Assembly (NCBI GenBank): GCA_022760475.1
Contig: JALEFZ010000005.1
Location: 124,001 to 188,000, forward strand
DNA: 64,000 nt
Source: Bacteroidia bacterium
GTDB lineage: Bacteria > Bacteroidota > Bacteroidia > J057
Reading direction: 5' to 3'
This document shows, in pieces, positions 1 to 64,000 of this stretch. Position numbers and translations under genes: made by a program. The notes beneath the pieces were generated by a model, which worked only from the letters and a program-made list of their open reading frames with translations, was not told where the DNA came from and searched no databases. How positions within the stretch are numbered: the first letter of the stretch is position 1; each line of letters starts with the position of its first letter.

Positions 1-203
1 TAGCTCAAGCCCAGCTCGAAGTGTCCCTTCAAGTGTTTCCAGGTAGAGTCTTTACCTTCCATTCTGGCCAATCTTTGTTTTTCAAGCCTTGAAATCTCCC
101 ACTCATAGTCCTGTGCCGGTAAGGAATTAAAAAAACCTGTGAAGCATGTGAACATAAGAAAGCCGATCAGGAGATGCTTATTTCTCTGCTGAATGTTTAA
201 CAT
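1..203 (-). CDS. Secreted protein, N-terminal part only (cut by window start)
   Basis: An open frame starts at the ATG at 203 on the minus strand and runs off the left edge, giving 67 codons. The first 37 or so residues look like a Sec signal peptide: Gln/Arg/Asn/Lys-rich start, a hydrophobic stretch (LLIGFLMFTCFTGFF) and a cleavage site near LPAQ. The mature start is charged (EWEISRLEKQRLARMEGK) and is followed by a segment that could open a beta-strand. The family cannot be named from this fragment. The next gene on the same strand ends at 343, so the two may be co-transcribed across 139 bp, but I see no promoter or terminator that settles this. Confidence 0.6.
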   Translation of the reverse strand, partial: MLNIQQRNKHLLIGFLMFTCFTGFFNSLPAQDYEWEISRLEKQRLARMEGKDSTWKHLKGHFELGLS

Positions 204-342
204 GATTAATTGTATTAGTGCGTGATTTCTAAATTGATCTCAGGAAAAAGGATCTTTAAACCATGCGATAAGTGCAGGTAAAAAGATCCCTATAAAAGCC
301 TGCCTCGGATTAGCTGAAGAGGCATTAGCCTGAGAATTGAAT

Positions 343-1920
343 TTACTTTGTAATGACCAAAGGCCTTGTCAACTTAAGTGATGTATTGTTGAGACTGAGT
401 GTGTAAAGTCCAGCAGGAAGCTCATTTACTTCGAATTCCAGTTTATGATTTCCAGTAGTAAATCTTTGTTCCTTGACAATGCTTTTGACCAAGGCTCCCT
501 TCGAATCAAGGATTTCAATGTTGATCGTTTGTGGTTTGTCGAGGTAATAACTCATCACCACATAATCATTAGCAGGATTTGGGAATGGCAGATAGATCCT
601 GCTTTCGGTTGAGTTGAAGACGTCTTCAATATGGGTGGTGGTTCCCTGTCCCATGACAATGTTTTCATCTCCATTTCGATATGGCACATAGGTCATGCCG
701 ACCAGGTACATTTCATCGGTGGTACTTTCTCCCCAACGGACCCTTGCAGGCGGGTTATTGGGATTGAAAGGGTTGTTGGAGGTATTGTCATAGGTTCCCC
801 ATACATGGATAACCGATCCCGAGGGAATTTTTTTCATCCTGTCGAAGGTATATGCGCCCTGCCAATTGAAATCCCAATCATTGATCCTGACGATGTTGAT
901 GGTATCTCCCGAGGGAGTTAGTGCGTAGAGGTCCCACTTTTTCCCGAGGTAATGCATGTGCGGGTAAACGGACATGAGGCTGATATCCTCAGTTAGCTCT
1001 TTGGTTCCATGGAATGTTCTGACCGTATTGGGAGCAATGTTGAAGGATAGGAATCCACCGTCCAGGTCAAAGGGAGTGGCTGGAAGTCTTTCTACTTCGC
1101 GCGAAATGGAGTCATTTCCTTTCTTATAGAAGATATTTACCTTGGATCTATCGGTCTCATTGGTGGCCAATGGTGCATAATGAACCTGCACAAGGAGGTC
1201 TGAGCCTTTTGGGAGGGTTGTTCCTATCCCTTCTGGAAAGAAGACACTTTGGATGCCTGGGGTATATCCTGTGAATGTTCCTTGAACCGGAACCCCAAAA
1301 TCTCCGAAGGACTCGTAGCCATAGGTGGCACTTTGGGCATCTCTGGCTGCGGCCAGTCCATCTGTTTCATAGGCAAGTAGGGCATGGTGGACTGCTCGGG
1401 TGTTTCCGGGGCGAAATTCAATGGCTGCAATTTCTTTGTCTTCTGCCAATCCAGTAGGCAACACAAAAACCCTGTAATCGTCCTGGTTGTTGCCTTCAAT
1501 GAAGTAGTCTTCTGACATTTCGAGTACGAGGTCAGGGGTGCCCAATTGGCTTCCTGTAGGAAAGTTGGGTAGGGGAGGTTCCAGGTTTGGATCACCTTGT
1601 GGTGTACCTGCGTCCACCCATTCGGCAATCAATTTGATTTCCTGTTCTGTTAAGCCCTTTTCACCTACGAAGGTACTGTAATTTCGGTCAGGCTTCCAGG
1701 GAGGCATGTATTTGATCTCAGTAACATACTTGAGCATGGTTCCCCAGGCAGCTACCTCATTGTAATTGGTTAGGGAGAAAGGTGCAATCTCTCCCGGCCT
1801 ATGGCAGGATGTACAGTTGTTGTAAATAATGGGTGCGATGTCCTCGCTGTAGTTTACCTGGGCAGTGGCATGGTGTAGGCCAATGCAGCCCAAAATCAAG
1901 AGTATGGATAAGGGTTTCAT
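343..1920 (-). CDS. Extracellular cytochrome c / copper type II monooxygenase-like protein with T9SS sorting domain
   Basis: 525 residues with a signal peptide (1-20, cut near ATAQ). A c-type heme site CTSCH lies at 36-40, with a possible axial Met in the YMPPWKP segment near 72. Residues about 140-415 resemble the copper type II ascorbate-dependent monooxygenase fold of PHM/DBH. The expected ligands appear in order: His-His at 178-179 and His247 for one copper, then HMH at 321-323 and a Met in the EMYLVGM segment (404 or 409) for the other. The last 80 or so residues are a T9SS type A sorting domain (NPANDY, ending LKLTRPLVITK). It is therefore probably exported and anchored or released at the cell surface, where the heme could feed electrons to the copper site. 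The substrate is unknown. Ligand assignment rests on motif order, not on an alignment. Confidence 0.72.
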   Translation of the reverse strand: MKPLSILLILGCIGLHHATAQVNYSEDIAPIIYNNCTSCHRPGEIAPFSLTNYNEVAAWGTMLKYVTEIKYMPPWKPDRNYSTFVGEKGLTEQEIKLIAEWVDAGTPQGDPNLEPPLPNFPTGSQLGTPDLVLEMSEDYFIEGNNQDDYRVFVLPTGLAEDKEIAAIEFRPGNTRAVHHALLAYETDGLAAARDAQSATYGYESFGDFGVPVQGTFTGYTPGIQSVFFPEGIGTTLPKGSDLLVQVHYAPLATNETDRSKVNIFYKKGNDSISREVERLPATPFDLDGGFLSFNIAPNTVRTFHGTKELTEDISLMSVYPHMHYLGKKWDLYALTPSGDTINIVRINDWDFNWQGAYTFDRMKKIPSGSVIHVWGTYDNTSNNPFNPNNPPARVRWGESTTDEMYLVGMTYVPYRNGDENIVMGQGTTTHIEDVFNSTESRIYLPFPNPANDYVVMSYYLDKPQTINIEILDSKGALVKSIVKEQRFTTGNHKLEFEVNELPAGLYTLSLNNTSLKLTRPLVITK

Positions 1921-2028
1921 TGTGGATTTTTCTTTATTAGAATGAATAGCTACTGTTTGGTTTAATGGTATTTACAAAAAAATTAAATATCCATATTTTG
2001 GATTTAATTTTTGGCCATTAGGGTATTG

Positions 2029-2054
2029 ACTTCCCTGATTATAATCAGGGAAGT
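2029..2054. repeat. Perfect 26-bp palindrome
   Basis: Each arm is 13 bp (ACTTCCCTGATTA and its reverse complement) with no spacer. It lies between the convergent-side ends of nothing obvious: the HxlR-like gene ends at 2172 on the minus strand and the next minus gene starts at 1920. No T-run follows on either strand, so it is a poor intrinsic terminator. It could be a dimeric regulator site for the gene at 1920, or a stem that protects the HxlR mRNA end. Confidence 0.5.
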
Positions 2055-2171
2055 AGCTAAATCATCTAACTCAATTTGATAGAAACATTGAACTTATTCC
2101 TCCAGAATTTAGGTGAAATGAACCTTTTCAAAGGTGAATTGAACATCCTCTTTCTTATCCTTGCCTAATGT

Positions 2172-2510
2172 TTAGGCTTCGACTGGAGGAGTCATATTTG
2201 CTTCCCCCCATCTTTTCATGCTTTCTATGACAGGAAGGAGTGATTTACCTACCTCAGTCAGCGAATACTCCACCCTGGGAGGAACCTCTGCATAAATCTT
2301 TCGATTCAGGATGCCGTCGGCCTCCAACTCGCGAAGTTGCTTGGTCAACATTTGCTTGCTGATGCCGTCAATTCCTCGCTGCATGATCCCGAACCTATCT
2401 ACTCCCTTGGTGATCAGGTAAAGGATAATGGGCTTCCATTTCCCTCCAATTTTACTCAAGGTGAAGGTGACAGGACATTTGTATTCATCAATAGACAAAT
2501 TTTCTTCCAT
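2172..2510 (-). CDS. HxlR-family winged-helix transcriptional regulator
   Basis: 112 residues, the usual length for HxlR/YybR/YodB regulators. The family signature is clear: a Cys at the domain start (CPVTFTLSKIGGKWKP), a recognition-helix region (GISKQMLTKQLRELEADGIL) and the wing with PPRVEYSLTEVGKSLLPV. Members are dimeric DNA-binding proteins, and several sense electrophiles or oxidants through the N-terminal Cys (here Cys13). The gene is divergent from the APCDD1-like gene at 2644 with 133 bp between the starts, the usual layout for such a regulator and its target. Self-regulation and control of that neighbour are inference. Confidence 0.9.
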   Translation of the reverse strand: MEENLSIDEYKCPVTFTLSKIGGKWKPIILYLITKGVDRFGIMQRGIDGISKQMLTKQLRELEADGILNRKIYAEVPPRVEYSLTEVGKSLLPVIESMKRWGEANMTPPVEA

Positions 2511-2540
2511 TTTTTTTATTTTGTAAGTATCTGTAAATCA

Positions 2541-2583
2541 ACTATAGTCATTTTTTTATAACTATATAATTTAATTATGACTA
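2541..2583. promoter_or_regulatory. Candidate operator between the HxlR gene and its divergent neighbour
   Basis: The 133-bp divergent region is very AT-rich. It holds an inverted repeat, TAGTCAT at 2545-2551 and ATGACTA at 2577-2583, with 25 bp between the arms. A small palindrome ACTATAGT (2541-2548) overlaps the left arm. HxlR proteins bind as dimers to inverted repeats in such regions, which makes this a reasonable operator candidate. No known consensus was matched. Confidence 0.35.
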
Positions 2584-2643
2584 CTTGTGATTTAATGACA
2601 AAGGTAGAAGTTTTGTGATATCAATTCAATAAAAACTATTAAA

Positions 2644-3249
2644 ATGAATATTGCAGATCACATACTTATGCAGCCAACAACTCTGGATGAGGTTAAGGCT
2701 TATGCTGTTGGAGAATGGCAATCGATCAGTATGGAACTTCGTCCTACGGAAGACCGTGCTGGTACCGGGCTGATTCAACCAACCTATTTGAAGAGATACT
2801 TCAATTACTTGTCCGAAGAGAAGTTCATTGGAACCATTACTATGTTTGCTGACAACTATGGTGAATTTCCACTCCTGGAATTTGAATTCAAGGGTGATTT
2901 GAGGTGGGGAGGAGCACATCCCATTGCAGATGGAGCCTGGGCCATTGACTATGTCTTGAATGAAGGCTTTGCTGTAACTCCACTTCACAAGCAAGCAGCT
3001 CAGATGCTCAATGCAGCCTTGCCTGAAGGAATAGCTCCTTTCGAAGTCAACCAGAAGAAAGACATTCTGAACAAGGCTTTTCCCATGTTCAACATCGTGG
3101 AGGGGCAAACAGTCGTAGACTACGATTTGATTTATTTCAAGAGTGGAATGTTATTCATGGGAGCCAAACATGTAGATGGGACTCCATTTGACAAGGAAGA
3201 AAACAGGCCTCATCAACTGCAGATTCCTTTGGAAAAGGTGTTTGTCTAA
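2644..3249 (+). CDS. APCDD1-like domain protein (tentative)
   Basis: 201 residues with no signal peptide or membrane segment. The order of short motifs recalls the APCDD1 beta-barrel domain known from animal Wnt inhibitors and scattered bacterial proteins. It opens with a GEWQS...ELRP start, then a GTITMFADNYGEFPLLEFEFKG strand pair and a GGAHPIADGAWAIDYVL stretch, and reaches VTPLHKQAAQMLNAA. In APCDD1 the equivalent segments read roughly W.S..CE.RP, F.YYAD..C..P.Y and VTP.D...A..LN. The match is from memory and unverified; a lipocalin-like small-molecule binder is the broader alternative. It is divergent from an HxlR regulator, suggesting an inducible stress or detoxification role, which is inference. 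Confidence 0.5.
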   Translation: MNIADHILMQPTTLDEVKAYAVGEWQSISMELRPTEDRAGTGLIQPTYLKRYFNYLSEEKFIGTITMFADNYGEFPLLEFEFKGDLRWGGAHPIADGAWAIDYVLNEGFAVTPLHKQAAQMLNAALPEGIAPFEVNQKKDILNKAFPMFNIVEGQTVVDYDLIYFKSGMLFMGAKHVDGTPFDKEENRPHQLQIPLEKVFV

Positions 3250-3279
3250 GGCTTGTGGTAAGCATTCGATTATATTTGG

Positions 3280-3323
3280 AAAAAGGGTGGAATTCATGGA
3301 AGGGTGGATTCCACCCTTTTTTT
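3280..3323. terminator. Bidirectional intrinsic terminator
   Basis: The inverted repeat AAAAAGGGTGGAA / TTCCACCCTTTTTTT has arms at 3280-3292 and 3309-3323 and carries A- and T-runs on both sides. It lies between the ends of the plus-strand gene at 3249 and the minus-strand gene at 3328 and can serve both. Confidence 0.85.
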
Positions 3324-3327
3324 GATC

Positions 3328-3801
3328 TCAGCATTCATATTCGATGAGGATACTTCTACACTTGTCTTTTTTATTTTCAAACTGATGGTCATAGAGGGAA
3401 ATCCCTACATTGAGACATGTGGAATCTCTTCCCAGGGTTTCTACCAGTGCTAGGCCTCGTTTCCATGCTTCTTCCTGGTTCAGGTAGGCATTGACAATCT
3501 TGGTTGGTACATAGAATTGGATTTTTTGAATCCCCAGAAATTGACTCCCAACAACATTCATATAATGGAATTCCACATTGATGTGGTAGTCAAGTACCTC
3601 AGGGAAATATTCTCTCAATTGATTGATAACTCCCACAACATCTGTATGGTCATAGTCTGTTTTTACAGGTTTGGTAAGGACATCAGGATTTTCGTAGACG
3701 ACTTCAAGCACTTTTTTTTCGATGACCTTCTGCTCAATGACTTTTTGTTCACAAGCCTGAAGGGTAAATAGCAAAATGAGAATTAGGATGGAGTTTTTCA
3801 T
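3328..3801 (-). CDS. Small lipoprotein of unknown function
   Basis: 157 residues. The start is a lipoprotein signal (hydrophobic ILILILLFTL followed by lipobox LQAC, Cys at about 17). Directly after the Cys comes a short internal repeat built from the unit EQKVI/EKKVL, repeated three times, which probably forms a charged linker between the lipid anchor and the folded part. The rest contains alternating hydrophobic residues of a small alpha/beta domain and several Cys near the C-terminus (ending RSILIEYEC). I do not recognise the family. The gene stands alone, convergent with the APCDD1-like gene. Confidence 0.7.
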   Translation of the reverse strand: MKNSILILILLFTLQACEQKVIEQKVIEKKVLEVVYENPDVLTKPVKTDYDHTDVVGVINQLREYFPEVLDYHINVEFHYMNVVGSQFLGIQKIQFYVPTKIVNAYLNQEEAWKRGLALVETLGRDSTCLNVGISLYDHQFENKKDKCRSILIEYEC

Positions 3802-4072
3802 GGATTTTTTGAGTTTAAATAAATATAGCTGTGCTTTATCCTAATATGAATAATGATAGCGGAATTTATGGTAAAAAGGCACGCTTTGATTATGCGGTGC
3901 TTTAGAAAAAATATGTGCAGAGAACTAGATTTGGCTAGCTGAAAACCGATGCATTATTTCAATCTTTCTACAAATTCTCATCTATTCCTAACAATCTCTC
4001 ATTCTATTACCACATTCCCGACTTAGCTGTTAAATTGGCCTTCGAATCACTTAGTCATAATTCAACACTTCT

Positions 4073-5395
4073 ATGGAATTTTTTGAAGTACAGGGAGGCC
4101 ATCCCTTGCATGGTGAAATTGTCCCACAAGGCGCAAAGAATGAAGCCCTTCAGGTGCTCTGTGCCGTATTGCTTACCCCCGAAAAAGTTACCCTTTCCAA
4201 TCTCCCCGATATTGTAGATGTAAACCGCCTCATTGATATCCTAAGTTCTATGGGTGTGGAGGTAGAAAAGCTGGGAGAAGGAACCTATAGTTTTGAGTCC
4301 AAAAACATTGACCTTGACTATATGGAGACCGAAGCCTTCTGGCAAAAAGCAAAAAAGCTCCGTGGTTCCATCATGCTGGTAGGGCCCCTGCTCGCCCGAT
4401 TCGGGAAGGCATTTATCTCAAGACCTGGGGGAGATAAAATTGGTCGTAGAAGACTGGATACCCATTTCTGGGGCTTCCAGCAGTTAGGTGCAGAGTTCGA
4501 ATACGATGATAAACTAGGTATCTTCAAAGTATATTCGGAAAATCGCCTTAATGGTACCTACATGCTCCTGGATGAAGCCTCTGTAACAGGAACAGCCAAC
4601 ATTATCATGGCTTCTGTTCTGGCTAAAGGAACAACCACCATCTACCATGCTGCTTGCGAACCATACTTGCAGCAATTGTGCAAGATGTTGAACCGCATGG
4701 GCGCAAAAATAGAAGGTGTTGGATCCAACCTTATTACAGTACATGGTGTAGAAGCCCTGCATGGTTTTGAAGAGCCACACAGGTTACTGGCCGATATGAT
4801 TGAGGTAGGCTCATTCATTGGAATGGCAGCCATGACAAGGGGAAGTATCCGCATTAAGGATGCCGATGTGGCTTACCTTGGCAACATCATTGAGGTATTC
4901 CGCAGGATGGGGGTTAAAATGGAAATTGAAGGAAATGATATCCAGGTCTTACAGCAGGATCAGCATGTCATTGAGACTTTCATTGATGGAAGTATCCTGA
5001 CAGTTTCTGACCATCCATGGCCAGGTTTTACCCCTGACCTGTTGAGTATTGTGTTGGTTCTGGCTACTCAGGCCAAAGGCTCGGTATTGATTCATCAAAA
5101 AATGTTCGAAAGCCGTCTTTTCTTCACAGACAAGTTGATTGACATGGGAGCGCAAATCATCCTTTGTGATCCACACCGCGCCACTGTGATTGGACTTGAA
5201 AGAAAAGTTGCCCTGAAAGGAATCTCTATGACCAGCCCTGATATCCGCGCAGGGGTAGCTTTGCTTATAGCCGCCATGTCTGCAGATGGAACCTCCAAAA
5301 TCTCCAATATTGAGCAGATTGATCGAGGTTACCAAAACATAGAACACAGGTTGAATGCCCTGGGAGCAAAGATTACCCGCCACAAAGAGGCATAG
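4073..5395 (+). CDS. murA: UDP-N-acetylglucosamine 1-carboxyvinyltransferase (MurA)
   Basis: 440 residues, a little above the usual 420-435. It catalyses the first committed step of peptidoglycan synthesis, moving enolpyruvate from PEP to UDP-GlcNAc in the cytosol. The N-terminal QGAKNEAL motif (Lys22, Asn23) is present, as are the inside-out alpha/beta barrel repeats and the conserved DRGY...IE segment near the end. The active-site loop reads RPGGDKIGRR, so the usual catalytic Cys (Cys115 in E. coli) is Asp121 here. Asp-type enzymes are known to be active and insensitive to fosfomycin. The gene is monocistronic, closed by the strong hairpin at 5420-5463. A start at 4073 fits the family N-terminus. 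Confidence 0.96.
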   Translation: MEFFEVQGGHPLHGEIVPQGAKNEALQVLCAVLLTPEKVTLSNLPDIVDVNRLIDILSSMGVEVEKLGEGTYSFESKNIDLDYMETEAFWQKAKKLRGSIMLVGPLLARFGKAFISRPGGDKIGRRRLDTHFWGFQQLGAEFEYDDKLGIFKVYSENRLNGTYMLLDEASVTGTANIIMASVLAKGTTTIYHAACEPYLQQLCKMLNRMGAKIEGVGSNLITVHGVEALHGFEEPHRLLADMIEVGSFIGMAAMTRGSIRIKDADVAYLGNIIEVFRRMGVKMEIEGNDIQVLQQDQHVIETFIDGSILTVSDHPWPGFTPDLLSIVLVLATQAKGSVLIHQKMFESRLFFTDKLIDMGAQIILCDPHRATVIGLERKVALKGISMTSPDIRAGVALLIAAMSADGTSKISNIEQIDRGYQNIEHRLNALGAKITRHKEA

Positions 5396-5419
5396 GTTTA
5401 TTTGCAAAATTTAAAACTT

Positions 5420-5463
5420 GGAGAAAAAATTCCTGTAAAGTATAAGACAGGAGTTTTTTCTCC
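5420..5463 (+). terminator. Intrinsic terminator after murA
   Basis: Long inverted repeat: GGAGAAAAAATTCCTGT on the left and ACAGGAGTTTTTTCTCC on the right, around a 10-nt loop. The right arm carries the T-run. It separates murA from the thioredoxin-like gene. Confidence 0.85.
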
Positions 5464-5505
5464 ATTTTTTATATTGGGTCTACATATAAAAATTAAGTTT
5501 AAAAG

Positions 5506-6045
5506 ATGAAGCATTTAAAAGCATTAGTCATATTTCCACTATTGGTAGTTCTATTTGGATTTACCCCCAAAGAAGAAGCTGAGAAGGTTGAATGGATAGG
5601 TATTGAAGAAGCAGTAAAACTTTCTGAGAAGGATGGAAAGAAAATCATAGTTGATCTGTATACCGATTGGTGTGGCTGGTGTAAAAAAATGGACAGAGAA
5701 ACCTTCAACAACTCTAAGGTTGCTGCCCTGATCAATGAGCATTATCACGCGGTAAAATTTAACCCGGAGAAGGTCAAAGAAATTACCCTTAAGGGAAGGA
5801 CTTACAAATACCTGCTGAATTCAAATGGAAGAGGCGGGACAAATGAATTTGCTTACAGACTTGCCAATGGAAAGCTGGGCTACCCGACAATTGCCATTTT
5901 AGATGCAGATGCTTCAAGGTTGACTGCGATTTCTGGCTATAAAAAAGCCAAGGAATTCCTTCCCATCATTGGCTATTTTGCCGAAGACGACTACAAATCC
6001 AAGTCCTGGGCACAGTTCTATAAGGAATTTCAGCGCAAAGAATGA
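5506..6045 (+). CDS. Thioredoxin-fold protein with CGWC motif
   Basis: 179 residues. A signal peptide or N-terminal anchor (1-20, ALVIFPLLVVLFGFTP) is followed by a thioredoxin-like domain. The redox motif lies in DLYTDWCGWCKKMDRETF, with Cys near residues 54 and 57, and a cis-Pro is present in LGYPTIAILD. The layout resembles the thioredoxin_7/DUF255-like periplasmic reductases common in Bacteroidota. A likely role is reducing or isomerising disulfides of exported proteins, but the partner is unknown. An insertion of about 35 residues between the active site and the cis-Pro strand is larger than in classical thioredoxin. Alone between murA and a convergent polysaccharide lyase. Confidence 0.85.
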   Translation: MKHLKALVIFPLLVVLFGFTPKEEAEKVEWIGIEEAVKLSEKDGKKIIVDLYTDWCGWCKKMDRETFNNSKVAALINEHYHAVKFNPEKVKEITLKGRTYKYLLNSNGRGGTNEFAYRLANGKLGYPTIAILDADASRLTAISGYKKAKEFLPIIGYFAEDDYKSKSWAQFYKEFQRKE

Positions 6046-6152
6046 CATCCATAAGTACTGAAGGGACACCCATGAGGGCATCCCTTCTTGCTTGAGGTGT
6101 AGAGAACAGGTTACAAGCGTTTCAGAACATTCATTCTGAATATTTAACATCA

Positions 6153-9017
6153 CTATCTGACGACAAGCTTTTTATTATAAATGCCTTGGCTTCCCTCCAG
6201 GATTAGAAGGTAAACCCCCTTCTGCCAGGATGAAGTGTCCAGTTCAAACCAGGTATTGCCATCCAAATCAAGATTGATGCCCTCAACCTTTTCGATGAGC
6301 CTTCCTTGCAAATCCAGCACTGAAAGATCAGTAGTAAAGGAGTTCGGCAAATGAATCTTCAGGTTCAGAGATTCTCCCCTTGTCAGAGGATTGGGGTAAA
6401 CTTCCAGAGCAGATTTCTGATAATCAGGGGTATAAGTTTCTATGGTTTTAGAATACTCGAAACTGCCATCCTGATCCACCATTTTTAGTTGGTAATAATT
6501 CCTGCCGGGCAGTGGGTCTTTATCCACGAAGGAATAGCGGACTACTTCCTGGCTGTTGCCTGCTGCCTGGATGTTGCCGATTTCGTCAAAGGAAGTTCCA
6601 TCAGGAGACCTCCGCAGTTCAAAGTAATGGCTGTTGCTTTCATTGGCTGTAAACCAATCAAGGGAAACAGAATTATTCTCTTGAATATATTCTGCTTGAA
6701 AGTCTAGCAGTTCAACTGGAAGGAAGCCAGGCGTATTGCCAGCTGTCAAGACAAGGTCAACTTGTTGCCCGCCATAAATCCCGCGTGGCATATTGACCAC
6801 AACTTCAGATTCATTTACCGATGCGTTATAGGTAACACCGGGACCACTGTATTCGCCATCAAGTGTTATGGTGATCTGGTTTTCAACCTGCCTTGGATCT
6901 GAAACCGAGAGGTAAACCTTGGTAGAATCGCTCCTAAGCATCATAGTTGCCGCCTTATCAGCGCGTACGCCAAAGCCCCATGGGGTATTAAAGTTCTGAT
7001 TGGCAGAGTAAAAGACCGCCTGGCATAGTTGAACCGAAGGCTTATAGACTACCTGAGCATTCTGGCTATGCTTCAATATTTGGACTGGGAGGTTATTGGC
7101 AATGGATTCAGTTTGTAGGGCAGTTACATTTGGAATGACTATATATTCGTAGTCTTCATTCTGCGGATTCCGCTGATGGTTGATCGACAACTGGAACATA
7201 TTGACATTCCTTAGGGAATTGTCTGAGTTGGACTGGTCGATGTCTCTCCATCTACGGGAGCGTACTTCCGCCCACAGCTTTAAGTCCACGCCCCCATTGG
7301 GGATGATGATATAGCCAATGTCATCATGGTGGAACCAACTGATCTGTGAGATGTTGTTGAAGTCTCTTTGGGTATTGGTAGAAAGGGAAATTCTCCTTTT
7401 TCCAGTTCCGGTATCATAGGTGACTTCTCCCCTTCTTTCTGCCTGATTAAGGGTGGTCCAGGTTTCACCGCTGGCAGTACCCACCTGTTGAATTTTACTT
7501 CCCAGAAAGGCAAAGGCATCATCAAAGATGAAATATCCCTTATTGGCGTGGATGGAAGAATAAGGATGGCTCCGGTCATATTGAAAAGCCCCCAATGTAT
7601 GTGTACCATCTGAAAGCCCACCAGCAAAATCATTTGCGGAGTTCATGGTATTGGCACCTGCGATGGTTGGTTGCCCAGTCTTTTGTTCACAGGTAGTGCC
7701 TGGAATAGAGGTATAGTTCATGCCAAGCCTTGCTTCCAGGTATTCCATCCCATCAATCCTGAAATAGGTAGCCCCATCTGCCATGTGATAATTCAGGGTC
7801 GGATAACCAATTCCAAGTTCTTTGGCTCCTGTACGCCTGGAACACATCCTTACCACCAGGTGGTTGTCAGTTCTGGCGTGTACCAGCATATCACTTGCAA
7901 AAAAGAATTTTGATTTGCTGACCACCTGCGGCCTATTGGGATCTATGGAGCGGAGGCGCAGGTCCATCAATTCATTGTATTGAGCCTGGGTGAAGCCATG
8001 TGGCGAAAGGGTTGCCCGACGGGCAAGTTCTCGCATCAGATTGCCAAATTGCCGTCCCTGGCCATATTTCTGCGGGTTAAGGACGATTCTACCTGCTACA
8101 GATAAGTCCATGGTGGTTTTATAAAGGAAAAGTTCCATTCCTTCCTTAATGCTGGTGTATATCTCCTGATACTGGGCGGCACTCAAATCCCATTGGCTTC
8201 CCCCTACAATTTCGGTGTAGAAGGTCATGTCAGATAAAAACACCAATCCATAATTACCCCAAAGCATTTGACCGCCCTGGCTACAGTGTTGGTGCCAGCC
8301 ATAATCAGTGGTTAGACCTGTATGAGGATAGTTTGGAGCCTGGGTTTGAGTTCCCGCGCCTTTGCGGAGGACTGAAGCAACGGTATCCTGTGCCCTGGCA
8401 GCTTTGCCGGTATCGTTCAGGTAGGCTGCGAGGGACATGGCCCCTACAAGTCTGGAAGACAGGTTGGCACCCAGGAGGGACTCTGTCCTCCCGTTGGTAC
8501 TTCCCCAAACGTAGTTATTGTAATAGGTGTTTATGTAACTGTGGATGGCTGCTGCATCTGGGTTGCTGCCTCGATCTGCCCTGAGTGCAGCATGCATGAG
8601 ACAGGAAGTTAGGCCAAGCCATCGCGGTAAGAATAGGTCTGTACGGGTCCAGTCTCCCCATGACCTGCTACCGGGTTGTGCGTTGTCAAACCAGTATTTC
8701 CATGCTTTGTAAATTGAATTTTTTAGGCTGTTACTTCCCTGGTAAGCAGGGTCAGCGTAATAAGCCTGAGCCATTTTCCTGATCCTGTACTGGAGAATGT
8801 AAAGATCTGATCCCCTATCGCTGAAACTTCCATTGGAATTCATCAAGGCAAGAATCTGTGGAATGGTCTTGTTTTCAGCTGGGAACCAAAGAGCTTGTCG
8901 GGCAGCCCTCGATCGAACTGTGTCTAGTGGAAATCCCGTTTGAGCATGAGTCTCAAATGGGATAAGAGCAAGTAGGAACAACAAGACCCATATAGGTCCA
9001 GTAATCTGTTTCCTCAT
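6153..9017 (-). CDS. Polysaccharide lyase family 8 (hyaluronate/chondroitin/xanthan lyase-like) with T9SS sorting domain
   Basis: 954 residues from the Met at 9017. An 18-codon upstream extension to 9071 is possible but would put extra residues before a normal signal peptide (MRKQITGPIW, cleavage near THAQ). Residues about 25-380 form the alpha/alpha toroid typical of PL8, with a GANLSSRL segment carrying the probable catalytic-site Asn. The DYGWHQHCSQGG...GNYG segment carries the His and Tyr of the beta-elimination site. The centre (about 400-770) is the PL8 beta-sandwich. A fibronectin-like region follows and the T9SS type A domain (YPNPLTRGE to YNKKLVVR) ends the protein. It should cut a uronic-acid-containing polysaccharide outside the cell. 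No SusC/SusD or sulfatase gene lies nearby, so the substrate cannot be deduced. Confidence 0.88.
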   Translation of the reverse strand: MRKQITGPIWVLLFLLALIPFETHAQTGFPLDTVRSRAARQALWFPAENKTIPQILALMNSNGSFSDRGSDLYILQYRIRKMAQAYYADPAYQGSNSLKNSIYKAWKYWFDNAQPGSRSWGDWTRTDLFLPRWLGLTSCLMHAALRADRGSNPDAAAIHSYINTYYNNYVWGSTNGRTESLLGANLSSRLVGAMSLAAYLNDTGKAARAQDTVASVLRKGAGTQTQAPNYPHTGLTTDYGWHQHCSQGGQMLWGNYGLVFLSDMTFYTEIVGGSQWDLSAAQYQEIYTSIKEGMELFLYKTTMDLSVAGRIVLNPQKYGQGRQFGNLMRELARRATLSPHGFTQAQYNELMDLRLRSIDPNRPQVVSKSKFFFASDMLVHARTDNHLVVRMCSRRTGAKELGIGYPTLNYHMADGATYFRIDGMEYLEARLGMNYTSIPGTTCEQKTGQPTIAGANTMNSANDFAGGLSDGTHTLGAFQYDRSHPYSSIHANKGYFIFDDAFAFLGSKIQQVGTASGETWTTLNQAERRGEVTYDTGTGKRRISLSTNTQRDFNNISQISWFHHDDIGYIIIPNGGVDLKLWAEVRSRRWRDIDQSNSDNSLRNVNMFQLSINHQRNPQNEDYEYIVIPNVTALQTESIANNLPVQILKHSQNAQVVYKPSVQLCQAVFYSANQNFNTPWGFGVRADKAATMMLRSDSTKVYLSVSDPRQVENQITITLDGEYSGPGVTYNASVNESEVVVNMPRGIYGGQQVDLVLTAGNTPGFLPVELLDFQAEYIQENNSVSLDWFTANESNSHYFELRRSPDGTSFDEIGNIQAAGNSQEVVRYSFVDKDPLPGRNYYQLKMVDQDGSFEYSKTIETYTPDYQKSALEVYPNPLTRGESLNLKIHLPNSFTTDLSVLDLQGRLIEKVEGINLDLDGNTWFELDTSSWQKGVYLLILEGSQGIYNKKLVVR

Positions 9018-9385
9018 AGTGTTAGGTTTGTCTGGGTTTGGATAAAAAATAAACCTGTTCTCAATGGCCAATTTTTAACCATGACTTTTTAGTCAAAAAT
9101 TAATCCAAGTATCCCAATCATTCTTCAGTGGTTATTTTATAGTAAAAAAAGAAAGCCTCAATCTCATTTTGGGATTTTTTTTCTCATTTTGAGAAAAACC
9201 TCCTGTCCTTAGCCTTGGGAGATGGGCTATAGATGGAAAAAAAAGCATGTATGAGAATCTGATATGAATGATTGGGGGATGGAAATAAACAATCGGAATT
9301 GTGGAATCAGTGTTATAGTTTTGGAACTTTATTGATAATCAGTCGAAAGTCCTCCCTGATAGCAGGAAGAGCATAATAGGATCAC
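9018..9385. other. Divergent intergenic region between the lyase gene and rlmB
   Basis: No gene is seen in these 368 bases. They hold an AT-rich hairpin at 9178-9198 (arms TTTTTCTCA and TGAGAAAAA, 3-nt loop), and the 8-mer TCTCATTT occurs both in it and 20 bp upstream. A TAGTTTTG at 9316-9323 matches the -7 element TAnnTTTG of Bacteroidota promoters and points to rlmB, but no TTG sits at the right distance upstream. Confidence 0.4.
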
Positions 9386-10159
9386 ATGGATAGAAGAAGG
9401 AGAAAGCAGCCAAAAAAAATTGACGAAAACATCATTTTCGGTTTTCATCCCGTAATGGAGGCCATGCAGGCAGGGCAACCTGTAGATAAATTACTAATCC
9501 GCAAGGGAATGCAGCCTGATAGGGCTTCCAGAATCAGGACACTGGCAAAAGAAAGTAATGCCCAGGTTCAGGTTGTACCTGATGAAAAGTTACAGCGGTT
9601 GGTTGGAGATGTGAACCATCAGGGGGTTGTAGCCATGTTATCTTTGGTTGATTACCATGAGCTAGAAACTTTGATTCAAGACATCAAGACCTTTGACAAA
9701 GTTCCATTGCTATTGATGTTGGATGGAATCACTGACGTCAGAAACTTTGGTGCCATTGCACGAACGGCTGAGTGCATGGGAGCACAAGGGATCATCATTC
9801 CCCTGGAAGGTGCGGCTCCTATTTCGCCTGTGGCCATAAAAACTTCTGCCGGGGCTTTAAGTTACCTCCCCATTTGTAGAGAGAAAAATCTTGTTGACAG
9901 CTTATTGATGCTGAATTCTTACGGCATCCAAAGTGTAGCTAGCACAGAAAAAGCCAACGATTCTTTCTTTGAACTGGATCTGAGCCAACCCACATGTATA
10001 ATAATGGGTTCCGAAGATAAAGGCATTTCTTCCTCTTTACTGAAGAGGGTAGATAAATTAGCAAAAATACCACTTGCAGGTCGTGTCCAGTCGCTCAATG
10101 TTTCGGTAGCAGCAGGAATGGTGCTGAGTGAAGCTGTGCGCCAGAGATCTGCCAAATAA
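9386..10159 (+). CDS. rlmB: 23S rRNA (guanosine-2'-O-)-methyltransferase of the RlmB/TrmH (SPOUT) family
   Basis: 257 residues, matching RlmB. An N-terminal substrate-binding domain (about 12-90, IIFGFHPVMEAM...) is followed by a SPOUT methyltransferase domain. All three family motifs are visible: LDGITDVRNFGAIARTAE with the catalytic-site Asn/Arg, IIMGSEDKGIS, and LAGRVQSLNVSVAAGMVLSE with the knot. The RlmB type methylates G2251 in the peptidyl-transferase loop of 23S rRNA; family members also act on other sites, so the exact base is inferred. The basic N-terminus (DRRRRKQPKK) may help rRNA binding. The Omp85-like gene follows after 8 bp, so the two are likely co-transcribed. Confidence 0.92.
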   Translation: MDRRRRKQPKKIDENIIFGFHPVMEAMQAGQPVDKLLIRKGMQPDRASRIRTLAKESNAQVQVVPDEKLQRLVGDVNHQGVVAMLSLVDYHELETLIQDIKTFDKVPLLLMLDGITDVRNFGAIARTAECMGAQGIIIPLEGAAPISPVAIKTSAGALSYLPICREKNLVDSLLMLNSYGIQSVASTEKANDSFFELDLSQPTCIIMGSEDKGISSSLLKRVDKLAKIPLAGRVQSLNVSVAAGMVLSEAVRQRSAK

Positions 10160-10167
10160 GATTCCTG

Positions 10168-11937
10168 GTGAATCCATGGCGTAAAACATGCTTATACCTT
10201 GCCGTGTTGACCCTGGCTTTGGGGCAAGTTAAGCCTGCCTTTGCCCAATGGAAACCCAAATTCATTGTTGCCGATCCCTTCGCAGAAATCCCTGCTAAAC
10301 TTCAAAAAGATTTATTGTCCAGCAAAGACAGCCTGGACGCAGCCCTGGTGATGAATATCCATGCCAGCCTCATGCAAAATGAAGGATGGCTGGAATACTC
10401 CTTTCAAGGCTTAAAATTGGATGGCGACAGCCTGCTGCTTCAAATTCATCAAGGACCTCGCTATATCTTTTCTGAGCTAAGGTTTGATGGCTTGGGAGAA
10501 GCCTACATCAGCCGGGCAGGACTGGAGCGCTGGCAGAAAGCAAAAAGGCCAGTCAATTGGAAATTGCTCGAAAAGGGGCTTGAAAAATGCCTGCAGCTAT
10601 TTCAGGAAGAGGGCTATCCATTTGCTTCATTTCAGAAAGGAGATCTACATTTCACCAAAGAAGAAGGTCAAATTATGACTGAGGTGAGTTATGCCTTTCA
10701 GTCCGGGCCATTGATACGCATAGACTCCATTGAGATCAAAGGTAACATCAGGGAAAACCTCAATTTTGTAACAGGTTTGATCAGGCTAAGGAAAGGCGAT
10801 GTCTATCAGCACAGCAGGATCAGTGAGATTCCTCGGATACTCAACAATTCCATCTATTACCAAAAAGCCCAAAAAGCACAAGTTACCTTTACCCCATTTG
10901 AAACTGCTCGATTGGTGCTAAATCTTGAGCAAAAAAAGTCGGGTAAGTTTGATGTGTTGATTGGATTTTTGCCCAATCCCGATCAAAACAGCGACCGACG
11001 CCTGAGGGTTACAGGTAGCATGGACATATTGCTTGTCAGCCCTTTGAAGCAGGGTGAAATCATTCAGCTCAAATATGAAAGCCTGATAGAAGGGACGCAG
11101 AATACCGTAGTCGGAATCAAATTGCCCTACATCCTAAGAACCCCCTTGAAGGCAGAAGCTCAATTGAACCTTTACCAGCAGGAAGAAGATTTTTTGAATG
11201 TAAATTTCTCAGCTACAGGTATTTATGCCTTTAATCCTTTTTTGGAGGGGAAATTCTTTGTTGAACGGCGTCAAACCATTCTTCTTGGAGATTCTACTGC
11301 CTTTAATCAACTGGAAAATCCCCCCGAACTGGACGGCAACCGAACAATTTTTGGTGGGGGTGGCAGCTATAAGAAGCTGGACTTCCAACAAAACCCCTCC
11401 AAGGGGTGGGATGTAGAACTAAGGTTAGGGGTAGGGCAGCGCGCCATCAGTGAGAACCCGCTTGCGCCGGAAGCCTGGTATGAAGGCAGGCCTTTGGTCC
11501 AACCCATCCAGGTGGTAGAATTGGAAGCCCATAGGTATTTCTCTTTGTTTCCTCGAAATGTACTCCACATTGCGAATCAAACCCGCTGGCTAGGCGCTCC
11601 AGAATATTTCCGTAACGACCAATGGCAAATTGGAGGGATACAAAACCTCAGGGGCTTCAATGAAAATCAATTTCTTACGGACTTCTTCTCCCTTTCTACC
11701 CTTGAATATCGTTTCCAGCTAGAACAACGTTCATTTTTGGTAGCCTTCGCTGATTGGGCCTACCTGAGAGATCGGGTGAATGACCTAAGTTTACAGCCAC
11801 TTGGTTTGGGCATCGGAATGAATTATGGGACCAAGGCTGGGATTTTATCTATTTATTATGCGGTGGGAAGAAGCAGTCAACAGGCATTTAGACCCAGTAG
11901 CGGAAAAATTCATTTGGGTTTTGTGAATCAGTTTTGA
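10168..11937 (+). CDS. Omp85-family outer membrane protein (BamA/TamA-like) with POTRA domains
   Basis: 589 residues from a GTG start, 8 bp after the rlmB stop. The signal peptide ends near AFAQ (about 27). Residues about 30-260 hold POTRA-like repeats (for example GPRYIFSELRFDGLG and GPLIRIDSIEIKGN). A 16-strand-type Omp85 barrel follows, with a terminal strand ending in Phe (HLGFVNQF). It is shorter than BamA (about 800 residues) and closer to TamA or a two-partner translocator. It probably inserts or exports proteins or lipids at the outer membrane, but its client is unknown. Bacteroidota commonly carry several such paralogues besides the essential BamA. The GTG start was chosen because the signal peptide begins there and no ATG lies upstream in frame. 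Confidence 0.82.
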   Translation: MNPWRKTCLYLAVLTLALGQVKPAFAQWKPKFIVADPFAEIPAKLQKDLLSSKDSLDAALVMNIHASLMQNEGWLEYSFQGLKLDGDSLLLQIHQGPRYIFSELRFDGLGEAYISRAGLERWQKAKRPVNWKLLEKGLEKCLQLFQEEGYPFASFQKGDLHFTKEEGQIMTEVSYAFQSGPLIRIDSIEIKGNIRENLNFVTGLIRLRKGDVYQHSRISEIPRILNNSIYYQKAQKAQVTFTPFETARLVLNLEQKKSGKFDVLIGFLPNPDQNSDRRLRVTGSMDILLVSPLKQGEIIQLKYESLIEGTQNTVVGIKLPYILRTPLKAEAQLNLYQQEEDFLNVNFSATGIYAFNPFLEGKFFVERRQTILLGDSTAFNQLENPPELDGNRTIFGGGGSYKKLDFQQNPSKGWDVELRLGVGQRAISENPLAPEAWYEGRPLVQPIQVVELEAHRYFSLFPRNVLHIANQTRWLGAPEYFRNDQWQIGGIQNLRGFNENQFLTDFFSLSTLEYRFQLEQRSFLVAFADWAYLRDRVNDLSLQPLGLGIGMNYGTKAGILSIYYAVGRSSQQAFRPSSGKIHLGFVNQF

Positions 11938-12002
11938 AGCCGTATAGTCATTCTTGATTTTTATGGAAAAGGCACATCTAAATAACCTAAATCTAAAAAG
12001 AT

Positions 12003-12671
12003 ATGAAAAGTTTATTCCTGCTCCCCATTCTACTGCTTTCTACCGCATTTGCGCAACAAAAATTAATTCATACCCCCAAGTTTCACCATAAGTCGGAGCA
12101 TTTTGATTTAGCGAAAAAACTTTCTGATTCACTTTACCAATACAAGTATTATCCCAATGGCCAGGTAAAGCACAAGTTCACCAAGGCTTTCGCAACGGGT
12201 ACATGGGAGGGCTATTTTGAAAATGGAAAGCCCCGATACAAATTGGAATTCAAAGACCGGCGAAGGGATGGCTGGCAAACATGGTGGGATAGGAATGGTG
12301 ATACCCTATTCCATTATACCATCAAAGAAAATATGTATAACAATCATGGAGCTGATAGCATAGTCCATGCAGAATTTAAGTTGTTAAAAGCTGAGGCAGA
12401 TCCAAAGGATATTGGGGAATTGAGAAGAAAACTTAAGTATCCCCAAATCTTAAGAGATGCTGGAATTTCAGGACGAATGTTACATGCATTTAAGGTAAGT
12501 AAGGAAGGCAAGGTCATAGACTACCGTACACTTTCTGGCATTCACCCCATTGTTGACCAAATTTATCTGCTTGAACTCCTTGACCTTACATTTGATCCTG
12601 CCATTGGTTATGACGATAAGCCCGTAGATTCCTGGGTAAAAATCCCCAACAGCTTTTTTATCATTGACTGA
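12003..12671 (+). CDS. Secreted MORN-repeat / TonB C-terminal domain protein
   Basis: 222 residues with a signal peptide (1-18, ending AFAQ). Residues about 45-105 carry two or three MORN-like units (YYPNGQVKHKF, WEGYFENGKPRYKLEF, DGWQTWWDRNGDTLFHY). The C-terminal 90 residues match the TonB C-terminal fold, with LKYPQILRDAGISGRML, then F.VSKEGKVIDYRTLSGIHP and the last strand before WVKIP. There is no N-terminal TonB-type transmembrane anchor, so it is not a classical energy transducer. In Bacteroidota this domain also occurs in periplasmic proteins of unknown role. It follows the Omp85 gene after 65 bp with no clear terminator and may act with it, which is inference. Confidence 0.75.
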   Translation: MKSLFLLPILLLSTAFAQQKLIHTPKFHHKSEHFDLAKKLSDSLYQYKYYPNGQVKHKFTKAFATGTWEGYFENGKPRYKLEFKDRRRDGWQTWWDRNGDTLFHYTIKENMYNNHGADSIVHAEFKLLKAEADPKDIGELRRKLKYPQILRDAGISGRMLHAFKVSKEGKVIDYRTLSGIHPIVDQIYLLELLDLTFDPAIGYDDKPVDSWVKIPNSFFIID

Positions 12672-12694
12672 CCCCGTTGCTTAGGCTTTGATTT

Positions 12695-14080
12695 TTAGAT
12701 TAAGGTTAGTTTCCTATTGATTTCCAGAGCCATTGCCTCCTGCTTGAGCTCTTTTTTCATATCTCTCATGAAGTCAATCACCTCATCCAGGTAGCGATTG
12801 AGGTCAGGTTGGGTAATGTAGGAATGAATGATGTAAACCGATTCGCCTACCAGTCCCATTCGTTCGCTGTTCCATACCCCGGTGCCCATTTTACAAGTTG
12901 CTCCTCCAAATCTTTCTGCCATGAATTTAAGCGCTTCTTCACGCTGGTTGCTGGAATCGAAATGCTGATTCCCATTGATGGTGGAGGGAATATAGATTCC
13001 AATGCTGTTGGTTCTCTCCAGGCGGTCAACCGTAGCTGCTACTACTTCCGAAATTTCTTCAGGATAAGTCTCTGTAGGCTCTTGCAAACGGAAAGTAGGA
13101 AAATCCTTCATGTAGGGAACCACATAGTCTGCGGCATCCTTGGCTTTTTCGAAATCTTCCTGATTTTTGATCTGAGTTAGGAGGGTAAATACCGAGGTTT
13201 CTTCTACCCTTATGTTTCTTTTGAGCTCTTTTACCAGGTACTGGACATCTTTAAGGCCCTCACGGGTTCCGTGAGAAAGCACGATGACCTGTGTGGCATC
13301 TTCCAGCATCCCATAAATGGCATCGTCCAATTTTCCATGGATATTCACCACAATGTTGGAGTATTGCTGTTTGATTTTATCCATCAGGATGGTAGTCTGA
13401 GTAGCAATAGGCAGGTGCTCATCCTTCTCTGGAAAAAGGATGTCATAGCCATCTGCATGGGTGAAAACCGTCCGGTTGTGCGGAATTTGCTGTCCCTTGA
13501 GCAGACGGGTGGGGATGGGATATTCCAAGTAGGCCGTGAGGGTCTTCCTGGTTTCAGCCAACTCCTTGGCCATGAGGGTTCCAAGGGTAGTTGAGCCTGT
13601 TCGATCTTGTGCATTAAGCAAAAGGATCATTTGTAGATCCTTATTTTCATTGGTTAGCCTTCTATTGGATTGCAAAAGGTAGTGTCCCAGAATCCTGGCA
13701 AGCTCAATGGCTACTTTTGAGTGCTTGTGCATGATTTCAAGGAAATGTTCTCGCTGGATAACCAGCACATCTACCTCACTGACAGCCATGACAGAAGCTG
13801 ATCTTGGCTGGTTTTCCAGGATACCAACCTCACCGAAGGTGTTTCCTGAAATTAAATAGGCAAGGATATTTTCCTTTCCTCGCACCAGACTCTTGACCGC
13901 TACAATTCCATTCATGATGAAATAAAGGGTCTTGCTGGGCTGTCCCTGCCATACAATCATGTCATTGGGAAAGTATTGTCTTACCTTGGTTTTATGAGAA
14001 ATGGCTTCCAGGTCCTCTTTTTTGAGGCCTGAAAACAGGCTTGAATTCTGTAGAGTGGCCAGGATATTATTGCTACGCAT
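12695..14080 (-). CDS. Cyclic-nucleotide-binding protein fused to a degenerate MinD-like domain and a C-terminal FGGAT domain
   Basis: 461 residues from the Met at 14080. The frame is open 27 codons further, but the extension is not domain-like. (1) A CRP-type cNMP-binding domain spans about 5-145, with phosphate-binding cassette GNTFGEVGILENQPRSA: Glu84 and Arg93-Ser94 are kept, as in cAMP binders. No helix-turn-helix follows. (2) Residues about 150-340 resemble the MinD/CpaE fold, but the Walker A position reads AQDRTGSTTL instead of KGGVGKTT. The Walker B strand VVNIHGKLDDA has Asn for Asp, so ATP hydrolysis is doubtful. (3) The last 100 residues carry GIYIPS..., AERFGGATCKMGTGVW and SYI...LNRYLDEVIDFM, a small domain I know only as short unnamed proteins. 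Divergent from an adenylate cyclase; probably its effector. Confidence 0.75.
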   Translation of the reverse strand: MRSNNILATLQNSSLFSGLKKEDLEAISHKTKVRQYFPNDMIVWQGQPSKTLYFIMNGIVAVKSLVRGKENILAYLISGNTFGEVGILENQPRSASVMAVSEVDVLVIQREHFLEIMHKHSKVAIELARILGHYLLQSNRRLTNENKDLQMILLLNAQDRTGSTTLGTLMAKELAETRKTLTAYLEYPIPTRLLKGQQIPHNRTVFTHADGYDILFPEKDEHLPIATQTTILMDKIKQQYSNIVVNIHGKLDDAIYGMLEDATQVIVLSHGTREGLKDVQYLVKELKRNIRVEETSVFTLLTQIKNQEDFEKAKDAADYVVPYMKDFPTFRLQEPTETYPEEISEVVAATVDRLERTNSIGIYIPSTINGNQHFDSSNQREEALKFMAERFGGATCKMGTGVWNSERMGLVGESVYIIHSYITQPDLNRYLDEVIDFMRDMKKELKQEAMALEINRKLTLI

Positions 14081-14316
14081 GCTAAGCCCAAAAATAAAAA
14101 TAGAAGAATCGCCTTTCAATCCGGCTCTGGGGAGGCTCAAGATACAGCATGACTGTATCATTAAAAAAATTTTGTCTGCGGAAATATCAATTTCCCCTCA
14201 TTATTTATAATCTTTGGGCTTTTGATCAATCTTTCGCAATTTGGAAATAAGAACCCCCTCCCAGACAATGGCATGAATTTTTCCCATCCATGTTTGTTTG
14301 ACATCGAATCGAAGGC

Positions 14317-16020
14317 ATGAACAGGTTCCTCTTATTTATTTTTATCATTGCAGTACCGGCTCTCATATTCCCCGGAAAAGCATTCGCTCAGACTCCAGAG
14401 GACATAGAAGCCCAATTGGATTCCATTCCTGAGACCAAGGATCAAGTTATTGCCTTGCTTAAGGCAGCTCGTTCCCTTAATCGGACCTATCCACAAAGCA
14501 GTGTCGAGTTTGCCCAGCGAGCAGTCAAAAAGTCCGTTGAGATGAAGAATGTGCGTCTCGGGGCTGAGGCATTTTCTACCCTTGGGGCAGTTCTCATGAA
14601 TCAGGGTAAATACAGCGAAGCCATTATTCCTTTGAAAAAGGCCGTAACCTACCGCCAACGCTTCGTAAAGAAGGAGGTTCGCCAAAACAGAAAACTTGCT
14701 GAAGATTATCACCTTTTGGGAATAGCCTATGAAAGGTTGGGCAAATACAAGGAAGCAGATGCAAGGTATGAGCGGCAGAAATTCTATGCCCTAAAAAGCC
14801 CGAGTAGTGAGGAAAGGGCAAAAGCCTTCCATAACCTGGGTAAAAGTGCTTTACGTAAGAAAAAATATTCAGAAGCCCTCGGGCTGTTGAAACAGGCCAA
14901 ATACTTCGCCAAACAGGCCAACCTCAAAAGAACCCTCCTTGAAATAGATACCAATATCCGTACGGCCTCTGACCTGATGCAGAGTAGCTTAAGTGCCAAA
15001 GAGTTCGAGCGCGAACTCAAACAGGTGTCTGAAAACATAGAAACTGTTCAGGATAGCTTGAATACCGCTATAGAAACCAATGAGGTCTTGCTGAATGAAA
15101 AAGAATACCTTGAGCTTGAAGGTGCTAAGAAGGAGGCTGAATTGAAATTGGTGGAAGACCAACGGAAACTGGTCGAAAAGGAAAAAGAAAGGCTGGAAGC
15201 TGTACTGACCTTAAGAGAAGTGGAAAGAAGGAATTACCAGATCATCCTGATCAGTGGTGTTTTTGTAGGTATTCTACTCCTTTGGATTGCTTTGACGATG
15301 TGGCAAAGGGCATTGGAGCGGAAAAAATCTCAGAAAGAAATCCAGGATGAAAAGGAAAGAGCAGATAAACTATTGGTCAATATTCTTCCCGAAAAAATTG
15401 CAGATGAACTGAAAGAGAAAGAACTGGTAGAGCCTGTAGAGCATCCAAAAGTCACGATTCTTTTCACCGACTTTAAGGGATTTACCCGCCTGGCTGCGGG
15501 CATGAGCCCCAAGGAGCTATTGGAACATCTGGAATATGCCTTCCATCACTTTGACAACATCACCACCAAATACGGCCTGGAGAAAATCAAAACCATTGGA
15601 GATGCCTATATGGCAGTAGGAGGCCTTGTCAAGGAAGATCCTTACCAGGGCATCAATTCGGTGGCTGCAGGCATGGAAATGCAGGAATTCATGAAAAACT
15701 GGAACGTCCAGCAACGCCAAAAAGGAGAACCTGAATGGCACCTTCGGGTTGGGATTCATACAGGTAAAGTGGTTGCAGGGGTAATTGGAAAGAAAAAATT
15801 TGCCTATGATGTCTGGGGAGATGATGTAAATGTGGCAGCAAGGATGGAGTCCGCCAGTGATCCAGGACGTGTGAACATATCCGAGGCAACCTATGCCGAG
15901 GTAGCGCCTTTCGTAAAGGTAGAACCCAAAAGAACCGTACCCATCAAAAACCGTGGGGAAGTGGGCATGTATTTCATTGAGCGGATCACCGCTCGCAGGA
16001 CCCAGCCCGCCAATCAGTAA
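14317..16020 (+). CDS. TPR-transmembrane class III adenylate cyclase
   Basis: 567 residues. Signal peptide 1-25 (cut after AFAQ); TPR repeats at about 35-220, predicted periplasmic; coiled coil about 220-305; one membrane segment about 308-330 (IILISGVFVGILLLWIALTM). The linker ADKLLVNILPEKIADELK is typical of sensor-linked cyclases, and the class III catalytic domain spans about 375-560. Metal-binding Asp residues lie in LFTDFKGFT and KTIGDAYMAVGG. The substrate-selecting pair is Lys (EKIKTIGD) and Asp (AYDVWGDD), indicating ATP, and the transition-state Asn/Arg lie in NVAARME. It should make cAMP inside the cell in response to a periplasmic signal or protein contact read by the TPRs. Divergent from the cNMP-binding fusion gene across 236 bp. 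Confidence 0.92.
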   Translation: MNRFLLFIFIIAVPALIFPGKAFAQTPEDIEAQLDSIPETKDQVIALLKAARSLNRTYPQSSVEFAQRAVKKSVEMKNVRLGAEAFSTLGAVLMNQGKYSEAIIPLKKAVTYRQRFVKKEVRQNRKLAEDYHLLGIAYERLGKYKEADARYERQKFYALKSPSSEERAKAFHNLGKSALRKKKYSEALGLLKQAKYFAKQANLKRTLLEIDTNIRTASDLMQSSLSAKEFERELKQVSENIETVQDSLNTAIETNEVLLNEKEYLELEGAKKEAELKLVEDQRKLVEKEKERLEAVLTLREVERRNYQIILISGVFVGILLLWIALTMWQRALERKKSQKEIQDEKERADKLLVNILPEKIADELKEKELVEPVEHPKVTILFTDFKGFTRLAAGMSPKELLEHLEYAFHHFDNITTKYGLEKIKTIGDAYMAVGGLVKEDPYQGINSVAAGMEMQEFMKNWNVQQRQKGEPEWHLRVGIHTGKVVAGVIGKKKFAYDVWGDDVNVAARMESASDPGRVNISEATYAEVAPFVKVEPKRTVPIKNRGEVGMYFIERITARRTQPANQ

Positions 16021-16030
16021 GTCTCGACTT

Positions 16031-16762
16031 TTAATGCATGAATTTTGAGGGGATGTCCTCAGACAGTTTTTCTACAAAAGTTGTTGCCACTTGCTCATTT
16101 TTCATTTGAAAATGGATTGGAACTGCCAACTTTGGCTTAAGCTGATTGCAGAATAGCGCAGCTTCTTCAGCCTCCATGACGAAGTTTTGACCACCCACAG
16201 GCAATAAGGCGAGGTCAATCTCCGAAATCTCATCCATTTCAGGGATATGATGGGTATCGCCAGCGTGGTAAATCCTCAATCCGTCAGACAATGTCAATAC
16301 AAAACCTACATTTTCGGCTGACTTTGGATGCATGTAAATGAATCCCAGGAATGCCGGTTTTGTATTGTATGCTGCAACAGCCTCACAGGTGAATTCGCTA
16401 AATTCCAGGCGATTGCCAGGCTTAACCTCATGGATAGGTCTGTCAAATTTTCCCAGTTTGGGAGTTACCTTTTTGGCGCAGACAAACATGGTCTCAGGCT
16501 TCAACAAAGCCTTGATGTCCTTCGTAGAGAAGTGGTCTGGATGGGTGTGGGTCAGCAGGATGAAATCAGCCTTTTCGCCATCTTTTATCCCCACTGGATC
16601 TATATAGATCACTACATCCTTATGTTTTATTTGAAAGGAGGATGGAAAAAAATCGGCTCCGGCCATCCTGACAATCCCCCAATGCTGAACAGAGCTATTT
16701 TCTCCAAAAGTAATGACAGAAGGAGAGTTTTTTCGATTGGGGCTACTTGAAATTATGCTCAT
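16031..16762 (-). CDS. Metallo-beta-lactamase-fold metal-dependent hydrolase (UlaG/UPF0173-like)
   Basis: 243 residues, no signal peptide. Metal ligands are seen in LLTHTHPDHFS (HxHxDH) and in RIYHAGDTHHIPEMDEI, with a third His in KLAVPIHFQM. The short form with GDT and no long C-terminal extension fits the UPF0173/UlaG-like group, which includes lactonases and other small-ester or phosphodiester hydrolases. The substrate is unknown. The gene is convergent with the adenylate cyclase (10 bp between stops). A phosphodiesterase role for cAMP is tempting but not supported by any cAMP-PDE-specific motif I can see. The first 25 residues are polar and lack fold features, so a slightly later start is possible. 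Confidence 0.83.
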   Translation of the reverse strand: MSIISSSPNRKNSPSVITFGENSSVQHWGIVRMAGADFFPSSFQIKHKDVVIYIDPVGIKDGEKADFILLTHTHPDHFSTKDIKALLKPETMFVCAKKVTPKLGKFDRPIHEVKPGNRLEFSEFTCEAVAAYNTKPAFLGFIYMHPKSAENVGFVLTLSDGLRIYHAGDTHHIPEMDEISEIDLALLPVGGQNFVMEAEEAALFCNQLKPKLAVPIHFQMKNEQVATTFVEKLSEDIPSKFMH

Positions 16763-16816
16763 ATCTGAATATTGAGAGATTTATGCCAATATTATCAGAA
16801 AATTGAAAAGCAACAA

Positions 16817-16999
16817 AATTCAATATGCTCGACTACTTAAGTAGTCGAGCAATCTCATTTCGGCATCTTTTGGGCCATTTTTTCCAAAATCCAGCGTCGA
16901 AAAGCCTCGATGTAGCACTACTATATCTACATTTTTTTCCTTGTCTTTTGAAAAAACTGACTCCAAAAAATACCGAATTCAACATGCTCGACTACTTAA
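16817..16999. repeat. Intergenic repeat element with palindrome and flanking direct repeats
   Basis: This gene-free stretch has three layers. A 24-bp direct repeat (AATTCAAYATGCTCGACTAC...) occurs at 16817-16840 and 16976-16999 with one mismatch. A perfect 26-bp palindrome (TGCTCGACTACTT and its complement) covers 16826-16851. From 16837 to 16887 a 51-bp segment reappears in opposite orientation at 36243-36292 with two substitutions and one gap. The right direct repeat ends next to the stop codon of the gene at 17000. No ORF or transposase is present. This fits a short dispersed REP- or MITE-like sequence. Confidence 0.8.
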
Positions 17000-17452
17000 T
17001 CAAAATAATAAAATTATGGTAATGACTAATAGGAGGGTGTAGGAGAATAAATTTGCCAAAAGTACTTCCCCTATCTCGAGTTGGTCTTTTTTGAATAAAT
17101 ACTTTAAGGCAAACTTCATTATGATAAAGTTAATGAAAGCCTCCAAAACGAAGAGTAGGATCAATGGAATGCCGTTTTCGAAGCTCAGGTATAGCGGAAT
17201 AAAATCAGCTGTTCCTCCCTCTCCCAGTCTATCTGCCTCTGAAATTCGAGAAGGAAATAGCATGCTAATCACCAATTGAAGGATCATCGCAAAGCCAAAG
17301 ATGTTACCCACCAAAGCCGATACAAATATTCGGTAGTCGTACCATTCGTTTTTCTGCCTAAGGTTGATGCTAATTCCTTCGACGGCGGTAGAGATCAATA
17401 CAATTATGGAGCCTAAGAATAAGAGACCTATTGGATTGAGGTTTGCAAGCAT
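17000..17452 (-). CDS. Small integral membrane protein, unknown function
   Basis: 150 residues with four predicted membrane segments (about 7-29, 43-66, 92-113, 128-149). A loop of about 25 charged or polar residues between segments 2 and 3 contains SRISEADRLGEGGTADFIP. There is no signal peptide and no conserved catalytic motif that I recognise. The C-terminus ends within the last membrane segment (LLLVITIILLF). The gene lies 35 bp downstream of pth on the same strand and could be its operon partner. Its stop codon abuts the repeat element at 16817-16999. Confidence 0.65.
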   Translation of the reverse strand: MLANLNPIGLLFLGSIIVLISTAVEGISINLRQKNEWYDYRIFVSALVGNIFGFAMILQLVISMLFPSRISEADRLGEGGTADFIPLYLSFENGIPLILLFVLEAFINFIIMKFALKYLFKKDQLEIGEVLLANLFSYTLLLVITIILLF

Positions 17453-17487
17453 GGTAAGAATGAGTAATCAGTTAAGAATGTGGAGGC

Positions 17488-18051
17488 TTACTTTCCATTG
17501 AAATTAGACATGGTCCGAGCCAGGCCAATGGTCGAGAATGCCAGAACCATTTCCATGGACTTTTCCAGAAGCTCAGGCAATAGGCTTTCTTCCTCTTCGC
17601 TAAACCTCTCTAATACATACCTAACTTGTTGACCTTTGGGAAAGTTATTGCTGATACCAAATTTTAGCCTTGGATAGGCACTGGTCTTTAATTGCTCCTG
17701 GATATGTTTCAACCCATTATGGCCTCCATCAGAGCCTTTGCCTCGAAGCCTGAGCTTTCCAAATGGCAATGCCAGGTCATCGGTGATGACCATGAGGTTT
17801 TCGATGGGTATTTTTTGTTTCTCAAGGTGGAATCTGACTGCCTTACCACTCAGGTTCATGTAGGTAGAAGGCATCAGGAGGTGGATTTGGCGGCCTTTGT
17901 GTTTGACCAAGGCGGTCTGGCCGTAGCGATTGGATTCGGCGGTCTTATCAAAGTGTTTGAGCATATGCTTGACGACCATGAAGCCAATGTTATGTCTCGT
18001 TCCTTCGTATTCTGATCCGATATTTCCTAAACCGGCTATGAGGTATTTCAT
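17488..18051 (-). CDS. pth: Peptidyl-tRNA hydrolase
   Basis: 187 residues, typical for bacterial Pth1. The enzyme recycles peptidyl-tRNA that has dropped off the ribosome by cleaving the ester between peptide and tRNA. Motifs are intact: GLGNIGSEYEGTRHNIGF with Asn10 and catalytic His20, the LMPSTYMNLSG loop, and VITDDLALPFGKLRLR with the conserved Asp, followed by GSDGGHNGL. It sits downstream of rplY on the same strand, as in many bacteria, but an intrinsic terminator (18122-18149) lies between them, so it probably has its own promoter or depends on readthrough. Confidence 0.96.
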   Translation of the reverse strand: MKYLIAGLGNIGSEYEGTRHNIGFMVVKHMLKHFDKTAESNRYGQTALVKHKGRQIHLLMPSTYMNLSGKAVRFHLEKQKIPIENLMVITDDLALPFGKLRLRGKGSDGGHNGLKHIQEQLKTSAYPRLKFGISNNFPKGQQVRYVLERFSEEEESLLPELLEKSMEMVLAFSTIGLARTMSNFNGK

Positions 18052-18107
18052 ACTGTTTTTAAACTAAGCTGCTTATAAGGTCAAGGGGGAATATAAACTT
18101 GAAGGGA

Positions 18108-18149
18108 CGATAAAAATAAAAACCAATCCTGCCTACGGACAGGATTGGT
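18108..18149 (-). terminator. Intrinsic terminator after rplY
   Basis: On the minus strand a 10-bp stem (ACCAATCCTG / CAGGATTGGT, 8-nt loop, 18122-18149) is followed by a T-rich tract (TTTTTATTTTTA). It ends the prs-rplY transcript before pth. Confidence 0.85.
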
Positions 18150-18183
18150 AATAGGTTTAATGCATTCTTTTCTTTTCTGAAAA

Positions 18184-18765
18184 TTATTCCGTAGCTGCTT
18201 CAGCTGCCTTGGCAGAACGTAGCGCACGTGGGATAATTACAGTAGCAATTGCAGCAGACTGGGCAGTCAGTACGTTGATGCCGTCAATCTTTGCATCCAT
18301 TACCTTGATAGATTCACCAAGATCAAGTGGAGTTACATCTACTTCAACTCTCTCAGGAAGTTTGGAAATGATTCCTTTAACTTTTAGCCTGCGAAGTTTC
18401 ACAGCCATTTTACCACCCTTGATTACACCGGCAGCAGTTCCGGTCAATTTGATGGGGAGAGTTAGTGAAACAGGTTTCTCGTCGGTTACGCGTAGAAACT
18501 CGACGTGGGTAAGGATATCTGTAACAGGGTGAAAGTCAGCTTGACGCACAATGGCTTGAACTTGCTCGCCTTCAACATCCAGGTTCACCAGGTAGGTATC
18601 TTCAGTGTACAACACTGGTCTTACATCCTGGATGTCAACGGAAATGTTGGTAGCTTCTGCGTTGTGATAAATCACACCTGGCACCCTTCCCGCCTTTCTC
18701 AAGTCTTTGGCGGTCCTTTTACCAGTACCTTCTCTTTTTTGGACCTTAAGGTCGATCGTTTTCAT
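18184..18765 (-). CDS. rplY: 50S ribosomal protein L25, long (Ctc/TL5) form
   Basis: 193 residues: an N-terminal L25 5S-rRNA-binding domain (1-90, with KREGTGKRTAKDLRKAGRVPGVIY) plus the C-terminal TL5/Ctc domain (about 95-190, with RVEVDVTPLDLGESIKV). The long form is the one called Ctc general stress protein in Bacillus and TL5 in Thermus; it binds 5S rRNA in the large subunit. A short Ala/Glu-rich tail ends the protein. It follows prs after 8 bp, so the two are co-transcribed, an order common across bacteria. Confidence 0.96.
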   Translation of the reverse strand: MKTIDLKVQKREGTGKRTAKDLRKAGRVPGVIYHNAEATNISVDIQDVRPVLYTEDTYLVNLDVEGEQVQAIVRQADFHPVTDILTHVEFLRVTDEKPVSLTLPIKLTGTAAGVIKGGKMAVKLRRLKVKGIISKLPERVEVDVTPLDLGESIKVMDAKIDGINVLTAQSAAIATVIIPRALRSAKAAEAATE

Positions 18766-18773
18766 CTTTCCGA

Positions 18774-19706
18774 TTAATTAATAAAAAGTGAGCTTATTGA
18801 CTCGTAATTGTGAATCTTTCTAAACGCTTTCGCGAATATGGGTGCAATGCTCAGCACCTTTATTTTTTCACATTCCTTTCTTAGCGGAATGGTATCTGTA
18901 ACAACAAGTTCGAGGAGCTTGGATGCCTCAATCCTCTCATAGGCAGGCCCTGAAAGCAGGGGATGGGTAACAATTGCCCTCACTGAAAGTGCACCCTTTT
19001 CAATCAAAAGGTCAGCCGCTTTGCAAATGGTACCTGCTGTATCTGCCAAATCATCAACCAGGACAATATTCAATCCCGTGGGATCGCCAATGACCTGCAT
19101 GGAAGCAACTTCGTTGGGCTTTTTCCTGTGCTTGTCTACAATGATAAGCTCTGCACCCAGGTAATCTGCATATCTCCTTGCTCGTGCAGATCCTCCAATA
19201 TCTGGAGAAGCAATACAAAGATTATCCAGTTTAAGACCTTTTAAGTAAGGAACAAATACTGCTGAAGCGTCCAGGTGATCAAGTGGAATATCAAAGAATC
19301 CTTGAATCTGACCCGCATGCAAATCCATGGTTACGATTCGGTCTGCACCTGCGGCGGTCAAAATATTTGCCATTAACTTGGCACCAATAGAAACCCTAGA
19401 TTTGAATTTTCTGTCCTGTCTGGCGTATCCGTAGTAAGGCATCACTACTACAACCTGGTTGGCAGAAGCTCGTTTGGCAGCATCTACAAGAAGTAGAAGC
19501 TCCATGATGTTATCGGCAGGTGCAAAGGTGGATTGCACAATAAAAATATCAGATCCCCTAATGGACTCCTCATAGTAAACCTGAATTTCACCATCGCTAA
19601 AGTTCAGGATTTCAATTTTTCCAAGGGGAGTTCCGAAGAAATCTGATATTTTTTCCGCCAAGTATCGGGTCTTGGTCCCGGAAAATATTTTTATTTTTGG
19701 CGACAT
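18774..19706 (-). CDS. prs: Ribose-phosphate pyrophosphokinase (PRPP synthetase)
   Basis: 310 residues from the Met at 19706. The frame is open to 19769, but that extension would run through the tRNA-Gln gene and is rejected. The enzyme makes PRPP from ribose 5-phosphate and ATP for nucleotide, His and Trp synthesis. Recognisable motifs are FSGTKTRYLAEKI at the start, the flexible-loop region YARQDRKFKSR, the divalent-cation site TMDLHAGQIQGFF, and the PRPP-binding loop IVLVDDLADTAGT. Its ATG lies 7 bp after the tRNA-Gln 3' end, so tRNA and mRNA probably share one transcript driven by the promoter at 19803-19834. Confidence 0.96.
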   Translation of the reverse strand: MSPKIKIFSGTKTRYLAEKISDFFGTPLGKIEILNFSDGEIQVYYEESIRGSDIFIVQSTFAPADNIMELLLLVDAAKRASANQVVVVMPYYGYARQDRKFKSRVSIGAKLMANILTAAGADRIVTMDLHAGQIQGFFDIPLDHLDASAVFVPYLKGLKLDNLCIASPDIGGSARARRYADYLGAELIIVDKHRKKPNEVASMQVIGDPTGLNIVLVDDLADTAGTICKAADLLIEKGALSVRAIVTHPLLSGPAYERIEASKLLELVVTDTIPLRKECEKIKVLSIAPIFAKAFRKIHNYESISSLFIN

Positions 19707-19713
19707 TTCTAGT

Positions 19714-19784
19714 TGACCCGCAGGGACTCGAACCCCGACTAACGGAACCAAAATCCGCTGTACTGCCAATTATACTACAGGTCA
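19714..19784 (-). tRNA. tRNA-Gln (anticodon TTG)
   Basis: 71 nt on the minus strand. Full cloverleaf: acceptor TGACCTG pairs with CGGGTCA (one G-T pair), D-arm with TGGCAG, anticodon stem GCGGA/TCCGT around loop TTTTGGT with anticodon TTG (reads CAA), and T-arm with loop TTCGAGT. CCA is not encoded. It lies 7 bp upstream of prs. Confidence 0.95.
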
Positions 19785-19802
19785 ATCTTAAATTTGGGTT
19801 TG

Positions 19803-19834
19803 CAAATGTAGGTATTATTTTAAATAAGATTCAA
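19803..19834 (-). promoter_or_regulatory. Promoter of the tRNA-Gln/prs/rplY transcript
   Basis: Read on the minus strand, TTG (19832-19834) is followed after 21 bp by TACATTTG (19803-19810). This matches the Bacteroidota primary-sigma pattern with a -33 TTTG-like and -7 TAnnTTTG element. The tRNA 5' end is 18 bp further downstream, a plausible short leader. Confidence 0.75.
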
Positions 19835-19939
19835 GTTTTTGAGAAGTTTTTTTCTCTTTTTGTAAAAACTCAAATAATAAAATCAGCCTTCATTCAACAG
19901 CCCAAAATAAAACATTATTCTACACACCCCAAAGCTCTT

Positions 19940-22069
19940 TTAACGTTTCCACCAAGCTTTTTTCTTTTTCTTCTTCGGAACCTTCAACTCCGCCAGTTCT
20001 ATACATATCTGAAGTTCTTCTTCAGTGAATATTTCCTGTTTCAATAAGTCTGTCTGAACCTCCTCCGATTGAATTGCTAAGGCTTCCAAGTCCATTTCTC
20101 CCTGAAGATAAAACAGCAGATCGCGCTTTGCCAGTTCTTGCTTGCCAAGCTGATAGTAAGCAAGCCCACGAATTTTTAAAGTTTGAGGATCTTCTGCTTG
20201 GGAGCTAAATAGCTTCGATGCACAGCTCAAGGCAAGGCTCCAATTTTTTACTTGATATGCCATGAGCATACTGCTATAAATAGCCTCCAGGTCGAATGGG
20301 TTCAATTTACGGATAGAGTCGTATGAGTAAATGGCATTTTGGTATTGTCCTAAGGCTTCTTGTAAACTGCCCCTTAACTTCCATGCTTCAATAACATTGG
20401 GAAAGTGAGTCAGCAAAGTATCCAGGAACTCCAGTCCAAGTTTGTTTTCTCCCAATGCATTGGCCACATAAGCTGCATCAAGTAGAATTTCGACATTAAT
20501 TCCCATGGCAATACCCTTCTGGAAATATTCAAGGCTTTTTTCCAAGTCAGATTTTTCGATCTCCCGAAGTCCTAATTGCCTAAACAGATCCGGAGATTCA
20601 AAGCCCAACTCAAGGGCTTTCAGGAAATATCTTTCTGCCTCTGCTCCCCCTTCTCTTGAGGCGAGAATCATTCCTTTGAAATGGTGAGCTTCGCCATTTT
20701 GAGGCTCAAGTTTAAGGGCATCGTCCAGGTCTTTTTCTGCTTCTTCGTTTCTCATTTGAAGCATAGAAAGTTGGGCTCTGTCTACCAAGAGGTTCACTTC
20801 AGGTCCCTCCCTTTCCAAATGCCTTGTGATGGTTTCCCATGCTCTTTTTGTCTGACCTGAAGAGACAAGTGATTCGATAAGCCCCCTGATCAGGAGGATA
20901 TTGTCGGGTTGGATTTTCAATGCCGCCTGCCAATCGCTCAAAGCGTCCTCAAAACGCTCCAGCCGCATATACGCCTGGGCTCTTGTGGCAAGAAAAGTTG
21001 GATCTGTTGCATTTTTCTTGATTTGATCCTCAAGGTAACCCAGTATATCCTCGATTTTCTGATAATACTCAGGCTTCTCAGGCGCCATCCCCAGGCCATG
21101 GGAGAAATCACTCAATGCTTCCAGCATTTCGCCTCTGCCCAAAAAGATCAGCCCTCTTTCATAGTAAGGAGTGGCCGTTTCAGGATGGAGAGTTATGGCC
21201 TTGGATAAAAATTGAAATCGTTCTTTCTCATCCTCTGTCAATTCGGCCTTGAAGGTATAGACGTCCGATAGTTCGGGATTGAGTTGTTCTGCCCTTGCGA
21301 TCAGACGCATTGCGGCCTCCGGTCTGCCAAATACTTTTTCAACTTTAGCCTGAAAGTAATAAACCCAGGGCTCTTCAGGAGATAGTTTTTCAGCCAATCT
21401 GCTGGCTTCCATCGCTTCTTCCCTTCGGTTAAGCATCGCCAGGACATAAGCTTTTTGTACCAGAACAAGATGGTCGCTGGGATATATCTTCAGGTATTGC
21501 TCAAAAAACTTCAGAGCCGTCAAACCATCTTCCTCCTCCATGGCCTTCTGCGCATGCCTCAGCAGTTCATAATGGCCTTCCTCTGTTTCCCCTTCATTAA
21601 GTGCCTTCAACCAGATGTCTACTTGTTCACGAAGGGTCGATTCCTCAGGGCCTGACATCTGTAGAAAACTCTCAAACAGTTGTTTTGCCTGTTTTTCTTC
21701 CTTCAACTGCATCAAGGAATAGCCTTTAGCCATGTAAACCCGAAAATATCCAGGGTCAAGCTCCATGACCTTGTCATATGCCTCTAACGCTTCTTCGTAC
21801 CTGGTCATGGCAGCCAGGGATATTCCTCTGTTGTAATGGGAGTGGGTATGAGTCTCTTCTATGGCAAGGGCTTGATCAAGGTACGCTAATGCCCTGGGGT
21901 GATCGCCGCCCAATTGGGCAAGGGCTCCCAGGTTGGCATAGACTTCGAATCCTTCAGGATTGACTTCAACGGCTTGTTCAAATGCCTGCTGAGCTTCTGC
22001 TAACTTGCCTTCTTCTGCAAATTGGAGTCCCTGGCTTAACCAATTATCATATTGCGCACTATTGTCCAT
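19940..22069 (-). CDS. Large cytosolic TPR protein
   Basis: 709 residues made almost entirely of tetratricopeptide repeats, roughly 17-18 units, for example NPEGFEVYANLGALAQLGGDHPRA and a unit starting with THSHYNRGISLAAM. There is no signal peptide or membrane segment, so it is expected in the cytosol. TPR arrays are protein-interaction scaffolds; no catalytic domain is present. The C-terminus is very basic (VPKKKKKKAWWKR), suggesting contact with nucleic acid or the membrane surface. It starts 9 bp after the end of the PIG-L deacetylase gene on the same strand, which suggests one operon and a possible physical partnership. Confidence 0.85.
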   Translation of the reverse strand: MDNSAQYDNWLSQGLQFAEEGKLAEAQQAFEQAVEVNPEGFEVYANLGALAQLGGDHPRALAYLDQALAIEETHTHSHYNRGISLAAMTRYEEALEAYDKVMELDPGYFRVYMAKGYSLMQLKEEKQAKQLFESFLQMSGPEESTLREQVDIWLKALNEGETEEGHYELLRHAQKAMEEEDGLTALKFFEQYLKIYPSDHLVLVQKAYVLAMLNRREEAMEASRLAEKLSPEEPWVYYFQAKVEKVFGRPEAAMRLIARAEQLNPELSDVYTFKAELTEDEKERFQFLSKAITLHPETATPYYERGLIFLGRGEMLEALSDFSHGLGMAPEKPEYYQKIEDILGYLEDQIKKNATDPTFLATRAQAYMRLERFEDALSDWQAALKIQPDNILLIRGLIESLVSSGQTKRAWETITRHLEREGPEVNLLVDRAQLSMLQMRNEEAEKDLDDALKLEPQNGEAHHFKGMILASREGGAEAERYFLKALELGFESPDLFRQLGLREIEKSDLEKSLEYFQKGIAMGINVEILLDAAYVANALGENKLGLEFLDTLLTHFPNVIEAWKLRGSLQEALGQYQNAIYSYDSIRKLNPFDLEAIYSSMLMAYQVKNWSLALSCASKLFSSQAEDPQTLKIRGLAYYQLGKQELAKRDLLFYLQGEMDLEALAIQSEEVQTDLLKQEIFTEEELQICIELAELKVPKKKKKKAWWKR

Positions 22070-22078
22070 GTGTGATTA

Positions 22079-22717
22079 TTATAGGCCATTCCACCGGATC
22101 ACCTCAAAGGCTTCTGCTGCCTTAACTCCTGCTTCCATTCCTCTGAATTTGGCCATAATCTCCAAGCCCTCCAAGGAAAATGGATCTGGGAATGTCCTGT
22201 TTTCATGGGTATAAATAGCAAAGGCTGTCAACTTTTGTTCCAGATATGCTTCAATATCAACATATAGCTGTGCAGGAAAAGCCTTACCATTCCAATTGGC
22301 TGAGGCTGGAGTTTCACAACCCAGTATGTTAATCGGTTTTTTGCGAGGTCGCCCTATGATCTTGGCTACTTGATGTATAATCCTGTGGTCTTGGTTCAAG
22401 TCCATAGAAGAATGGGTAATAATCAGGTCAGGGAGTTCATCAAGTTCTTCCATGGCAGCATTGACTATCTGAGCTTGGGGGATGCTTTCGAAGGCCTGAT
22501 CAGGAAAGTCAAGGGTCTTATAGTTCTTTATTCCAAGGATGGCACATGCCTTATCCAGGGAAGATCTGTTGTCATCCTGTACTTTTCTCATCTTGATAAT
22601 CCCGTCAGAGGCAATGAGCAACTGGACATCATGACCTTGGGACAATAAGTATGGGATGCTGCCTCCTGCACCAAGGCTTTCATCATCTGCATGTGCCAAA
22701 AGAATGAGGACTTTCAT
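22079..22717 (-). CDS. PIG-L/LmbE family deacetylase
   Basis: 212 residues. The zinc-binding start reads LLAHADDESLGAGG (the family AHPDDE motif with Ala for Pro), and the second metal site lies in ITHSSMDLNQDHRIIHQ (HxxxxxDHR...H). Such enzymes remove acetyl groups from GlcNAc-type substrates, for instance in GPI, mycothiol, bacillithiol or lipopolysaccharide-like pathways. The substrate here is unknown. Bacillithiol synthesis (BshB) is a possibility in Bacteroidota, but BshB usually keeps HPDD and its partner genes are not nearby. Divergent from the TPR histidine kinase (99 bp). Confidence 0.85.
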   Translation of the reverse strand: MKVLILLAHADDESLGAGGSIPYLLSQGHDVQLLIASDGIIKMRKVQDDNRSSLDKACAILGIKNYKTLDFPDQAFESIPQAQIVNAAMEELDELPDLIITHSSMDLNQDHRIIHQVAKIIGRPRKKPINILGCETPASANWNGKAFPAQLYVDIEAYLEQKLTAFAIYTHENRTFPDPFSLEGLEIMAKFRGMEAGVKAAEAFEVIRWNGL

Positions 22718-22816
22718 ATTTTGATTTTATATCCTTTGAGAAATGAACCAACAGTCATTTGTTTATTCAGGAAAAGTGTAATATTTTCTTGATTTATAAT
22801 TGAATTTGCGGACCCA

Positions 22817-24721
22817 ATGAGGAGAACTTTCGGCATTTATTTACTCTTATCAATCACCTTCTATCTCTGTCCTGGCAATTACTTGTTTGCAGGATTGGGA
22901 GATAGCCTGTCCAGTGAATTGGCTGGAATAAAAGATCATTCCGAAAGGTATGACTTCGCCTATCAGCAAGCTAAAAAATACCTCTTTAGCAAGCCTGAAA
23001 TTGCAAAGGCTTACTGCAAGTTATGTATTTCTGGGAGTCGTGAGCAAAATTTACCCTTCAAAGAGTATAGTTGCCTGTTAAGCCTGGGTACGCACTTCCT
23101 AATTCTTCCAGACCCTGATTCGGCTAAATGGGCTTATGATAAAGTGATTGACGGTTTCCCCAAGCACATGGATAGCCTCTTGGTTGCCAGGGCTACTAAA
23201 AACATGGGCTTGGTTTACTTCAGGTCTGGTGATTTTCAACAGGCCTTAGCGGATTATCAGAAAGCAAGTAAAATTTTTTATAAGTTAGATAGACCCGTCT
23301 ATTATGCCAATCTGATGGACATTGGCAATGTATTCCTTCGTCTTGAGGATAATGAAAATGCAAGACAAAACCTCTGGGAAGCACTGAATTACATTGATCC
23401 GGAAAAAAATACGAGGTGGTATGCAAATACACTTAATAGCTATGGCATTCTTCTGGAGAATGAAAAAAAATATGACTCCCTTGCACATTATTATAGAAGG
23501 TCATATGTGTTGAAGAAGAAGCTAAACGATATTTATGGTCAGTCTGTATCGCTAAATAATATCGGTAATATTTTTTCAAGGTACACACCCAATCCTGACT
23601 CTGCCATCAAATATTACAAACTAGGCATTGAAATAGCCGAAAAGTATAGGTTGAAAAAGGAGTTGGCACAGTTATATCTGAATATTGCCAATGCCTATGA
23701 GACCCGTAAGCAATACGAGTTGGCGGCAAGCCTTAGAGATTCTGCCTTACAGATAGGCATTTCAACTAAGAACTATGAAACCCAAAGAAAGGCCATTTGG
23801 GGCTTAGCAATGGTGAAAGGTAAGTTTTTGGGAGAATATGCGGAAGCATTTGAGTTGCTTCGTAAGCATCGCTATATCGAAGATACGGTCTTTAACAGGG
23901 GAAAATTGGAAGCAATTGAAGAGATGAATGCCAAATATGAAAGCGCCGAAAATCAGCGAAGGTTGGCTGAAGTGAAGGCAGATCTTCGCCAAAGGCAGTT
24001 TTTGTCTACTCTGTTTGGTGGGATTTCCTTGCTTCTTGCCCTGCTTGGTTTCCTGATTTGGTTTCGAGGACGAAGCCTTAGAAGGGCAGCCGTCCAGGAA
24101 ACCAAAATTGTCGAACAAGAAAAAGGCTTAAAGGCCATAATTAAGGCAACTGAGGAAGAAAGAAGAAGAATTGCCCGGGATTTGCACGATGGCATTGGGC
24201 AGGAATTGGCAGCACTCCAATTGGCCTTTGACTCTAAAGGGGGTAGGCAGGACGCCAGTTTATCTTTACGCCTACAAGAGGCAAGCCAAAAACTCAGGAC
24301 GGTATCTCATCAAATGATGCCAAGGGCACTGGAACTTGCAGGTTTAGAGGCCGCACTTCGAGAATTGGTCGAAAAAAGCATGACAGGAACCCCCATCAAT
24401 GCCCAATTTGATGCCTTTGGAATTCCCAAAGACCTGGATAAGGACATAAGCTTGGTAATTTATCGGGTAGCCCAGGAGCTACTTAATAATGTCCTGAAAC
24501 ATTCAAGCGCGTCAAATGTAGATATTCTTCTAACCCACAGCTCTCAAAAAATAAGCCTAGTCATAGAGGATGATGGGAACGGCTTTAAAAGCGAGGAAAT
24601 AGAGGAAGGCCTTGGCTTGTCCAATATGCGGAGTCGGCTTGCAACAGTTAATGGAGAACTCCAATTTGAGTCAGGGGAAGATCGGGGCTTAAGGGCAATT
24701 GCTAACATTCCATTATCATGA
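22817..24721 (+). CDS. TPR-containing sensor histidine kinase, NarX/HisKA_3 type
   Basis: 634 residues. Signal peptide 1-25 (ending YLFA); TPR repeats at about 60-340 in the predicted periplasmic part (for example MGLVYFRSGDFQQALADY); coiled coil about 365-395; membrane segment about 395-413 (FLSTLFGGISLLLALLGFLIW). The HisKA_3 dimerisation domain has its phospho-acceptor His457 in RDLHDGIGQE. The HATPase domain (about 530-634) has the N-box VAQELLNNVLKHS and the G-box GLGLSNMRSRL. It probably senses a periplasmic cue and phosphorylates the regulator at 24718, whose start overlaps its stop by 4 bp (translational coupling). Its layout parallels the adenylate cyclase at 14317: TPRs, one membrane helix, output domain. 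Confidence 0.93.
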   Translation: MRRTFGIYLLLSITFYLCPGNYLFAGLGDSLSSELAGIKDHSERYDFAYQQAKKYLFSKPEIAKAYCKLCISGSREQNLPFKEYSCLLSLGTHFLILPDPDSAKWAYDKVIDGFPKHMDSLLVARATKNMGLVYFRSGDFQQALADYQKASKIFYKLDRPVYYANLMDIGNVFLRLEDNENARQNLWEALNYIDPEKNTRWYANTLNSYGILLENEKKYDSLAHYYRRSYVLKKKLNDIYGQSVSLNNIGNIFSRYTPNPDSAIKYYKLGIEIAEKYRLKKELAQLYLNIANAYETRKQYELAASLRDSALQIGISTKNYETQRKAIWGLAMVKGKFLGEYAEAFELLRKHRYIEDTVFNRGKLEAIEEMNAKYESAENQRRLAEVKADLRQRQFLSTLFGGISLLLALLGFLIWFRGRSLRRAAVQETKIVEQEKGLKAIIKATEEERRRIARDLHDGIGQELAALQLAFDSKGGRQDASLSLRLQEASQKLRTVSHQMMPRALELAGLEAALRELVEKSMTGTPINAQFDAFGIPKDLDKDISLVIYRVAQELLNNVLKHSSASNVDILLTHSSQKISLVIEDDGNGFKSEEIEEGLGLSNMRSRLATVNGELQFESGEDRGLRAIANIPLS

Positions 24722-25368
24722 GGAAGAAAATAATCCTTGTAGATGACCATGAACTCTTCACAGAAGGCTTGGTACAAATGATCGAAGAAGAAACAGACCT
24801 GGAGGTCGTGGCTACCTATACCAATGGTTTGCAGGCCTTAGAACAGGTTCCCAAGCATCCCGACCTGGACCTGCTGTTGATGGACCTGGATATGCCCATC
24901 ATGGATGGGATGAAAGCAAGTAAAGAACTTCGAGCCAAGATGCCTGAATTACCCATTGTTATACTGAGTATGCACCACGAAAAAGTCATCGTACAAAAAC
25001 TGGTTCAGCAAGGTGTGAATGGCTACATCCTGAAGAGCAGCAGCAAAAAGGAGTTTTTGCAGGGAATATATGCAGTATTGAAGGGGATAAGGTTTTATTC
25101 AAGCCGATTGACTGAAGGGCTCATTCAGGAAGAAAAAGTCTTGCCGAACGCTCAAAGTTCCCTCAAATCTCTGGCAATGCTGACAGAAAGGGAAGTAGAG
25201 GTGCTTAAACTACTGGCTGAAGGGAATACGAGCAAAGAAATCGCAGATGTATTGGCCCTGTCTCCACAAACTGTGGATGGATATCGAAAAGCCCTGATCA
25301 AAAAGCTGAATAGCAAAAATGTGGCAGGTTTGATTCGAATTGCATTTAGGGAAGGCCTGATAAGTTGA
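24718..25368 (+). CDS. NarL/FixJ-type response regulator
   Basis: 216 residues. Receiver domain 1-120 with acidic pocket Asp9-Asp10 (ILVDDHEL), phospho-acceptor Asp56 (LLLMDLDMPIMDG) and the conserved Lys after YILK. The LuxR-type helix-turn-helix (about 150-213) shows LTEREVEVLKLLAEGNTSKEIAD and SPQTVDGYRKALIKKL. It is the cognate partner of the kinase at 22817, with which it overlaps by 4 bp. A transcription factor; targets are not visible. The degenerate receiver gene starts 86 bp downstream. Confidence 0.95.
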   Translation: MRKKIILVDDHELFTEGLVQMIEEETDLEVVATYTNGLQALEQVPKHPDLDLLLMDLDMPIMDGMKASKELRAKMPELPIVILSMHHEKVIVQKLVQQGVNGYILKSSSKKEFLQGIYAVLKGIRFYSSRLTEGLIQEEKVLPNAQSSLKSLAMLTEREVEVLKLLAEGNTSKEIADVLALSPQTVDGYRKALIKKLNSKNVAGLIRIAFREGLIS

Positions 25369-25453
25369 GCCCCCCAAAAATGGGAACATTTATACTGAAA
25401 AACGGGGTTTCGAATTCTTACGATAGAAGCGACCTTGCAGGAAAGCATGTGTA

Positions 25454-25864
25454 GTGAAGAGAATCATCCTGGTTGACAGGCAAAAGTTATTTGCCGAAGG
25501 CATTGCGAGTTTGCTGGAAAAAAGTCCCAATTGGAAAGTCATCGATATTTTCCATGATGGGGCAGAGGCGATCCGGGAAGTACCTGGTAGGTACGCAGAT
25601 TTACTTATCATGTCCTTGGATCTGGCTCACCAAAATGGACTTGAAGCCTGCAAAGCCATTCACAAACTTTGCCCCAAGCTCCCAATCATCCTTTGGGAAT
25701 CGTATTGGTCATCAGACTTGCTTAGGATTGCCAGAAAGAATGGGGCTGGAACCATTCTCTCCAAAGACATTTCTTTTCCTGAACTGGCATATGCGGTAGA
25801 ATTAAGTATCCGCGGTTCTCATTATTTTTCTCCTTCCATCACCGAATATTTGCTTAATTCCTGA
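25454..25864 (+). CDS. Stand-alone degenerate receiver (pseudo-receiver) domain protein
   Basis: 136 residues from a GTG start; the upstream frame is blocked by a nearby TAG. It aligns along its whole length with the receiver of the neighbouring regulator, from ILVDRQKLFAEGI to SPSITEYLL, and ends where that protein enters its DNA-binding domain. Two residues needed for phosphotransfer are changed: the second acid of the metal pocket is Arg9 (VDRQ for VDDH), and the phospho-acceptor position is Ser54 (IMSLDLAHQNG for LMDLDMPIMDG). The Lys near residue 114 is kept. It cannot be phosphorylated in the usual way and has no output domain, so it may modulate the upstream kinase/regulator pair by binding. 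The frame is intact and a terminator follows. Confidence 0.8.
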   Translation: MKRIILVDRQKLFAEGIASLLEKSPNWKVIDIFHDGAEAIREVPGRYADLLIMSLDLAHQNGLEACKAIHKLCPKLPIILWESYWSSDLLRIARKNGAGTILSKDISFPELAYAVELSIRGSHYFSPSITEYLLNS

Positions 25865-25894
25865 TGTAATTCCTTTTATGATTGAAATAAAAAT

Positions 25895-25923
25895 GCCCCA
25901 AGCAAGGATTTCCTTGTTGGGGC
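25895..25923. terminator. Bidirectional intrinsic terminator
   Basis: Stem formed by GCCCCAA-G-CAAGGA and TCCTTG-TTGGGGC with one bulge and a tight loop. It separates the convergent pseudo-receiver gene (ends 25864) and outer membrane protein gene (ends 25948). T-richness is modest on both sides. Confidence 0.7.
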
Positions 25924-25947
25924 GAAAAGGGGGTTGGTGGGAATTTT

Positions 25948-26838
25948 TTATAAGGATCTTATCAAACCTGGGATTTTCTTTGTGGCAGCTTTTCTTTCTT
26001 TGTAAGGACCTTCATAATAGTTGGCTCCCGATTGCAAGGCGAAGGTAAACATTAGCCTCATGAAGCCGTTGGCACCGGGCATTTTACCCAATTCGAATGT
26101 CGTAATCACCGGACATAGACCACCTGTGGCCTCTATATCAAAGCCCAGACGAAACCCACTGCCACTCTCAACCGGTGCTGATGCGTCCACTGCATTGACT
26201 CCACCAAACATAAAGTCAAGGTAATAACCCATAGCCAAGCCTTGGTCTTTATCTCCATATCCTTCCAGTTCCAGCTTCGCGTATCTTCTTCCCGTTCTAC
26301 TCAGTCCGACAAATACCCCAGTTACGCTTTGTGTATTACTTTGTAGAGGGAAATTGTTATGAAAAGCACCGGCTCGGATGCTCCTTTCTACCACACGATT
26401 GTAGGGAAAATTGATGTATTTGGTGGTATTACCTGTTGACTTCACATTGAACCTGGATTCTCGGATGTTTCCAGATCCATCTGTAAGGTTGATTCCTTTT
26501 CTCAGCCATACATACTCACCATGGGCTTCTGCGATAATTCCTCCCAGTTTTTTGATCCCACTTGCATTTTCGTCTTCCCGACTCTTGTTAAGGTACATGG
26601 CACTACTCAGTCTTCCGTGTACCCTCAGTCGATCAACAGGTCTTATGTAAAAGTCTACTCCAGGACCTCCCATGGGTTCCCCATCTATAAAGAAGAAGTC
26701 TAGTGGAGAGATGCCAATAGATACCTTGGCTGATTTGGGGGAGTTCGTTTTAACTTTATAGTTCACAGTTTGGCCACTGGAAAACTGAGCCATAAAAGCA
26801 AAAAAGAACAAGGTAATGATGATTTTTGAAGTTTTCAT
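25948..26838 (-). CDS. Predicted outer membrane beta-barrel protein, unknown function
   Basis: 296 residues with a signal peptide (1-22, ending SSGQ). The mature part alternates hydrophobic and polar residues with frequent aromatic and Gly positions (for example VSIGISPLDFFFIDG, RYAKLELEGYGD, FMRLMFTFALQSG), as expected of an outer membrane barrel of about 10-14 strands. No family is recognised and the C-terminus does not end in Phe but in a short basic tail (KKIPGLIRSL). It stands alone, convergent with the receiver gene, and upstream of a gene-free stretch containing a dispersed repeat. Confidence 0.6.
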   Translation of the reverse strand: MKTSKIIITLFFFAFMAQFSSGQTVNYKVKTNSPKSAKVSIGISPLDFFFIDGEPMGGPGVDFYIRPVDRLRVHGRLSSAMYLNKSREDENASGIKKLGGIIAEAHGEYVWLRKGINLTDGSGNIRESRFNVKSTGNTTKYINFPYNRVVERSIRAGAFHNNFPLQSNTQSVTGVFVGLSRTGRRYAKLELEGYGDKDQGLAMGYYLDFMFGGVNAVDASAPVESGSGFRLGFDIEATGGLCPVITTFELGKMPGANGFMRLMFTFALQSGANYYEGPYKERKAATKKIPGLIRSL

Positions 26839-27017
26839 TTCTTAAGCAATTGTAATTAAGACTTGTGTGTCAGATTGATTAATTATCTGATGCACAAGTA
26901 AGTCCTACTCGCCAATTGCCTGAATCCCTATTTTTGGGGGAATGCCAACCAAAATTAGGGGACAGCGTGAAGAATGATCAATTTGAAGTGACTTGAGATA
27001 CTGGTGCAGACTTGCTT

Positions 27018-27096
27018 AGAAGCTGTTTAAGTTTAGATTTTTGAGTTTGCAGGTAGGAATTTAAGGTTCAGAGGAAATGATTTTTTAACAGCTTCT
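27018..27096 (+). repeat. Dispersed intergenic repeat, family 2, copy A
   Basis: About 79 bp bounded by AGAAGCTG at the left and CAGCTTCT at the right, so the ends form an inverted repeat. Internal blocks GATTTTTGAGTTT and GAGGAAATGATTTTT recur in reverse orientation at 48601-48667. The right end overlaps the stop codon of the gene at 27096. Confidence 0.7.
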
Positions 27097-27857
27097 TAAT
27101 CAATATTTACTTCTATGGTCTGGTGGTTGCTGTCCGCCTGGATATCGCCGATCAACTCCCAATCTCCTAGTTCGTCTGAGACCCATCTTTTTTGAAGGGG
27201 TAGGCTTTTGTTGTTTTGAAGGAGTTCTTGTTGGTTAATGTCCCAAATCTGGTACCCAATGAGGTCGTCCTTATCTATCAGTGCCCATATATTTTGGAAA
27301 ATGTTTTGAGCTTGCTTTACAGCTTCTTCAACAGCCAGCTCTATGCCATCCACAAAGGACTCGACCTTGGCCTGAAAATACTTCCTGATGGATTCCTGAA
27401 TATTTTCTACGTCTATGATCTTTACATCGAAGTCCCGTATGGCCTGGTTTACTGCTTTTTGTACATAATCATTCAATGCCTTATGCCCTGCTTCGGCACC
27501 TGCCTTACTTACATTTTCCTTTTCCATCAAAACTGCTACCACACCTATGATTCCAGGAATTTCATAATTGAAGAATGGTACCTCAATGGGTCGTAAGGTC
27601 GTTTCAAATAGGCCTACGTCCAGTGGGATATGAATGGTCTCCCCTGAGTTTACTGACTCTATCCCCAGGTTTCCGTGGCTACCTTCAGAAAATTTAAAAA
27701 ATGCCTCTCCCTTCAACTCAAACTCCTTGCTGAGCGAAACCTGCTCTCCATCTATCTTGAAGAAAATGGTCCAAAGGTAAGGCTCGGTTTTGCGCCAACC
27801 TGTGCCTTCCTGATGACAAATCAAGCGTTTTAGGTGGGCATTTATGGGAAGTGACAT
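27096..27857 (-). CDS. Hypothetical protein, unknown function
   Basis: 253 residues, no signal peptide. The first half is beta-rich (a WTIFFKIDGEQVSL strand pattern and EGSHGNLGIESVNSGETIHIPLD). A predicted alpha-helical middle follows (about 115-190, ENVSKAGAEAGHKALNDYVQKA...), then a short C-terminal beta part ending DSNHQTIEVNID. The middle is rich in Asp, Glu and Gln and could pack as a helical bundle. I do not recognise a family; the layout vaguely recalls proteins that combine a ligand-binding beta-sandwich with a helical oligomerisation region. Its stop codon lies inside the end of the repeat at 27018-27096. The ribosomal protein operon starts divergently 148 bp away. Confidence 0.6.
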   Translation of the reverse strand: MSLPINAHLKRLICHQEGTGWRKTEPYLWTIFFKIDGEQVSLSKEFELKGEAFFKFSEGSHGNLGIESVNSGETIHIPLDVGLFETTLRPIEVPFFNYEIPGIIGVVAVLMEKENVSKAGAEAGHKALNDYVQKAVNQAIRDFDVKIIDVENIQESIRKYFQAKVESFVDGIELAVEEAVKQAQNIFQNIWALIDKDDLIGYQIWDINQQELLQNNKSLPLQKRWVSDELGDWELIGDIQADSNHQTIEVNID

Positions 27858-27954
27858 GCTAAAGTGAATGTTGGAAGATGTGGGATTAAATTAAGTCAAA
27901 ATAAGATATAAGGACAATTTGCCTAATAAATAATGGTCAATTCAGTTCTAATTA

Positions 27955-27985
27955 TTGCAAAGCAATCATTGATTGTTTAACTTTG
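27955..27985 (+). promoter_or_regulatory. Promoter of the rpsF-rpsR-rplI operon
   Basis: TTG (27955-27957) and TAACTTTG (27978-27985) with 20 bp between them match the Bacteroidota -33/-7 pattern. The predicted start of transcription is about 15 bp before the rpsF ATG, leaving almost no room for an S6/S18-binding leader. Confidence 0.75.
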
Positions 27986-28005
27986 CAGTCCATTTTTCAA
28001 TTATT

Positions 28006-28392
28006 ATGATGGATATCAAACCCGTCTCATTTAAACATGAATATGAGACAGTGTTCATTCTCGCTCCCGATCTGCCTGAGAATGGACACCAAAAGGCAGT
28101 GGACAAATTTGTCCAAATGATTAAAGACAACGATGGGAAAATCCACAACATCGAGCGCTGGGGCGTGAGAAGGCTGGCTTATCCCATAAGAAGAAAGACA
28201 AGCGGTTACTACGTTTACATCGAGTTTGAGGGTAAGCCTGAATTTGTAGCTGAGTTGGAGCAGAACTACCGTTACGACGACGCTGTGATGCGCTACCTGA
28301 CTGTGAAATTGGACAAGCACTCATTGGCCTTTAATGTAAAGCGTCGTGAGCAAGGATTTGGACTAAGAAAAGACGCAAAAACCGGTAACTAG
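28006..28392 (+). CDS. rpsF: 30S ribosomal protein S6
   Basis: 128 residues from ATG 28006 (a second ATG follows directly at 28009). The open frame reaches back to 27973, but that extension overlaps the -7 promoter element and lacks family similarity. Motifs: [16 protein letters not shown] at the start, a central [17 protein letters not shown] block and [18 protein letters not shown]6 binds the central domain of 16S rRNA as a heterodimer with S18, whose gene follows after 14 bp. The C-terminal 15 residues are basic. Confidence 0.97.
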
Positions 28393-28406
28393 TAAATCGT
28401 AACATC

Positions 28407-28706
28407 ATGGCTCAAGGAAGAGGAAGAGGACGAGGCAGAGGTAGAGGAAATATCGGACCCACAGCGGTTAACCGAATCAAAACCGAAGCTCGTCAGAAAA
28501 AGTACTGCCGCTTTAAGAAAGCCGGCATCAAGTATATCGACTACAAAGACCCTGACTTCTTATTGAAGTTTGTCAACGAACAGGGAAAGATCCTGCCCCG
28601 TCGTATAACGGGAACCAGCTTGAAGTTCCAGCGCCGCCTGTCTGTGGCTATTAAGCGCGCCCGCCACTTGGCCCTTTTACCATTTGTAACCGACGAATTG
28701 AAGTAA
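28407..28706 (+). CDS. rpsR: 30S ribosomal protein S18 with Arg-Gly repeat extension
   Basis: 99 residues. The S18 core is clear ([20 protein letters not shown], then [19 protein letters not shown] and ARHLALLPF). The N-terminus carries an unusual [10 protein letters not shown] tract at about residues 4-14 before the core, an RGG-like RNA-binding tail. S18 pairs with S6 on 16S rRNA. It lies between rpsF and rplI in the standard order; the rplI ATG follows after 3 bp. Confidence 0.97.
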
Positions 28707-28709
28707 GCA

Positions 28710-29156
28710 ATGGAAATCATCCTTAAACAACCCGTCAAGAATCTTGGGGACAAAGACGATGTGGTAAAAGTGAAGCCTGGCTATGCACGTAATTACCTCA
28801 TTCCTCAAGGGATGGCCATCTTGGCCACCGCTTCCGCCAAAAAAGAATTGGCAGAAAAGATCAGACAGCGCTCTCACAAACTTGAGTTCATCAAGAACCA
28901 GGCGCTTGAGGAATCTGAAAAGCTGAATGGATTGAAGCTATCTATCGAAACCCTTGCTGGTGCCGATGGAAAACTTTTCGGTTCTGTTACTGCCCTTCAG
29001 GTTGCTAATAAATTGAAAGAGAAAGGCTTCGAAATCGACAGAAAAACCATCACCCTCGACGACATCCGTAATACAGGAGAATATACAGCTATCATTCACC
29101 TGCACAAGGAAGTCAAAGCAGAGGTGGAGATTGAGGTAATCCGCAAGGAAGACTAA
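28710..29156 (+). CDS. rplI: 50S ribosomal protein L9
   Basis: 148 residues, standard length. The N-terminal domain starts MEIILKQPVKNLGDKDDVVKV and contains PGYARNYLIPQGMA, the 23S rRNA-binding loop. A long connecting helix (about 43-75) leads to the C-terminal domain (ADGKLFGSVTALQVANKL). L9 helps keep the reading frame. Last gene of the rpsF operon, closed by the terminator at 29178-29209. Confidence 0.97.
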   Translation: MEIILKQPVKNLGDKDDVVKVKPGYARNYLIPQGMAILATASAKKELAEKIRQRSHKLEFIKNQALEESEKLNGLKLSIETLAGADGKLFGSVTALQVANKLKEKGFEIDRKTITLDDIRNTGEYTAIIHLHKEVKAEVEIEVIRKED

Positions 29157-29177
29157 TCATCTCTTTCCATAAAAAAG

Positions 29178-29209
29178 AAAACTCCTGGCCTCAAACCAGG
29201 AGTTTTTTT
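29178..29209 (+). terminator. Intrinsic terminator after rplI
   Basis: An 11-bp stem AAAACTCCTGG / CCAGGAGTTTT with a 7-nt loop is followed by T residues. The A-run at its left also allows use by the convergent gene ending at 29230. Confidence 0.9.
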
Positions 29210-29229
29210 AGTGGCTGACTTAAGCTGCT

Positions 29230-31020
29230 TTATTTAACTTTTACCAACTTCTTTCTGACAGAGAAGTCTATACCCTTGATACTTAGGTAGTAAATTCCTG
29301 CATTCATGCCTGTCATATCCATTTCAAGTATGCTACCTGCTTCGCTCTCCAGCCTTTGTTGCATATAAATCCTTCCGCTAAGGTCTTGGAGCTGTACATC
29401 GACTGTCCCCATATCAGCTTCCATTTTGACGGTCATCATGCCATTCGTTGGATTGGGGAAGGTGGATACAAGCGATGTCTCAGTCGTAAAGGTCAAAGGG
29501 GGTCCACTGCCTCCAACCGCAGGCTCACAAAGCTCATACAAGAATACCGTATCATTTTCAATAGAAATGGGGTAATTGCCTATCTGAACCCTAAATGAAG
29601 TCAGACCTGTGAGGCTTCCAATCTGGGTCTCTGAAAAAGGCCCTTCAAAAGGAACATTTACCTCCTGGAAAGTTGCACTGTGGGCAACTGCATCCAGTTT
29701 TTGTCCATAACAACTCCCCGTGTCTGTAGATGCAGGATATATTTTACTGACACTCAGCCCAGCCTTTGAATCTCCTATTTGTTCCTCATAATAAAAGGAA
29801 GGGTAAGAAAGCAGCAAGGAGTTATCACTTCCGTTGGCTATGTTCAGCCGATCGTGGAAATTGCCTCCGCCACCCAACTGGGCATTTGCCTGGAGTACCT
29901 CACCTTGTTCGTCTACATCTACCCTTATGAAGGGAGCCGCAAGTCCTTCAGAGAGGTCAAGGACTACATCGCTATTTTGGTCAAGAGAAGGGGCAAAGAT
30001 CGAAGTGCCGTTGTCAGTGTCCCCAATGTAAAAGGGTACCAGGTCAAATGTAGTGAAGCTCTCAGAGGTGTACACCTGGGTAAAGTTTACATTGCCAATA
30101 CTGTCTAACTCTGTGAGGACTATTGGAAAGTACCCTATGATAGCAATCCGTGTAGAAGATCCATCTGATACAATGTCAGTTGGTAAAAACTCCTGATGGT
30201 CAATCAGGGCTTTTTTATAGATAAAATTATCAGAACTATCCACTTTAAAGGCAGCTACGCTGATGATGTGTTTTCCATTCAAGGCAGAATCAATGCCTAC
30301 AATTCCTGCGGCAACGCTCAACTCATCATTCTCATTCAAACTCAATATGGGACTGTGGATGAGGCCGTTAGGTCCTCTGAGGATAAAAGACTTTTTCTCC
30401 AGAAAATTTCCGTTCCCGTCTAGGGAAATAAGGCCTACGCCAGAGAAACTCCCATTTGGGTTGCTGTGACTGAAATACGAATCTGCTGTGGCGATTAGAA
30501 CTTCTCCATCGCTTTTGACAAATAGATCTACCCGATAAGACCTCATGCTATGATTGGGATTTGGGTCGATTGACTTCACCCATAAGATGTTTCCAAGGGC
30601 ATCGATCTTTATCAGTATTTCTATCTGGCTAAAGTTTTGACGTGAGCTGAAGATTAAATAGGCACCTCCATCTGGTGAAGCAGCCAGTTCAATGCCAGGG
30701 CTGGAAAAAATAATATCTTCACCCAAAGAAATCTTTCTCGTCCAAATGCTGTCTCCTACAGAATTGGTTTTATATAAGCTTATGCCTACATCGCTTTTGT
30801 TATCCAGAGAGTATTGATATCGGAATGCGTTTAGGAGATCTCCATTTACCAACTCTATTATTTGAGAATTGCTGATATGCTTTTCGACATCAACTTGTTT
30901 GCCCAGTACCACCTCTTTTCCAGGAGAAGGAATGATGGCTTTGATAAATCCTGTATTGGATTGGCCAAACACATTGCCCAACCAGCAACCCAATAGGATG
31001 AAAGTAATCATTTGTTTCAT
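29230..31020 (-). CDS. T9SS-secreted protein of unknown function
   Basis: 596 residues. Signal peptide 1-19 (ending VFGQ). The body consists of beta-rich repeats of the kind seen in delayed beta-propellers: SVGDSIWTRKISLGEDIIFSS, PDGGAYLIFSSRQN and DALGNILWVKSIDPN recur with variations about every 50-60 residues over 50-400. Similar repeats are common in Bacteroidota surface proteins annotated as SBBP-repeat or propeller proteins. The C-terminal 80 residues are a T9SS type A sorting domain (TFPNPTNGMMTVKM to VRKKLVKVK). It is exported to the surface, but no enzymatic residues are recognised. Convergent with the rplI operon. Confidence 0.78.
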   Translation of the reverse strand: MKQMITFILLGCWLGNVFGQSNTGFIKAIIPSPGKEVVLGKQVDVEKHISNSQIIELVNGDLLNAFRYQYSLDNKSDVGISLYKTNSVGDSIWTRKISLGEDIIFSSPGIELAASPDGGAYLIFSSRQNFSQIEILIKIDALGNILWVKSIDPNPNHSMRSYRVDLFVKSDGEVLIATADSYFSHSNPNGSFSGVGLISLDGNGNFLEKKSFILRGPNGLIHSPILSLNENDELSVAAGIVGIDSALNGKHIISVAAFKVDSSDNFIYKKALIDHQEFLPTDIVSDGSSTRIAIIGYFPIVLTELDSIGNVNFTQVYTSESFTTFDLVPFYIGDTDNGTSIFAPSLDQNSDVVLDLSEGLAAPFIRVDVDEQGEVLQANAQLGGGGNFHDRLNIANGSDNSLLLSYPSFYYEEQIGDSKAGLSVSKIYPASTDTGSCYGQKLDAVAHSATFQEVNVPFEGPFSETQIGSLTGLTSFRVQIGNYPISIENDTVFLYELCEPAVGGSGPPLTFTTETSLVSTFPNPTNGMMTVKMEADMGTVDVQLQDLSGRIYMQQRLESEAGSILEMDMTGMNAGIYYLSIKGIDFSVRKKLVKVK

Positions 31021-31450
31021 GGTAAAATCTTATGTTATAGGATTGAACTTTGAATCAACAACATCAGAAATTACCTAATGGTTACTACATCTACTTGATC
31101 AATTATGGAGGGTTCTGAAATAAGGAAAGAGAATTTAAAGTCGTAAAAGATTGACTTTTAGCGAAGTGGATGGCATCATCTTGTCCGTTCTGGACACATA
31201 TGGTAGGAAGTGGAGGTATCAAAAAAATGCCCCGCAACCGAAGTTGCGGGAACAGCCATGAAAACGCCCTAATAGAACAGGCATGACGACCTGTTCTGTT
31301 TTTAAGAGAGAATAAAGCCCATAAAGTCACCCTCACTGGATAATTTTTCTTAAAAAATATGCTAATCAACACCTGATTAACAGGAAAAATCGGAACTGCC
31401 CTAAAAAGTTGTTAAACTTGCCTTATCAAAATCATTGAAGGTTTCATCCC
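31021..31450. ncRNA. Gene-free region with two oppositely oriented terminator hairpins; candidate small RNA locus
   Basis: No convincing protein frame lies in these 430 bases. Reading minus, an 8-bp GC-rich stem CCCGCAAC/GTTGCGGG with a TTCG loop (31230-31250) runs into T7 at 31221-31227, a textbook terminator. Reading plus, AGAACAGG/CCTGTTCT (31274-31297) is followed by GTTTTTA. Two further small hairpins lie on the plus strand, AAAGTC/GACTTT (31137-31158) and TGTCC/GGACA (about 31182-31195). Neither terminator serves a nearby gene, since the flanking genes diverge (starts at 31020 and 31451). They therefore point to short non-coding transcripts, one or both strands. The RNA matches no family I know. 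Confidence 0.35.
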
Positions 31451-32248
31451 ATGGCACTCGCCCAACACTCATCCGTAGACGTCAGGTTCAAGCAACAAGT
31501 AGAAAATTCGCAAGACTACCTGATCCCTTTTATTGAGGAAGTATTACCTCTTGAGAAAGGTATGAGGGTAATGGAGATTGGTTGTGGAGAAGGAGGAGTG
31601 CTTAGGGCATTTCTGGATAGAGGAACTTCCTGCCTGGGTGTTGACCTTTCTGTGCCTCGAATCGAGCGTGCGAAAGCCTTTTTTGAAGAGGATATCAAAC
31701 AAGGGAATATAGATTTCAGGGCAAAAAATGTTTATGACGATGACTTTCTAGAAGAAAATCGGGCTTCTTTTGACCTGATTCTACTTAAAGATACCATTGA
31801 GCATATCCCTGAGCAGGAGAAATTCATTCCCTATATTACACAATTTCTCAAACCGAATCGCTTCATCTTCTTTGGTTTCCCACCCTGGAGGATGCCCTTT
31901 GGAGGCCACCAGCAAACTTGTAAAAGTAAGGTATTAGGCATGACTCCATATTTTCACCTCTTACCTATGCCTTTATATAAGGGTGTTTTGAAGACTTTTG
32001 GTGAAACTGATGCGAATGTCAGGGCATTGGAAGAGATCAAAGAAACAGGAATATCTCTTGCCAGATTTGAAAGGATTATCAAACACAACCACCTTGAAAT
32101 AGCGTCGAAAAGGCTTTATTTGATCAATCCTATTTATCGCTTCAAATTTGGCCTTAAACCCAGGATACAGTCAAAATTTGTAGGTTCTATCCCATATTTT
32201 AAGGACTTTTTTACCACCGCAGGATGGTACATCATAAAAGCTTCCTGA
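31451..32248 (+). CDS. Class I SAM-dependent methyltransferase
   Basis: 265 residues. The Rossmann-type SAM-binding motif I reads VMEIGCGEGGVLRAFLDRG with the acidic motif II Asp in CLGVDLS. Motif IV-like DLILLKDTIEHIP carries Asp and His. After residue 140 comes a non-catalytic region with aromatic and basic residues (FGFPPWRMPFGGHQQTCKSK). This resembles methyltransferases that act on small molecules, lipids or glycans (methyltransf_11/23 group). The substrate is unknown. nuoH starts 64 bp downstream on the same strand; a link to quinone synthesis (UbiE/UbiG-like) is conceivable but no ubiquinone-family signature is visible. Confidence 0.85.
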   Translation: MALAQHSSVDVRFKQQVENSQDYLIPFIEEVLPLEKGMRVMEIGCGEGGVLRAFLDRGTSCLGVDLSVPRIERAKAFFEEDIKQGNIDFRAKNVYDDDFLEENRASFDLILLKDTIEHIPEQEKFIPYITQFLKPNRFIFFGFPPWRMPFGGHQQTCKSKVLGMTPYFHLLPMPLYKGVLKTFGETDANVRALEEIKETGISLARFERIIKHNHLEIASKRLYLINPIYRFKFGLKPRIQSKFVGSIPYFKDFFTTAGWYIIKAS

Positions 32249-32312
32249 TAAGACTTGGAGGGGGAAGCAAGAGTTCCTAAATTAGCCGTGTTACTTCGGA
32301 TTAGTATAGAAA

Positions 32313-33383
32313 ATGGAGGCAATCACATACGCATTAATACTTGTTGGTATACTTTTGACTGTGCAGTTTGTAATGGCTGCATACTCAGTTTACTTTGAAA
32401 GAAAGATATCTGCCTGGATTCAGCGCCGTGTTGGCCCCAACCGTACAGGACCACTGGGTTTGCTCCAACCTTTTGCTGATGTACTGAAACTTCTTCTGAA
32501 GGAAGACATCATTCCTAATGCCGCTGACAAGTTTGTCCATTTCATATCTCCAATCATTGCTGTAACCATCTCCTTGGTTACCATCGCAGTCATTCCTTTT
32601 GCCAAAGTAGATATTCCTTTTACTGAGGCTACTGGAGGATTTTTGACCCTTGCAGATGTTAACATTGGGATACTTTATGTCCTTTCTATCACTTCTATCT
32701 CTGTATATGGGGTAACACTCGCAGGATGGTCTTCAAACAGTAAGTACTCGCTGCTTGGAGGTCTAAGGTCATCTGCCCAGATGATCAGTTACGAATTGGC
32801 ACTAGGTTTGGCAGTCGTAAGTGTTATTCTTCTTACCAATGCCCGTTATGAAGATGTAGAAGGCCTTGGTTTCCTACGCCCTGGAGCCATTGTTGAAGCT
32901 CAAAGAGGTGCCTGGAACTTGTTTGTCAATCCAATCGGTTTCATCATATTTGTCATATGTTCCTTCGCAGAGGCCAACAGAGCCCCATTTGACCTCGTTG
33001 AAGCGGAGCAGGAACTTGTTGGTGGTTTCCACACAGAATACAGTTCCATGAAGTTTGGAACCTTCTTCGTTGCAGAATACATTCACATTGTGATCGGATC
33101 CATGCTGATTACCACCCTCTTTGTCGGAGGCTACCTGGGACCATTCGAAACCATGCTTGGTGTGGTAGAGTGGGCACCAGCTTTGCAGATGGCTTGGGGA
33201 ATAGGTTGGTTCATGGTCAAAACACTTTTCTTTGCATTCTTGTTTATCTGGGTACGCTGGACACTTCCTCGTTTCAAGTATAACCAATTGATGGACCTGG
33301 GTTGGAAAAGATTGCTTCCCCTCGCTCTAGTTAATATGATGGTGATCGCAGGCGGTGTCGCCGCGTACACACTTTTGTTTTAA
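32313..33383 (+). CDS. nuoH: NADH-quinone oxidoreductase subunit H
   Basis: 356 residues with 8-9 membrane helices. The family features are clear: MAAYSVYFERKISAWIQRRVGPNRTGP near the start, LLQPFADVLKLLLKEDI, the quinone-site loop with FAEANRAPFDLVEAEQELVGGFHTEYS, and FIWVRWTLPRFKYNQLM near the end. NuoH forms part of the quinone chamber where the membrane arm of complex I meets the peripheral arm. It stands apart from all other nuo genes here: a methyltransferase precedes it and clpC follows after 212 bp. The rest of complex I must lie elsewhere in the genome. No decay is seen. Confidence 0.97.
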   Translation: MEAITYALILVGILLTVQFVMAAYSVYFERKISAWIQRRVGPNRTGPLGLLQPFADVLKLLLKEDIIPNAADKFVHFISPIIAVTISLVTIAVIPFAKVDIPFTEATGGFLTLADVNIGILYVLSITSISVYGVTLAGWSSNSKYSLLGGLRSSAQMISYELALGLAVVSVILLTNARYEDVEGLGFLRPGAIVEAQRGAWNLFVNPIGFIIFVICSFAEANRAPFDLVEAEQELVGGFHTEYSSMKFGTFFVAEYIHIVIGSMLITTLFVGGYLGPFETMLGVVEWAPALQMAWGIGWFMVKTLFFAFLFIWVRWTLPRFKYNQLMDLGWKRLLPLALVNMMVIAGGVAAYTLLF

Positions 33384-33595
33384 TGTTGCACGCATCTGTA
33401 TTGAACCCCCTATTCTTGTAACTTCCACCTAGCTAATCCGTTTTTAAAGGAAGTCCTGCCATCTTGTCAGCTATTTATGGCTTGGCATGATTACAGCATT
33501 TCCATTTGAAACAATATTAAAAATCGGTGAACCTTAGAGTTGTTCTTAAATAAAATTTAAATAGATTAAAGAACGACCTATCTTATAAACAAAAT

Positions 33596-36133
33596 ATGCC
33601 GGATTCAAATTTTTCAGATCGAGTAAAGGATGTAATATCCTACAGCAGGGAGGAAGCGATTCGGCTGGGACATGACTATATTGGTCCTGAGCACTTGTTG
33701 CTTGGCCTTATACGTGAAGGCGAGGGATTAGCCATAAAGATCTTGGTTAATTTAGGAGTGGATTTGTCGCAATTAAAAAGGCAAATTGAAAATGCTGTTA
33801 GAGGAACGGTTACGACCATCAATCTTACACAGTTGCCACTGACCCGCCAAGCGGAAAAAGTCTTAAAAATAACCCGGCTGGAAGCCAAACTGCTAAAAAG
33901 CGCTGTTATTGGAACTGAGCACTTGTTGCTCTCTATATTAAGAGAGGAAAACAACGTCGCCGCACAAATCCTGTCCCGCTTTGGCGTCACTTACGACTCC
34001 GTCCGCGCCGAATTGGAACAGAAAGACGACGAAGGAAATCCTCGTATGAGTGTTGCTAACGAACCACCTGAACCTGGAGAAATGAATCAACCTGGAGATC
34101 GCCCCCGTAAATCAAGTAAGTCAAAAACACCTGTTCTGGACAATTTCGGTAGAGACCTTACCAAGGCTGCCGAAGAAAACAAACTAGACCCTATCGTTGG
34201 TCGTGAAAAAGAAATCGAGCGTGTCGCTCAGATTCTTAGCCGACGCAAGAAAAACAACCCCGTACTCATCGGTGAGCCAGGGGTAGGTAAAACAGCTATC
34301 GCTGAAGGCCTTGCCCTGCGTATCGTTCAAAGGAAAGTTTCAAGGGTACTTTACAACAAGCGGGTTGTAACCCTCGATATCGCTTCTTTGGTAGCTGGTA
34401 CAAAATACAGAGGTCAGTTTGAGGAAAGAATGAAGGCTGTAATGGCTGAATTGGAGAAATCTCCTGATGTGATTCTTTTCATCGATGAGCTTCACACCAT
34501 TGTAGGTGCTGGTGGAGCTTCTGGTTCGCTGGATGCTTCTAACATCTTCAAGCCTGCACTTGCCCGTGGTGAGATCCAATGCATCGGAGCTACCACCCTG
34601 GATGAGTACCGTCAGCACATCGAAAAAGATGGAGCCCTCGAAAGACGTTTCCAAAAAGTGATCGTAGAGCCCACTTCTGTCGAAGAAACTGTTGAAATCC
34701 TCAACAATATCAAGTCGAAGTACGAGGATCACCACAATGTAAATTATACAGATGAGGCCATCGAGGCTTGTGTAAAGTTGTCCGACCGCTATGTAAGCGA
34801 CCGCTACTTCCCAGACAAAGCCATCGACGTATTGGACGAGGCTGGTAGCCGTGTCCATATCACCAACATCCACGTTCCACAAAGCATTCTTGACCTTGAA
34901 GCCAAGATCGAGGAAGTGAAGGAGCAAAAAACCAAGGTGGTAAAAAGCCAGCAGTATGAAAAAGCTGCCCAACTTAGAGATCAGGAGAAAAGGCTTCTTG
35001 AAGAGTTGGAACAAGCAAAGATTGAGTGGGAAGAAGAAACCAAGAATAAAAGATATACAGTAGCAGAAGAAGATGTGGCATCTGTAGTTGCCATGATGAC
35101 AGGTATCCCTGTTACCAAAGTTGCTGCTGGTGAGATATCAAAACTTCGCATCATGGGCGAAGACCTGAAAGATGTTATCATTGGTCAGGATGCTGCAATC
35201 GAGAAATTGGTGAAAGCCATTCGCCGTTCAAGATTGGGGCTTAAAGATCCAAATAAGCCAATCGGTTCTTTCATTTTCCTCGGACAAACAGGTGTAGGTA
35301 AAACTGAACTTGCGAAAGCACTCGCTCGTTTCATGTTTGACTCTGATGAGTCCCTTATCCGTCTGGACATGTCTGAGTACATGGAGAAATTTACAGTTTC
35401 TCGCCTTATTGGAGCCCCTCCGGGATACGTTGGATATGAGGAAGGAGGTCAGTTGACGGAGAGGGTTCGTCGCAAGCCCTACTCAGTAGTATTGCTTGAC
35501 GAAATCGAGAAAGCCCACCCAGATATCTTCAACATCCTCCTACAGGTACTTGACGATGGTATCTTGACAGATGGCCTTGGTCGTCGCATTGACTTCAAAA
35601 ATACCATCATCATCATGACTTCCAACGTAGGGGTTCGTGAGCTGAAGAACTTCGGTACAGGTGTTGGTTTCCAAACGCAGACCCGTAAGGATCAGACCCA
35701 GGAAATCATGCGCTCCACCATCGAAGGTGCCATGAAAAAGGTGTTCCGTCCTGAGTTCCTTAACCGTATCGATGATGTAATCATCTTCAACGAGTTGGAG
35801 CAGGAAGACATCATGAGAATCATCGACCTTCAGTTGAAAGGTGTTTTCAGTCGAATCACTGAGAAAGGCTTCGAGATTGAACTTACTGAGAAGGCTAAAG
35901 AGTATATCGCAGAGAAAGGATTTGACAAGCAATATGGAGCAAGACCTCTGCAAAGAGCACTCCAGCGCTACCTGGAAGATCCGATCGCAGACGTGATTCT
36001 TGACAATGAAGCCAAAGAAGGAGATGTACTCGTCGTAGACTACAACAAGGACGAAGATAAAATGGATGTTTCAGTGAAAAAAGACTCTGACTCTATTGAA
36101 GAAGTTGAGTCAACCGAAGGAACTGAAGAGTAA
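33596..36133 (+). CDS. clpC: ATP-dependent Clp protease ATP-binding subunit ClpC
   Basis: 845 residues. An N-terminal Clp_N double repeat (about 3-145, [18 protein letters not shown] and [16 protein letters not shown]) precedes AAA+ domain 1 with Walker [14 protein letters not shown] (about 225) and Walker [18 protein letters not shown]-type middle domain follows (about 437-470, [18 protein letters not shown]). AAA+ domain 2 has [13 protein letters not shown] (about 563), a Walker [13 protein letters not shown] and the ClpP-contact region with GVGFQ. The UVR middle domain identifies ClpC rather than ClpA or ClpB. It unfolds substrates for ClpP and usually needs an adaptor; no mcsA/mcsB/ctsR genes are near. 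Monocistronic, with a 212-bp upstream region. Confidence 0.97.
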
Positions 36134-36242
36134 TCCATATTCAGATTTGAAGGATATATAGGGGAAGTGCTTTTGGCATTTCCCCTTATTTGTTGGCGAG
36201 ACAACAATTTAAGCCTTTGCTGTAAGTTACATTTGCAGGATA

Positions 36243-36292
36243 TTGGAAAAAATGGCCTAAAGGATGCCGAAATGAGATTCTCGACTACTTAA
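36243..36292 (+). repeat. Dispersed intergenic repeat, family 1, second copy
   Basis: 50 bp (TTGGAAAAAATGGCC..., through ATGCCGAAATGAGATT, to CTCGACTACTTAA) that match the reverse complement of 16837-16887 in 48 of 51 columns. This copy lacks the second half of the palindrome and the flanking direct repeats. It lies between clpC and the CoA-binding protein gene. Confidence 0.8.
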
Positions 36293-36386
36293 AGCCATTT
36301 GAGAGAATTCCTTCAGCTAGTCTGGCTCAAAGGTGGTTCTCCTTTCTAAAACTGTTTCATTATTTGTAGGAATAAAAATATCGCAT

Positions 36387-36773
36387 ATGGAAGCTATTGA
36401 TACTAAAAATACCCTGGTAATGGGAGCTTCGCTCAAAGAGGAGCGTTATTCCAACCTTGCCATCCACATGTTGAGGGAAAATAACCTTCCAACCCTGGCC
36501 TTCGGCCTTCGGGAAGGAGAAGTAGAAGGCGTGGCGATATCAAAGGAGTTAGAATCATTTGAAAACGAAACCATTGATACCATAACTCTCTACCTGAACC
36601 CTCAGAGACAGGAGGAGTATTATGACTGGCTCATCGCAAGAAAACCCAGGAGAGTAATTTTCAATCCAGGTACAGAGAATGCTGCCTTCATGAAAATGCT
36701 GGAAGATAATGGAATTGAGGTGGTCATTGCCTGTACACTGGTTATGTTGAGGACCAAACAGTATGGCCTTTAA
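36387..36773 (+). CDS. CoA-binding (YccU-like) domain protein
   Basis: 128 residues from ATG 36387; the frame is open back to 36333, but the family start (KNTLVMGASLKEERYSNLA) fits the later Met. The Rossmann-like CoA_binding fold is shown by VMGASLKEERYSN, then PTLAFGLREGEVEGVAI, TITLYLNPQRQEEYYDWLIARKP and FNPGTENAAFMKMLEDNGIEVVIACT. Single-domain members bind CoA or a related nucleotide in the cytosol; their biological role is unsettled. The conserved C-terminal Cys (IACTLVML) is present. Closed by a terminator, monocistronic. Confidence 0.88.
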   Translation: MEAIDTKNTLVMGASLKEERYSNLAIHMLRENNLPTLAFGLREGEVEGVAISKELESFENETIDTITLYLNPQRQEEYYDWLIARKPRRVIFNPGTENAAFMKMLEDNGIEVVIACTLVMLRTKQYGL

Positions 36774-36781
36774 GAATAAAT

Positions 36782-36811
36782 GGGGTTTCCCTTGAGGGAA
36801 CCCCAACTTTT
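36782..36811. terminator. Intrinsic terminator after the CoA-binding protein gene
   Basis: Stem GGGGTTTCCC / GGGAACCCC (36782-36804, loop TTGA) followed by AACTTTTT on the plus strand. The convergent surface-protein gene ends at 36838 and may share it. Confidence 0.85.
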
Positions 36812-36837
36812 TAGGTATTACATCGGTAGATATTCCT

Positions 36838-38625
36838 TTATCTCCTGATCATTTTTAAGGCTTCCCCTACATACTCCCCCCTTAAAAGCCTGCGTGCAAA
36901 ATAGATTCCTGAAGGTAAGGGCATTCCTTTTGGGTTACTTGCAGCCCATTCATAAGAAATTTGCCCCGCAAATGCCTCTAGCCTAATTCTATCAACTTCC
37001 TGCCCCAGCATATTGAAAATGTGAATTTCGCTTTCTTCAAATTCTGAGGAACTCACTAAAAACTTCACACTTTCCTCAAATGGATTTGGTGCAATTTTGA
37101 ATAAATCAAGACCAGGTGGATTTGCACATGTATCGAGAAAATATTTGATGACCATTCTATCGCAAATCAGTGAAACCCTGGGAGCGAAACTGGTATCAGG
37201 AGGTATAATACCCGAATTACAGGTTGAAATAATTTGCCTGACGGTATCCAGACTAGGAGGGAAGAAGTCAAAAATACGGACTTGACCCGCTCGCTCTCCT
37301 CCGGTAGTATTGAACGAAGCTCCTGCTGCCAATCGGCTTCCATCAGGAGTAAGGGCAACAGCGGTTCCAAGGTTATCCCTGATCATTTCTCCATAAATAT
37401 CATTGGTCAATGCATTCCATTCTGCTCCATTCCACTGATATACCCGAACCATTCCTGTTCTAAAAAGATTACCTGGTATTTTAAAGCTTTCTGCCCCAAC
37501 AGCTATTCTATCGCCATCAAATGAAAGACTTATCCTTCCTCCAAAGCCTGAATAGGGTACATCTCCAATGAGATCATTACCCATTGCAGCCCAATCATTG
37601 CTTGAATTGTCCCACTCAAGAATTTGGACACGGCCTGGGCTTAGTCCAATTTCACCTCCCCTCGGCATCCCCAGTGCAAGGTGGTCTCCATCTCCCGACA
37701 TAGCTACCTCAAACCCCAGCCTGTCAAAACTACCTACCCCAAAAATAGTAGAGCCAATCTGTTCCCAATCAGTTTGATTCCACTCAAATACCCTTGCATA
37801 TCCTATTTGGCTGAATGAATTTTCCACATAGTCCGGAGAACCAATAGCCAACCTGCGCCCGTCAGAAGATAAGGAAACAGAAAAACCTGTGATCTCCAAA
37901 GAATCAACTCCCGTGATGTCATTTCCCAACTGTACCCAATCCTGCCCATTCCATCCAAAGGTTCGTACCAGGCCTGATCTCCTTCCATTTTGGTTATTCA
38001 AAGGAGAACCTACTGCCAATATGTTGCCATCTGATGACATAGAAATAGATGTACCGAATATTTCAGAAGGATTATCGCCGTCTAATCTTGTGCCAATCGG
38101 GTTCCATTTTATTCCATCCCATTCATAAGTTTGAACTGATCCAGTCTTATTGTTAGTTCCCTGGCTGCCTACCGCAACCCGCTTACCATCATCTGAAATG
38201 GCAACAGATATCCCGGCCTGTTCTCCCACATCCTTACCTGCGATGTCCAAGCCAATTTGTTCCCATTGGTTTCCATTCCATTCCATCACACGAACCTGAC
38301 CTAATAAACCTATAAGTCCCCGAAGACCAGGTGCTCCAATTGCTACTCTCTTCCCGTCCTTGGAAATGTCGAGTGCATAACCAAGCCAATTCTGAAATTG
38401 GCCATTGATTTCTCCTCCAATCTGAAAAGGTGGTAGAAGTTGATAAGTAGAAATGATGACCAAACTGTCCTGGTCAGGAACAATTTCAATGCTGTCACCC
38501 ACTTGTGTTGGGTCACAGGTGAAAACAGTGTTCCTGATGGTATCACCCTGAGATTGAGAGAAGGTCGATTTTTTCAGCCCAAAAGGTAAAAACAACAATA
38601 GAAACAGTAAAACTTTTGTATTCAT
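36838..38625 (-). CDS. T9SS-secreted FG-GAP-like repeat protein (paralogue 1)
   Basis: 595 residues. Signal peptide 1-24; then a short domain with TCDPTQVGDSIEIVPDQDSLVI; then about seven repeats of roughly 55 residues built around G.SVSLSSDGRRLAIGSP and G.VRIFEWN...W.QIG, typical of integrin-alpha/FG-GAP-like propellers. A second Cys-containing block (STCNSGIIPPDT...LICDRMVIKYF) precedes the T9SS type A sorting domain (IAPNPFEESVKFL to LKMIRR). It is exported to the cell surface, where propellers of this kind bind ligands; no enzyme motif is seen. The gene directly upstream is a paralogue of the same design, so this is a tandem duplication. Confidence 0.82.
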   Translation of the reverse strand: MNTKVLLFLLLFLPFGLKKSTFSQSQGDTIRNTVFTCDPTQVGDSIEIVPDQDSLVIISTYQLLPPFQIGGEINGQFQNWLGYALDISKDGKRVAIGAPGLRGLIGLLGQVRVMEWNGNQWEQIGLDIAGKDVGEQAGISVAISDDGKRVAVGSQGTNNKTGSVQTYEWDGIKWNPIGTRLDGDNPSEIFGTSISMSSDGNILAVGSPLNNQNGRRSGLVRTFGWNGQDWVQLGNDITGVDSLEITGFSVSLSSDGRRLAIGSPDYVENSFSQIGYARVFEWNQTDWEQIGSTIFGVGSFDRLGFEVAMSGDGDHLALGMPRGGEIGLSPGRVQILEWDNSSNDWAAMGNDLIGDVPYSGFGGRISLSFDGDRIAVGAESFKIPGNLFRTGMVRVYQWNGAEWNALTNDIYGEMIRDNLGTAVALTPDGSRLAAGASFNTTGGERAGQVRIFDFFPPSLDTVRQIISTCNSGIIPPDTSFAPRVSLICDRMVIKYFLDTCANPPGLDLFKIAPNPFEESVKFLVSSSEFEESEIHIFNMLGQEVDRIRLEAFAGQISYEWAASNPKGMPLPSGIYFARRLLRGEYVGEALKMIRR

Positions 38626-38730
38626 GCTGTTGAGTTTTTGGAGTACCGGGGTGAAATATAGCTAGTGATGCTTCTTCTATAATATAAACAGGTTTGAACA
38701 TAAACTTGGGGTAAAAATCTTGTTAGAAGA

Positions 38731-40584
38731 CTAGTTGCGGACAACTTTTAGAAGTTTGACCGTAGAGCCATTTTCTCCTACCCATCTGGCAAAATAAGTT
38801 CCTTTAGGTAATGAATGACCATTAGCTGCTTGGGAAGGCCAACTGATTTTCTGTTTCCCGACAAAGGCCTGTAAAGGAATTTCGTCAATCAAAATACCTA
38901 CAGAATTGTAAATATAAATGCTGGATGAAGCCAGTGTATGGGATTCAAGTAAAAAGTTAATTTGATCTACAAAGGGATTAGGAGCAACAACAAATGTTGC
39001 ATTTTCTCTTGGTTCAAGCGATGTGGTGAAGCAGCTATCCACGAATGAGGTGATCACCAAAGAATCGCATCTTCCCGAACGGCTTGAATAAAGGGAGGAA
39101 TCGTTTGGCAGTGGTATGGAATCGCAGACAGTTGATACTTGGGAAAAAGTATCAATTGGAGTAATCAATTGGTAAATGCGTACATGTCCTGAGTTGTTTC
39201 CATTCCCATCGTTGGAAGGTGCACCAATGGCAACAAGGCCACCATCTCCAGATAAAGAAACTGCATAGCCTGAGTTATCGCCAGGAGCCTCACCATCAAG
39301 GTCGTTTCCAAAGCGTATCCATGAACTGCTATCCTGATTCCAGTCATAAATTCTGACATGGCCTGCCTGTGATCCTCCATCTCTATTCAATCTTGAGCCT
39401 ATAGCAATTCTATTCCCATCAGAACTCAAGGAGCAAGAATATCCTGAAAAATCTCCTGGCTGCTCTCCATAAATGTCATTTCCCATTTGCATCCAATTGA
39501 GGCTGATTGAGTCCCATTTGAAAATTCTTACATGACCTATGTTGTTTCCGCCATTGTCATTCCTGTGAGCGCCTATGGCAACCCTATCGCCCTCATCAGA
39601 GAGAGAAACGGCAAATCCCGCTACATCCTGGGCAGCTATTCCCAAAACCGCTTGGCCAAGCTGGACCCATTTTGAGCTGTCGGAGTTCCATTCGAATATT
39701 CTGGCTTGGCCTGCTTCATTGCCGTTGGTTGAATTCGAGGGGGAACCAAGCACCAACCTGTTCCCATTCCTGGAAAGTGCGAGAGAAAGCCCCGTTGCAT
39801 CCCCTGGGGAGTCGCCAACGATGTCATCACCAACTTGAATCCAAGCCAGGCTATCAACAATCCAGTCATATATGCGTGCCGAACCAACTACAAAAGGAGA
39901 TCCAATGGCGACCCTATTCCCCTTAGCGGATAAGGAAACGGAATAGCCTGAGTTTTCGAACTCCTGCTTTCCTTCAATGGCATTTCCCACCTGAATCCAC
40001 TTGAGGCTGTCTGATTTCCATTCAAAAATCCTCACATGTCCTGAACCAGCTCCATTGTTTCCATTTTCTGGAGAACCAATTGCAATGAACTTACCATCAT
40101 CGGAAAGGGAAACGGCTTCTCCAGAAAGGTCCAGACTGTCTTGACCTTCGATCCCTTCTCCCAATTGGCGCCACTTCATGCTGTCGACTATCCACTCGAA
40201 GATTCGAACATGTCCAGGAATGTTATTCCCACTTGCATGCATTTTCGAAGCCACAGCTATCCTGGTTCCATTGGCAGAAATGGCTACTGCAGTCCCTGAA
40301 GCATCACCTGGAGATGCTCCATCAATATCCTGCCCTAATTGCCTAAAAGGGGCTAGAAGGGTGGTTGAAATTACGATGCTGTCTTTTCCAGAGGAATCCC
40401 GAAGGGTCTGTGAGGACGTTCCCACTAGATTGGGATCGCAGGTGAAGGTGGTATCCCTGGTTGTATCATTAAAAATCTGCAAATAAGAAGGTGGATGGAG
40501 AATCGTATTTTCTGTGACAGCTCCTTGACAGAAGTTAAGAATAAACAAGAAAAAGAATAAAGGAATAGATGACGTGATTTTCAT
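38731..40584 (-). CDS. T9SS-secreted FG-GAP-like repeat protein (paralogue 2)
   Basis: 617 residues, built like the gene at 36838. Signal peptide 1-21; Cys block TTFTCDPNLVGTSSQTL; seven propeller repeats (for example SGYSVSLSAKGNRVAIGSP and GHVRIFEWKSDSLKWIQVG); Cys block with STVCDSIPLPNDSS and RSGRCDSLVITSF; T9SS domain (VAPNPFVDQINFLLE to VKLLKVVRN). The repeats here are more regular than in paralogue 1, with a recurring WIQVG.DI.G.SPGD junction. The genes are 105 bp apart on the same strand and may form one transcript. The two Cys blocks flanking the repeats may form disulfides that close the propeller. Confidence 0.82.
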   Translation of the reverse strand: MKITSSIPLFFFLFILNFCQGAVTENTILHPPSYLQIFNDTTRDTTFTCDPNLVGTSSQTLRDSSGKDSIVISTTLLAPFRQLGQDIDGASPGDASGTAVAISANGTRIAVASKMHASGNNIPGHVRIFEWIVDSMKWRQLGEGIEGQDSLDLSGEAVSLSDDGKFIAIGSPENGNNGAGSGHVRIFEWKSDSLKWIQVGNAIEGKQEFENSGYSVSLSAKGNRVAIGSPFVVGSARIYDWIVDSLAWIQVGDDIVGDSPGDATGLSLALSRNGNRLVLGSPSNSTNGNEAGQARIFEWNSDSSKWVQLGQAVLGIAAQDVAGFAVSLSDEGDRVAIGAHRNDNGGNNIGHVRIFKWDSISLNWMQMGNDIYGEQPGDFSGYSCSLSSDGNRIAIGSRLNRDGGSQAGHVRIYDWNQDSSSWIRFGNDLDGEAPGDNSGYAVSLSGDGGLVAIGAPSNDGNGNNSGHVRIYQLITPIDTFSQVSTVCDSIPLPNDSSLYSSRSGRCDSLVITSFVDSCFTTSLEPRENATFVVAPNPFVDQINFLLESHTLASSSIYIYNSVGILIDEIPLQAFVGKQKISWPSQAANGHSLPKGTYFARWVGENGSTVKLLKVVRN

Positions 40585-40808
40585 ATTGTGCTGTTTTAGG
40601 ATTGAATTTTATGCTAGCACAATCTTAGGACAAAAAATATAGCCTCACGGAATTGGAATGTGAATGGGTAACTTCAATGCGCAAATGGTCAAAAATGAAT
40701 GATGGCTATTTTTGTCCGAGGGGAAATAATGTTTGATAGAAGAAAATTTTTGGAAAGCCGAGGAGCTTGGCAGGCGAGAAACAGGTGGAAGGATAGAAAG
40801 TTGCAAAC

Positions 40809-40830
40809 AAAAAAAATCCCTCTAGGGGAT
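40809..40830 (-). terminator. Intrinsic terminator of the partner-switching operon
   Basis: Read on the minus strand, ATCCCCTAGAGGGAT forms a short stem followed by eight T. It lies just after the RsbW-like gene, which ends at 40850. Confidence 0.8.
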
Positions 40831-40849
40831 AGTAGTTAGTTTCAATAGC

Positions 40850-41278
40850 TTATGCCTGGGTGGGTTTGTGGTCTACAACTTTAGCGAATTTATACACAAA
40901 GTAATCTCTTCTTTCTTCTACTTTTATTTCGTCCATAATATGGTGAATCAAGTTGATTCCAAAGCCTCCTTTGCCTCGTTTTTTCAGGATTTCTTGTGGG
41001 TTTTGCGGTTCATATTGGTCGATGGGGAAGGCCTTTCCTGTATCTTTTATCTCTGTGTAGATCTTGTTTTCTTCTTTGTAAATGGCGACTTCAATGGTGG
41101 AGTAATTATCACACTGATGTTGATGTATCATGCAATTGGCGCAGGCCTCATCAACGGCCAGTACGATCTGGCTAGACACAGTGCCAGTGATATCAAGGTC
41201 AGTAAGCCTCGATTTTATAAACTCCCTTATAGTAGAAAGATAGCTTTTGTTACACCTTACCCTTAAATACGCTTTCAT
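40850..41278 (-). CDS. RsbW-like anti-sigma factor / serine kinase
   Basis: 142 residues of the GHKL ATPase fold. The N-box reads VLAVDEACANCMIHQHQ, the G1 box VEIKDTGKAFP, and the glycine-rich region RGKGGFGINLIHHIMDEI. Proteins of this class bind and inhibit a sigma factor or another target and inactivate their STAS antagonist by phosphorylating it. The gene's ATG overlaps the TGA of the STAS gene (ATGA), giving translational coupling. No sigma factor gene is close by, so the target is elsewhere or is not a sigma factor. Confidence 0.9.
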   Translation of the reverse strand: MKAYLRVRCNKSYLSTIREFIKSRLTDLDITGTVSSQIVLAVDEACANCMIHQHQCDNYSTIEVAIYKEENKIYTEIKDTGKAFPIDQYEPQNPQEILKKRGKGGFGINLIHHIMDEIKVEERRDYFVYKFAKVVDHKPTQA

Positions 41279-41631
41279 TCCGATTCTTTAAAATATGTAC
41301 AAGGATCGCCATCGTCCTCCACTAAAACCAAATTGTCCAGTTGGTGTAAGCCTAAAATAGTGAATACTTCCTTTACGTTTTCTGGAAGTTTTGTCAATAC
41401 AAATTTCCCATTATGGCTGGACAATTCCTCTACATAAGAAATGAATACCCCCAAACCTGCGCTGGAGATGTATTCAATGCGACCCATTTCAACATGAATA
41501 TTGTAGGTCTTGGCATCGATGATTTCTCTGACCTTTTCGTCCAGAAAAACGGATGAATTGGCATCGAGTTCACCCTCGGGGATTAGGGTAACATAATCGC
41601 AATCATCGTGAGACTCTTTATGAATATTCAT
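41275..41631 (-). CDS. STAS-domain anti-anti-sigma factor (SpoIIAA/RsbV-like)
   Basis: 118 residues: a single STAS domain with the phosphorylatable Ser in EYISSAGLGVFISYVE, the typical position for SpoIIAA/RsbV. In the unphosphorylated form it should bind the RsbW-like kinase and free its target. The phosphatase encoded upstream would reset it. Lies between the phosphatase gene (34-bp gap) and the kinase gene (4-bp overlap). The unusual C-terminus ends GDPCTYFKESE. Confidence 0.92.
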   Translation of the reverse strand: MNIHKESHDDCDYVTLIPEGELDANSSVFLDEKVREIIDAKTYNIHVEMGRIEYISSAGLGVFISYVEELSSHNGKFVLTKLPENVKEVFTILGLHQLDNLVLVEDDGDPCTYFKESE

Positions 41632-41665
41632 TTTTATTTAGTTACGGTAATGCAGGTTAATTGTT

Positions 41666-43753
41666 TTATGGAAATCTGATAATCAGTAACGTATAGTCAT
41701 CATCAAGCTTTGAATGGGAAAAAGACTTGACTGAACGAATTATTGATGCGGCCATTTCTTCCGCATCTCCGTCCTTTCCTCTTGAGATTTCTGACTCAAG
41801 TCGTTCATAGCCATACTCTTCACCCTTCTCATTGCGGGCTTCAAGGATGCCATCGGTATACAAAACCAGGAAGTCTCCCGAGCCATATTCAAACTTGTGA
41901 ATGTCCTTTACATAATTGGAATAGGATTCATTTCTTACAATGCCGAGTCCAAGGGTTCCTTCCCTTAGCATCTGGATTTTATCTTCCGAAGCCTTATAAT
42001 GGAAGGTTGGACAATGTCCCGCCCTTACCAGTTCTACCGTTTTATCTTCTGCGCAAATTTCCAGGTAGGAAAGGCTCATGAAAAAGCCATGCTGCATACA
42101 TTTTGATAAGGCCCTATTGGCATTGATGATGAAGTTTTTGACATCCATATCGAGATAAGTCAGGGCATGGAAAATCCCTTTGATCTCTGCCATATAGAAG
42201 GCCGCAGTTGTGCCTTTGCCGGAAACATCTCCAATGGCTACACGATATACATCATCCCTGGGCTGTGAGACGTCGTAGTAATCTCCCCCTACTTCCTGAG
42301 CAGTTTCACTACGAGCAATGAATTCTACATCATTGTTGCGAGGAAGGCTGGAATTCGAAGGAAGCAGTTGATCCTGAACCTCCTTCGCAATTTTTAGCTG
42401 CTCCTTATATCTCTCCACCTCAATCGACTCTTTGATCAACTCCGCATTTTCCAGTGCAATGCCTGCCTGTTCGGCAAATGCTTTCAAAGAATCTTCAGTT
42501 ACATCCTCGATGGAAGATGCCAACTCATTTACAACGAAAACAGCCCCATAATTCTGTGAATTTGAGAGGATGGGAATGACCAGCATACATTTGTAGCTCC
42601 CCTCATATCCCCTGAATGATCGATGGCGCTTGATGTTCTGAACAAGGAAAGGGGCTTTGGTCTCGATAACCTGATGGGTAAACTGGTGCCCCCTGTTTAG
42701 CTGATCTCTTTCAGATTCACGAATGCCTTCCTCCTGTTTCACCAGGATTTGCCCAGTATCACGGTCTATTAGCTCAATCCAGCCTGCATCGGCATTTGAG
42801 GCCATGATGCTTCCGTTGAGGAGGTTGCGAAGGATCTCACTATCATCCAGGTTGGATTGGATGGCTTGATTGATGTTGCTGAAGGAGGCGATCTCCACAC
42901 TTTCTCTTTCAAATACCGAGGTCGTGGGTAGGTTGAAGAAGAGGAAAAGGATAGCAAATAAGGTATAGCTGATCGAAAAGACGATCAACATAAAAACGAA
43001 AGAGGAATCGTTGGGTGGATTTTGTATGGACAACTGACCTGGAAGCCTTACAATTGCAATGATAAAGGTTGCAATGACAAGGGCTATCAAACCTAATAGA
43101 CCCAGCACCCTTATTTTTTGGCTGAAATTCAGGTAAGCTGACCACCTTACATTTGAAGAGAGAATAATGGTAGTCGCCAGAAAAACGATAAAGCCAATAA
43201 CCCTGATGGTAGGCATCAGGTTGGCGTTCCCAACGAGCCTGTTTATGACCTCAGTCTCCATGAGTAAGGCCAAGCCTAGCAGGGAAAGAAAGATTCTCCA
43301 AAGTTGAATTTTTCGCTTGGTTCTGGGGTAGAAGATAAACCTTCTGTAAATAAATGTGGCTGATAAAAAGAAGACCAGGACAGCCAAGTATCCCAGCATG
43401 AGGTATAGCTCAGCAAAGTATTTTCCAAGAGAATTGAAAAGCTGAAGGCGATTGAGAAAGGTGATCAACATGATGATGACCACGCCCACCATGCCTACCA
43501 TAAATAGTCTCCACATCAATACCGGAACATCCAGTTTCTCTATCTTTCTGAAGAGTCTGCTTATAAAAATAGCAAGGCTAAGGTGGAAACCGGCTATGAC
43601 AAATTTGTAGACCAATCCATCTACAACCATATTTTCCCTGTTGATATTTGGGAAAATGGCTACCCCTATTTCAAAAACACGGATACCAAGTACCCCTATC
43701 CATAAGGAAAGGGTGATAAGGAGTAATATAGCATTGATTAACTTGGGTCTCAA
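41666..43753 (-). CDS. Membrane-anchored GAF/SpoIIE-type protein phosphatase (RsbU-like)
   Basis: 695 residues, predicted to start with TTG at 43753 because no ATG or GTG precedes the first membrane segment in frame. The N-terminal 285 residues hold seven or eight membrane segments. A GAF domain covers about 290-450 (for example HRSFRGYEGSYKCMLVIPIL), followed by a PP2C/SpoIIE phosphatase (about 475-690) with the metal-binding Asp motifs VGGDYYDVS, AIGDVSGKGTTAAF and LVLYTDGILEARNEKG. It should dephosphorylate the STAS protein encoded next, switching the RsbW-like kinase off its target. The multi-spanning membrane part and the GAF domain are the likely sensors. First gene of a three-gene operon. 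Confidence 0.9.
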   Translation of the reverse strand: MRPKLINAILLLITLSLWIGVLGIRVFEIGVAIFPNINRENMVVDGLVYKFVIAGFHLSLAIFISRLFRKIEKLDVPVLMWRLFMVGMVGVVIIMLITFLNRLQLFNSLGKYFAELYLMLGYLAVLVFFLSATFIYRRFIFYPRTKRKIQLWRIFLSLLGLALLMETEVINRLVGNANLMPTIRVIGFIVFLATTIILSSNVRWSAYLNFSQKIRVLGLLGLIALVIATFIIAIVRLPGQLSIQNPPNDSSFVFMLIVFSISYTLFAILFLFFNLPTTSVFERESVEIASFSNINQAIQSNLDDSEILRNLLNGSIMASNADAGWIELIDRDTGQILVKQEEGIRESERDQLNRGHQFTHQVIETKAPFLVQNIKRHRSFRGYEGSYKCMLVIPILSNSQNYGAVFVVNELASSIEDVTEDSLKAFAEQAGIALENAELIKESIEVERYKEQLKIAKEVQDQLLPSNSSLPRNNDVEFIARSETAQEVGGDYYDVSQPRDDVYRVAIGDVSGKGTTAAFYMAEIKGIFHALTYLDMDVKNFIINANRALSKCMQHGFFMSLSYLEICAEDKTVELVRAGHCPTFHYKASEDKIQMLREGTLGLGIVRNESYSNYVKDIHKFEYGSGDFLVLYTDGILEARNEKGEEYGYERLESEISRGKDGDAEEMAASIIRSVKSFSHSKLDDDYTLLIIRFP

Positions 43754-43934
43754 TGTCTTTTCGGGTAATGAGTTGGTTGTATTGTAAAGGGTTGGAAAGA
43801 GCTTTTCGCAGAATGAAGATATGGGCTTCGATATGGCAACATTCTGACTTTGCTAAAGTAGTTAGAATCTGAATCTTCGCAAAGGTATTATGTTTATATT
43901 AACAATCGAGAAAGTCTCCATCTCCCGCTCCAAC

Positions 43935-43958
43935 AAAAAACAGGCCCCGAGAGGCCTG
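43935..43958 (-). terminator. Intrinsic terminator after the gene at 43987
   Basis: On the minus strand, CAGGCC / GGCCTG with a 6-nt loop is followed by six T. It separates the surface operon (44.0-46.7 kb) from the SpoIIE operon. Confidence 0.85.
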
Positions 43959-43986
43959 CCATATCTTAGCGATGTTAAGTTTACAC

Positions 43987-44487
43987 TTATCTCTTTTCAA
44001 TCCTGATGGTCTGAGCAAACTTTTTCCCATCTGTCATGCGTAGCACATAGATGCCATTGGCATAAGATGATAGGTTGAGTTCGCCCATCAAGGGCTGAAT
44101 GGTCTTTTGCAATACCATGCTTCCCTTCATATCCAGGAGCATTACCTGTAGGTTTTGACCCCTTTCTCTTTCGATAAATAATCTGTTGGAAGTAGGGTTG
44201 GGGTAGACTTTAATCGTCCCAAAACTGGAAGCCAGTTCTTCAATGGAAGTAGAGGTCAAACTAGGCTGTTGGAATCCTTGCGTAAGAACAAGGGTGGTGC
44301 CAGCGAAGGATTCTGTCATGATCTCCCCCATGGTCCAATCCAGACTGACATTGGTCCCTTTGAAAGTCTCTCCGGCAGAGGTAAGGACTTCAGGTGTAAG
44401 AGACTGGGCTGAAACCGTGATTGTGCCCCAGACAGCAATCAAAAGCAGAGCAGTCTTCCTGGCTAATCGAATAATATTCATAATCAA
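43987..44487 (-). CDS. Small T9SS-secreted protein
   Basis: 166 residues. Signal peptide 1-27 (ending VSAQ); a short domain of about 50 residues (LTPEVLTSAGETFKGTNVSLDWTMGE, then FAGTTLVLTQGFQQP); then the T9SS type A sorting domain (VYPNPTSNRLFIERE to QTIRIEKR). This pattern, with TLDWTMGE and LTQGFQQP, is common among Bacteroidota small surface proteins that follow a larger tail-fibre-like protein in an operon, as here: the 745-residue protein ends 5 bp upstream. The two may form one surface structure, with this protein supplying the anchor. Confidence 0.8.
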   Translation of the reverse strand: MIMNIIRLARKTALLLIAVWGTITVSAQSLTPEVLTSAGETFKGTNVSLDWTMGEIMTESFAGTTLVLTQGFQQPSLTSTSIEELASSFGTIKVYPNPTSNRLFIERERGQNLQVMLLDMKGSMVLQKTIQPLMGELNLSSYANGIYVLRMTDGKKFAQTIRIEKR

Positions 44488-44492
44488 GAAGT

Positions 44493-46730
44493 TTATTTTT
44501 GAGTTTTTGTATGGGTTCCCATTTTGGATCTTCCTACCTGCATAGAGGCGGGCTTACCAAAAAGTTCAGGATATAGATACTTGCCCTTGTCTTCTTCATC
44601 TTTCTCTACGGTATTAGGGATTCGATATTTTTCAGCAAATTTATCTTTCCTGATACCTGTTACCTGCCATGAAACTTCCACATTAGGTTTAGAAGTCTGG
44701 ATGACAAAGCGATTGTTTGAAATTTTTTCTTTAATGATGGCTTGGGCAAATGTACCAATGGTTGTCAATTGGTAACGGAAGTCCTTGTTAAGCGCAGAGA
44801 AGTAATCTGGCAGCTCAACCGTTGCAAATCCTTGCTGATCCGTAGTAATGTTTCCATTGTAGACATTCATCATGTCAGGGGATTCAACGAAGGAGTGATA
44901 AAGGTATTTGTTTTCAGGATCTAAAGGGTGATCAATTTTAAAAGAACCCCCACCTTTTGACAGGGTTCCTAATACCGCGACGGTATTGTTCTCAAAGATA
45001 TTAAGGACCTGTCCACCTGTAGATCTCTGGAAAGAAGCAATGAAATTGTCAGTTGATTTGGATTTGACGGTTAGTTTTACGTTTGGAAAGTTGTCACCCA
45101 TTCCAATATTGCCACCTGAAAACACATTTAATACATCTGTACCATCATCTTCATCAATCCAGAATATCCATGTTTCACTGGCTGATCTGGGTTTGAAGTA
45201 GTGGGTAAGGTTACCAGTTGTATTTCTGGCTCCATATCCTATACGACCATCTCCTTCAATGGTAATATCTGGATCTGTACCAGGATTTCCGAAAATCTTT
45301 AAATCATTGAATCCTATCACTTCATTCAGGCCATAGATGTTTGAATCGTCAGCAGTTCGAATGTTACCATTTACAAATAACCTTGCATCTGTGGCAAAGG
45401 TGGTCGAACCCAGGGTGACATTCCCTTCGGTCGAGAGGGCATCTCTTACCCTAAGATTTTTTTGCCCAGGCATTTCAAGCGTGGTCCAATCGTTATTGGT
45501 TGATCCATCCAGGATACCAGGTTGGATGTTAAATCCAAGTGTCCCATTTGATACTTCCAATTTGGACGATGGAGAGGTTGTTCCAATCCCCAGGTTCCCA
45601 TCGTCATTTAATGTCATTCTAATGGGAAGATTGGTAGCCAATCCAGCTGCCCCTTTCGTAGCAAAGTGAAGATGTCCAACGGAGTTTGGGCCTACTCTTT
45701 GGTGGATTATGGCAGCTCCCAGATCAGGTATACCATTGTTGATCTCTCCTGAGCTACCAAATCCCATTCCTATGGCATTATTTCCCTGGCCATTGGTTCC
45801 TTTAGTAATGTTAAATGAAAGATCGGTAACTTTTACAGAGTCAAATCCTGCCGTAATGGCATTGGGACCTACTCCATCTGTTTTGATGGTAAGGGGTGCC
45901 GTTGGAGGAGTCGAATTAAGGAGCGATTGACCAATAGCAACTGGGCTATTGCGATAAATCCAACTTTGTCCTAATAACCAAGGGGAACTGCCTTCTTCAT
46001 CAATTCCAGGAGCCCAATCAGTCCCATTCCATTTTAAGACTTGACCATTTGTTGGATTTGTTGAACTAACACTCCTGCCCTGTAGGCCAGACACGGTAGG
46101 ATTGGGATAAGTGCCTGTGAGGTCTCCACCCGCTGTAGTCCCAGGTGCAATGGCATTGGTACTAATCACGTTGTTGGTGATGCTGATCCCTGTTCCTGCA
46201 GTGAAAGTAGGAAGGGTAACTGTATTCCCTTTTGAAATGGAAAGGTCATTTCCATTGATTGCCAGGTCTTGAATCTCATTGGTAGAGTCCTGATCCAGGT
46301 CGCCGGGGACAGAACCTGCCTGATTTGCATAGATAGAGTAGGGAACCGAAAGCAATTGACTGGTACCCAGTACAGCGTAGTTGGTGCCGCCTGTTTCGTC
46401 TACCTCAATCTGAAGAAAGAAGTCGTTGCTGCCCCATGAGATGGCCGAAAAGATTCCAGAAACTACAGTTCCTTCACCTACATTGACGGTAATCAATCCC
46501 AGGCTAGACGTTGTAGCAGTGTGGGCCTCCTGATAGACCATGGTTCCAGCTGTGGAGCCTTCCAGGATGCTCAATCTTAGACTTACAGCCTGTGCAGCTA
46601 TGGGTGCATTACTTGCATCACGAACTACAGCCTGATATTTGAATGCTTGTGGACTTTGGGCAAAAATTTGGCCAACTCCAATTAAGAGATAGATCAAAAA
46701 GCCGCAAAGAGCCTTGTTAATAGTTTCCAT
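44493..46730 (-). CDS. Secreted tail-fibre-like surface protein
   Basis: 745 residues. Signal peptide 1-24 (ending IFAQ), then a beta-sandwich domain (about 27-145, AFKYQAVVRDASNAPIAAQ...) found at the start of many Bacteroidota surface fibres. Next is a Gly/Thr/Asn-rich region with GTTAGGDLTGTYPNPTVSGL and LQGRSVSSTNPTNGQVLKWNG, and a long beta-helical stretch with repeats such as NNGIPDLGAAIIHQRVG and LGIGTTSPSSKLEV. Its later part resembles phage tail-fibre shafts, but no chaperone domain and no T9SS tail are seen. It may be held at the surface by the small T9SS protein encoded 5 bp downstream. Function (adhesion, sheath) is inference. Confidence 0.75.
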   Translation of the reverse strand: METINKALCGFLIYLLIGVGQIFAQSPQAFKYQAVVRDASNAPIAAQAVSLRLSILEGSTAGTMVYQEAHTATTSSLGLITVNVGEGTVVSGIFSAISWGSNDFFLQIEVDETGGTNYAVLGTSQLLSVPYSIYANQAGSVPGDLDQDSTNEIQDLAINGNDLSISKGNTVTLPTFTAGTGISITNNVISTNAIAPGTTAGGDLTGTYPNPTVSGLQGRSVSSTNPTNGQVLKWNGTDWAPGIDEEGSSPWLLGQSWIYRNSPVAIGQSLLNSTPPTAPLTIKTDGVGPNAITAGFDSVKVTDLSFNITKGTNGQGNNAIGMGFGSSGEINNGIPDLGAAIIHQRVGPNSVGHLHFATKGAAGLATNLPIRMTLNDDGNLGIGTTSPSSKLEVSNGTLGFNIQPGILDGSTNNDWTTLEMPGQKNLRVRDALSTEGNVTLGSTTFATDARLFVNGNIRTADDSNIYGLNEVIGFNDLKIFGNPGTDPDITIEGDGRIGYGARNTTGNLTHYFKPRSASETWIFWIDEDDGTDVLNVFSGGNIGMGDNFPNVKLTVKSKSTDNFIASFQRSTGGQVLNIFENNTVAVLGTLSKGGGSFKIDHPLDPENKYLYHSFVESPDMMNVYNGNITTDQQGFATVELPDYFSALNKDFRYQLTTIGTFAQAIIKEKISNNRFVIQTSKPNVEVSWQVTGIRKDKFAEKYRIPNTVEKDEEDKGKYLYPELFGKPASMQVGRSKMGTHTKTQK

Positions 46731-46854
46731 GTTAATTCTGTTTAGGGGGTAAAACTTTGATTAAAGGTGTTTCTTTAGTCGAAACTATTACGAAGAGACA
46801 GAATTTATTTGGACCACTATAGAGCATTAATACTTGAATGCTTATTCAGGAAAA

Positions 46855-46934
46855 TTTACCTACTAGGTAGGTAAAACGCCCTAGGCTATGGGATGAAAAC
46901 ACAATAGGCTAAGGGAATATTCCCTTAGCCTATT
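46855..46934. repeat. Two palindromes in the gap between the surface operon and the prohibitin-like gene
   Basis: TTTACCTAC-TAG-GTAGGTAAA occupies 46855-46875 (9-bp stem, 3-nt loop). A perfect 32-bp palindrome with arms AATAGGCTAAGGGAAT occupies 46903-46934. The larger one can fold into a strong stem with a mostly AT tip and may end the prohibitin-like mRNA (gene end 47002), although no clear T-run follows on the minus strand. The smaller lies 125 bp upstream of the surface operon start and could be an operator. Confidence 0.5.
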
Positions 46935-47001
46935 ATCTCTTGATCTACCTCGCTGATTGATAAGTCCGGTAGACTTATATCATTGTTGGCTTGCTAGTCA
47001 A

Positions 47002-47826
47002 TTATTTCCCACCACCCAAAATCAGGGGTAGCCCTCCATTATCACTAGATCCTACGATGATGGTTTTTGAGTTTGGAGATTCCGCCAATTTAATGGTGGC
47101 CTCAATGCCTTTATCTTGCAGGATATTTTTGGTAAGGGATGCATTCAGGATTCGGTTGGCCTCAGCCTTACCCTTTGCACGTGTGATCTGACGTTGGGCT
47201 TCAAGTTCTTCTTGCTTGAGTAGGTACTCATACTTTTGAGCCTCCTGGTCTGCTTGCTGCTTTGCCTCAATTGCCTCTTGTACCTTTTTGGGCAGGGTAA
47301 TGTCCCTGATCAATACCTCTCTCAATACTACATAGTTTTGTGTAAGGGCTTTCTCAATATCAGTTTTGATGAGCTCGGTTACAGTGTCTCTTTTGGTAGA
47401 ATAAAGTTCTTCCTCCGTAAACTTACCAATTACTTCCCTTACAGAAGACCTTACCTCAGGAGTAACCAGTGTTCTTAAGTAATCCGTACCAAAGTTTTCG
47501 TGTAGGTCTCCAATCTTATTATAGACTGGGTGTGTACGTACAGTGACGTCGATCTCGATGTTCAAAGCGTTTCTGGATAGAATCTTCATGGTTTCATCCT
47601 GGCTATGCTCACGTACATCATATTTGTACATAGAGTTCCAGGGTGCAATTACATGAAAACCTGGTGTAAAGACTTTTTCTTTGTCTAGACCTCCGCCAAA
47701 GGGACGGAAAACAACACCACGCTCACCTGCATCTACGGTAACAAAGGCTCCCGACGTAAGGAGAACCAATAATAGAAAGCCCCCAAATACCATAAGGGCA
47801 GTCGTAAGTATTCTCGAACGGTTCAT
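47002..47826 (-). CDS. Prohibitin / SPFH (band 7) family membrane protein
   Basis: 274 residues from the Met at 47826 (an open extension to 47904 lacks family similarity). One N-terminal membrane anchor (about 5-27, ILTTALMVFGGFLLLVLLTSG) and an SPFH domain (about 30-190, with AGERGVVFRPFGG and VDVTVRTHPVYNKIGDLHENFGT). A coiled coil follows (about 180-235) with the family motif RDITLPKKVQEAIEAKQQADQEAQK and a Gly-rich C-terminus (GSSDNGGLPLILGGGK). Such proteins form ring-shaped membrane assemblies and help regulate membrane proteases such as FtsH. Monocistronic. Confidence 0.93.
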   Translation of the reverse strand: MNRSRILTTALMVFGGFLLLVLLTSGAFVTVDAGERGVVFRPFGGGLDKEKVFTPGFHVIAPWNSMYKYDVREHSQDETMKILSRNALNIEIDVTVRTHPVYNKIGDLHENFGTDYLRTLVTPEVRSSVREVIGKFTEEELYSTKRDTVTELIKTDIEKALTQNYVVLREVLIRDITLPKKVQEAIEAKQQADQEAQKYEYLLKQEELEAQRQITRAKGKAEANRILNASLTKNILQDKGIEATIKLAESPNSKTIIVGSSDNGGLPLILGGGK

Positions 47827-48008
47827 AAGTTTTATTTTTAAGACAGTGTTTTTAAAGCTATTGACATAATGTAGTCGATTAAAGTTTGAAAATATTGACG
47901 ACAAATTCCACTAAATAGCCCTAAAGCTTTGGTTTCAACAAAAAAAGAAGCCTGTGCAACCTATATGTGCTTAAAACCTTCCTAGCTATAAACTAAATTC
48001 TTACGAAC

Positions 48009-48602
48009 ATGAGACGCATAACCATTTTTATTTTGTTGTTTACACTTTGCTCTGTGTTGATGGCTCAAAGGAAGGAAAGGAGCTTTTTCAGCCAATACGC
48101 TCAGGGTAAAACACTTGTAGGTGCAAGTTTGGGTTCTACTGGCTTTGCTTCTGTTTTTGATGGGTCCTTTTACCTCCCCAATGCTTCTAGGCTTAATGCC
48201 CAGGGAAGATTAGGTTATTTTGTCCAGGATCAATTGCTGGTAGGTTTAAGTATTGGCAGAAATATTGACATTAACTATCCATTTGCAACTTATACCCCAA
48301 TCAGGACAGAGGTCTTTTCTCGCTATTATTTTACCGGAGATCGCCTGGTTAACTTCTTTGGAGAGGCAGGTGCCGGGATATCCTATGCCAATCCGATTAG
48401 AAATAGTGATGGGCAATTACTCTTTGGGGGACTTAATCCTCATGCGCATGTGGAGATAGGCGCTTCCCTCCCTATCAGAAACAGAACAACTATTGACATT
48501 GGAACACAATTAGATTTTAATTCCTCAAAATCAGATACCAGGCCGACCTTCAGAACCATAGGCTGGACTCCTTTTAAGTTAGGGCTCAATTATTCTTTTT
48601 AG
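48009..48602 (+). CDS. Outer membrane beta-barrel protein (OmpW/porin-like)
   Basis: 197 residues: signal peptide 1-20 (ending LMAQ) and an 8-10 strand barrel pattern (ASLGSTGFASVFDGSFYL, LLVGLSIGRNIDIN, VEIGASLPIRNRTTIDIG). It ends KLGLNYSF with a terminal Phe, the usual outer membrane insertion signal. Bacteroidota carry many such small barrels; substrate or role cannot be read. The stop codon touches the repeat at 48601-48667, and a plus-strand terminator follows at 48696-48728. Confidence 0.75.
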   Translation: MRRITIFILLFTLCSVLMAQRKERSFFSQYAQGKTLVGASLGSTGFASVFDGSFYLPNASRLNAQGRLGYFVQDQLLVGLSIGRNIDINYPFATYTPIRTEVFSRYYFTGDRLVNFFGEAGAGISYANPIRNSDGQLLFGGLNPHAHVEIGASLPIRNRTTIDIGTQLDFNSSKSDTRPTFRTIGWTPFKLGLNYSF

Positions 48603-48667
48603 AAGCTGCCCAAAAATCATTTCCTCAGAACTTTGAAAGCTGCTTATAAACTCAAAAATCAGCTTCT
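48601..48667 (-). repeat. Dispersed intergenic repeat, family 2, copy B
   Basis: 67 bp, in opposite orientation to the copy at 27018-27096. Read on the minus strand it has the same ends (AGAAGCTG, CAGCTTCT) and the same blocks GATTTTTGAGTTT and GAGGAAATGATTTTT, with a 12-bp shorter left part. It overlaps the stop codon of the outer membrane protein gene. Confidence 0.7.
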
Positions 48668-48695
48668 TAAAGAGTTTTGCACAAAGCATGAAAGG

Positions 48696-48728
48696 AATAG
48701 GGGCAAGAAATTCTTGCTCCTATTTTAG
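48696..48728 (+). terminator. Intrinsic terminator after the gene at 48009
   Basis: A 14-bp stem (AATAGGGGCAAGAA / TTCTTGCTCCTATT, one G-T pair) with a tiny loop is followed by TTAGTATTTT on the plus strand. The stem overlaps the stop codon of the convergent protease gene. Confidence 0.7.
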
Positions 48729-50831
48729 TATTTTCCGGAATTTCTCCCAGCCATTTCCTCTGATTTTCAGGATATAGCTTCCTTGGGCGATGCCATTTGC
48801 CTGTAGGGCAACTGGACGCTCTGTTTGATTTCTACTCAACTCCCATGTATTTACCAATTGGCCATGGGTAGACCAGAGTTCCAATTTTACATCTTCTGCC
48901 TCGGGCAATTCCAGCCAAAACTCTTCGCCAATCGGATTGGGATAGAGCTTGATATCTTGAGAAAATACAGGCTCAACATTTACCGTACTGGCAACACAAC
49001 TACCAAAAATTTTGATGTTATCGATATACAGGTTATTTCCATAGCCATTTTTGGCGATGAATTTCAACCTGACATTGCTTTCTCCGCTAAATTGAGAAAG
49101 GTCAATCAACTTGCATTGAGCACCTTGGCTTCCCTGGTAACACCAGTCTGCGTCCGAAGTGGGAACAAAATCATTTGAAGTAAAAGATGCGGTCGCAAAA
49201 TTGAAGCTGCCGTTCTCTGCGTCCCTGAATAGCAGGTAAGGATAGTTTTGTCCCCCATCGATAGATGCCCTGATGATTAAAGAGTCTTGGCTTGCTCCTT
49301 GGGCAAAGGATCGATAAGCATGGTCAAAGGCCAATTCCATATCGAAATAGCTGGAAAAATCAAGGTTGGGAGAGATGAGTTCGTCTATCTCCCCTGTTGA
49401 GGAGTAAACAAACATCCTTACGGAGACTGCAAAATCTCCATTAGAACTTCCAGCGACAGAGGAAAGCTCCCAAGTTTCCTCATTATCAGAATTGACAACA
49501 GTCCAATCTTCCAGGCCTGACTCGAAATCCTGTTCGTAAAGCAGGGCATCTCTGTTGGGAGTGATGTTGATAAATGTATTTTTTGTAAGGGAAGAGTTGC
49601 CAATGGTATTGCTTACGGTAAGGCTCACATTATACTGTCCTGGATTGGCATAAGTAACTACTGGATTTTCAAGGGTAGAGCTAGAAGGGGAGCCTCCGGG
49701 GAATGACCATGTCCAAGAGGTGGTAGTGTTGAGGGATTCGTTGAAGAATTGGATCTGACTACCTTGACAGGCAAATCTTTGAGAGGCATCAAAGCGAGCC
49801 AAAGGAGCACCTGTGCCTTGGCATACGGTAGAGCTTAGGAGTGCTCTTCTTCTGGAGGCATTGGCCATGACTGCCCTCATGATGTTTTTTTGGCATTGGG
49901 TAAATACATTCATGCAGGCATCGTCGGTGTAATCCATATAGTTTTCGAACATATCCGGCGTTCCGCAATTTGCAGGTGCTGTTGTAGGACAGCCATAATT
50001 TGGCTGATCGGAAGGAGGGGTATCTGCGCATCCATCGTCGACCCCGCAGCCACCATCTCCCCAGATGTGCTCCAGTCCTAGCCAGTGTCCTACCTCGTGG
50101 GTGGTCGTTCTTCCAAGGTTATAGGGGCCTTGTACTGATCCTTTACGCCCAAAAGAGGTTGGGGTAATGGTAACTCCATCTTTATACACAGGCTCCAGGG
50201 AATCGCTGGGTAAGATGGTAAATCCAAGGAAATCATTTGCCAAGGGCGAAACCCATATATTCAGGTATTTTGTAGGATCCCAATAGGTAGCTTGCTGAAT
50301 GGTATTTTGGTGATAAGTGATTCCATATGGGGGGGCGCGGAAGCCTTCCAGCAACCTGTTTACACGATCTATTCCTGGCTCGGGCATCAAGTTGCCATTG
50401 GGATCAACCAGTGCTAGGCAAAACTCAATTTCAATGTCTGCACCATCTGGATGGGTATTGTAGCCATTGGAGTTTAATCTTCTTCTGAAATCTTCATTGA
50501 GTACATCAATCTGAGAATTGATCTGACTAGCCGTGATATTTCCGCCAATCCCAACTGCCTCATCATCATGAACGACGTGGACTACCACAGGGATGGTAAG
50601 GACATCTCGCTGCACATGATTGCTTTGCCTTCTAAGATTTTCAATCCACTGATGGTAATCTTCTCTACTTCGGGATTGAAATCCCTCCTCTCTCAACAAC
50701 TTTTCAGCCTCAGCCAGTCCACATCTTTCTGTATGTACATGTTGAGCCGAAACCAGCGGTGCGAAAATAAATGCAAACAGAGTCAGAAATAGGATTTTCG
50801 AAAGAAGTCGGGTCAATGAAAAAGCCTTCAT
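48720..50831 (-). CDS. T9SS-secreted M43 (pappalysin-like) zinc metalloprotease with PKD domain
   Basis: 703 residues from the Met at 50831; the upstream extension to 50966 precedes a normal signal peptide (1-29 here, ending LVSAQ) and is rejected. The protease domain (about 70-330) has the metzincin motif HEVGHWLGLEHIWGD and the nearby Cys pattern (GGCGVDDGCADTPP), with the Met-turn region ENYMDYTDDACMNVFT. A PKD domain follows (about 345-425, PLARFDASQRFACQGSQIQF). Next is a jelly-roll-like region (about 430-610, with the VNSDNEETWELSSVAGSS start), and a T9SS type A sorting domain ends the chain (LYPNPIGEEFWLEL). It acts outside the cell on unknown proteins. Confidence 0.92.
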   Translation of the reverse strand: MKAFSLTRLLSKILFLTLFAFIFAPLVSAQHVHTERCGLAEAEKLLREEGFQSRSREDYHQWIENLRRQSNHVQRDVLTIPVVVHVVHDDEAVGIGGNITASQINSQIDVLNEDFRRRLNSNGYNTHPDGADIEIEFCLALVDPNGNLMPEPGIDRVNRLLEGFRAPPYGITYHQNTIQQATYWDPTKYLNIWVSPLANDFLGFTILPSDSLEPVYKDGVTITPTSFGRKGSVQGPYNLGRTTTHEVGHWLGLEHIWGDGGCGVDDGCADTPPSDQPNYGCPTTAPANCGTPDMFENYMDYTDDACMNVFTQCQKNIMRAVMANASRRRALLSSTVCQGTGAPLARFDASQRFACQGSQIQFFNESLNTTTSWTWSFPGGSPSSSTLENPVVTYANPGQYNVSLTVSNTIGNSSLTKNTFINITPNRDALLYEQDFESGLEDWTVVNSDNEETWELSSVAGSSNGDFAVSVRMFVYSSTGEIDELISPNLDFSSYFDMELAFDHAYRSFAQGASQDSLIIRASIDGGQNYPYLLFRDAENGSFNFATASFTSNDFVPTSDADWCYQGSQGAQCKLIDLSQFSGESNVRLKFIAKNGYGNNLYIDNIKIFGSCVASTVNVEPVFSQDIKLYPNPIGEEFWLELPEAEDVKLELWSTHGQLVNTWELSRNQTERPVALQANGIAQGSYILKIRGNGWEKFRKILK

Positions 50832-51003
50832 AGTAAATTTTTGAAGAAGCGCATTATTGAGTTCTGGTGTTAGATTAACCCCTGAAAGGCCTATTGGGTT
50901 TAGGGAATAAACTAATAAAAAAGACAGCGTCAGAACGACTTGCGCCTGACATGCCAACCTATTCAACGTAGGAAGTTGCAGATTCGCTGTATGGAAAATT
51001 AAA

Positions 51004-52410
51004 TTACTGGTATTGTTCTATGAGTTCAAGGATTTCCCGTTCTTTTTTCAACACTGGTAGGAGTTCGAATAAGATTGTATGTTGTGCGGGATCGAGGATA
51101 AGTCCGTTTTCGAGGTAGGTAAATGCCTTATCCATCATGCCAATATCAAAACAGTAGGCTGCACAATAGAAGTACAGTAATGCCTCGTTGGGGTTTATTT
51201 TAATGCCTTCTTCAAGATAAGTAACAGCTCCAATGGGGTTTTTGTGATCGTATAAAACCCGGGCCCAGTCTTGCCAGATGCTAATATCTGAGGGGCTTAG
51301 GCTAATGGCTTGCTCAAGGTATAGGTAGGCATTATATCTCTGTCCAAGTTTGTATTCACATATGGCCATGGCCAGGCAAAGGTCAGCATTTTCGCTGTCC
51401 AATTTATAGGCCTTCTGATAGTAATGTATGGCTTCCAGGTACTTTTCTCTCCTTTCCAGACAGAATCCAAGGCCTATCCACGCATCAATGTGGTAGGGGT
51501 CATGCTTGGTAACTCTCCCGTAATATTTGATGGCGTCATGGAAAAACTCCAGATTTTCATAGCAATCACCTATCTGATAAAGGGTATGTACATTCTCGGG
51601 AGAAAAATAAAGTGCCGATAAGTATGATTGAAGGGCTTCTTGATATTTATCCTTACAAAAGAGAATTTCACCTTTCTTTAGGAGAGCATCTTCATAATCA
51701 TCCTTGATAACCAAGGCATATTCATATGCATCCAGCGCCTGATCAAAAAGGCTAACTTTTTGATTGAGGCAGCCTAGGCGATACCAAACAGTGTGTGAAT
51801 AAGGATTATTGTCAAGATATTTTTCACAAGTCGCAATGGCTTCTGTGATTTTATCCTCTGATTCGTAAAGGTAGGTAAGCTCGATCAGGGCTTCATCGAA
51901 GCCGGGCTTTTCTGCGATTGCTTCCAGGTAATAGGTCTCACTTTCCTTTGGTCTCTGGCAGATCTGGGCGATATTTCCCATGTGAAGCAATAGCTTCGAA
52001 AGATCATCTGTGAAGGCGAGACAAGAGTTCAGGATTTCAATGGCATCCTCGTAGCGGCCCATTTTCCCATATATATCTGCTTTCAGCCCCAAATAATCTT
52101 GAGAAAGGGGACTCAAAATCAAAGCCTGCTCGATTGATTCTTCTGCGCGCTTATGATTGCCTAGCTCAAATAATAAGTACGATTTTTGGTAATGAAGTTG
52201 ACTGTTGGTAGGGAATGTATCAAGTGCAAAAGACACCAACGCCAAGGCCCTTTTCCATTCCTGCCCTTCCACATAGAAATCATAAATCTGGCTGACTCTG
52301 GCTAGATCCATGAAAAAGACTTCATTGTTATTCATCCTCTCCTCAAACTCCCTCGCAATTTGTCTTGATCTATGATCCTCGAAGTCGTTATGTCCAAATG
52401 CTTCTGCCAT
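51004..52410 (-). CDS. Cytosolic TPR protein
   Basis: 468 residues from the Met at 52410 (MAEAFGHNDFED); an upstream frame to 52449 is open but weaker. It is built of about 12 TPR units (for example YHIDAWIGLGFCLERREKYLEAI and EDALLKKGEILFCKDKYQEAL) and lacks signal peptide, membrane segment or enzymatic domain. Proteins of this design in Bacteroidota serve as scaffolds and are often found near T9SS or gliding genes, but no such gene is here. The metalloprotease gene lies 172 bp downstream on the same strand. Confidence 0.85.
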   Translation of the reverse strand: MAEAFGHNDFEDHRSRQIAREFEERMNNNEVFFMDLARVSQIYDFYVEGQEWKRALALVSFALDTFPTNSQLHYQKSYLLFELGNHKRAEESIEQALILSPLSQDYLGLKADIYGKMGRYEDAIEILNSCLAFTDDLSKLLLHMGNIAQICQRPKESETYYLEAIAEKPGFDEALIELTYLYESEDKITEAIATCEKYLDNNPYSHTVWYRLGCLNQKVSLFDQALDAYEYALVIKDDYEDALLKKGEILFCKDKYQEALQSYLSALYFSPENVHTLYQIGDCYENLEFFHDAIKYYGRVTKHDPYHIDAWIGLGFCLERREKYLEAIHYYQKAYKLDSENADLCLAMAICEYKLGQRYNAYLYLEQAISLSPSDISIWQDWARVLYDHKNPIGAVTYLEEGIKINPNEALLYFYCAAYCFDIGMMDKAFTYLENGLILDPAQHTILFELLPVLKKEREILELIEQYQ

Positions 52411-52513
52411 AATGGGAAGGTTATGGTCAACAGATGTGTAGTGGTACAAAAACGGAAATTTCCATTTTGCTTGCTAACAAATGTAAGGCATCATTGGTAA
52501 TTTGTCTACTTGA

Positions 52514-53407
52514 TTAAATAGTCTTTTTTCGGTAAGTTACTGCAAATACTCCTACGAAAACCAGAAATATATAAAAGCCTTTTTCCCAATTTAGCTGTCC
52601 TTTTGCAAAAAAAATGGATAAGAAAGCAACCAAAACTGGCTGAAGGTAAATGTAGATAGAGACCACTGATGGATTGACCTTTGAGAGGGCATAAGCATTG
52701 AAAGAATAGACCAAAACAGTGGTGAATGTTACGATGTAAAGCAAACTCCAATAGGCTTTTACAGGTATTTCTCCCCAATTAACAGCTAATAAATCCGGTG
52801 TGCCCATGGGAATGATGATGAGTCCTCCCATTAAAAATATCCATTTCACGATGGTCAGTGGATGATACTTCTGTGCCAAGGGCCTTACAATTACCAGGTA
52901 GACACCATAGGAGGCAGAGTTGATAAACACAAAAATATCTCCCAGCAAGGTGTTGCCTCCAAGGCTCAGCGTCCTTCCACTCAGGATCAAAAGCAAGGCC
53001 CCTCCAAAGGACAGCAAAAGGCCCAATGCCTTCAGGCCACTTAAGCTCTCAGTGCGCCAAATGGCTGAAATGATAAAGACAAAGACCGGGGAGGTAATCA
53101 TCAAAACCGAGGCATTCAGTTCTACTGTAAGGGATAAGCCCTTGAAAAAGAGCAATTGGTTGATGACAATCCCAAATAGTGAACAGGCTGCCAGAAGTAA
53201 ATAATCCTTTTTGTCTGTAATTTTCTCATTGACCACAAAAGTTCCAATGATAAAGAAGACTGAACTTCCGACGATGTTCCTTATGGCAACAACCCCGAAG
53301 GCTCCGATATAATCAAATACCCATTTGGCGATGAAATAATTGAAGGTGTAGGCAAGTGCTACTGCAAGCAATGCCAAATGAGGGTATATGTTGTCCCTGT
53401 TAGCCAT
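52514..53407 (-). CDS. EamA/DMT-superfamily transporter
   Basis: 297 residues from the Met at 53407 (MANRDN); an extension to 53506 is open but polar and lacks a membrane segment. Ten membrane helices in two EamA repeats (about 10-140 and 155-290), with the conserved short motifs ALAYTFNYFIAKW, LLLAACSLFGIVINQLLFFKGL and PVLVAFLSIFFAKGQLNWEKGF. Members export or import small metabolites such as amino acids. The substrate is unknown. Stands alone. Confidence 0.92.
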   Translation of the reverse strand: MANRDNIYPHLALLAVALAYTFNYFIAKWVFDYIGAFGVVAIRNIVGSSVFFIIGTFVVNEKITDKKDYLLLAACSLFGIVINQLLFFKGLSLTVELNASVLMITSPVFVFIISAIWRTESLSGLKALGLLLSFGGALLLILSGRTLSLGGNTLLGDIFVFINSASYGVYLVIVRPLAQKYHPLTIVKWIFLMGGLIIIPMGTPDLLAVNWGEIPVKAYWSLLYIVTFTTVLVYSFNAYALSKVNPSVVSIYIYLQPVLVAFLSIFFAKGQLNWEKGFYIFLVFVGVFAVTYRKKTI

Positions 53408-53550
53408 CTGAGAAGTGTTTTTGAGGATGGCGCGAAGATAGGTAAAATAAGGGAGCTTTGGTGTTCTGGGACTGACTTCAAAATTATTCCTATCAATAAG
53501 TACCAAGGCAGAGGGCTATTTTCCAACCGCCTTGATACGAATTTAGTATG

Positions 53551-55458
53551 CTACTCCAATTGGTTGGAGATGGGTTGGTTTTTGGGATATTCTACCTCAT
53601 ATGAAAATCGAAGTACTTTCTTCTCCCCGGCTTTGAGGCTTAGTTTCCACTCCAATTCACCTTTGAGGTAGGTATAATTGGCTTCGCTACTCTCTTTGAG
53701 CAAGACTTTTATGTTGTCATTGGGTGAAATGGGGATCTGGTCGAGGATTCTGATTTGTACGGTACTTTGTTTGTTGTTGAGGATGGTGATTTCGAAGGCG
53801 CGCGAATCTCTTACCTTGGAGCCAAAGAACTTCCTTTCGCCATAGTCTTTGACCTTTTGTCGCTGGATCAGGATGTTGTTGTCTCTACCTAGAGATAGGC
53901 GGAGGGTATCGTTGACATATCGGGTGTCCAGCAATGAATTGCCAACGTATTGATCTTCGAAGAAGAGGCGGGCTTGGCCTGAGAGGAAGTTGTACTGCCC
54001 CCAGTCTGTGAGGCTGGTAGTCAGGTAAGCCTTTTCATCTAGTTTGGGAACGGAATTGTATTCGTAGTCAACTTCAATTTCCTCTTCCACCATGGTAATC
54101 TTTTTGGCTTTGCCATCAGAATTGACTGAGTATGGCAACTGAAGTTTGTAGGAGAAATTGGTCTGGTAGCTTAATTTCTCCATTGGAATGAGCTTTTTGG
54201 TCTTTCTTCGGGCTTTATAATCTGTCCTGTCCCTTACCTTAACTCCGTCGACATAATACCGAGTCGCTGGCTGGATGGCTTGAGCTTTGAGGACCCTTTC
54301 CGTTAGTTTTTCTGACATCCCTTTGAATGGAACCATTTTGGTAGTCTTAAATCCAGGGCTTGAATTCACACCGATCTCTTGATAACCCCTCAATACCGCA
54401 GTAAGTCTTCCATTAGGTTCCGGCATTTGAATTTCATACTCTCCATTTGCATCTGTAAGCGTGGAGATGGTCGTTCCGGCCAGGCTAATTCGAACACCTT
54501 CCAATGGATAACCATTTGCATCAGTAATTCTTCCCTGGGCAGTAGTGATGAAGGAAGTTGGATAAGCCGAATTCCTTTTTGTTGTATTGGGAGCTTTGGA
54601 ATTGTTTTTTCCTATTCGCCATGGGCTAAGCCTGGGAAGGGTGCTGTTTTGACTGGGGTTACCGGATGAGATGGTGAGTGATACACCTTCCCAATCAATC
54701 CCTGTTTGTTGGAAGATCGAGGCGTGGTAGCGGATTTGTAGAGGCGAATCCACGCTCTGCGCCTTGATGTCATAGGATGGAATCCAGCCACATTCACCTA
54801 CGAGATAACTCAATGCTAGGGGGAAATTTCCTGCTTCGCTTGCCTCTAGAGAGATGCTGACCTCTGTCCTGACCCTGGCTTCCCCTTTTGAAATCTGGTT
54901 CATTTGTAGGGCATACCTATGGTTGATGCGCTGTTTTTCTGCAATCTCAAAGTTTTTCATCAGCAGTCCTTTTTCCAACTTACCCAATGCCTCACGAAAA
55001 TAATCCATGCTTGCCCTTAGGCTTTCGGCATCAAGCCCTTGCTGGCCTCCCATTTCTTTGTTGGCCATTAGAACTTCTTTTTCCTGCTGAAGGATAGATC
55101 GTTCTGTATTTAGTAAATCTATTTCCCTTCTGAGCTTTTCCTGCTTGTCTTTCAGCTTTTCTACTTCTTCTCTAAGCTCATTTTCATTTAAAAAATTATA
55201 ATTATGGCTGATGGATAAGAGGGTAAGGCCAGGAGATTTTAGACGAATGCTTTGTGGATCTAATTCTGGAGATAAATTCTCAAAAATGACTTCATTTTCT
55301 CCTTTGGATAGACTTACCTCTTTTGTTCTCAGAATTTCTGCCCCTTCCAAATAGACCGTTACACTTTGGATTTCAGACTTGATTTGTTGGGAATGGCTTT
55401 GAGCAATCAGCGAAGAGGCCAAAATAATTCCAGTAAACAGCAGTAAATAGGTTTTCAT
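53551..55458 (-). CDS. DUF4139 (mucoidy inhibitor MuiA-like) protein with inserted carboxypeptidase-regulatory-like domain
   Basis: 635 residues. Signal peptide 1-19 (ending LIAQ); N-terminal DUF4140 (about 26-125: SVTVYLEGAEILRTKEVSLS); coiled coil about 90-135; DUF4139 (about 200-635, for example LSYLVGECGWIPSYDIKAQ and VRDSRAFEITILNNKQSTVQI). Inside DUF4139, at about 307-365, sits a carboxypeptidase-regulatory-like beta-sandwich (GRITDANGYPLEGVRISLAG, TLTDANGEYEI), a module normally found at the start of TonB receptors. The family is envelope-related; the name MuiA comes from one case affecting mucoidy and the biochemical role is unknown. Confidence 0.87.
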   Translation of the reverse strand: MKTYLLLFTGIILASSLIAQSHSQQIKSEIQSVTVYLEGAEILRTKEVSLSKGENEVIFENLSPELDPQSIRLKSPGLTLLSISHNYNFLNENELREEVEKLKDKQEKLRREIDLLNTERSILQQEKEVLMANKEMGGQQGLDAESLRASMDYFREALGKLEKGLLMKNFEIAEKQRINHRYALQMNQISKGEARVRTEVSISLEASEAGNFPLALSYLVGECGWIPSYDIKAQSVDSPLQIRYHASIFQQTGIDWEGVSLTISSGNPSQNSTLPRLSPWRIGKNNSKAPNTTKRNSAYPTSFITTAQGRITDANGYPLEGVRISLAGTTISTLTDANGEYEIQMPEPNGRLTAVLRGYQEIGVNSSPGFKTTKMVPFKGMSEKLTERVLKAQAIQPATRYYVDGVKVRDRTDYKARRKTKKLIPMEKLSYQTNFSYKLQLPYSVNSDGKAKKITMVEEEIEVDYEYNSVPKLDEKAYLTTSLTDWGQYNFLSGQARLFFEDQYVGNSLLDTRYVNDTLRLSLGRDNNILIQRQKVKDYGERKFFGSKVRDSRAFEITILNNKQSTVQIRILDQIPISPNDNIKVLLKESSEANYTYLKGELEWKLSLKAGEKKVLRFSYEVEYPKNQPISNQLE

Positions 55459-55649
55459 TATGTGTTTTTGAAATAAGATATGATTATTAAACCTCTTCCA
55501 TAATTTTTTTTATAAATCTGTAAGTTTATGTCCTGTGGGTAGAGAATTTAAGTTCTAATAGGGGGATGGTGCTGAAAAAGTTAATTATGCCATTAAGCAG
55601 GAAAATTATGTTTGAATCAATAGATATTTAATCACCCTAAGGGAATTGT

Positions 55650-56444
55650 ATGGACAAAATAATCGGAATTGCATTTTTTCTTTTGATCAGCCTATGTCCT
55701 GGCCTTTTTGCCCAGGATTTTGGCATCATCAATGACCCTGATGGATATACCAACGTGAGGGATGAACCTAACTCGAAGGCAAAAATCGTTGGGAAAATTG
55801 CCAATGGAGAGTTGTTTTTTCTTTACAACTATTCAAGGGAGATACTGGAAGGGAATGGCATTACTTATGATCCAAATTGGCCCTTGATCAATTTCTCAGG
55901 CTGGCCTGAGCATTATTTCGATACCGAAATCACCGAGAACCTGAAGAAACAAGGCATTCCTTTAAAAAAGCGAGAGTTTGAAGGCTACATATTTAAGGGG
56001 AAAATCAAGGCCATTTCACAAATGGAAGCCTTGAAGGGACATCAGCTCGGTCCGGATTTTCTGGTTTTCTCAGATGGGGAAAGCAGTTTTTTGATTAAGT
56101 CGGGCCCTTTTACAGAAGAGAATCACAAGGTCGAACGCAAGGAACGGTATGGAGTTGTAAAAATAGATGGCAGGGAGCCGCTGGGTACAGACGGAGGTTT
56201 ACCTAAAAATGAATTCAAGTGGATCAAGTTTGTAGAGGGGGATAAGATAATGGATATTTCCATGTCATCGGTTCAGCATTTATATGAACCCAGAATGCGA
56301 ACAAAATCCACCAAGATGTTCAAAGGAGAAGATGGGACTTATTACCTGAGCATGACCAATAGTGATGGGGCGGGGGCTTATGTGGCTTGCATTTCTTTCA
56401 AGGGGGGGAAGGTCAAGGCCTTGACAGCCCAGTCCGTTTTTTAG
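55650..56444 (+). CDS. Secreted SH3-like domain protein
   Basis: 264 residues with a signal peptide (1-20, ending LFAQ). Residues about 22-65 form a bacterial SH3 (SH3_3) domain, DPDGYTNVRDEPNSKAKIVGKIANGE. This is followed by a unique region of about 200 residues with mixed alpha/beta character, ending YVACISFKGGKVKALTAQS. SH3_3 domains often bind cell-wall or exopolysaccharide. The long C-terminal region contains no known enzyme motif; it may be an adaptor. Monocistronic and convergent with rpsT. Confidence 0.75.
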   Translation: MDKIIGIAFFLLISLCPGLFAQDFGIINDPDGYTNVRDEPNSKAKIVGKIANGELFFLYNYSREILEGNGITYDPNWPLINFSGWPEHYFDTEITENLKKQGIPLKKREFEGYIFKGKIKAISQMEALKGHQLGPDFLVFSDGESSFLIKSGPFTEENHKVERKERYGVVKIDGREPLGTDGGLPKNEFKWIKFVEGDKIMDISMSSVQHLYEPRMRTKSTKMFKGEDGTYYLSMTNSDGAGAYVACISFKGGKVKALTAQSVF

Positions 56445-56469
56445 GATATAAGCCATTAAAGCAGAAAAT

Positions 56470-56493
56470 GGGAAGTTCCTTTCGAAACTTCCC
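56470..56493. terminator. Bidirectional intrinsic terminator
   Basis: GGGAAGTT / AACTTCCC with an 8-nt loop, between the convergent SH3-like gene (ends 56444) and rpsT (ends 56525). T-rich sequence flanks both sides. Confidence 0.75.
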
Positions 56494-56524
56494 TATATCT
56501 TTTACTCAAATGCCTTAAAATGAA

Positions 56525-56779
56525 TTAGGCAAGGCTGTTGACGTACTTGGTCAGCTTGCTCTTCAAGTTGGAGGCGTTGTTCTTGTGAATGATGTTCACC
56601 TTCGCTACACGGTCAATGATAGAGATTACTTTCGGAAGCATCTCTTCAGCCTGAGCCTTGTCAGTAGTTGTGCGTAAACGCTTGATATAGGTACGCATTG
56701 TAGTTTTCTTGTACCTGTTGCGTAGACGACGAACAGCTATCTGGCGAATTCTCTTTTTTGCTGATTTATGATGAGCCAT
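56525..56779 (-). CDS. rpsT: 30S ribosomal protein S20
   Basis: 84 residues, the usual length for S20, mostly helical and basic (MAHHKSAKKRIRQIAVRRLR) with the central MRTYIKRLRTTTDKAQAEEML and VDRVAK-like IIDRVAKVNIIHKN segments. Binds 16S rRNA early in 30S assembly. Monocistronic, as usual. Confidence 0.97.
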   Translation of the reverse strand: MAHHKSAKKRIRQIAVRRLRNRYKKTTMRTYIKRLRTTTDKAQAEEMLPKVISIIDRVAKVNIIHKNNASNLKSKLTKYVNSLA

Positions 56780-56914
56780 TTGATTGTTTTATATGCTTCT
56801 TTCCTTGAATTGGACGGCAAATATAACTAAAGATTACTTTTTTACAAAATGGCTGTCTATTATTGTTTTGGATTCATGTCCTTCATTCGATACTGACTAC
56901 CAAGCTACTCCAAC

Positions 56915-57733
56915 ATGAAAATTACCATTAGCATCGATAATCAAAGCTATTCTCTGGGTGCACCTCAGGACATTGGCATTTCTTTAAATTTCAATGGAGC
57001 CCAACCCAATACCTATGGCGTACCTAAGGCAAAGGCTCAGGCCTTTGAGGGGCAAGGATTTGTCGGAGACGTGTCCAGGGGAGGTAGCTGTAACTTTGAG
57101 GTCTATGAATTTGTGCCGCATTGCAATGGGACCCATACTGAATGTGTTGGCCACTTGACGGAGGAAAAGGTATTTGTCCATGAAGTTCTACATAAAAGCC
57201 TTTTGACGGCCAGCCTCATTACGGTAGCACTTTCAACTGATTCTTCCAATGGTCAGGACTCTTATCAACCCCCCTTGGAAGATGGCGATTTTTTTGTGGG
57301 ACTCGGGCCTTTAGCAAAAGCCCTGGAAGGAGCTGACAAAAACTTCCTGGAAGCACTAATTATTCGAACACTTCCCAATGCGGGGGATAAAAAATCTAGA
57401 AACTATATGCTAGACACCTGCCCTTTTTTCTCAAATGAGGCCATGAAGTTTATTGTAAGCCTTGGGGTAAAACATCTGTTGGTGGATTTTCCGTCAGTAG
57501 ATCGTCTTTTTGATGATGGGAAACTCAGCAACCATAGGATCTATTGGGGCATAGTGGAGGGGGAAAAGAATATTCCTGAAAAAGTCTGGGCAGAAAAAAC
57601 CATTACCGAGATGGTCTTTGTAGAGAATAACATTCTGGATGGCAACTATCTCTTGGAATTGCAAATTGCTCCCTTTATGGCAGATGCTTCTCCTAGTAGG
57701 CCCCGCTTATTCCCTTTAAAGCCAGAGAATTGA
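56915..57733 (+). CDS. Cyclase-family (arylformamidase-like) metal-dependent hydrolase
   Basis: 272 residues, no signal peptide. The family motif HxGTHxD/ExxxH is HCNGTHTECVGHL (about 67-79), with Glu for the common Asp, and further metal-site residues lie in the second half (HLLVDFPSVDRLFDDG). The cyclase/DUF superfamily includes kynurenine formamidase and isatin hydrolase. The substrate here is unknown and no kynurenine gene is nearby. The N-terminal 50 residues are beta-rich and absent from short members. Confidence 0.87.
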   Translation: MKITISIDNQSYSLGAPQDIGISLNFNGAQPNTYGVPKAKAQAFEGQGFVGDVSRGGSCNFEVYEFVPHCNGTHTECVGHLTEEKVFVHEVLHKSLLTASLITVALSTDSSNGQDSYQPPLEDGDFFVGLGPLAKALEGADKNFLEALIIRTLPNAGDKKSRNYMLDTCPFFSNEAMKFIVSLGVKHLLVDFPSVDRLFDDGKLSNHRIYWGIVEGEKNIPEKVWAEKTITEMVFVENNILDGNYLLELQIAPFMADASPSRPRLFPLKPEN

Positions 57734-57858
57734 TGCCTAAACTATTTCATTTGGGAAATAATTGCTATCGGCATCATTTGCAAAAAACAATAGTTTAGAT
57801 GGCTGAATAATTTGCTATATTAGGTCAGCGTCTCCCAGGATAATAATAACATCAAAAA

Positions 57859-58962
57859 ATGGGCACAAAAACCCAAAATTTTGACTTCCAGCGTATTTTT
57901 GACTCTCAACCAGAACCCTCAGCATTGTTATGCTGTGAGGGGGATATAGTGTATGTAAATCAAGCCTTGTCAGACCTATTGGGAGTAGAAAGTGTTGAAA
58001 TGGAAGGGGCATATTTCTCGTCAATATTGCGAGAACCATTTTCAAGGGAGAGCTTTTCTTTTTTTAAGTCAAGATTCAAAAAAGATGGGATCTATGATCC
58101 TTTGTCAGTGTTTTTGGCAGGAGATCATGAAGCTGAGTGGACCATGAGGTTATTTTACCTCAAGTCGGAGAGTATGTTTCTTGTAAACTTCTACCCAGGT
58201 AAAGAACTCCAAAGTGATCATAGCAAGAATTCATCTTCTTTAGATAAAATTAGCCTTGAACTTGAAAAGAAAGAACTTCAAAAGAAGAAGCAGGAAATAG
58301 ATCACCTTATCTATATCATTGGACATGACCTCCGTGCCCCAATGAGGGCTATATTAGGCTTTTCTCAAATCCTGAAGGATGACTACAAAGATAAAATAGA
58401 TGGCCACGGACTTGAGCTAATCGACATTGTCCAAAATAACACCCGCAAGCTTAACTCTCTGGTAAGTAACTTGATAGAGTACTCAAGATTGACCAAAAGG
58501 GAAGAGCTTGTTGTGGCCATAGACCTGAGAGAATTGTTTGAGCATGAGTTTCGGAAGCAATTTGAGGGCCTAGAGGAGCCTCGGGAAATGACTTTCCAGA
58601 TAGGAGAGATGGGCACCATCAGGGCTGATGCCAAATTGATCAAAATAATTTCTACCGAATTGCTTTCCAATGCAATCAAGTTTTCCCGTGAAGTTGAGGA
58701 ACCCTTGATCGAGGTTGGAGGCTATGTTGATGTACATGGCTACACCTTCTACATCAAAGACAATGGTATAGGCTTTGACATGGCTTCGGGAGATAGAGTT
58801 TTTGGAATCTTTGAAAAACTGGTTTTGGAAGAGGATTATCCCGGCAATGGCATCGGTCTGGCAAGAGTCAATAAGGCTGTCAAGTTAATGGGGGGAAGAA
58901 TATGGCCCGAAGCCCATCCGGGTGAAGGAGCTGCCTTCTATGTCTTTATTCCTCAAACTTAA
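57859..58962 (+). CDS. PAS-domain sensor histidine kinase
   Basis: 367 residues, no membrane segment. N-terminal PAS domain (about 10-118, CEGDIVYVNQALSDLLGVESVEM), short coiled coil (about 125-152), HisKA with phospho-acceptor His156 (IIGHDLRAPMRAILGFSQIL), and HATPase (about 260-367, N-box ELLSNAIKFS, G boxes DNGIGFD and GNGIGLA). A cytosolic PAS kinase of this kind usually senses a small ligand, redox state or another protein. No response regulator lies next to it. Closed by the terminator at 58983-59014. Confidence 0.93.
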   Translation: MGTKTQNFDFQRIFDSQPEPSALLCCEGDIVYVNQALSDLLGVESVEMEGAYFSSILREPFSRESFSFFKSRFKKDGIYDPLSVFLAGDHEAEWTMRLFYLKSESMFLVNFYPGKELQSDHSKNSSSLDKISLELEKKELQKKKQEIDHLIYIIGHDLRAPMRAILGFSQILKDDYKDKIDGHGLELIDIVQNNTRKLNSLVSNLIEYSRLTKREELVVAIDLRELFEHEFRKQFEGLEEPREMTFQIGEMGTIRADAKLIKIISTELLSNAIKFSREVEEPLIEVGGYVDVHGYTFYIKDNGIGFDMASGDRVFGIFEKLVLEEDYPGNGIGLARVNKAVKLMGGRIWPEAHPGEGAAFYVFIPQT

Positions 58963-58982
58963 TTCTTCACACAAAAAATAAA

Positions 58983-59014
58983 GGGAGCCTGAATCATTTC
59001 AAGGCTCCCGTTTT
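58983..59014 (+). terminator. Intrinsic terminator after the PAS kinase gene
   Basis: GGGAGCCT / AGGCTCCC (58983-59009) followed by GTTTTTA. The convergent MFS gene ends at 59032 and may share it. Confidence 0.9.
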
Positions 59015-59031
59015 TATTTGGTTTCACAATT

Positions 59032-60243
59032 TTATACCAACTCTTTTTCCGGGGTGTTTTTTTTCCTTCCAGGCATGATTACAAAGTGAAGAAGCAGGAA
59101 GGCAACGATGAGTACTGCCGGGAGAAAGGCCATTCTTTGTAATACCTGAGCACCTGACATGTTCTCATCAAGAAATACTCCCATGATGGGTAGTACCAAT
59201 GAGGTGGCAAACATACCCAAACCTCCCATAACCGAGAGTCCAAGCGCGCCACTTTTTGGGATTTCTTCAGATACAAAAGAGAGCATTGTAGGCCAGAAAA
59301 AGGTAATTCCAACTCCAAAAACAATGGCTGCTGCATAAACCATGTTACCGGTTGCCATGCTAAGTCCGATCAAACCCAGGGTCGAAAAGACTGCTGAAAA
59401 TAGCAACATTCCTGAGGTGCTTAGCCTGTGGGCAATAGGTCCAGCAAAAGCTCTCCCCAAAGCCATGACACCACTTGTCAGTGCCAGCGCCAACAAGGGT
59501 TTTGCCTCAGCTTCCTTGAGCAAGGCTTCAATATTTTGATTGGTTCCCAACTCAGTGGAAGCCGTCAAAAGCATACATACAGCCATGAACAGGAAAAGGG
59601 GATTGGCAAGGGAGCTCCACATGTCCCCTGTTGAAACCCCCATGCTGACACGTTCGGTTTTGGGCATTTCCTGACCCAAAAACAGGAATCCGTATATAAC
59701 CAAAGGAATGAATAAGGTTCCCAACATGATTTGCCAAGAAATATTCTCTCCTACATTTAGGATATTTAAGTCTACCAGGAAGTATGCTACGAGACTTCCA
59801 ATTACGATCCCTCCTGGGAACCAGACATGAAAGCGGTTGAGCATTTTTGTCTTTTCATCAGGATAAAGTGTCGCGACCAAGGGATTACAGGCAGCTTCGA
59901 CCAGTCCATTCCCCAGACCAATAGCCAGGGTACCAAAGAAAAGAGTATAAAACTCAGTGGCGAATATGGTAACCACTATACCAATGGCATGCATGATAAA
60001 TGCTCCAAAAAGGATTCGCCTCATGCCCAATGCATCAACCAGGGGCCCGCCGATTACCATGGCAAGGGTGAAACCCCAGAAGGCAGGGCCGAAGGCAAGG
60101 CCCATATCTTTTTCAGAAAGTCCATAACCATCTGCACCAAAAACCACATTTAGTTTGGCCCTGAATGCAAAAGTCATGGAAGTTACCACCAAAGCCAGAC
60201 AACTGGCCAGAAAAAGGCGGTTGGGATTTATTTTTTCGTTCAT
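59032..60243 (-). CDS. MFS transporter, sugar (FHS/FucP-like)
   Basis: 403 residues with 12 membrane helices. MFS signatures include the loop GGPLVDALGMRRILFG after helix 2 and GNGLVEAACNPLVATLYPDEKTKMLN between helices 4 and 5, which is close to the FucP/FHS subgroup that takes up sugars by proton symport. The neighbours on the same strand, a secreted domain protein and a sugar isomerase/epimerase, support a carbohydrate role. The substrate is not determined. Confidence 0.88.
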   Translation of the reverse strand: MNEKINPNRLFLASCLALVVTSMTFAFRAKLNVVFGADGYGLSEKDMGLAFGPAFWGFTLAMVIGGPLVDALGMRRILFGAFIMHAIGIVVTIFATEFYTLFFGTLAIGLGNGLVEAACNPLVATLYPDEKTKMLNRFHVWFPGGIVIGSLVAYFLVDLNILNVGENISWQIMLGTLFIPLVIYGFLFLGQEMPKTERVSMGVSTGDMWSSLANPLFLFMAVCMLLTASTELGTNQNIEALLKEAEAKPLLALALTSGVMALGRAFAGPIAHRLSTSGMLLFSAVFSTLGLIGLSMATGNMVYAAAIVFGVGITFFWPTMLSFVSEEIPKSGALGLSVMGGLGMFATSLVLPIMGVFLDENMSGAQVLQRMAFLPAVLIVAFLLLHFVIMPGRKKNTPEKELV

Positions 60244-60373
60244 TTGAGTAGTAGGTTAGTGGTTTCTGCACAAATCAATGTTCTAAGATATAAAAGTTTG
60301 AACATTTTTATACGGCTACAAAAAAACCACCCACTCAGCAGTAGGTAGTTTCAGTTGAAATCTTTTGCGGAAA

Positions 60374-61120
60374 TTATTTGCCTCGGGCGGCCTTTTCCAG
60401 GCTTACAGTAAACATCATTTTGATGGATGTAGGTTCTACAGGGTTGAGCAGGGCATCTACTTCCATGTCATGTACCGTTCCGAAGTCAAATATTTTCTTG
60501 TCATGTGAAAGGGTATTCACCTTGAAATCAGACTTGATGTCCTTCTTCCTAAGCATGTCTTTGTAGACCATGTTGATTCCCAAATTTGAATTCAAGGGCA
60601 TGTTTCCTACCACAATTCTCCGTTCAAGGCCACAGCGATTGGGATTTTGATCTCGGATGATGACCTCTGGTATTTCTTCTACCCAAATGACATGGCCATC
60701 CGAAAGGGTCAACTCATATTTCAGCGTTAAGGTATCATTGGCAAGAGAAACATTTCCCATTTTTGCCATTGGCTGCTGGGTTTCACCATCTTTCATGACT
60801 TTCCAGCCATTTTTTTGGCTAGGGTCTTCCTGATAGAATGTCAATCCATTTGAGATAACCTTTTTACCTCCTTCTTCGATTTTTACCCCTCCCTGCCATG
60901 CCTTTATTAGCTGACAATTATTTCTGTCGTAAGCTACCCATAGCTGTTTGTGGAGGGCAACCACAAGTACATTCGGCCTTCCATCCAGTGTGGCAGTGAA
61001 TACCCAGTTGGCGATGGGACGTTTTGGAACTTCTTCCTCTTCTTTTTCTTTATCCTTGTCCTGTGCCCAAGCCAAGCTGATTGACAACAGTAAAAAGAGA
61101 AACACGCTAACTTTCTTCAT
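60374..61120 (-). CDS. Secreted beta-rich protein from a carbohydrate cluster (unknown family)
   Basis: 248 residues from the Met at 61120 (MKKVSVFLFL); Met at 61129 is equally possible. Signal peptide 1-19 (ending AWAQ), a charged acidic linker (DKDKEKEEEE), then a beta-rich domain with WVFTATLDGRPNVLVVALHKQLWVAYD and CQLIKAWQGGVKI. This pattern is often seen as a module in large secreted Bacteroidota heme or PQQ-type proteins, where segments such as LDG.PR.L..AL....WA.YD...C.LYK.W.G recur. It has no CXXCH itself. It lies between the MFS gene and the isomerase gene on one strand and is probably co-transcribed with them. Confidence 0.7.
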   Translation of the reverse strand: MKKVSVFLFLLLSISLAWAQDKDKEKEEEEVPKRPIANWVFTATLDGRPNVLVVALHKQLWVAYDRNNCQLIKAWQGGVKIEEGGKKVISNGLTFYQEDPSQKNGWKVMKDGETQQPMAKMGNVSLANDTLTLKYELTLSDGHVIWVEEIPEVIIRDQNPNRCGLERRIVVGNMPLNSNLGINMVYKDMLRKKDIKSDFKVNTLSHDKKIFDFGTVHDMEVDALLNPVEPTSIKMMFTVSLEKAARGK

Positions 61121-61206
61121 CAGATCCATGTAGTTTTGATTTATACAAAGAAAAAAAACTCCTGGCATAGGTTCAACGGATAAATCAAGCTCAAATTTTT
61201 CTGGAT

Positions 61207-62262
61207 TCAGTCCAAGCCAAGGATTTCTCTATTTTCTGCCTCATCGATTCCGCTGTCTGCAAAATCGTCGAAGGCTTTTTCTGTAACTCGAATGATATGA
61301 TCTTCAATAAAAGGGGCACCCTCTTCAGCCCCTTGTTGAGAGTCTTTGATGGCGCATTCCCATTCCATGACTGCCCACCCGTCAAAGCCATACTGGCTGA
61401 GTTTGGAGAAAATTGATATGAAATCTATATCACCATCTCCTAGAGAGCGGAACCTTCCAGGGCGATCTACCCAGCTTTGATAACCTCCATAGACACCGGA
61501 CTTACCAGTAGGATTGTATTCTGCATCCTTGACATGGAACATGCGAATGAACTCATGGTAGAAATCTATATATTGTAGGTAGTCTAATTGTTGTAAGACG
61601 AAATGCGAGGGATCATAAAGCATTTTACAACGTTGGTGGTTTCCGGTTTCTGCAAGGAACCTTTCAAAGGTAATTCCGTCATGAAGGTCTTCTCCGGGAT
61701 GAATTTCATAACAAACATCAACCCCAACTTCATCAAATGCATTTAAGATAGGAAGCCATCTTTTAGCGAGTTCCGAAAAAGCAGCTTCTACGAGTCCGGA
61801 TGGGCGCTGTGGCCATGGATAGACATAAGGCCAGGCAAGTGCACCAGAAAAAGTCGCATGGGCGTTGAGTCCCAATTTTGCACTGGCTTGGGCAGCATGC
61901 ATCATTTGCTGGATGGCCCATTCTGTCCTTGCTTTGGGATTGCCATGAACCTTATCCGGAGCAAAACCATCAAACATCTTGTCATAGGCGGGGTGGACGG
62001 CTACCAACTGCCCCTGCAAATGGGTAGATAACTCTGTGATCACTACGCCTGCATCAGATGCAATCCCTTGAATTTCGTCTATATAGGTCTCCGAAGTGGC
62101 GGCCTTTTCCAAGTCAAATAGTTTATCATCCCAGGAAGGGATTTGAACCCCAAGGTATCCAAGGTCGGAAGCCCATTGGCATATGTCTTGAAAGTTGTTG
62201 AATGGAGGTTCGTCGCCAGCGAATTGTGCGAGAAAGATTGCGGGTCCTTTTATGGTTTTCAT
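61207..62262 (-). CDS. Sugar phosphate isomerase/epimerase (AP endonuclease 2 fold)
   Basis: 351 residues from the Met at 62262 (MKTIKGPAIF); an open extension to 62307 is short and polar. TIM-barrel of the AP_endonuc_2 family: FLAQFAGDEPPFNNFQDIC start, the metal-binding Glu in VGVDVCYEIHPGEDL, His in DPSHFVLQ and HVKDAEYNPTG, and the C-terminal WAVMEWECAIK. Such enzymes isomerise or epimerise keto-sugars, inositols or related carbohydrates. Downstream on the same strand are the secreted domain protein and a sugar MFS transporter, together a small uptake and catabolic cluster. No regulator gene is adjacent. Confidence 0.9.
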   Translation of the reverse strand: MKTIKGPAIFLAQFAGDEPPFNNFQDICQWASDLGYLGVQIPSWDDKLFDLEKAATSETYIDEIQGIASDAGVVITELSTHLQGQLVAVHPAYDKMFDGFAPDKVHGNPKARTEWAIQQMMHAAQASAKLGLNAHATFSGALAWPYVYPWPQRPSGLVEAAFSELAKRWLPILNAFDEVGVDVCYEIHPGEDLHDGITFERFLAETGNHQRCKMLYDPSHFVLQQLDYLQYIDFYHEFIRMFHVKDAEYNPTGKSGVYGGYQSWVDRPGRFRSLGDGDIDFISIFSKLSQYGFDGWAVMEWECAIKDSQQGAEEGAPFIEDHIIRVTEKAFDDFADSGIDEAENREILGLD

Positions 62263-62462
62263 TCGTAGGTAAATTGTAATGCTAATCGTTGGGAAAGATA
62301 TAGCCAAATGGCATTGTATGCAATAATTTGAAATAGGAACACTCCTGGAGATCTGGCATTTGTCCCGAAGTAATCCAGAGAGAATTGTAAAGGAAATAAT
62401 TGGTTTAGCTTCCTGTAAATTCTATATTCTTACAGAAATTAACACCTGCATCAACACATCCC

Positions 62463-64000
62463 ATGTCAAATTCGGAAAAGAGAGCCCTTTCCTGGGAAGA
62501 AAAATCAGAAAAACCCTCACAAAATAATCGCCAAAACCATCTCTTGGTGATTGGCATTGATGCATATGAATTTCAGCCCCGCCTCAACAACGCCCGTCGA
62601 GATGCCGAAACCATGAAGGCAATATTGTTAGAACGATACCAGTTCAAGGCAGAAAATCTAATAGAGCTTTACGATGAAGCAGCAACCCGCAGAAATATTC
62701 TAAAGGCATTTTCAGAGCTGGAATCTAACCTAACCGAAGGCGATAACCTGTTGATTTACTTTTCAGGTCACGGCTTACTTCACAAAGGCCAGGGATTCTG
62801 GGTGCCGGTAGACTGTGATGACTGTATCCTTGATGGCATTCCCAATGATCGAATCCATAATTTCCTCAATGCATTTCATGCCCACCATATTTATCTGATC
62901 ATAGATGCTTGTTTCTCTGGCTCTTTTTTGCCTAGAGCCAGCAGCAAAGCCATTTCGCTAATGGAAGCGAATCCTTCAAGAAGGGTTTTGACCTCCGGCC
63001 GTGATGAAGTCGTTTCCGATGGACCCTTTGGCAAGCATTCCCCCTTCTTTTCAGCAGTGAAAAACTTTCTTGAAGATGGCATGGGACCTATATCTGCCAT
63101 TGACCTGGAAAATTTTGTTATAAAAAATACCCCAAGGTCTGCCCATCAACTTCCCCTGGCATCCTACATTCACGGGACAGGAGATCAGTCAGGCCAATTG
63201 GTCTTTTATCCCAAAAGAACCGAAGGAGAGGATTGGCCCAAAGCATTGGAGAAAAATGAAGTAGCCGCTTTTCAGGCTTTCATCCATACTTATCCAGGCT
63301 CTTCCCATGTGGAGGAGTCGCATTGGAGAATTGCAAGTATTAAGGATGACCTGACCAGCTATAGATATTATTTGAAAGAGTACCCCAATGGCAAGTTCTA
63401 CAATGAAGCCTTGATGCAGATGGAGTATCTCGAAGAAAAGGAAGTTTTCAATACTGCTATGAAGCGCGGAGAGGCATCCTTGAGGAGATATATCAGCCGA
63501 TACAATCCAGATGGAAAGTTTCTAAAGGATGCCTTGGCAGAAATCAGTAGCCTTGAAGAGGCCCATAAGCAGAAAATTGGCTTGGCTGAAAGCCCTGAAG
63601 GAGAAAACTATGTCAAGGAAACAAGACGCCCAACTTCCAGGGAAAATCAGCTTAGAAGTGAAGAAACAAAACCCAGGCGCAGGCTTGTGTATGCCTCCAT
63701 TCCAATTGGATTGGTCCTACTATCCCTCATGGGTTACTTTGTTACAAGACAGTTTACTGATTCTCCCCCAAAGGAAACCACAGTAAAACTGAATGAAGTG
63801 AAAACTAAAAACGCCATTGTAGAGGAATATTTGGTCAAGGGAGCGAGTTTGGTGGCCGATGGAGCCTTCAACAGAGACCTCAAATCCGTGGAGGATGGTC
63901 TTTTCCTCTACAAACTCGCTCTCGAACAAGACAGCGAGAATACCTTGATCAAAAGAAAAATTAAGGGGGTAAATCAGTGGATCATGAACTACAATGATTC
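62463..64000 (+). CDS. Caspase-family (C14) protein with membrane segment, C-terminus cut by window end
   Basis: At least 512 residues; the frame starts at ATG 62463 and is open to the window end. A caspase-like domain covers about 24-200: HLLVIGIDAYEFQPRLNNARRDA, then the catalytic His103 in IYFSGHGLLHKG and Cys150 in LIIDACFSGSF. The dyad is complete, so the protease is probably active. A region of about 200 residues with repeats follows (for example AFIHTYPGSSHVEESHWRIA and YLKEYPNGKFYNEAL), resembling tetratricopeptide-like short repeats. A membrane segment spans about 406-427 (LVYASIPIGLVLLSLMGYFV). The part after the membrane segment is cut. Bacterial caspase-like proteins occur in cell-death, defence and surface pathways; the role here is unknown. 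Confidence 0.88.
   Translation, partial: MSNSEKRALSWEEKSEKPSQNNRQNHLLVIGIDAYEFQPRLNNARRDAETMKAILLERYQFKAENLIELYDEAATRRNILKAFSELESNLTEGDNLLIYFSGHGLLHKGQGFWVPVDCDDCILDGIPNDRIHNFLNAFHAHHIYLIIDACFSGSFLPRASSKAISLMEANPSRRVLTSGRDEVVSDGPFGKHSPFFSAVKNFLEDGMGPISAIDLENFVIKNTPRSAHQLPLASYIHGTGDQSGQLVFYPKRTEGEDWPKALEKNEVAAFQAFIHTYPGSSHVEESHWRIASIKDDLTSYRYYLKEYPNGKFYNEALMQMEYLEEKEVFNTAMKRGEASLRRYISRYNPDGKFLKDALAEISSLEEAHKQKIGLAESPEGENYVKETRRPTSRENQLRSEETKPRRRLVYASIPIGLVLLSLMGYFVTRQFTDSPPKETTVKLNEVKTKNAIVEEYLVKGASLVADGAFNRDLKSVEDGLFLYKLALEQDSENTLIKRKIKGVNQWIMNYND

Follow-up and report, generated by a model that had tools for sequence, protein, structure and literature searches.

Receiver domains of the PF00072 family that lack the phospho-acceptor aspartate are known as pseudo-receivers (PsR) or aspartate-less receivers (ALR). 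In the accessible part of one study of ALRs, the first acid was kept in 65%, a basic residue occupied the position of the conserved lysine in 70%, and the second acid was acidic in 29%; serine made up 15% of the substitutions at the acceptor (PMC4395418). Competition and heterodimer formation are already in print as ideas for pseudo-receivers generally, and as far as the available text goes both models were proposed for CmrT of the CmrRST system in Clostridioides difficile, for which expression-driven models have also been published (PMC12632262). The same text describes dimerisation of NarL/FixJ receivers on alpha1-alpha5 and gives the WhiI/BldM heterodimers as a precedent. A literature search that covered few subscription journals did not find a stand-alone pseudo-receiver of NarL descent next to its own kinase/regulator pair. 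Here we describe a candidate for such a gene in the window, the whole stretch of 64,000 nt of Bacteroidia DNA that was analysed. Judged by its sequence, the gene is a member of the PsR/ALR class, and its features suggest that the product probably tunes the neighbouring pair by binding.

The locus and the residues of the pseudo-receiver

The gene is the third in a row on the plus strand. The first gene (22817..24721) encodes a TPR-sensor histidine kinase of 634 aa with TPR, HisKA_3 and HATPase_c matches in Pfam; a hydrophobic stretch precedes the kinase part, as seen by eye, and the named matches to the protein are Bacteroidota records. Its stop overlaps the start of the second gene (24718..25368), which encodes a NarL-type response regulator of 216 aa (Response_reg and GerE in Pfam) with an intact catalytic set consisting of the DD pair, the acceptor Asp56, Ser and Lys. 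After a spacer of 85 nt (25369..25453) follows the pseudo-receiver gene (25454..25864), an open frame with a GTG start that encodes 136 aa. The protein matched Response_reg (PF00072) at E 1.3e-14 and 54.7 bits against a cut-off of 30.2; no other Pfam family was matched at E 0.001, and GerE was absent. These results agree with an earlier sequence-only reading, which had described an intact frame without a DNA-binding domain next to an intact kinase/regulator pair.

No terminator-like site was found in the spacer, and none of the three sigma-70-like sites in 22600-26100, where shuffles averaged 6.2, fell inside it. The spacer also showed no structured RNA (fold z 0.09), an Rfam search of 22000-29300 gave zero matches, and the motif TAnnTTTG was not found on the plus strand of 22601-26000. 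Co-transcription of the pseudo-receiver with the pair is likely, judging from this arrangement. A remnant of a tandem duplication was also considered for the spacer and rejected: it holds two 8-nt repeats, but its likeness to the 3′ end of the regulator gene was at chance level, with 292 of 500 shuffles giving an equally good local alignment. A hairpin at about 25895-25923 (fold z -2.5), which a simple terminator scan did not list, separates the gene from a convergent gene (25948-26838) that faces it and ends at 25948. The hairpin had been read as the terminator of the pseudo-receiver gene, and it is real; however, with the T-rich side on the minus strand, it rather resembles a terminator of the convergent gene, which it may mainly serve.

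The pseudo-receiver aligned over its whole length with the receiver of the adjacent regulator at 28% identity (E 2e-15 in a single comparison). Three of the five catalytic positions were lost, as Arg9 replaces the second metal-binding Asp, Ser54 replaces the acceptor Asp56, and Glu82 stands at the position of the conserved Ser, while the first acid (Asp8) and the conserved lysine (Lys104) were kept. Among the remaining positions compared, the Pro at D+4 was replaced by Ala58 and the Tyr at K-3 by Ile101, and Gly62 at D+8 was kept. The whole-length alignment, Ser54 and Arg9 had been recognized before; Glu82, Ile101 and Ala58 add to the losses. With the second acid, the acceptor and the Ser/Thr all replaced, the protein falls outside the CheY-like single-domain receivers. 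As described in the available text of two papers, loss of these three residues with the first acid and the lysine kept is a usual pattern of a pseudo-receiver (PMC4395418, PMC12632262). An internal salt bridge between Arg9 and Glu82 may substitute for metal and phosphate.

The replacement of the acceptor was compared across 153 receiver rows that passed E 1e-4; they came from the window and from 140 loci fetched in 13 genomes. Asp was present in 149 rows, Gly in three and Ser in one, the pseudo-receiver itself. The rows with Gly were full-length NarL-type regulators in genomes G010 and G002 (L206:4163-4807; L187:1745-2416 and L179:4024-4848, both on the minus strand). The same genome yielded 17 further stand-alone receivers for comparison, one of them a contig-edge fragment, and all 17 kept Asp and Lys.

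Several measures bear on whether the frame encodes a functional protein. Over 134 codon pairs, 35, 57.5 and 30% of the first, second and third codon positions were identical to those of the regulator, and GC3 was 0.463 compared to 0.491 in the regulator and 0.426 in the kinase. In a neutral simulation that started from the present regulator (Jukes-Cantor, no indels), the frame stayed open in 0.9% of the runs at a mean protein identity of 35% and in 0.35% at 25%. An AlphaFold2 model built on a five-row alignment had a pLDDT of 90.6 and a pTM of 0.85, predicting that the receiver fold is kept. The best match of the model in the PDB was a LuxR-family receiver (TM 0.94), the best matches were NarL-type receivers (3cz5, VraR, LiaR and DesR), and complexes of DesR with DesK, a kinase of the HisKA_3 type, were among the first 16 (5iuk, 5iuj). 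A recognized PF00072 domain, an absent acceptor Asp and a fold kept in the model are the features of the pseudo-receiver class. By these measures the frame is a real gene and not a chance ORF, and codon pattern and model argue for selection at the protein level over most of its history, which would leave room for a recent loss of function.

Origin and distribution of the pseudo-receiver

By profile score and trees the receiver is of the NarL type; a NarL-receiver profile built without it gave it 79.7 bits. A careful tree with 59 receivers grouped the pseudo-receiver with its own regulator and the nearest relative of that regulator, found in G009 with a receiver 58.5% identical, at 99/93 (UFBoot/SH-aLRT). 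The same grouping was obtained at 99/91 in a tree of 66 rows, and a quick tree of 111 rows also placed the pseudo-receiver with this pair (SH-aLRT 93, not starred). This grouping makes local duplication of the regulator, with its DNA-binding domain lost afterwards, the best-supported origin on present sequence evidence, though it is not proven. The length of the pseudo-receiver branch, 1.99 compared to 0.59 for the regulator in the 59-receiver tree, is a caveat. No stand-alone receiver was found beside the G009 relative in the 6.5 kb examined.

At nine of the 31 positions diagnostic for the regulator/G009 pair, the pseudo-receiver carries the residue of the pair; the mean in 107 other receivers is 3.7, with two reaching nine or more. 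Identity to its own regulator was uneven, with 29 of 79 positions up to beta4 and 9 of 54 after it, a split chosen after the marker-site result had been seen. An equally lopsided identity was found in one of the 107 other receivers against the regulator and in 14 against the G009 relative.

Two other placements were considered. Forcing the pseudo-receiver into a clade of degenerate stand-alone receivers, described below, lowered the log likelihood by 18.6 (AU p 0.107), so that a joint clade was not rejected; the 59- and 66-row trees did not place it with that group, whose profile gave it 21.9 bits, and membership in the group does not appear to be the best reading. A union with a clade of Asp-bearing stand-alone receivers was 11.7 lnL lower and was rejected (AU p 0.043). 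The duplication that the sequence-only reading had proposed is thus supported by the trees but not proven.

Orthologs of the pseudo-receiver were found in none of the 100, 22 or 395 genomes searched, overlapping sets that take in 13 genomes of the family, 22 of the order and 395 of the class. The best match outside its own genome scored at most 71.7 bits compared to 295 for the pseudo-receiver itself. At E 0.001, 96 of 100 genomes (its own included) gave matches, and among the matches listed all other frames were at least 193 aa long except one of 153 aa (G051:C263). This exception is a stand-alone receiver whose catalytic residues look intact by eye, and a NarL pair was not seen in the 5.5 kb around it. 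At 1e-9 the order gave matches in 17 of its 22 genomes, and at 1e-12 the class gave them in 42 of 395, with all other frames longer than 200 aa; the class-wide searches, like a phylum search described below, took the best ten candidates per genome at most and may miss weak members. The kinase was matched at 1e-50 in three of the 22 order genomes, its own included. Among the genomes searched, the pseudo-receiver gene thus seems to be lineage-specific.

Stand-alone receivers beside other HisKA_3/NarL pairs

To place the locus among its relatives, NarL-type regulators were surveyed in the family. From 147 GerE matches, 11 were left out (nine with frames outside 200-300 aa), and the survey held 111 distinct Response_reg+GerE regulators, of which 108 had more than 700 nt downstream and 68 an adjacent HisKA_3 kinase. 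A stand-alone receiver lay within 600 nt of the regulator in 4 of 111 cases: the window pseudo-receiver, one in G001 on the same strand (L116), one in G005 in convergent orientation (L216), and an Asp-bearing one in G001 at a contig edge (L117). When all 148 regulators were counted, G051 and G358 also had a stand-alone receiver nearby; two that touched the edge of a stretch (L032 and L117, both Asp-bearing) were dropped from this count. The loci beyond the family were fetched through regulator matches and are a biased sample.

Eight stand-alone receivers, found in G051, G091, G001, G005, G317, G420, G718 and G692, were degenerate (L235:1498-1911, L238:1492-1914, L237:1495-1857, L236:1501-1893, L251:1489-1911, L266:1486-1905, L305:2908-3297 and L307:2954-3361). 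They span four families and two classes, and each has a HisKA_3 kinase and a regulator as neighbours; seven lie downstream in the same orientation, and the one in G005 is convergent. A profile seeded with the G051, G001 and G005 proteins matched 146 of 395 class genomes at 1e-10, mostly through full regulators. The strongest four hits of this search were stand-alone (G051 210.6, G005 193.4, G001 176 and G091 134.9 bits, three of them seeds), and G317 ranked at 62.9 bits amid regulators at 60-70 bits. A family search at 1e-14 matched 5 of 35 genomes and added G420 at 72.9 bits. The phylum search matched 101 of 395 genomes, and above 63.1 bits it gave only full regulators with frames of more than 200 aa. 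Seven short-frame candidates were opened, namely four of 136-155 aa from the phylum search, two from the class search and one from the 100-genome search, and a 354-aa frame and other longer frames of the phylum search were left unopened. Two of the seven were degenerate, G718 and G692, which belong to another class of the phylum; they scored 61.0 and 61.9 bits, whereas the NarL-receiver profile gave them 52.1 and 55.5. In the remaining five, the catalytic residues looked intact by eye.

All eight fell on one side of a branch (97/91) in the 66-row tree; their branches were long, and a warning was raised that two of them could have been falsely drawn together. The seven neighbouring regulators that were included formed one clade at 98/95 with short branches, and this regulator clade appears to be better evidence than the receiver branch for an old three-gene unit. 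Pfam leaves the group mostly unseen, as seven of eight members were below the PF00072 cut-off and only G001 passed (35.4 bits). The group resembles the window pseudo-receiver in being stand-alone, degenerate and placed beside a HisKA_3 kinase and a regulator. In contrast to the window gene, which shows the reverse, the six aligned members have lost both metal-binding acids and the lysine and kept the acceptor acid: the DD pair reads G-A, G-A, S-S, G-F, G-C and G-Y, the lysine position F, F, I, T, I and I, and the acceptor is D or E in all six. The regulator ORF in G420 (L266:784-1302, 172 aa) ends inside the HTH, which is either a real truncation or an assembly error, and it precedes one degenerate and one intact stand-alone receiver.

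Asp-bearing receivers were found in the same position. Five of them (L240:737-1102, L242:591-1007, L252:741-1208, L255:714-1145 and L264:728-1126, all on the minus strand) form a clade at 100/99 together with a part-degenerate one at L227. Each follows a NarL-type regulator, all five catalytic residues were kept in five of the six, and in the stretches examined a HisKA_3 kinase was seen at L252, L255, L264 and L227 but not at L240 and L242. The receiver at L227 (2257-2712, in G358) follows a HisKA_3/NarL pair and keeps Asp and Lys, with the second acid changed to Thr and the Ser/Thr to Leu. In G387, a receiver-only gene (L306:2839-3249, minus strand) follows a HisKA_3/NarL pair whose regulator lies at 3445-4080 on the same strand. 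Its product shares 51% identity with that regulator, joins it in the tree at 99/89 and has catalytic residues intact by eye; the gene would be a second local duplicate without the HTH, phosphorylatable as judged by its residues, and an intact parallel to the window gene. Intact stand-alone receivers also follow a large kinase without a GerE regulator in G187 and G329, and one in G755 has no pair in the stretch examined. Since stand-alone receivers were repeatedly recruited to this slot, the presence of several output-less lineages favours an action on the neighbouring pair over chance. The sequence-only reading had called the receiver repurposed, which is plausible: the frame and the protein-level constraint survive three of five catalytic losses, and other lineages fill the same slot.

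Proposed action and comparison with known systems

The reading that we favour, at a probability of roughly 40%, is that a receiver-only paralog has lost phosphorylation on Asp, docks on the kinase and competes with the regulator. Once the adjacent NarL-type regulator had been duplicated locally and the copy had lost its DNA-binding domain, the protein would act through binding, and binding is the likely route because the pseudo-receiver is without the means for the usual phosphate chemistry. Co-expressed with the pair, it would dock on the HisKA_3 helices in competition with the regulator, which would damp phosphotransfer or set a threshold; the sign of this effect, like co-transcription and kinase binding, is what we infer. 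The sequence-only reading had suggested a decoy or inhibitor of the neighbouring system, which the protein may be. Competition for the kinase is consistent with the intact and constrained frame, the usual catalytic losses of a pseudo-receiver, the grouping with its own regulator, the match of the model to DesR-DesK complexes, the lopsided identity, the stand-alone receivers beside other pairs and the parallel in G387. The lopsided identity is weak against the G009 relative, where 14 others are alike; this, the long branch and the absence of an ortholog from the genomes searched count against the reading. Because NarL receivers dimerise on alpha1-alpha5, according to the available literature, and DesR meets DesK, sequence does not separate binding to the kinase from binding to the regulator. 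The pseudo-receiver might therefore bind the regulator instead, in heterodimers that block dimerisation, as an anti-activator, or stabilise the active form. The close kinship of the two receivers in the trees, the alpha1-alpha5 dimers and the WhiI/BldM precedent (PMC12632262) speak for this rather doubtful alternative, but identity to the regulator is lowest after beta4.

The same divergence after beta4 could point to a partner outside the two-component system, with the protein serving as a constitutive adaptor and the operon setting its level, similar to the expression-driven models for CmrT (PMC12632262). This is quite unlikely, as there is no candidate partner, and the recurrence of the position next to such pairs speaks for a partner close by. 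That the gene is a relic, a duplicate once useful and now decaying without a present function, is an unlikely reading that would explain the long branch, the three catalytic losses and the absence from every relative searched. It fits poorly with zero stops or frameshifts at 28% protein identity, saturated third and conserved second codon positions, a GC3 close to that of the regulator and the kinase (0.463 against 0.491 and 0.426), and a confidently predicted fold. A functional phospho-receiver with Ser54 or a neighbouring acid as its acceptor is very improbable: Asp8 and Lys104 remain and an Asp lies two residues past Ser54, but the second acid is Arg, the Ser/Thr is Glu and the Tyr is lost.

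More tentatively than competition at this one locus, we suggest that HisKA_3/NarL systems of the phylum repeatedly gain a third, output-less and degenerate receiver as a dedicated inhibitor or tuner, with at least two origins: the window gene would descend from its own regulator, and the second source would be the old, mostly Pfam-invisible lineage of eight beside one regulator clade. If true, this would be a recurrent three-part form of two-component signalling, and the mostly Pfam-invisible third gene would turn an idea about one gene into one about a design that recurs.

The window gene shares with described pseudo-receivers the receiver fold, the lack of the acceptor Asp, a non-acidic second acid position, and the kept first acid and lysine (PMC4395418, PMC12632262, as far as the available text goes). 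It differs from them as a receiver-only gene beside the kinase and regulator of its apparent descent, and it offers a small case in which models of competition and heterodimer formation can be tested. RitR of Streptococcus pneumoniae is alike in that its Lys10 and Asp81 correspond to Arg9 and Glu82 and its conserved lysine is kept; in contrast, the available description gives RitR an Asn acceptor, a kept Tyr and a DNA-binding domain, compared to Ser, Ile and none in the window gene (PMC4395418). CmrT is likewise an atypical regulator encoded with a normal kinase/regulator pair (PMC12632262). CmrT is reported to be a full OmpR-family regulator, whereas the window gene is receiver-only and, on the best-supported origin, NarL-derived.
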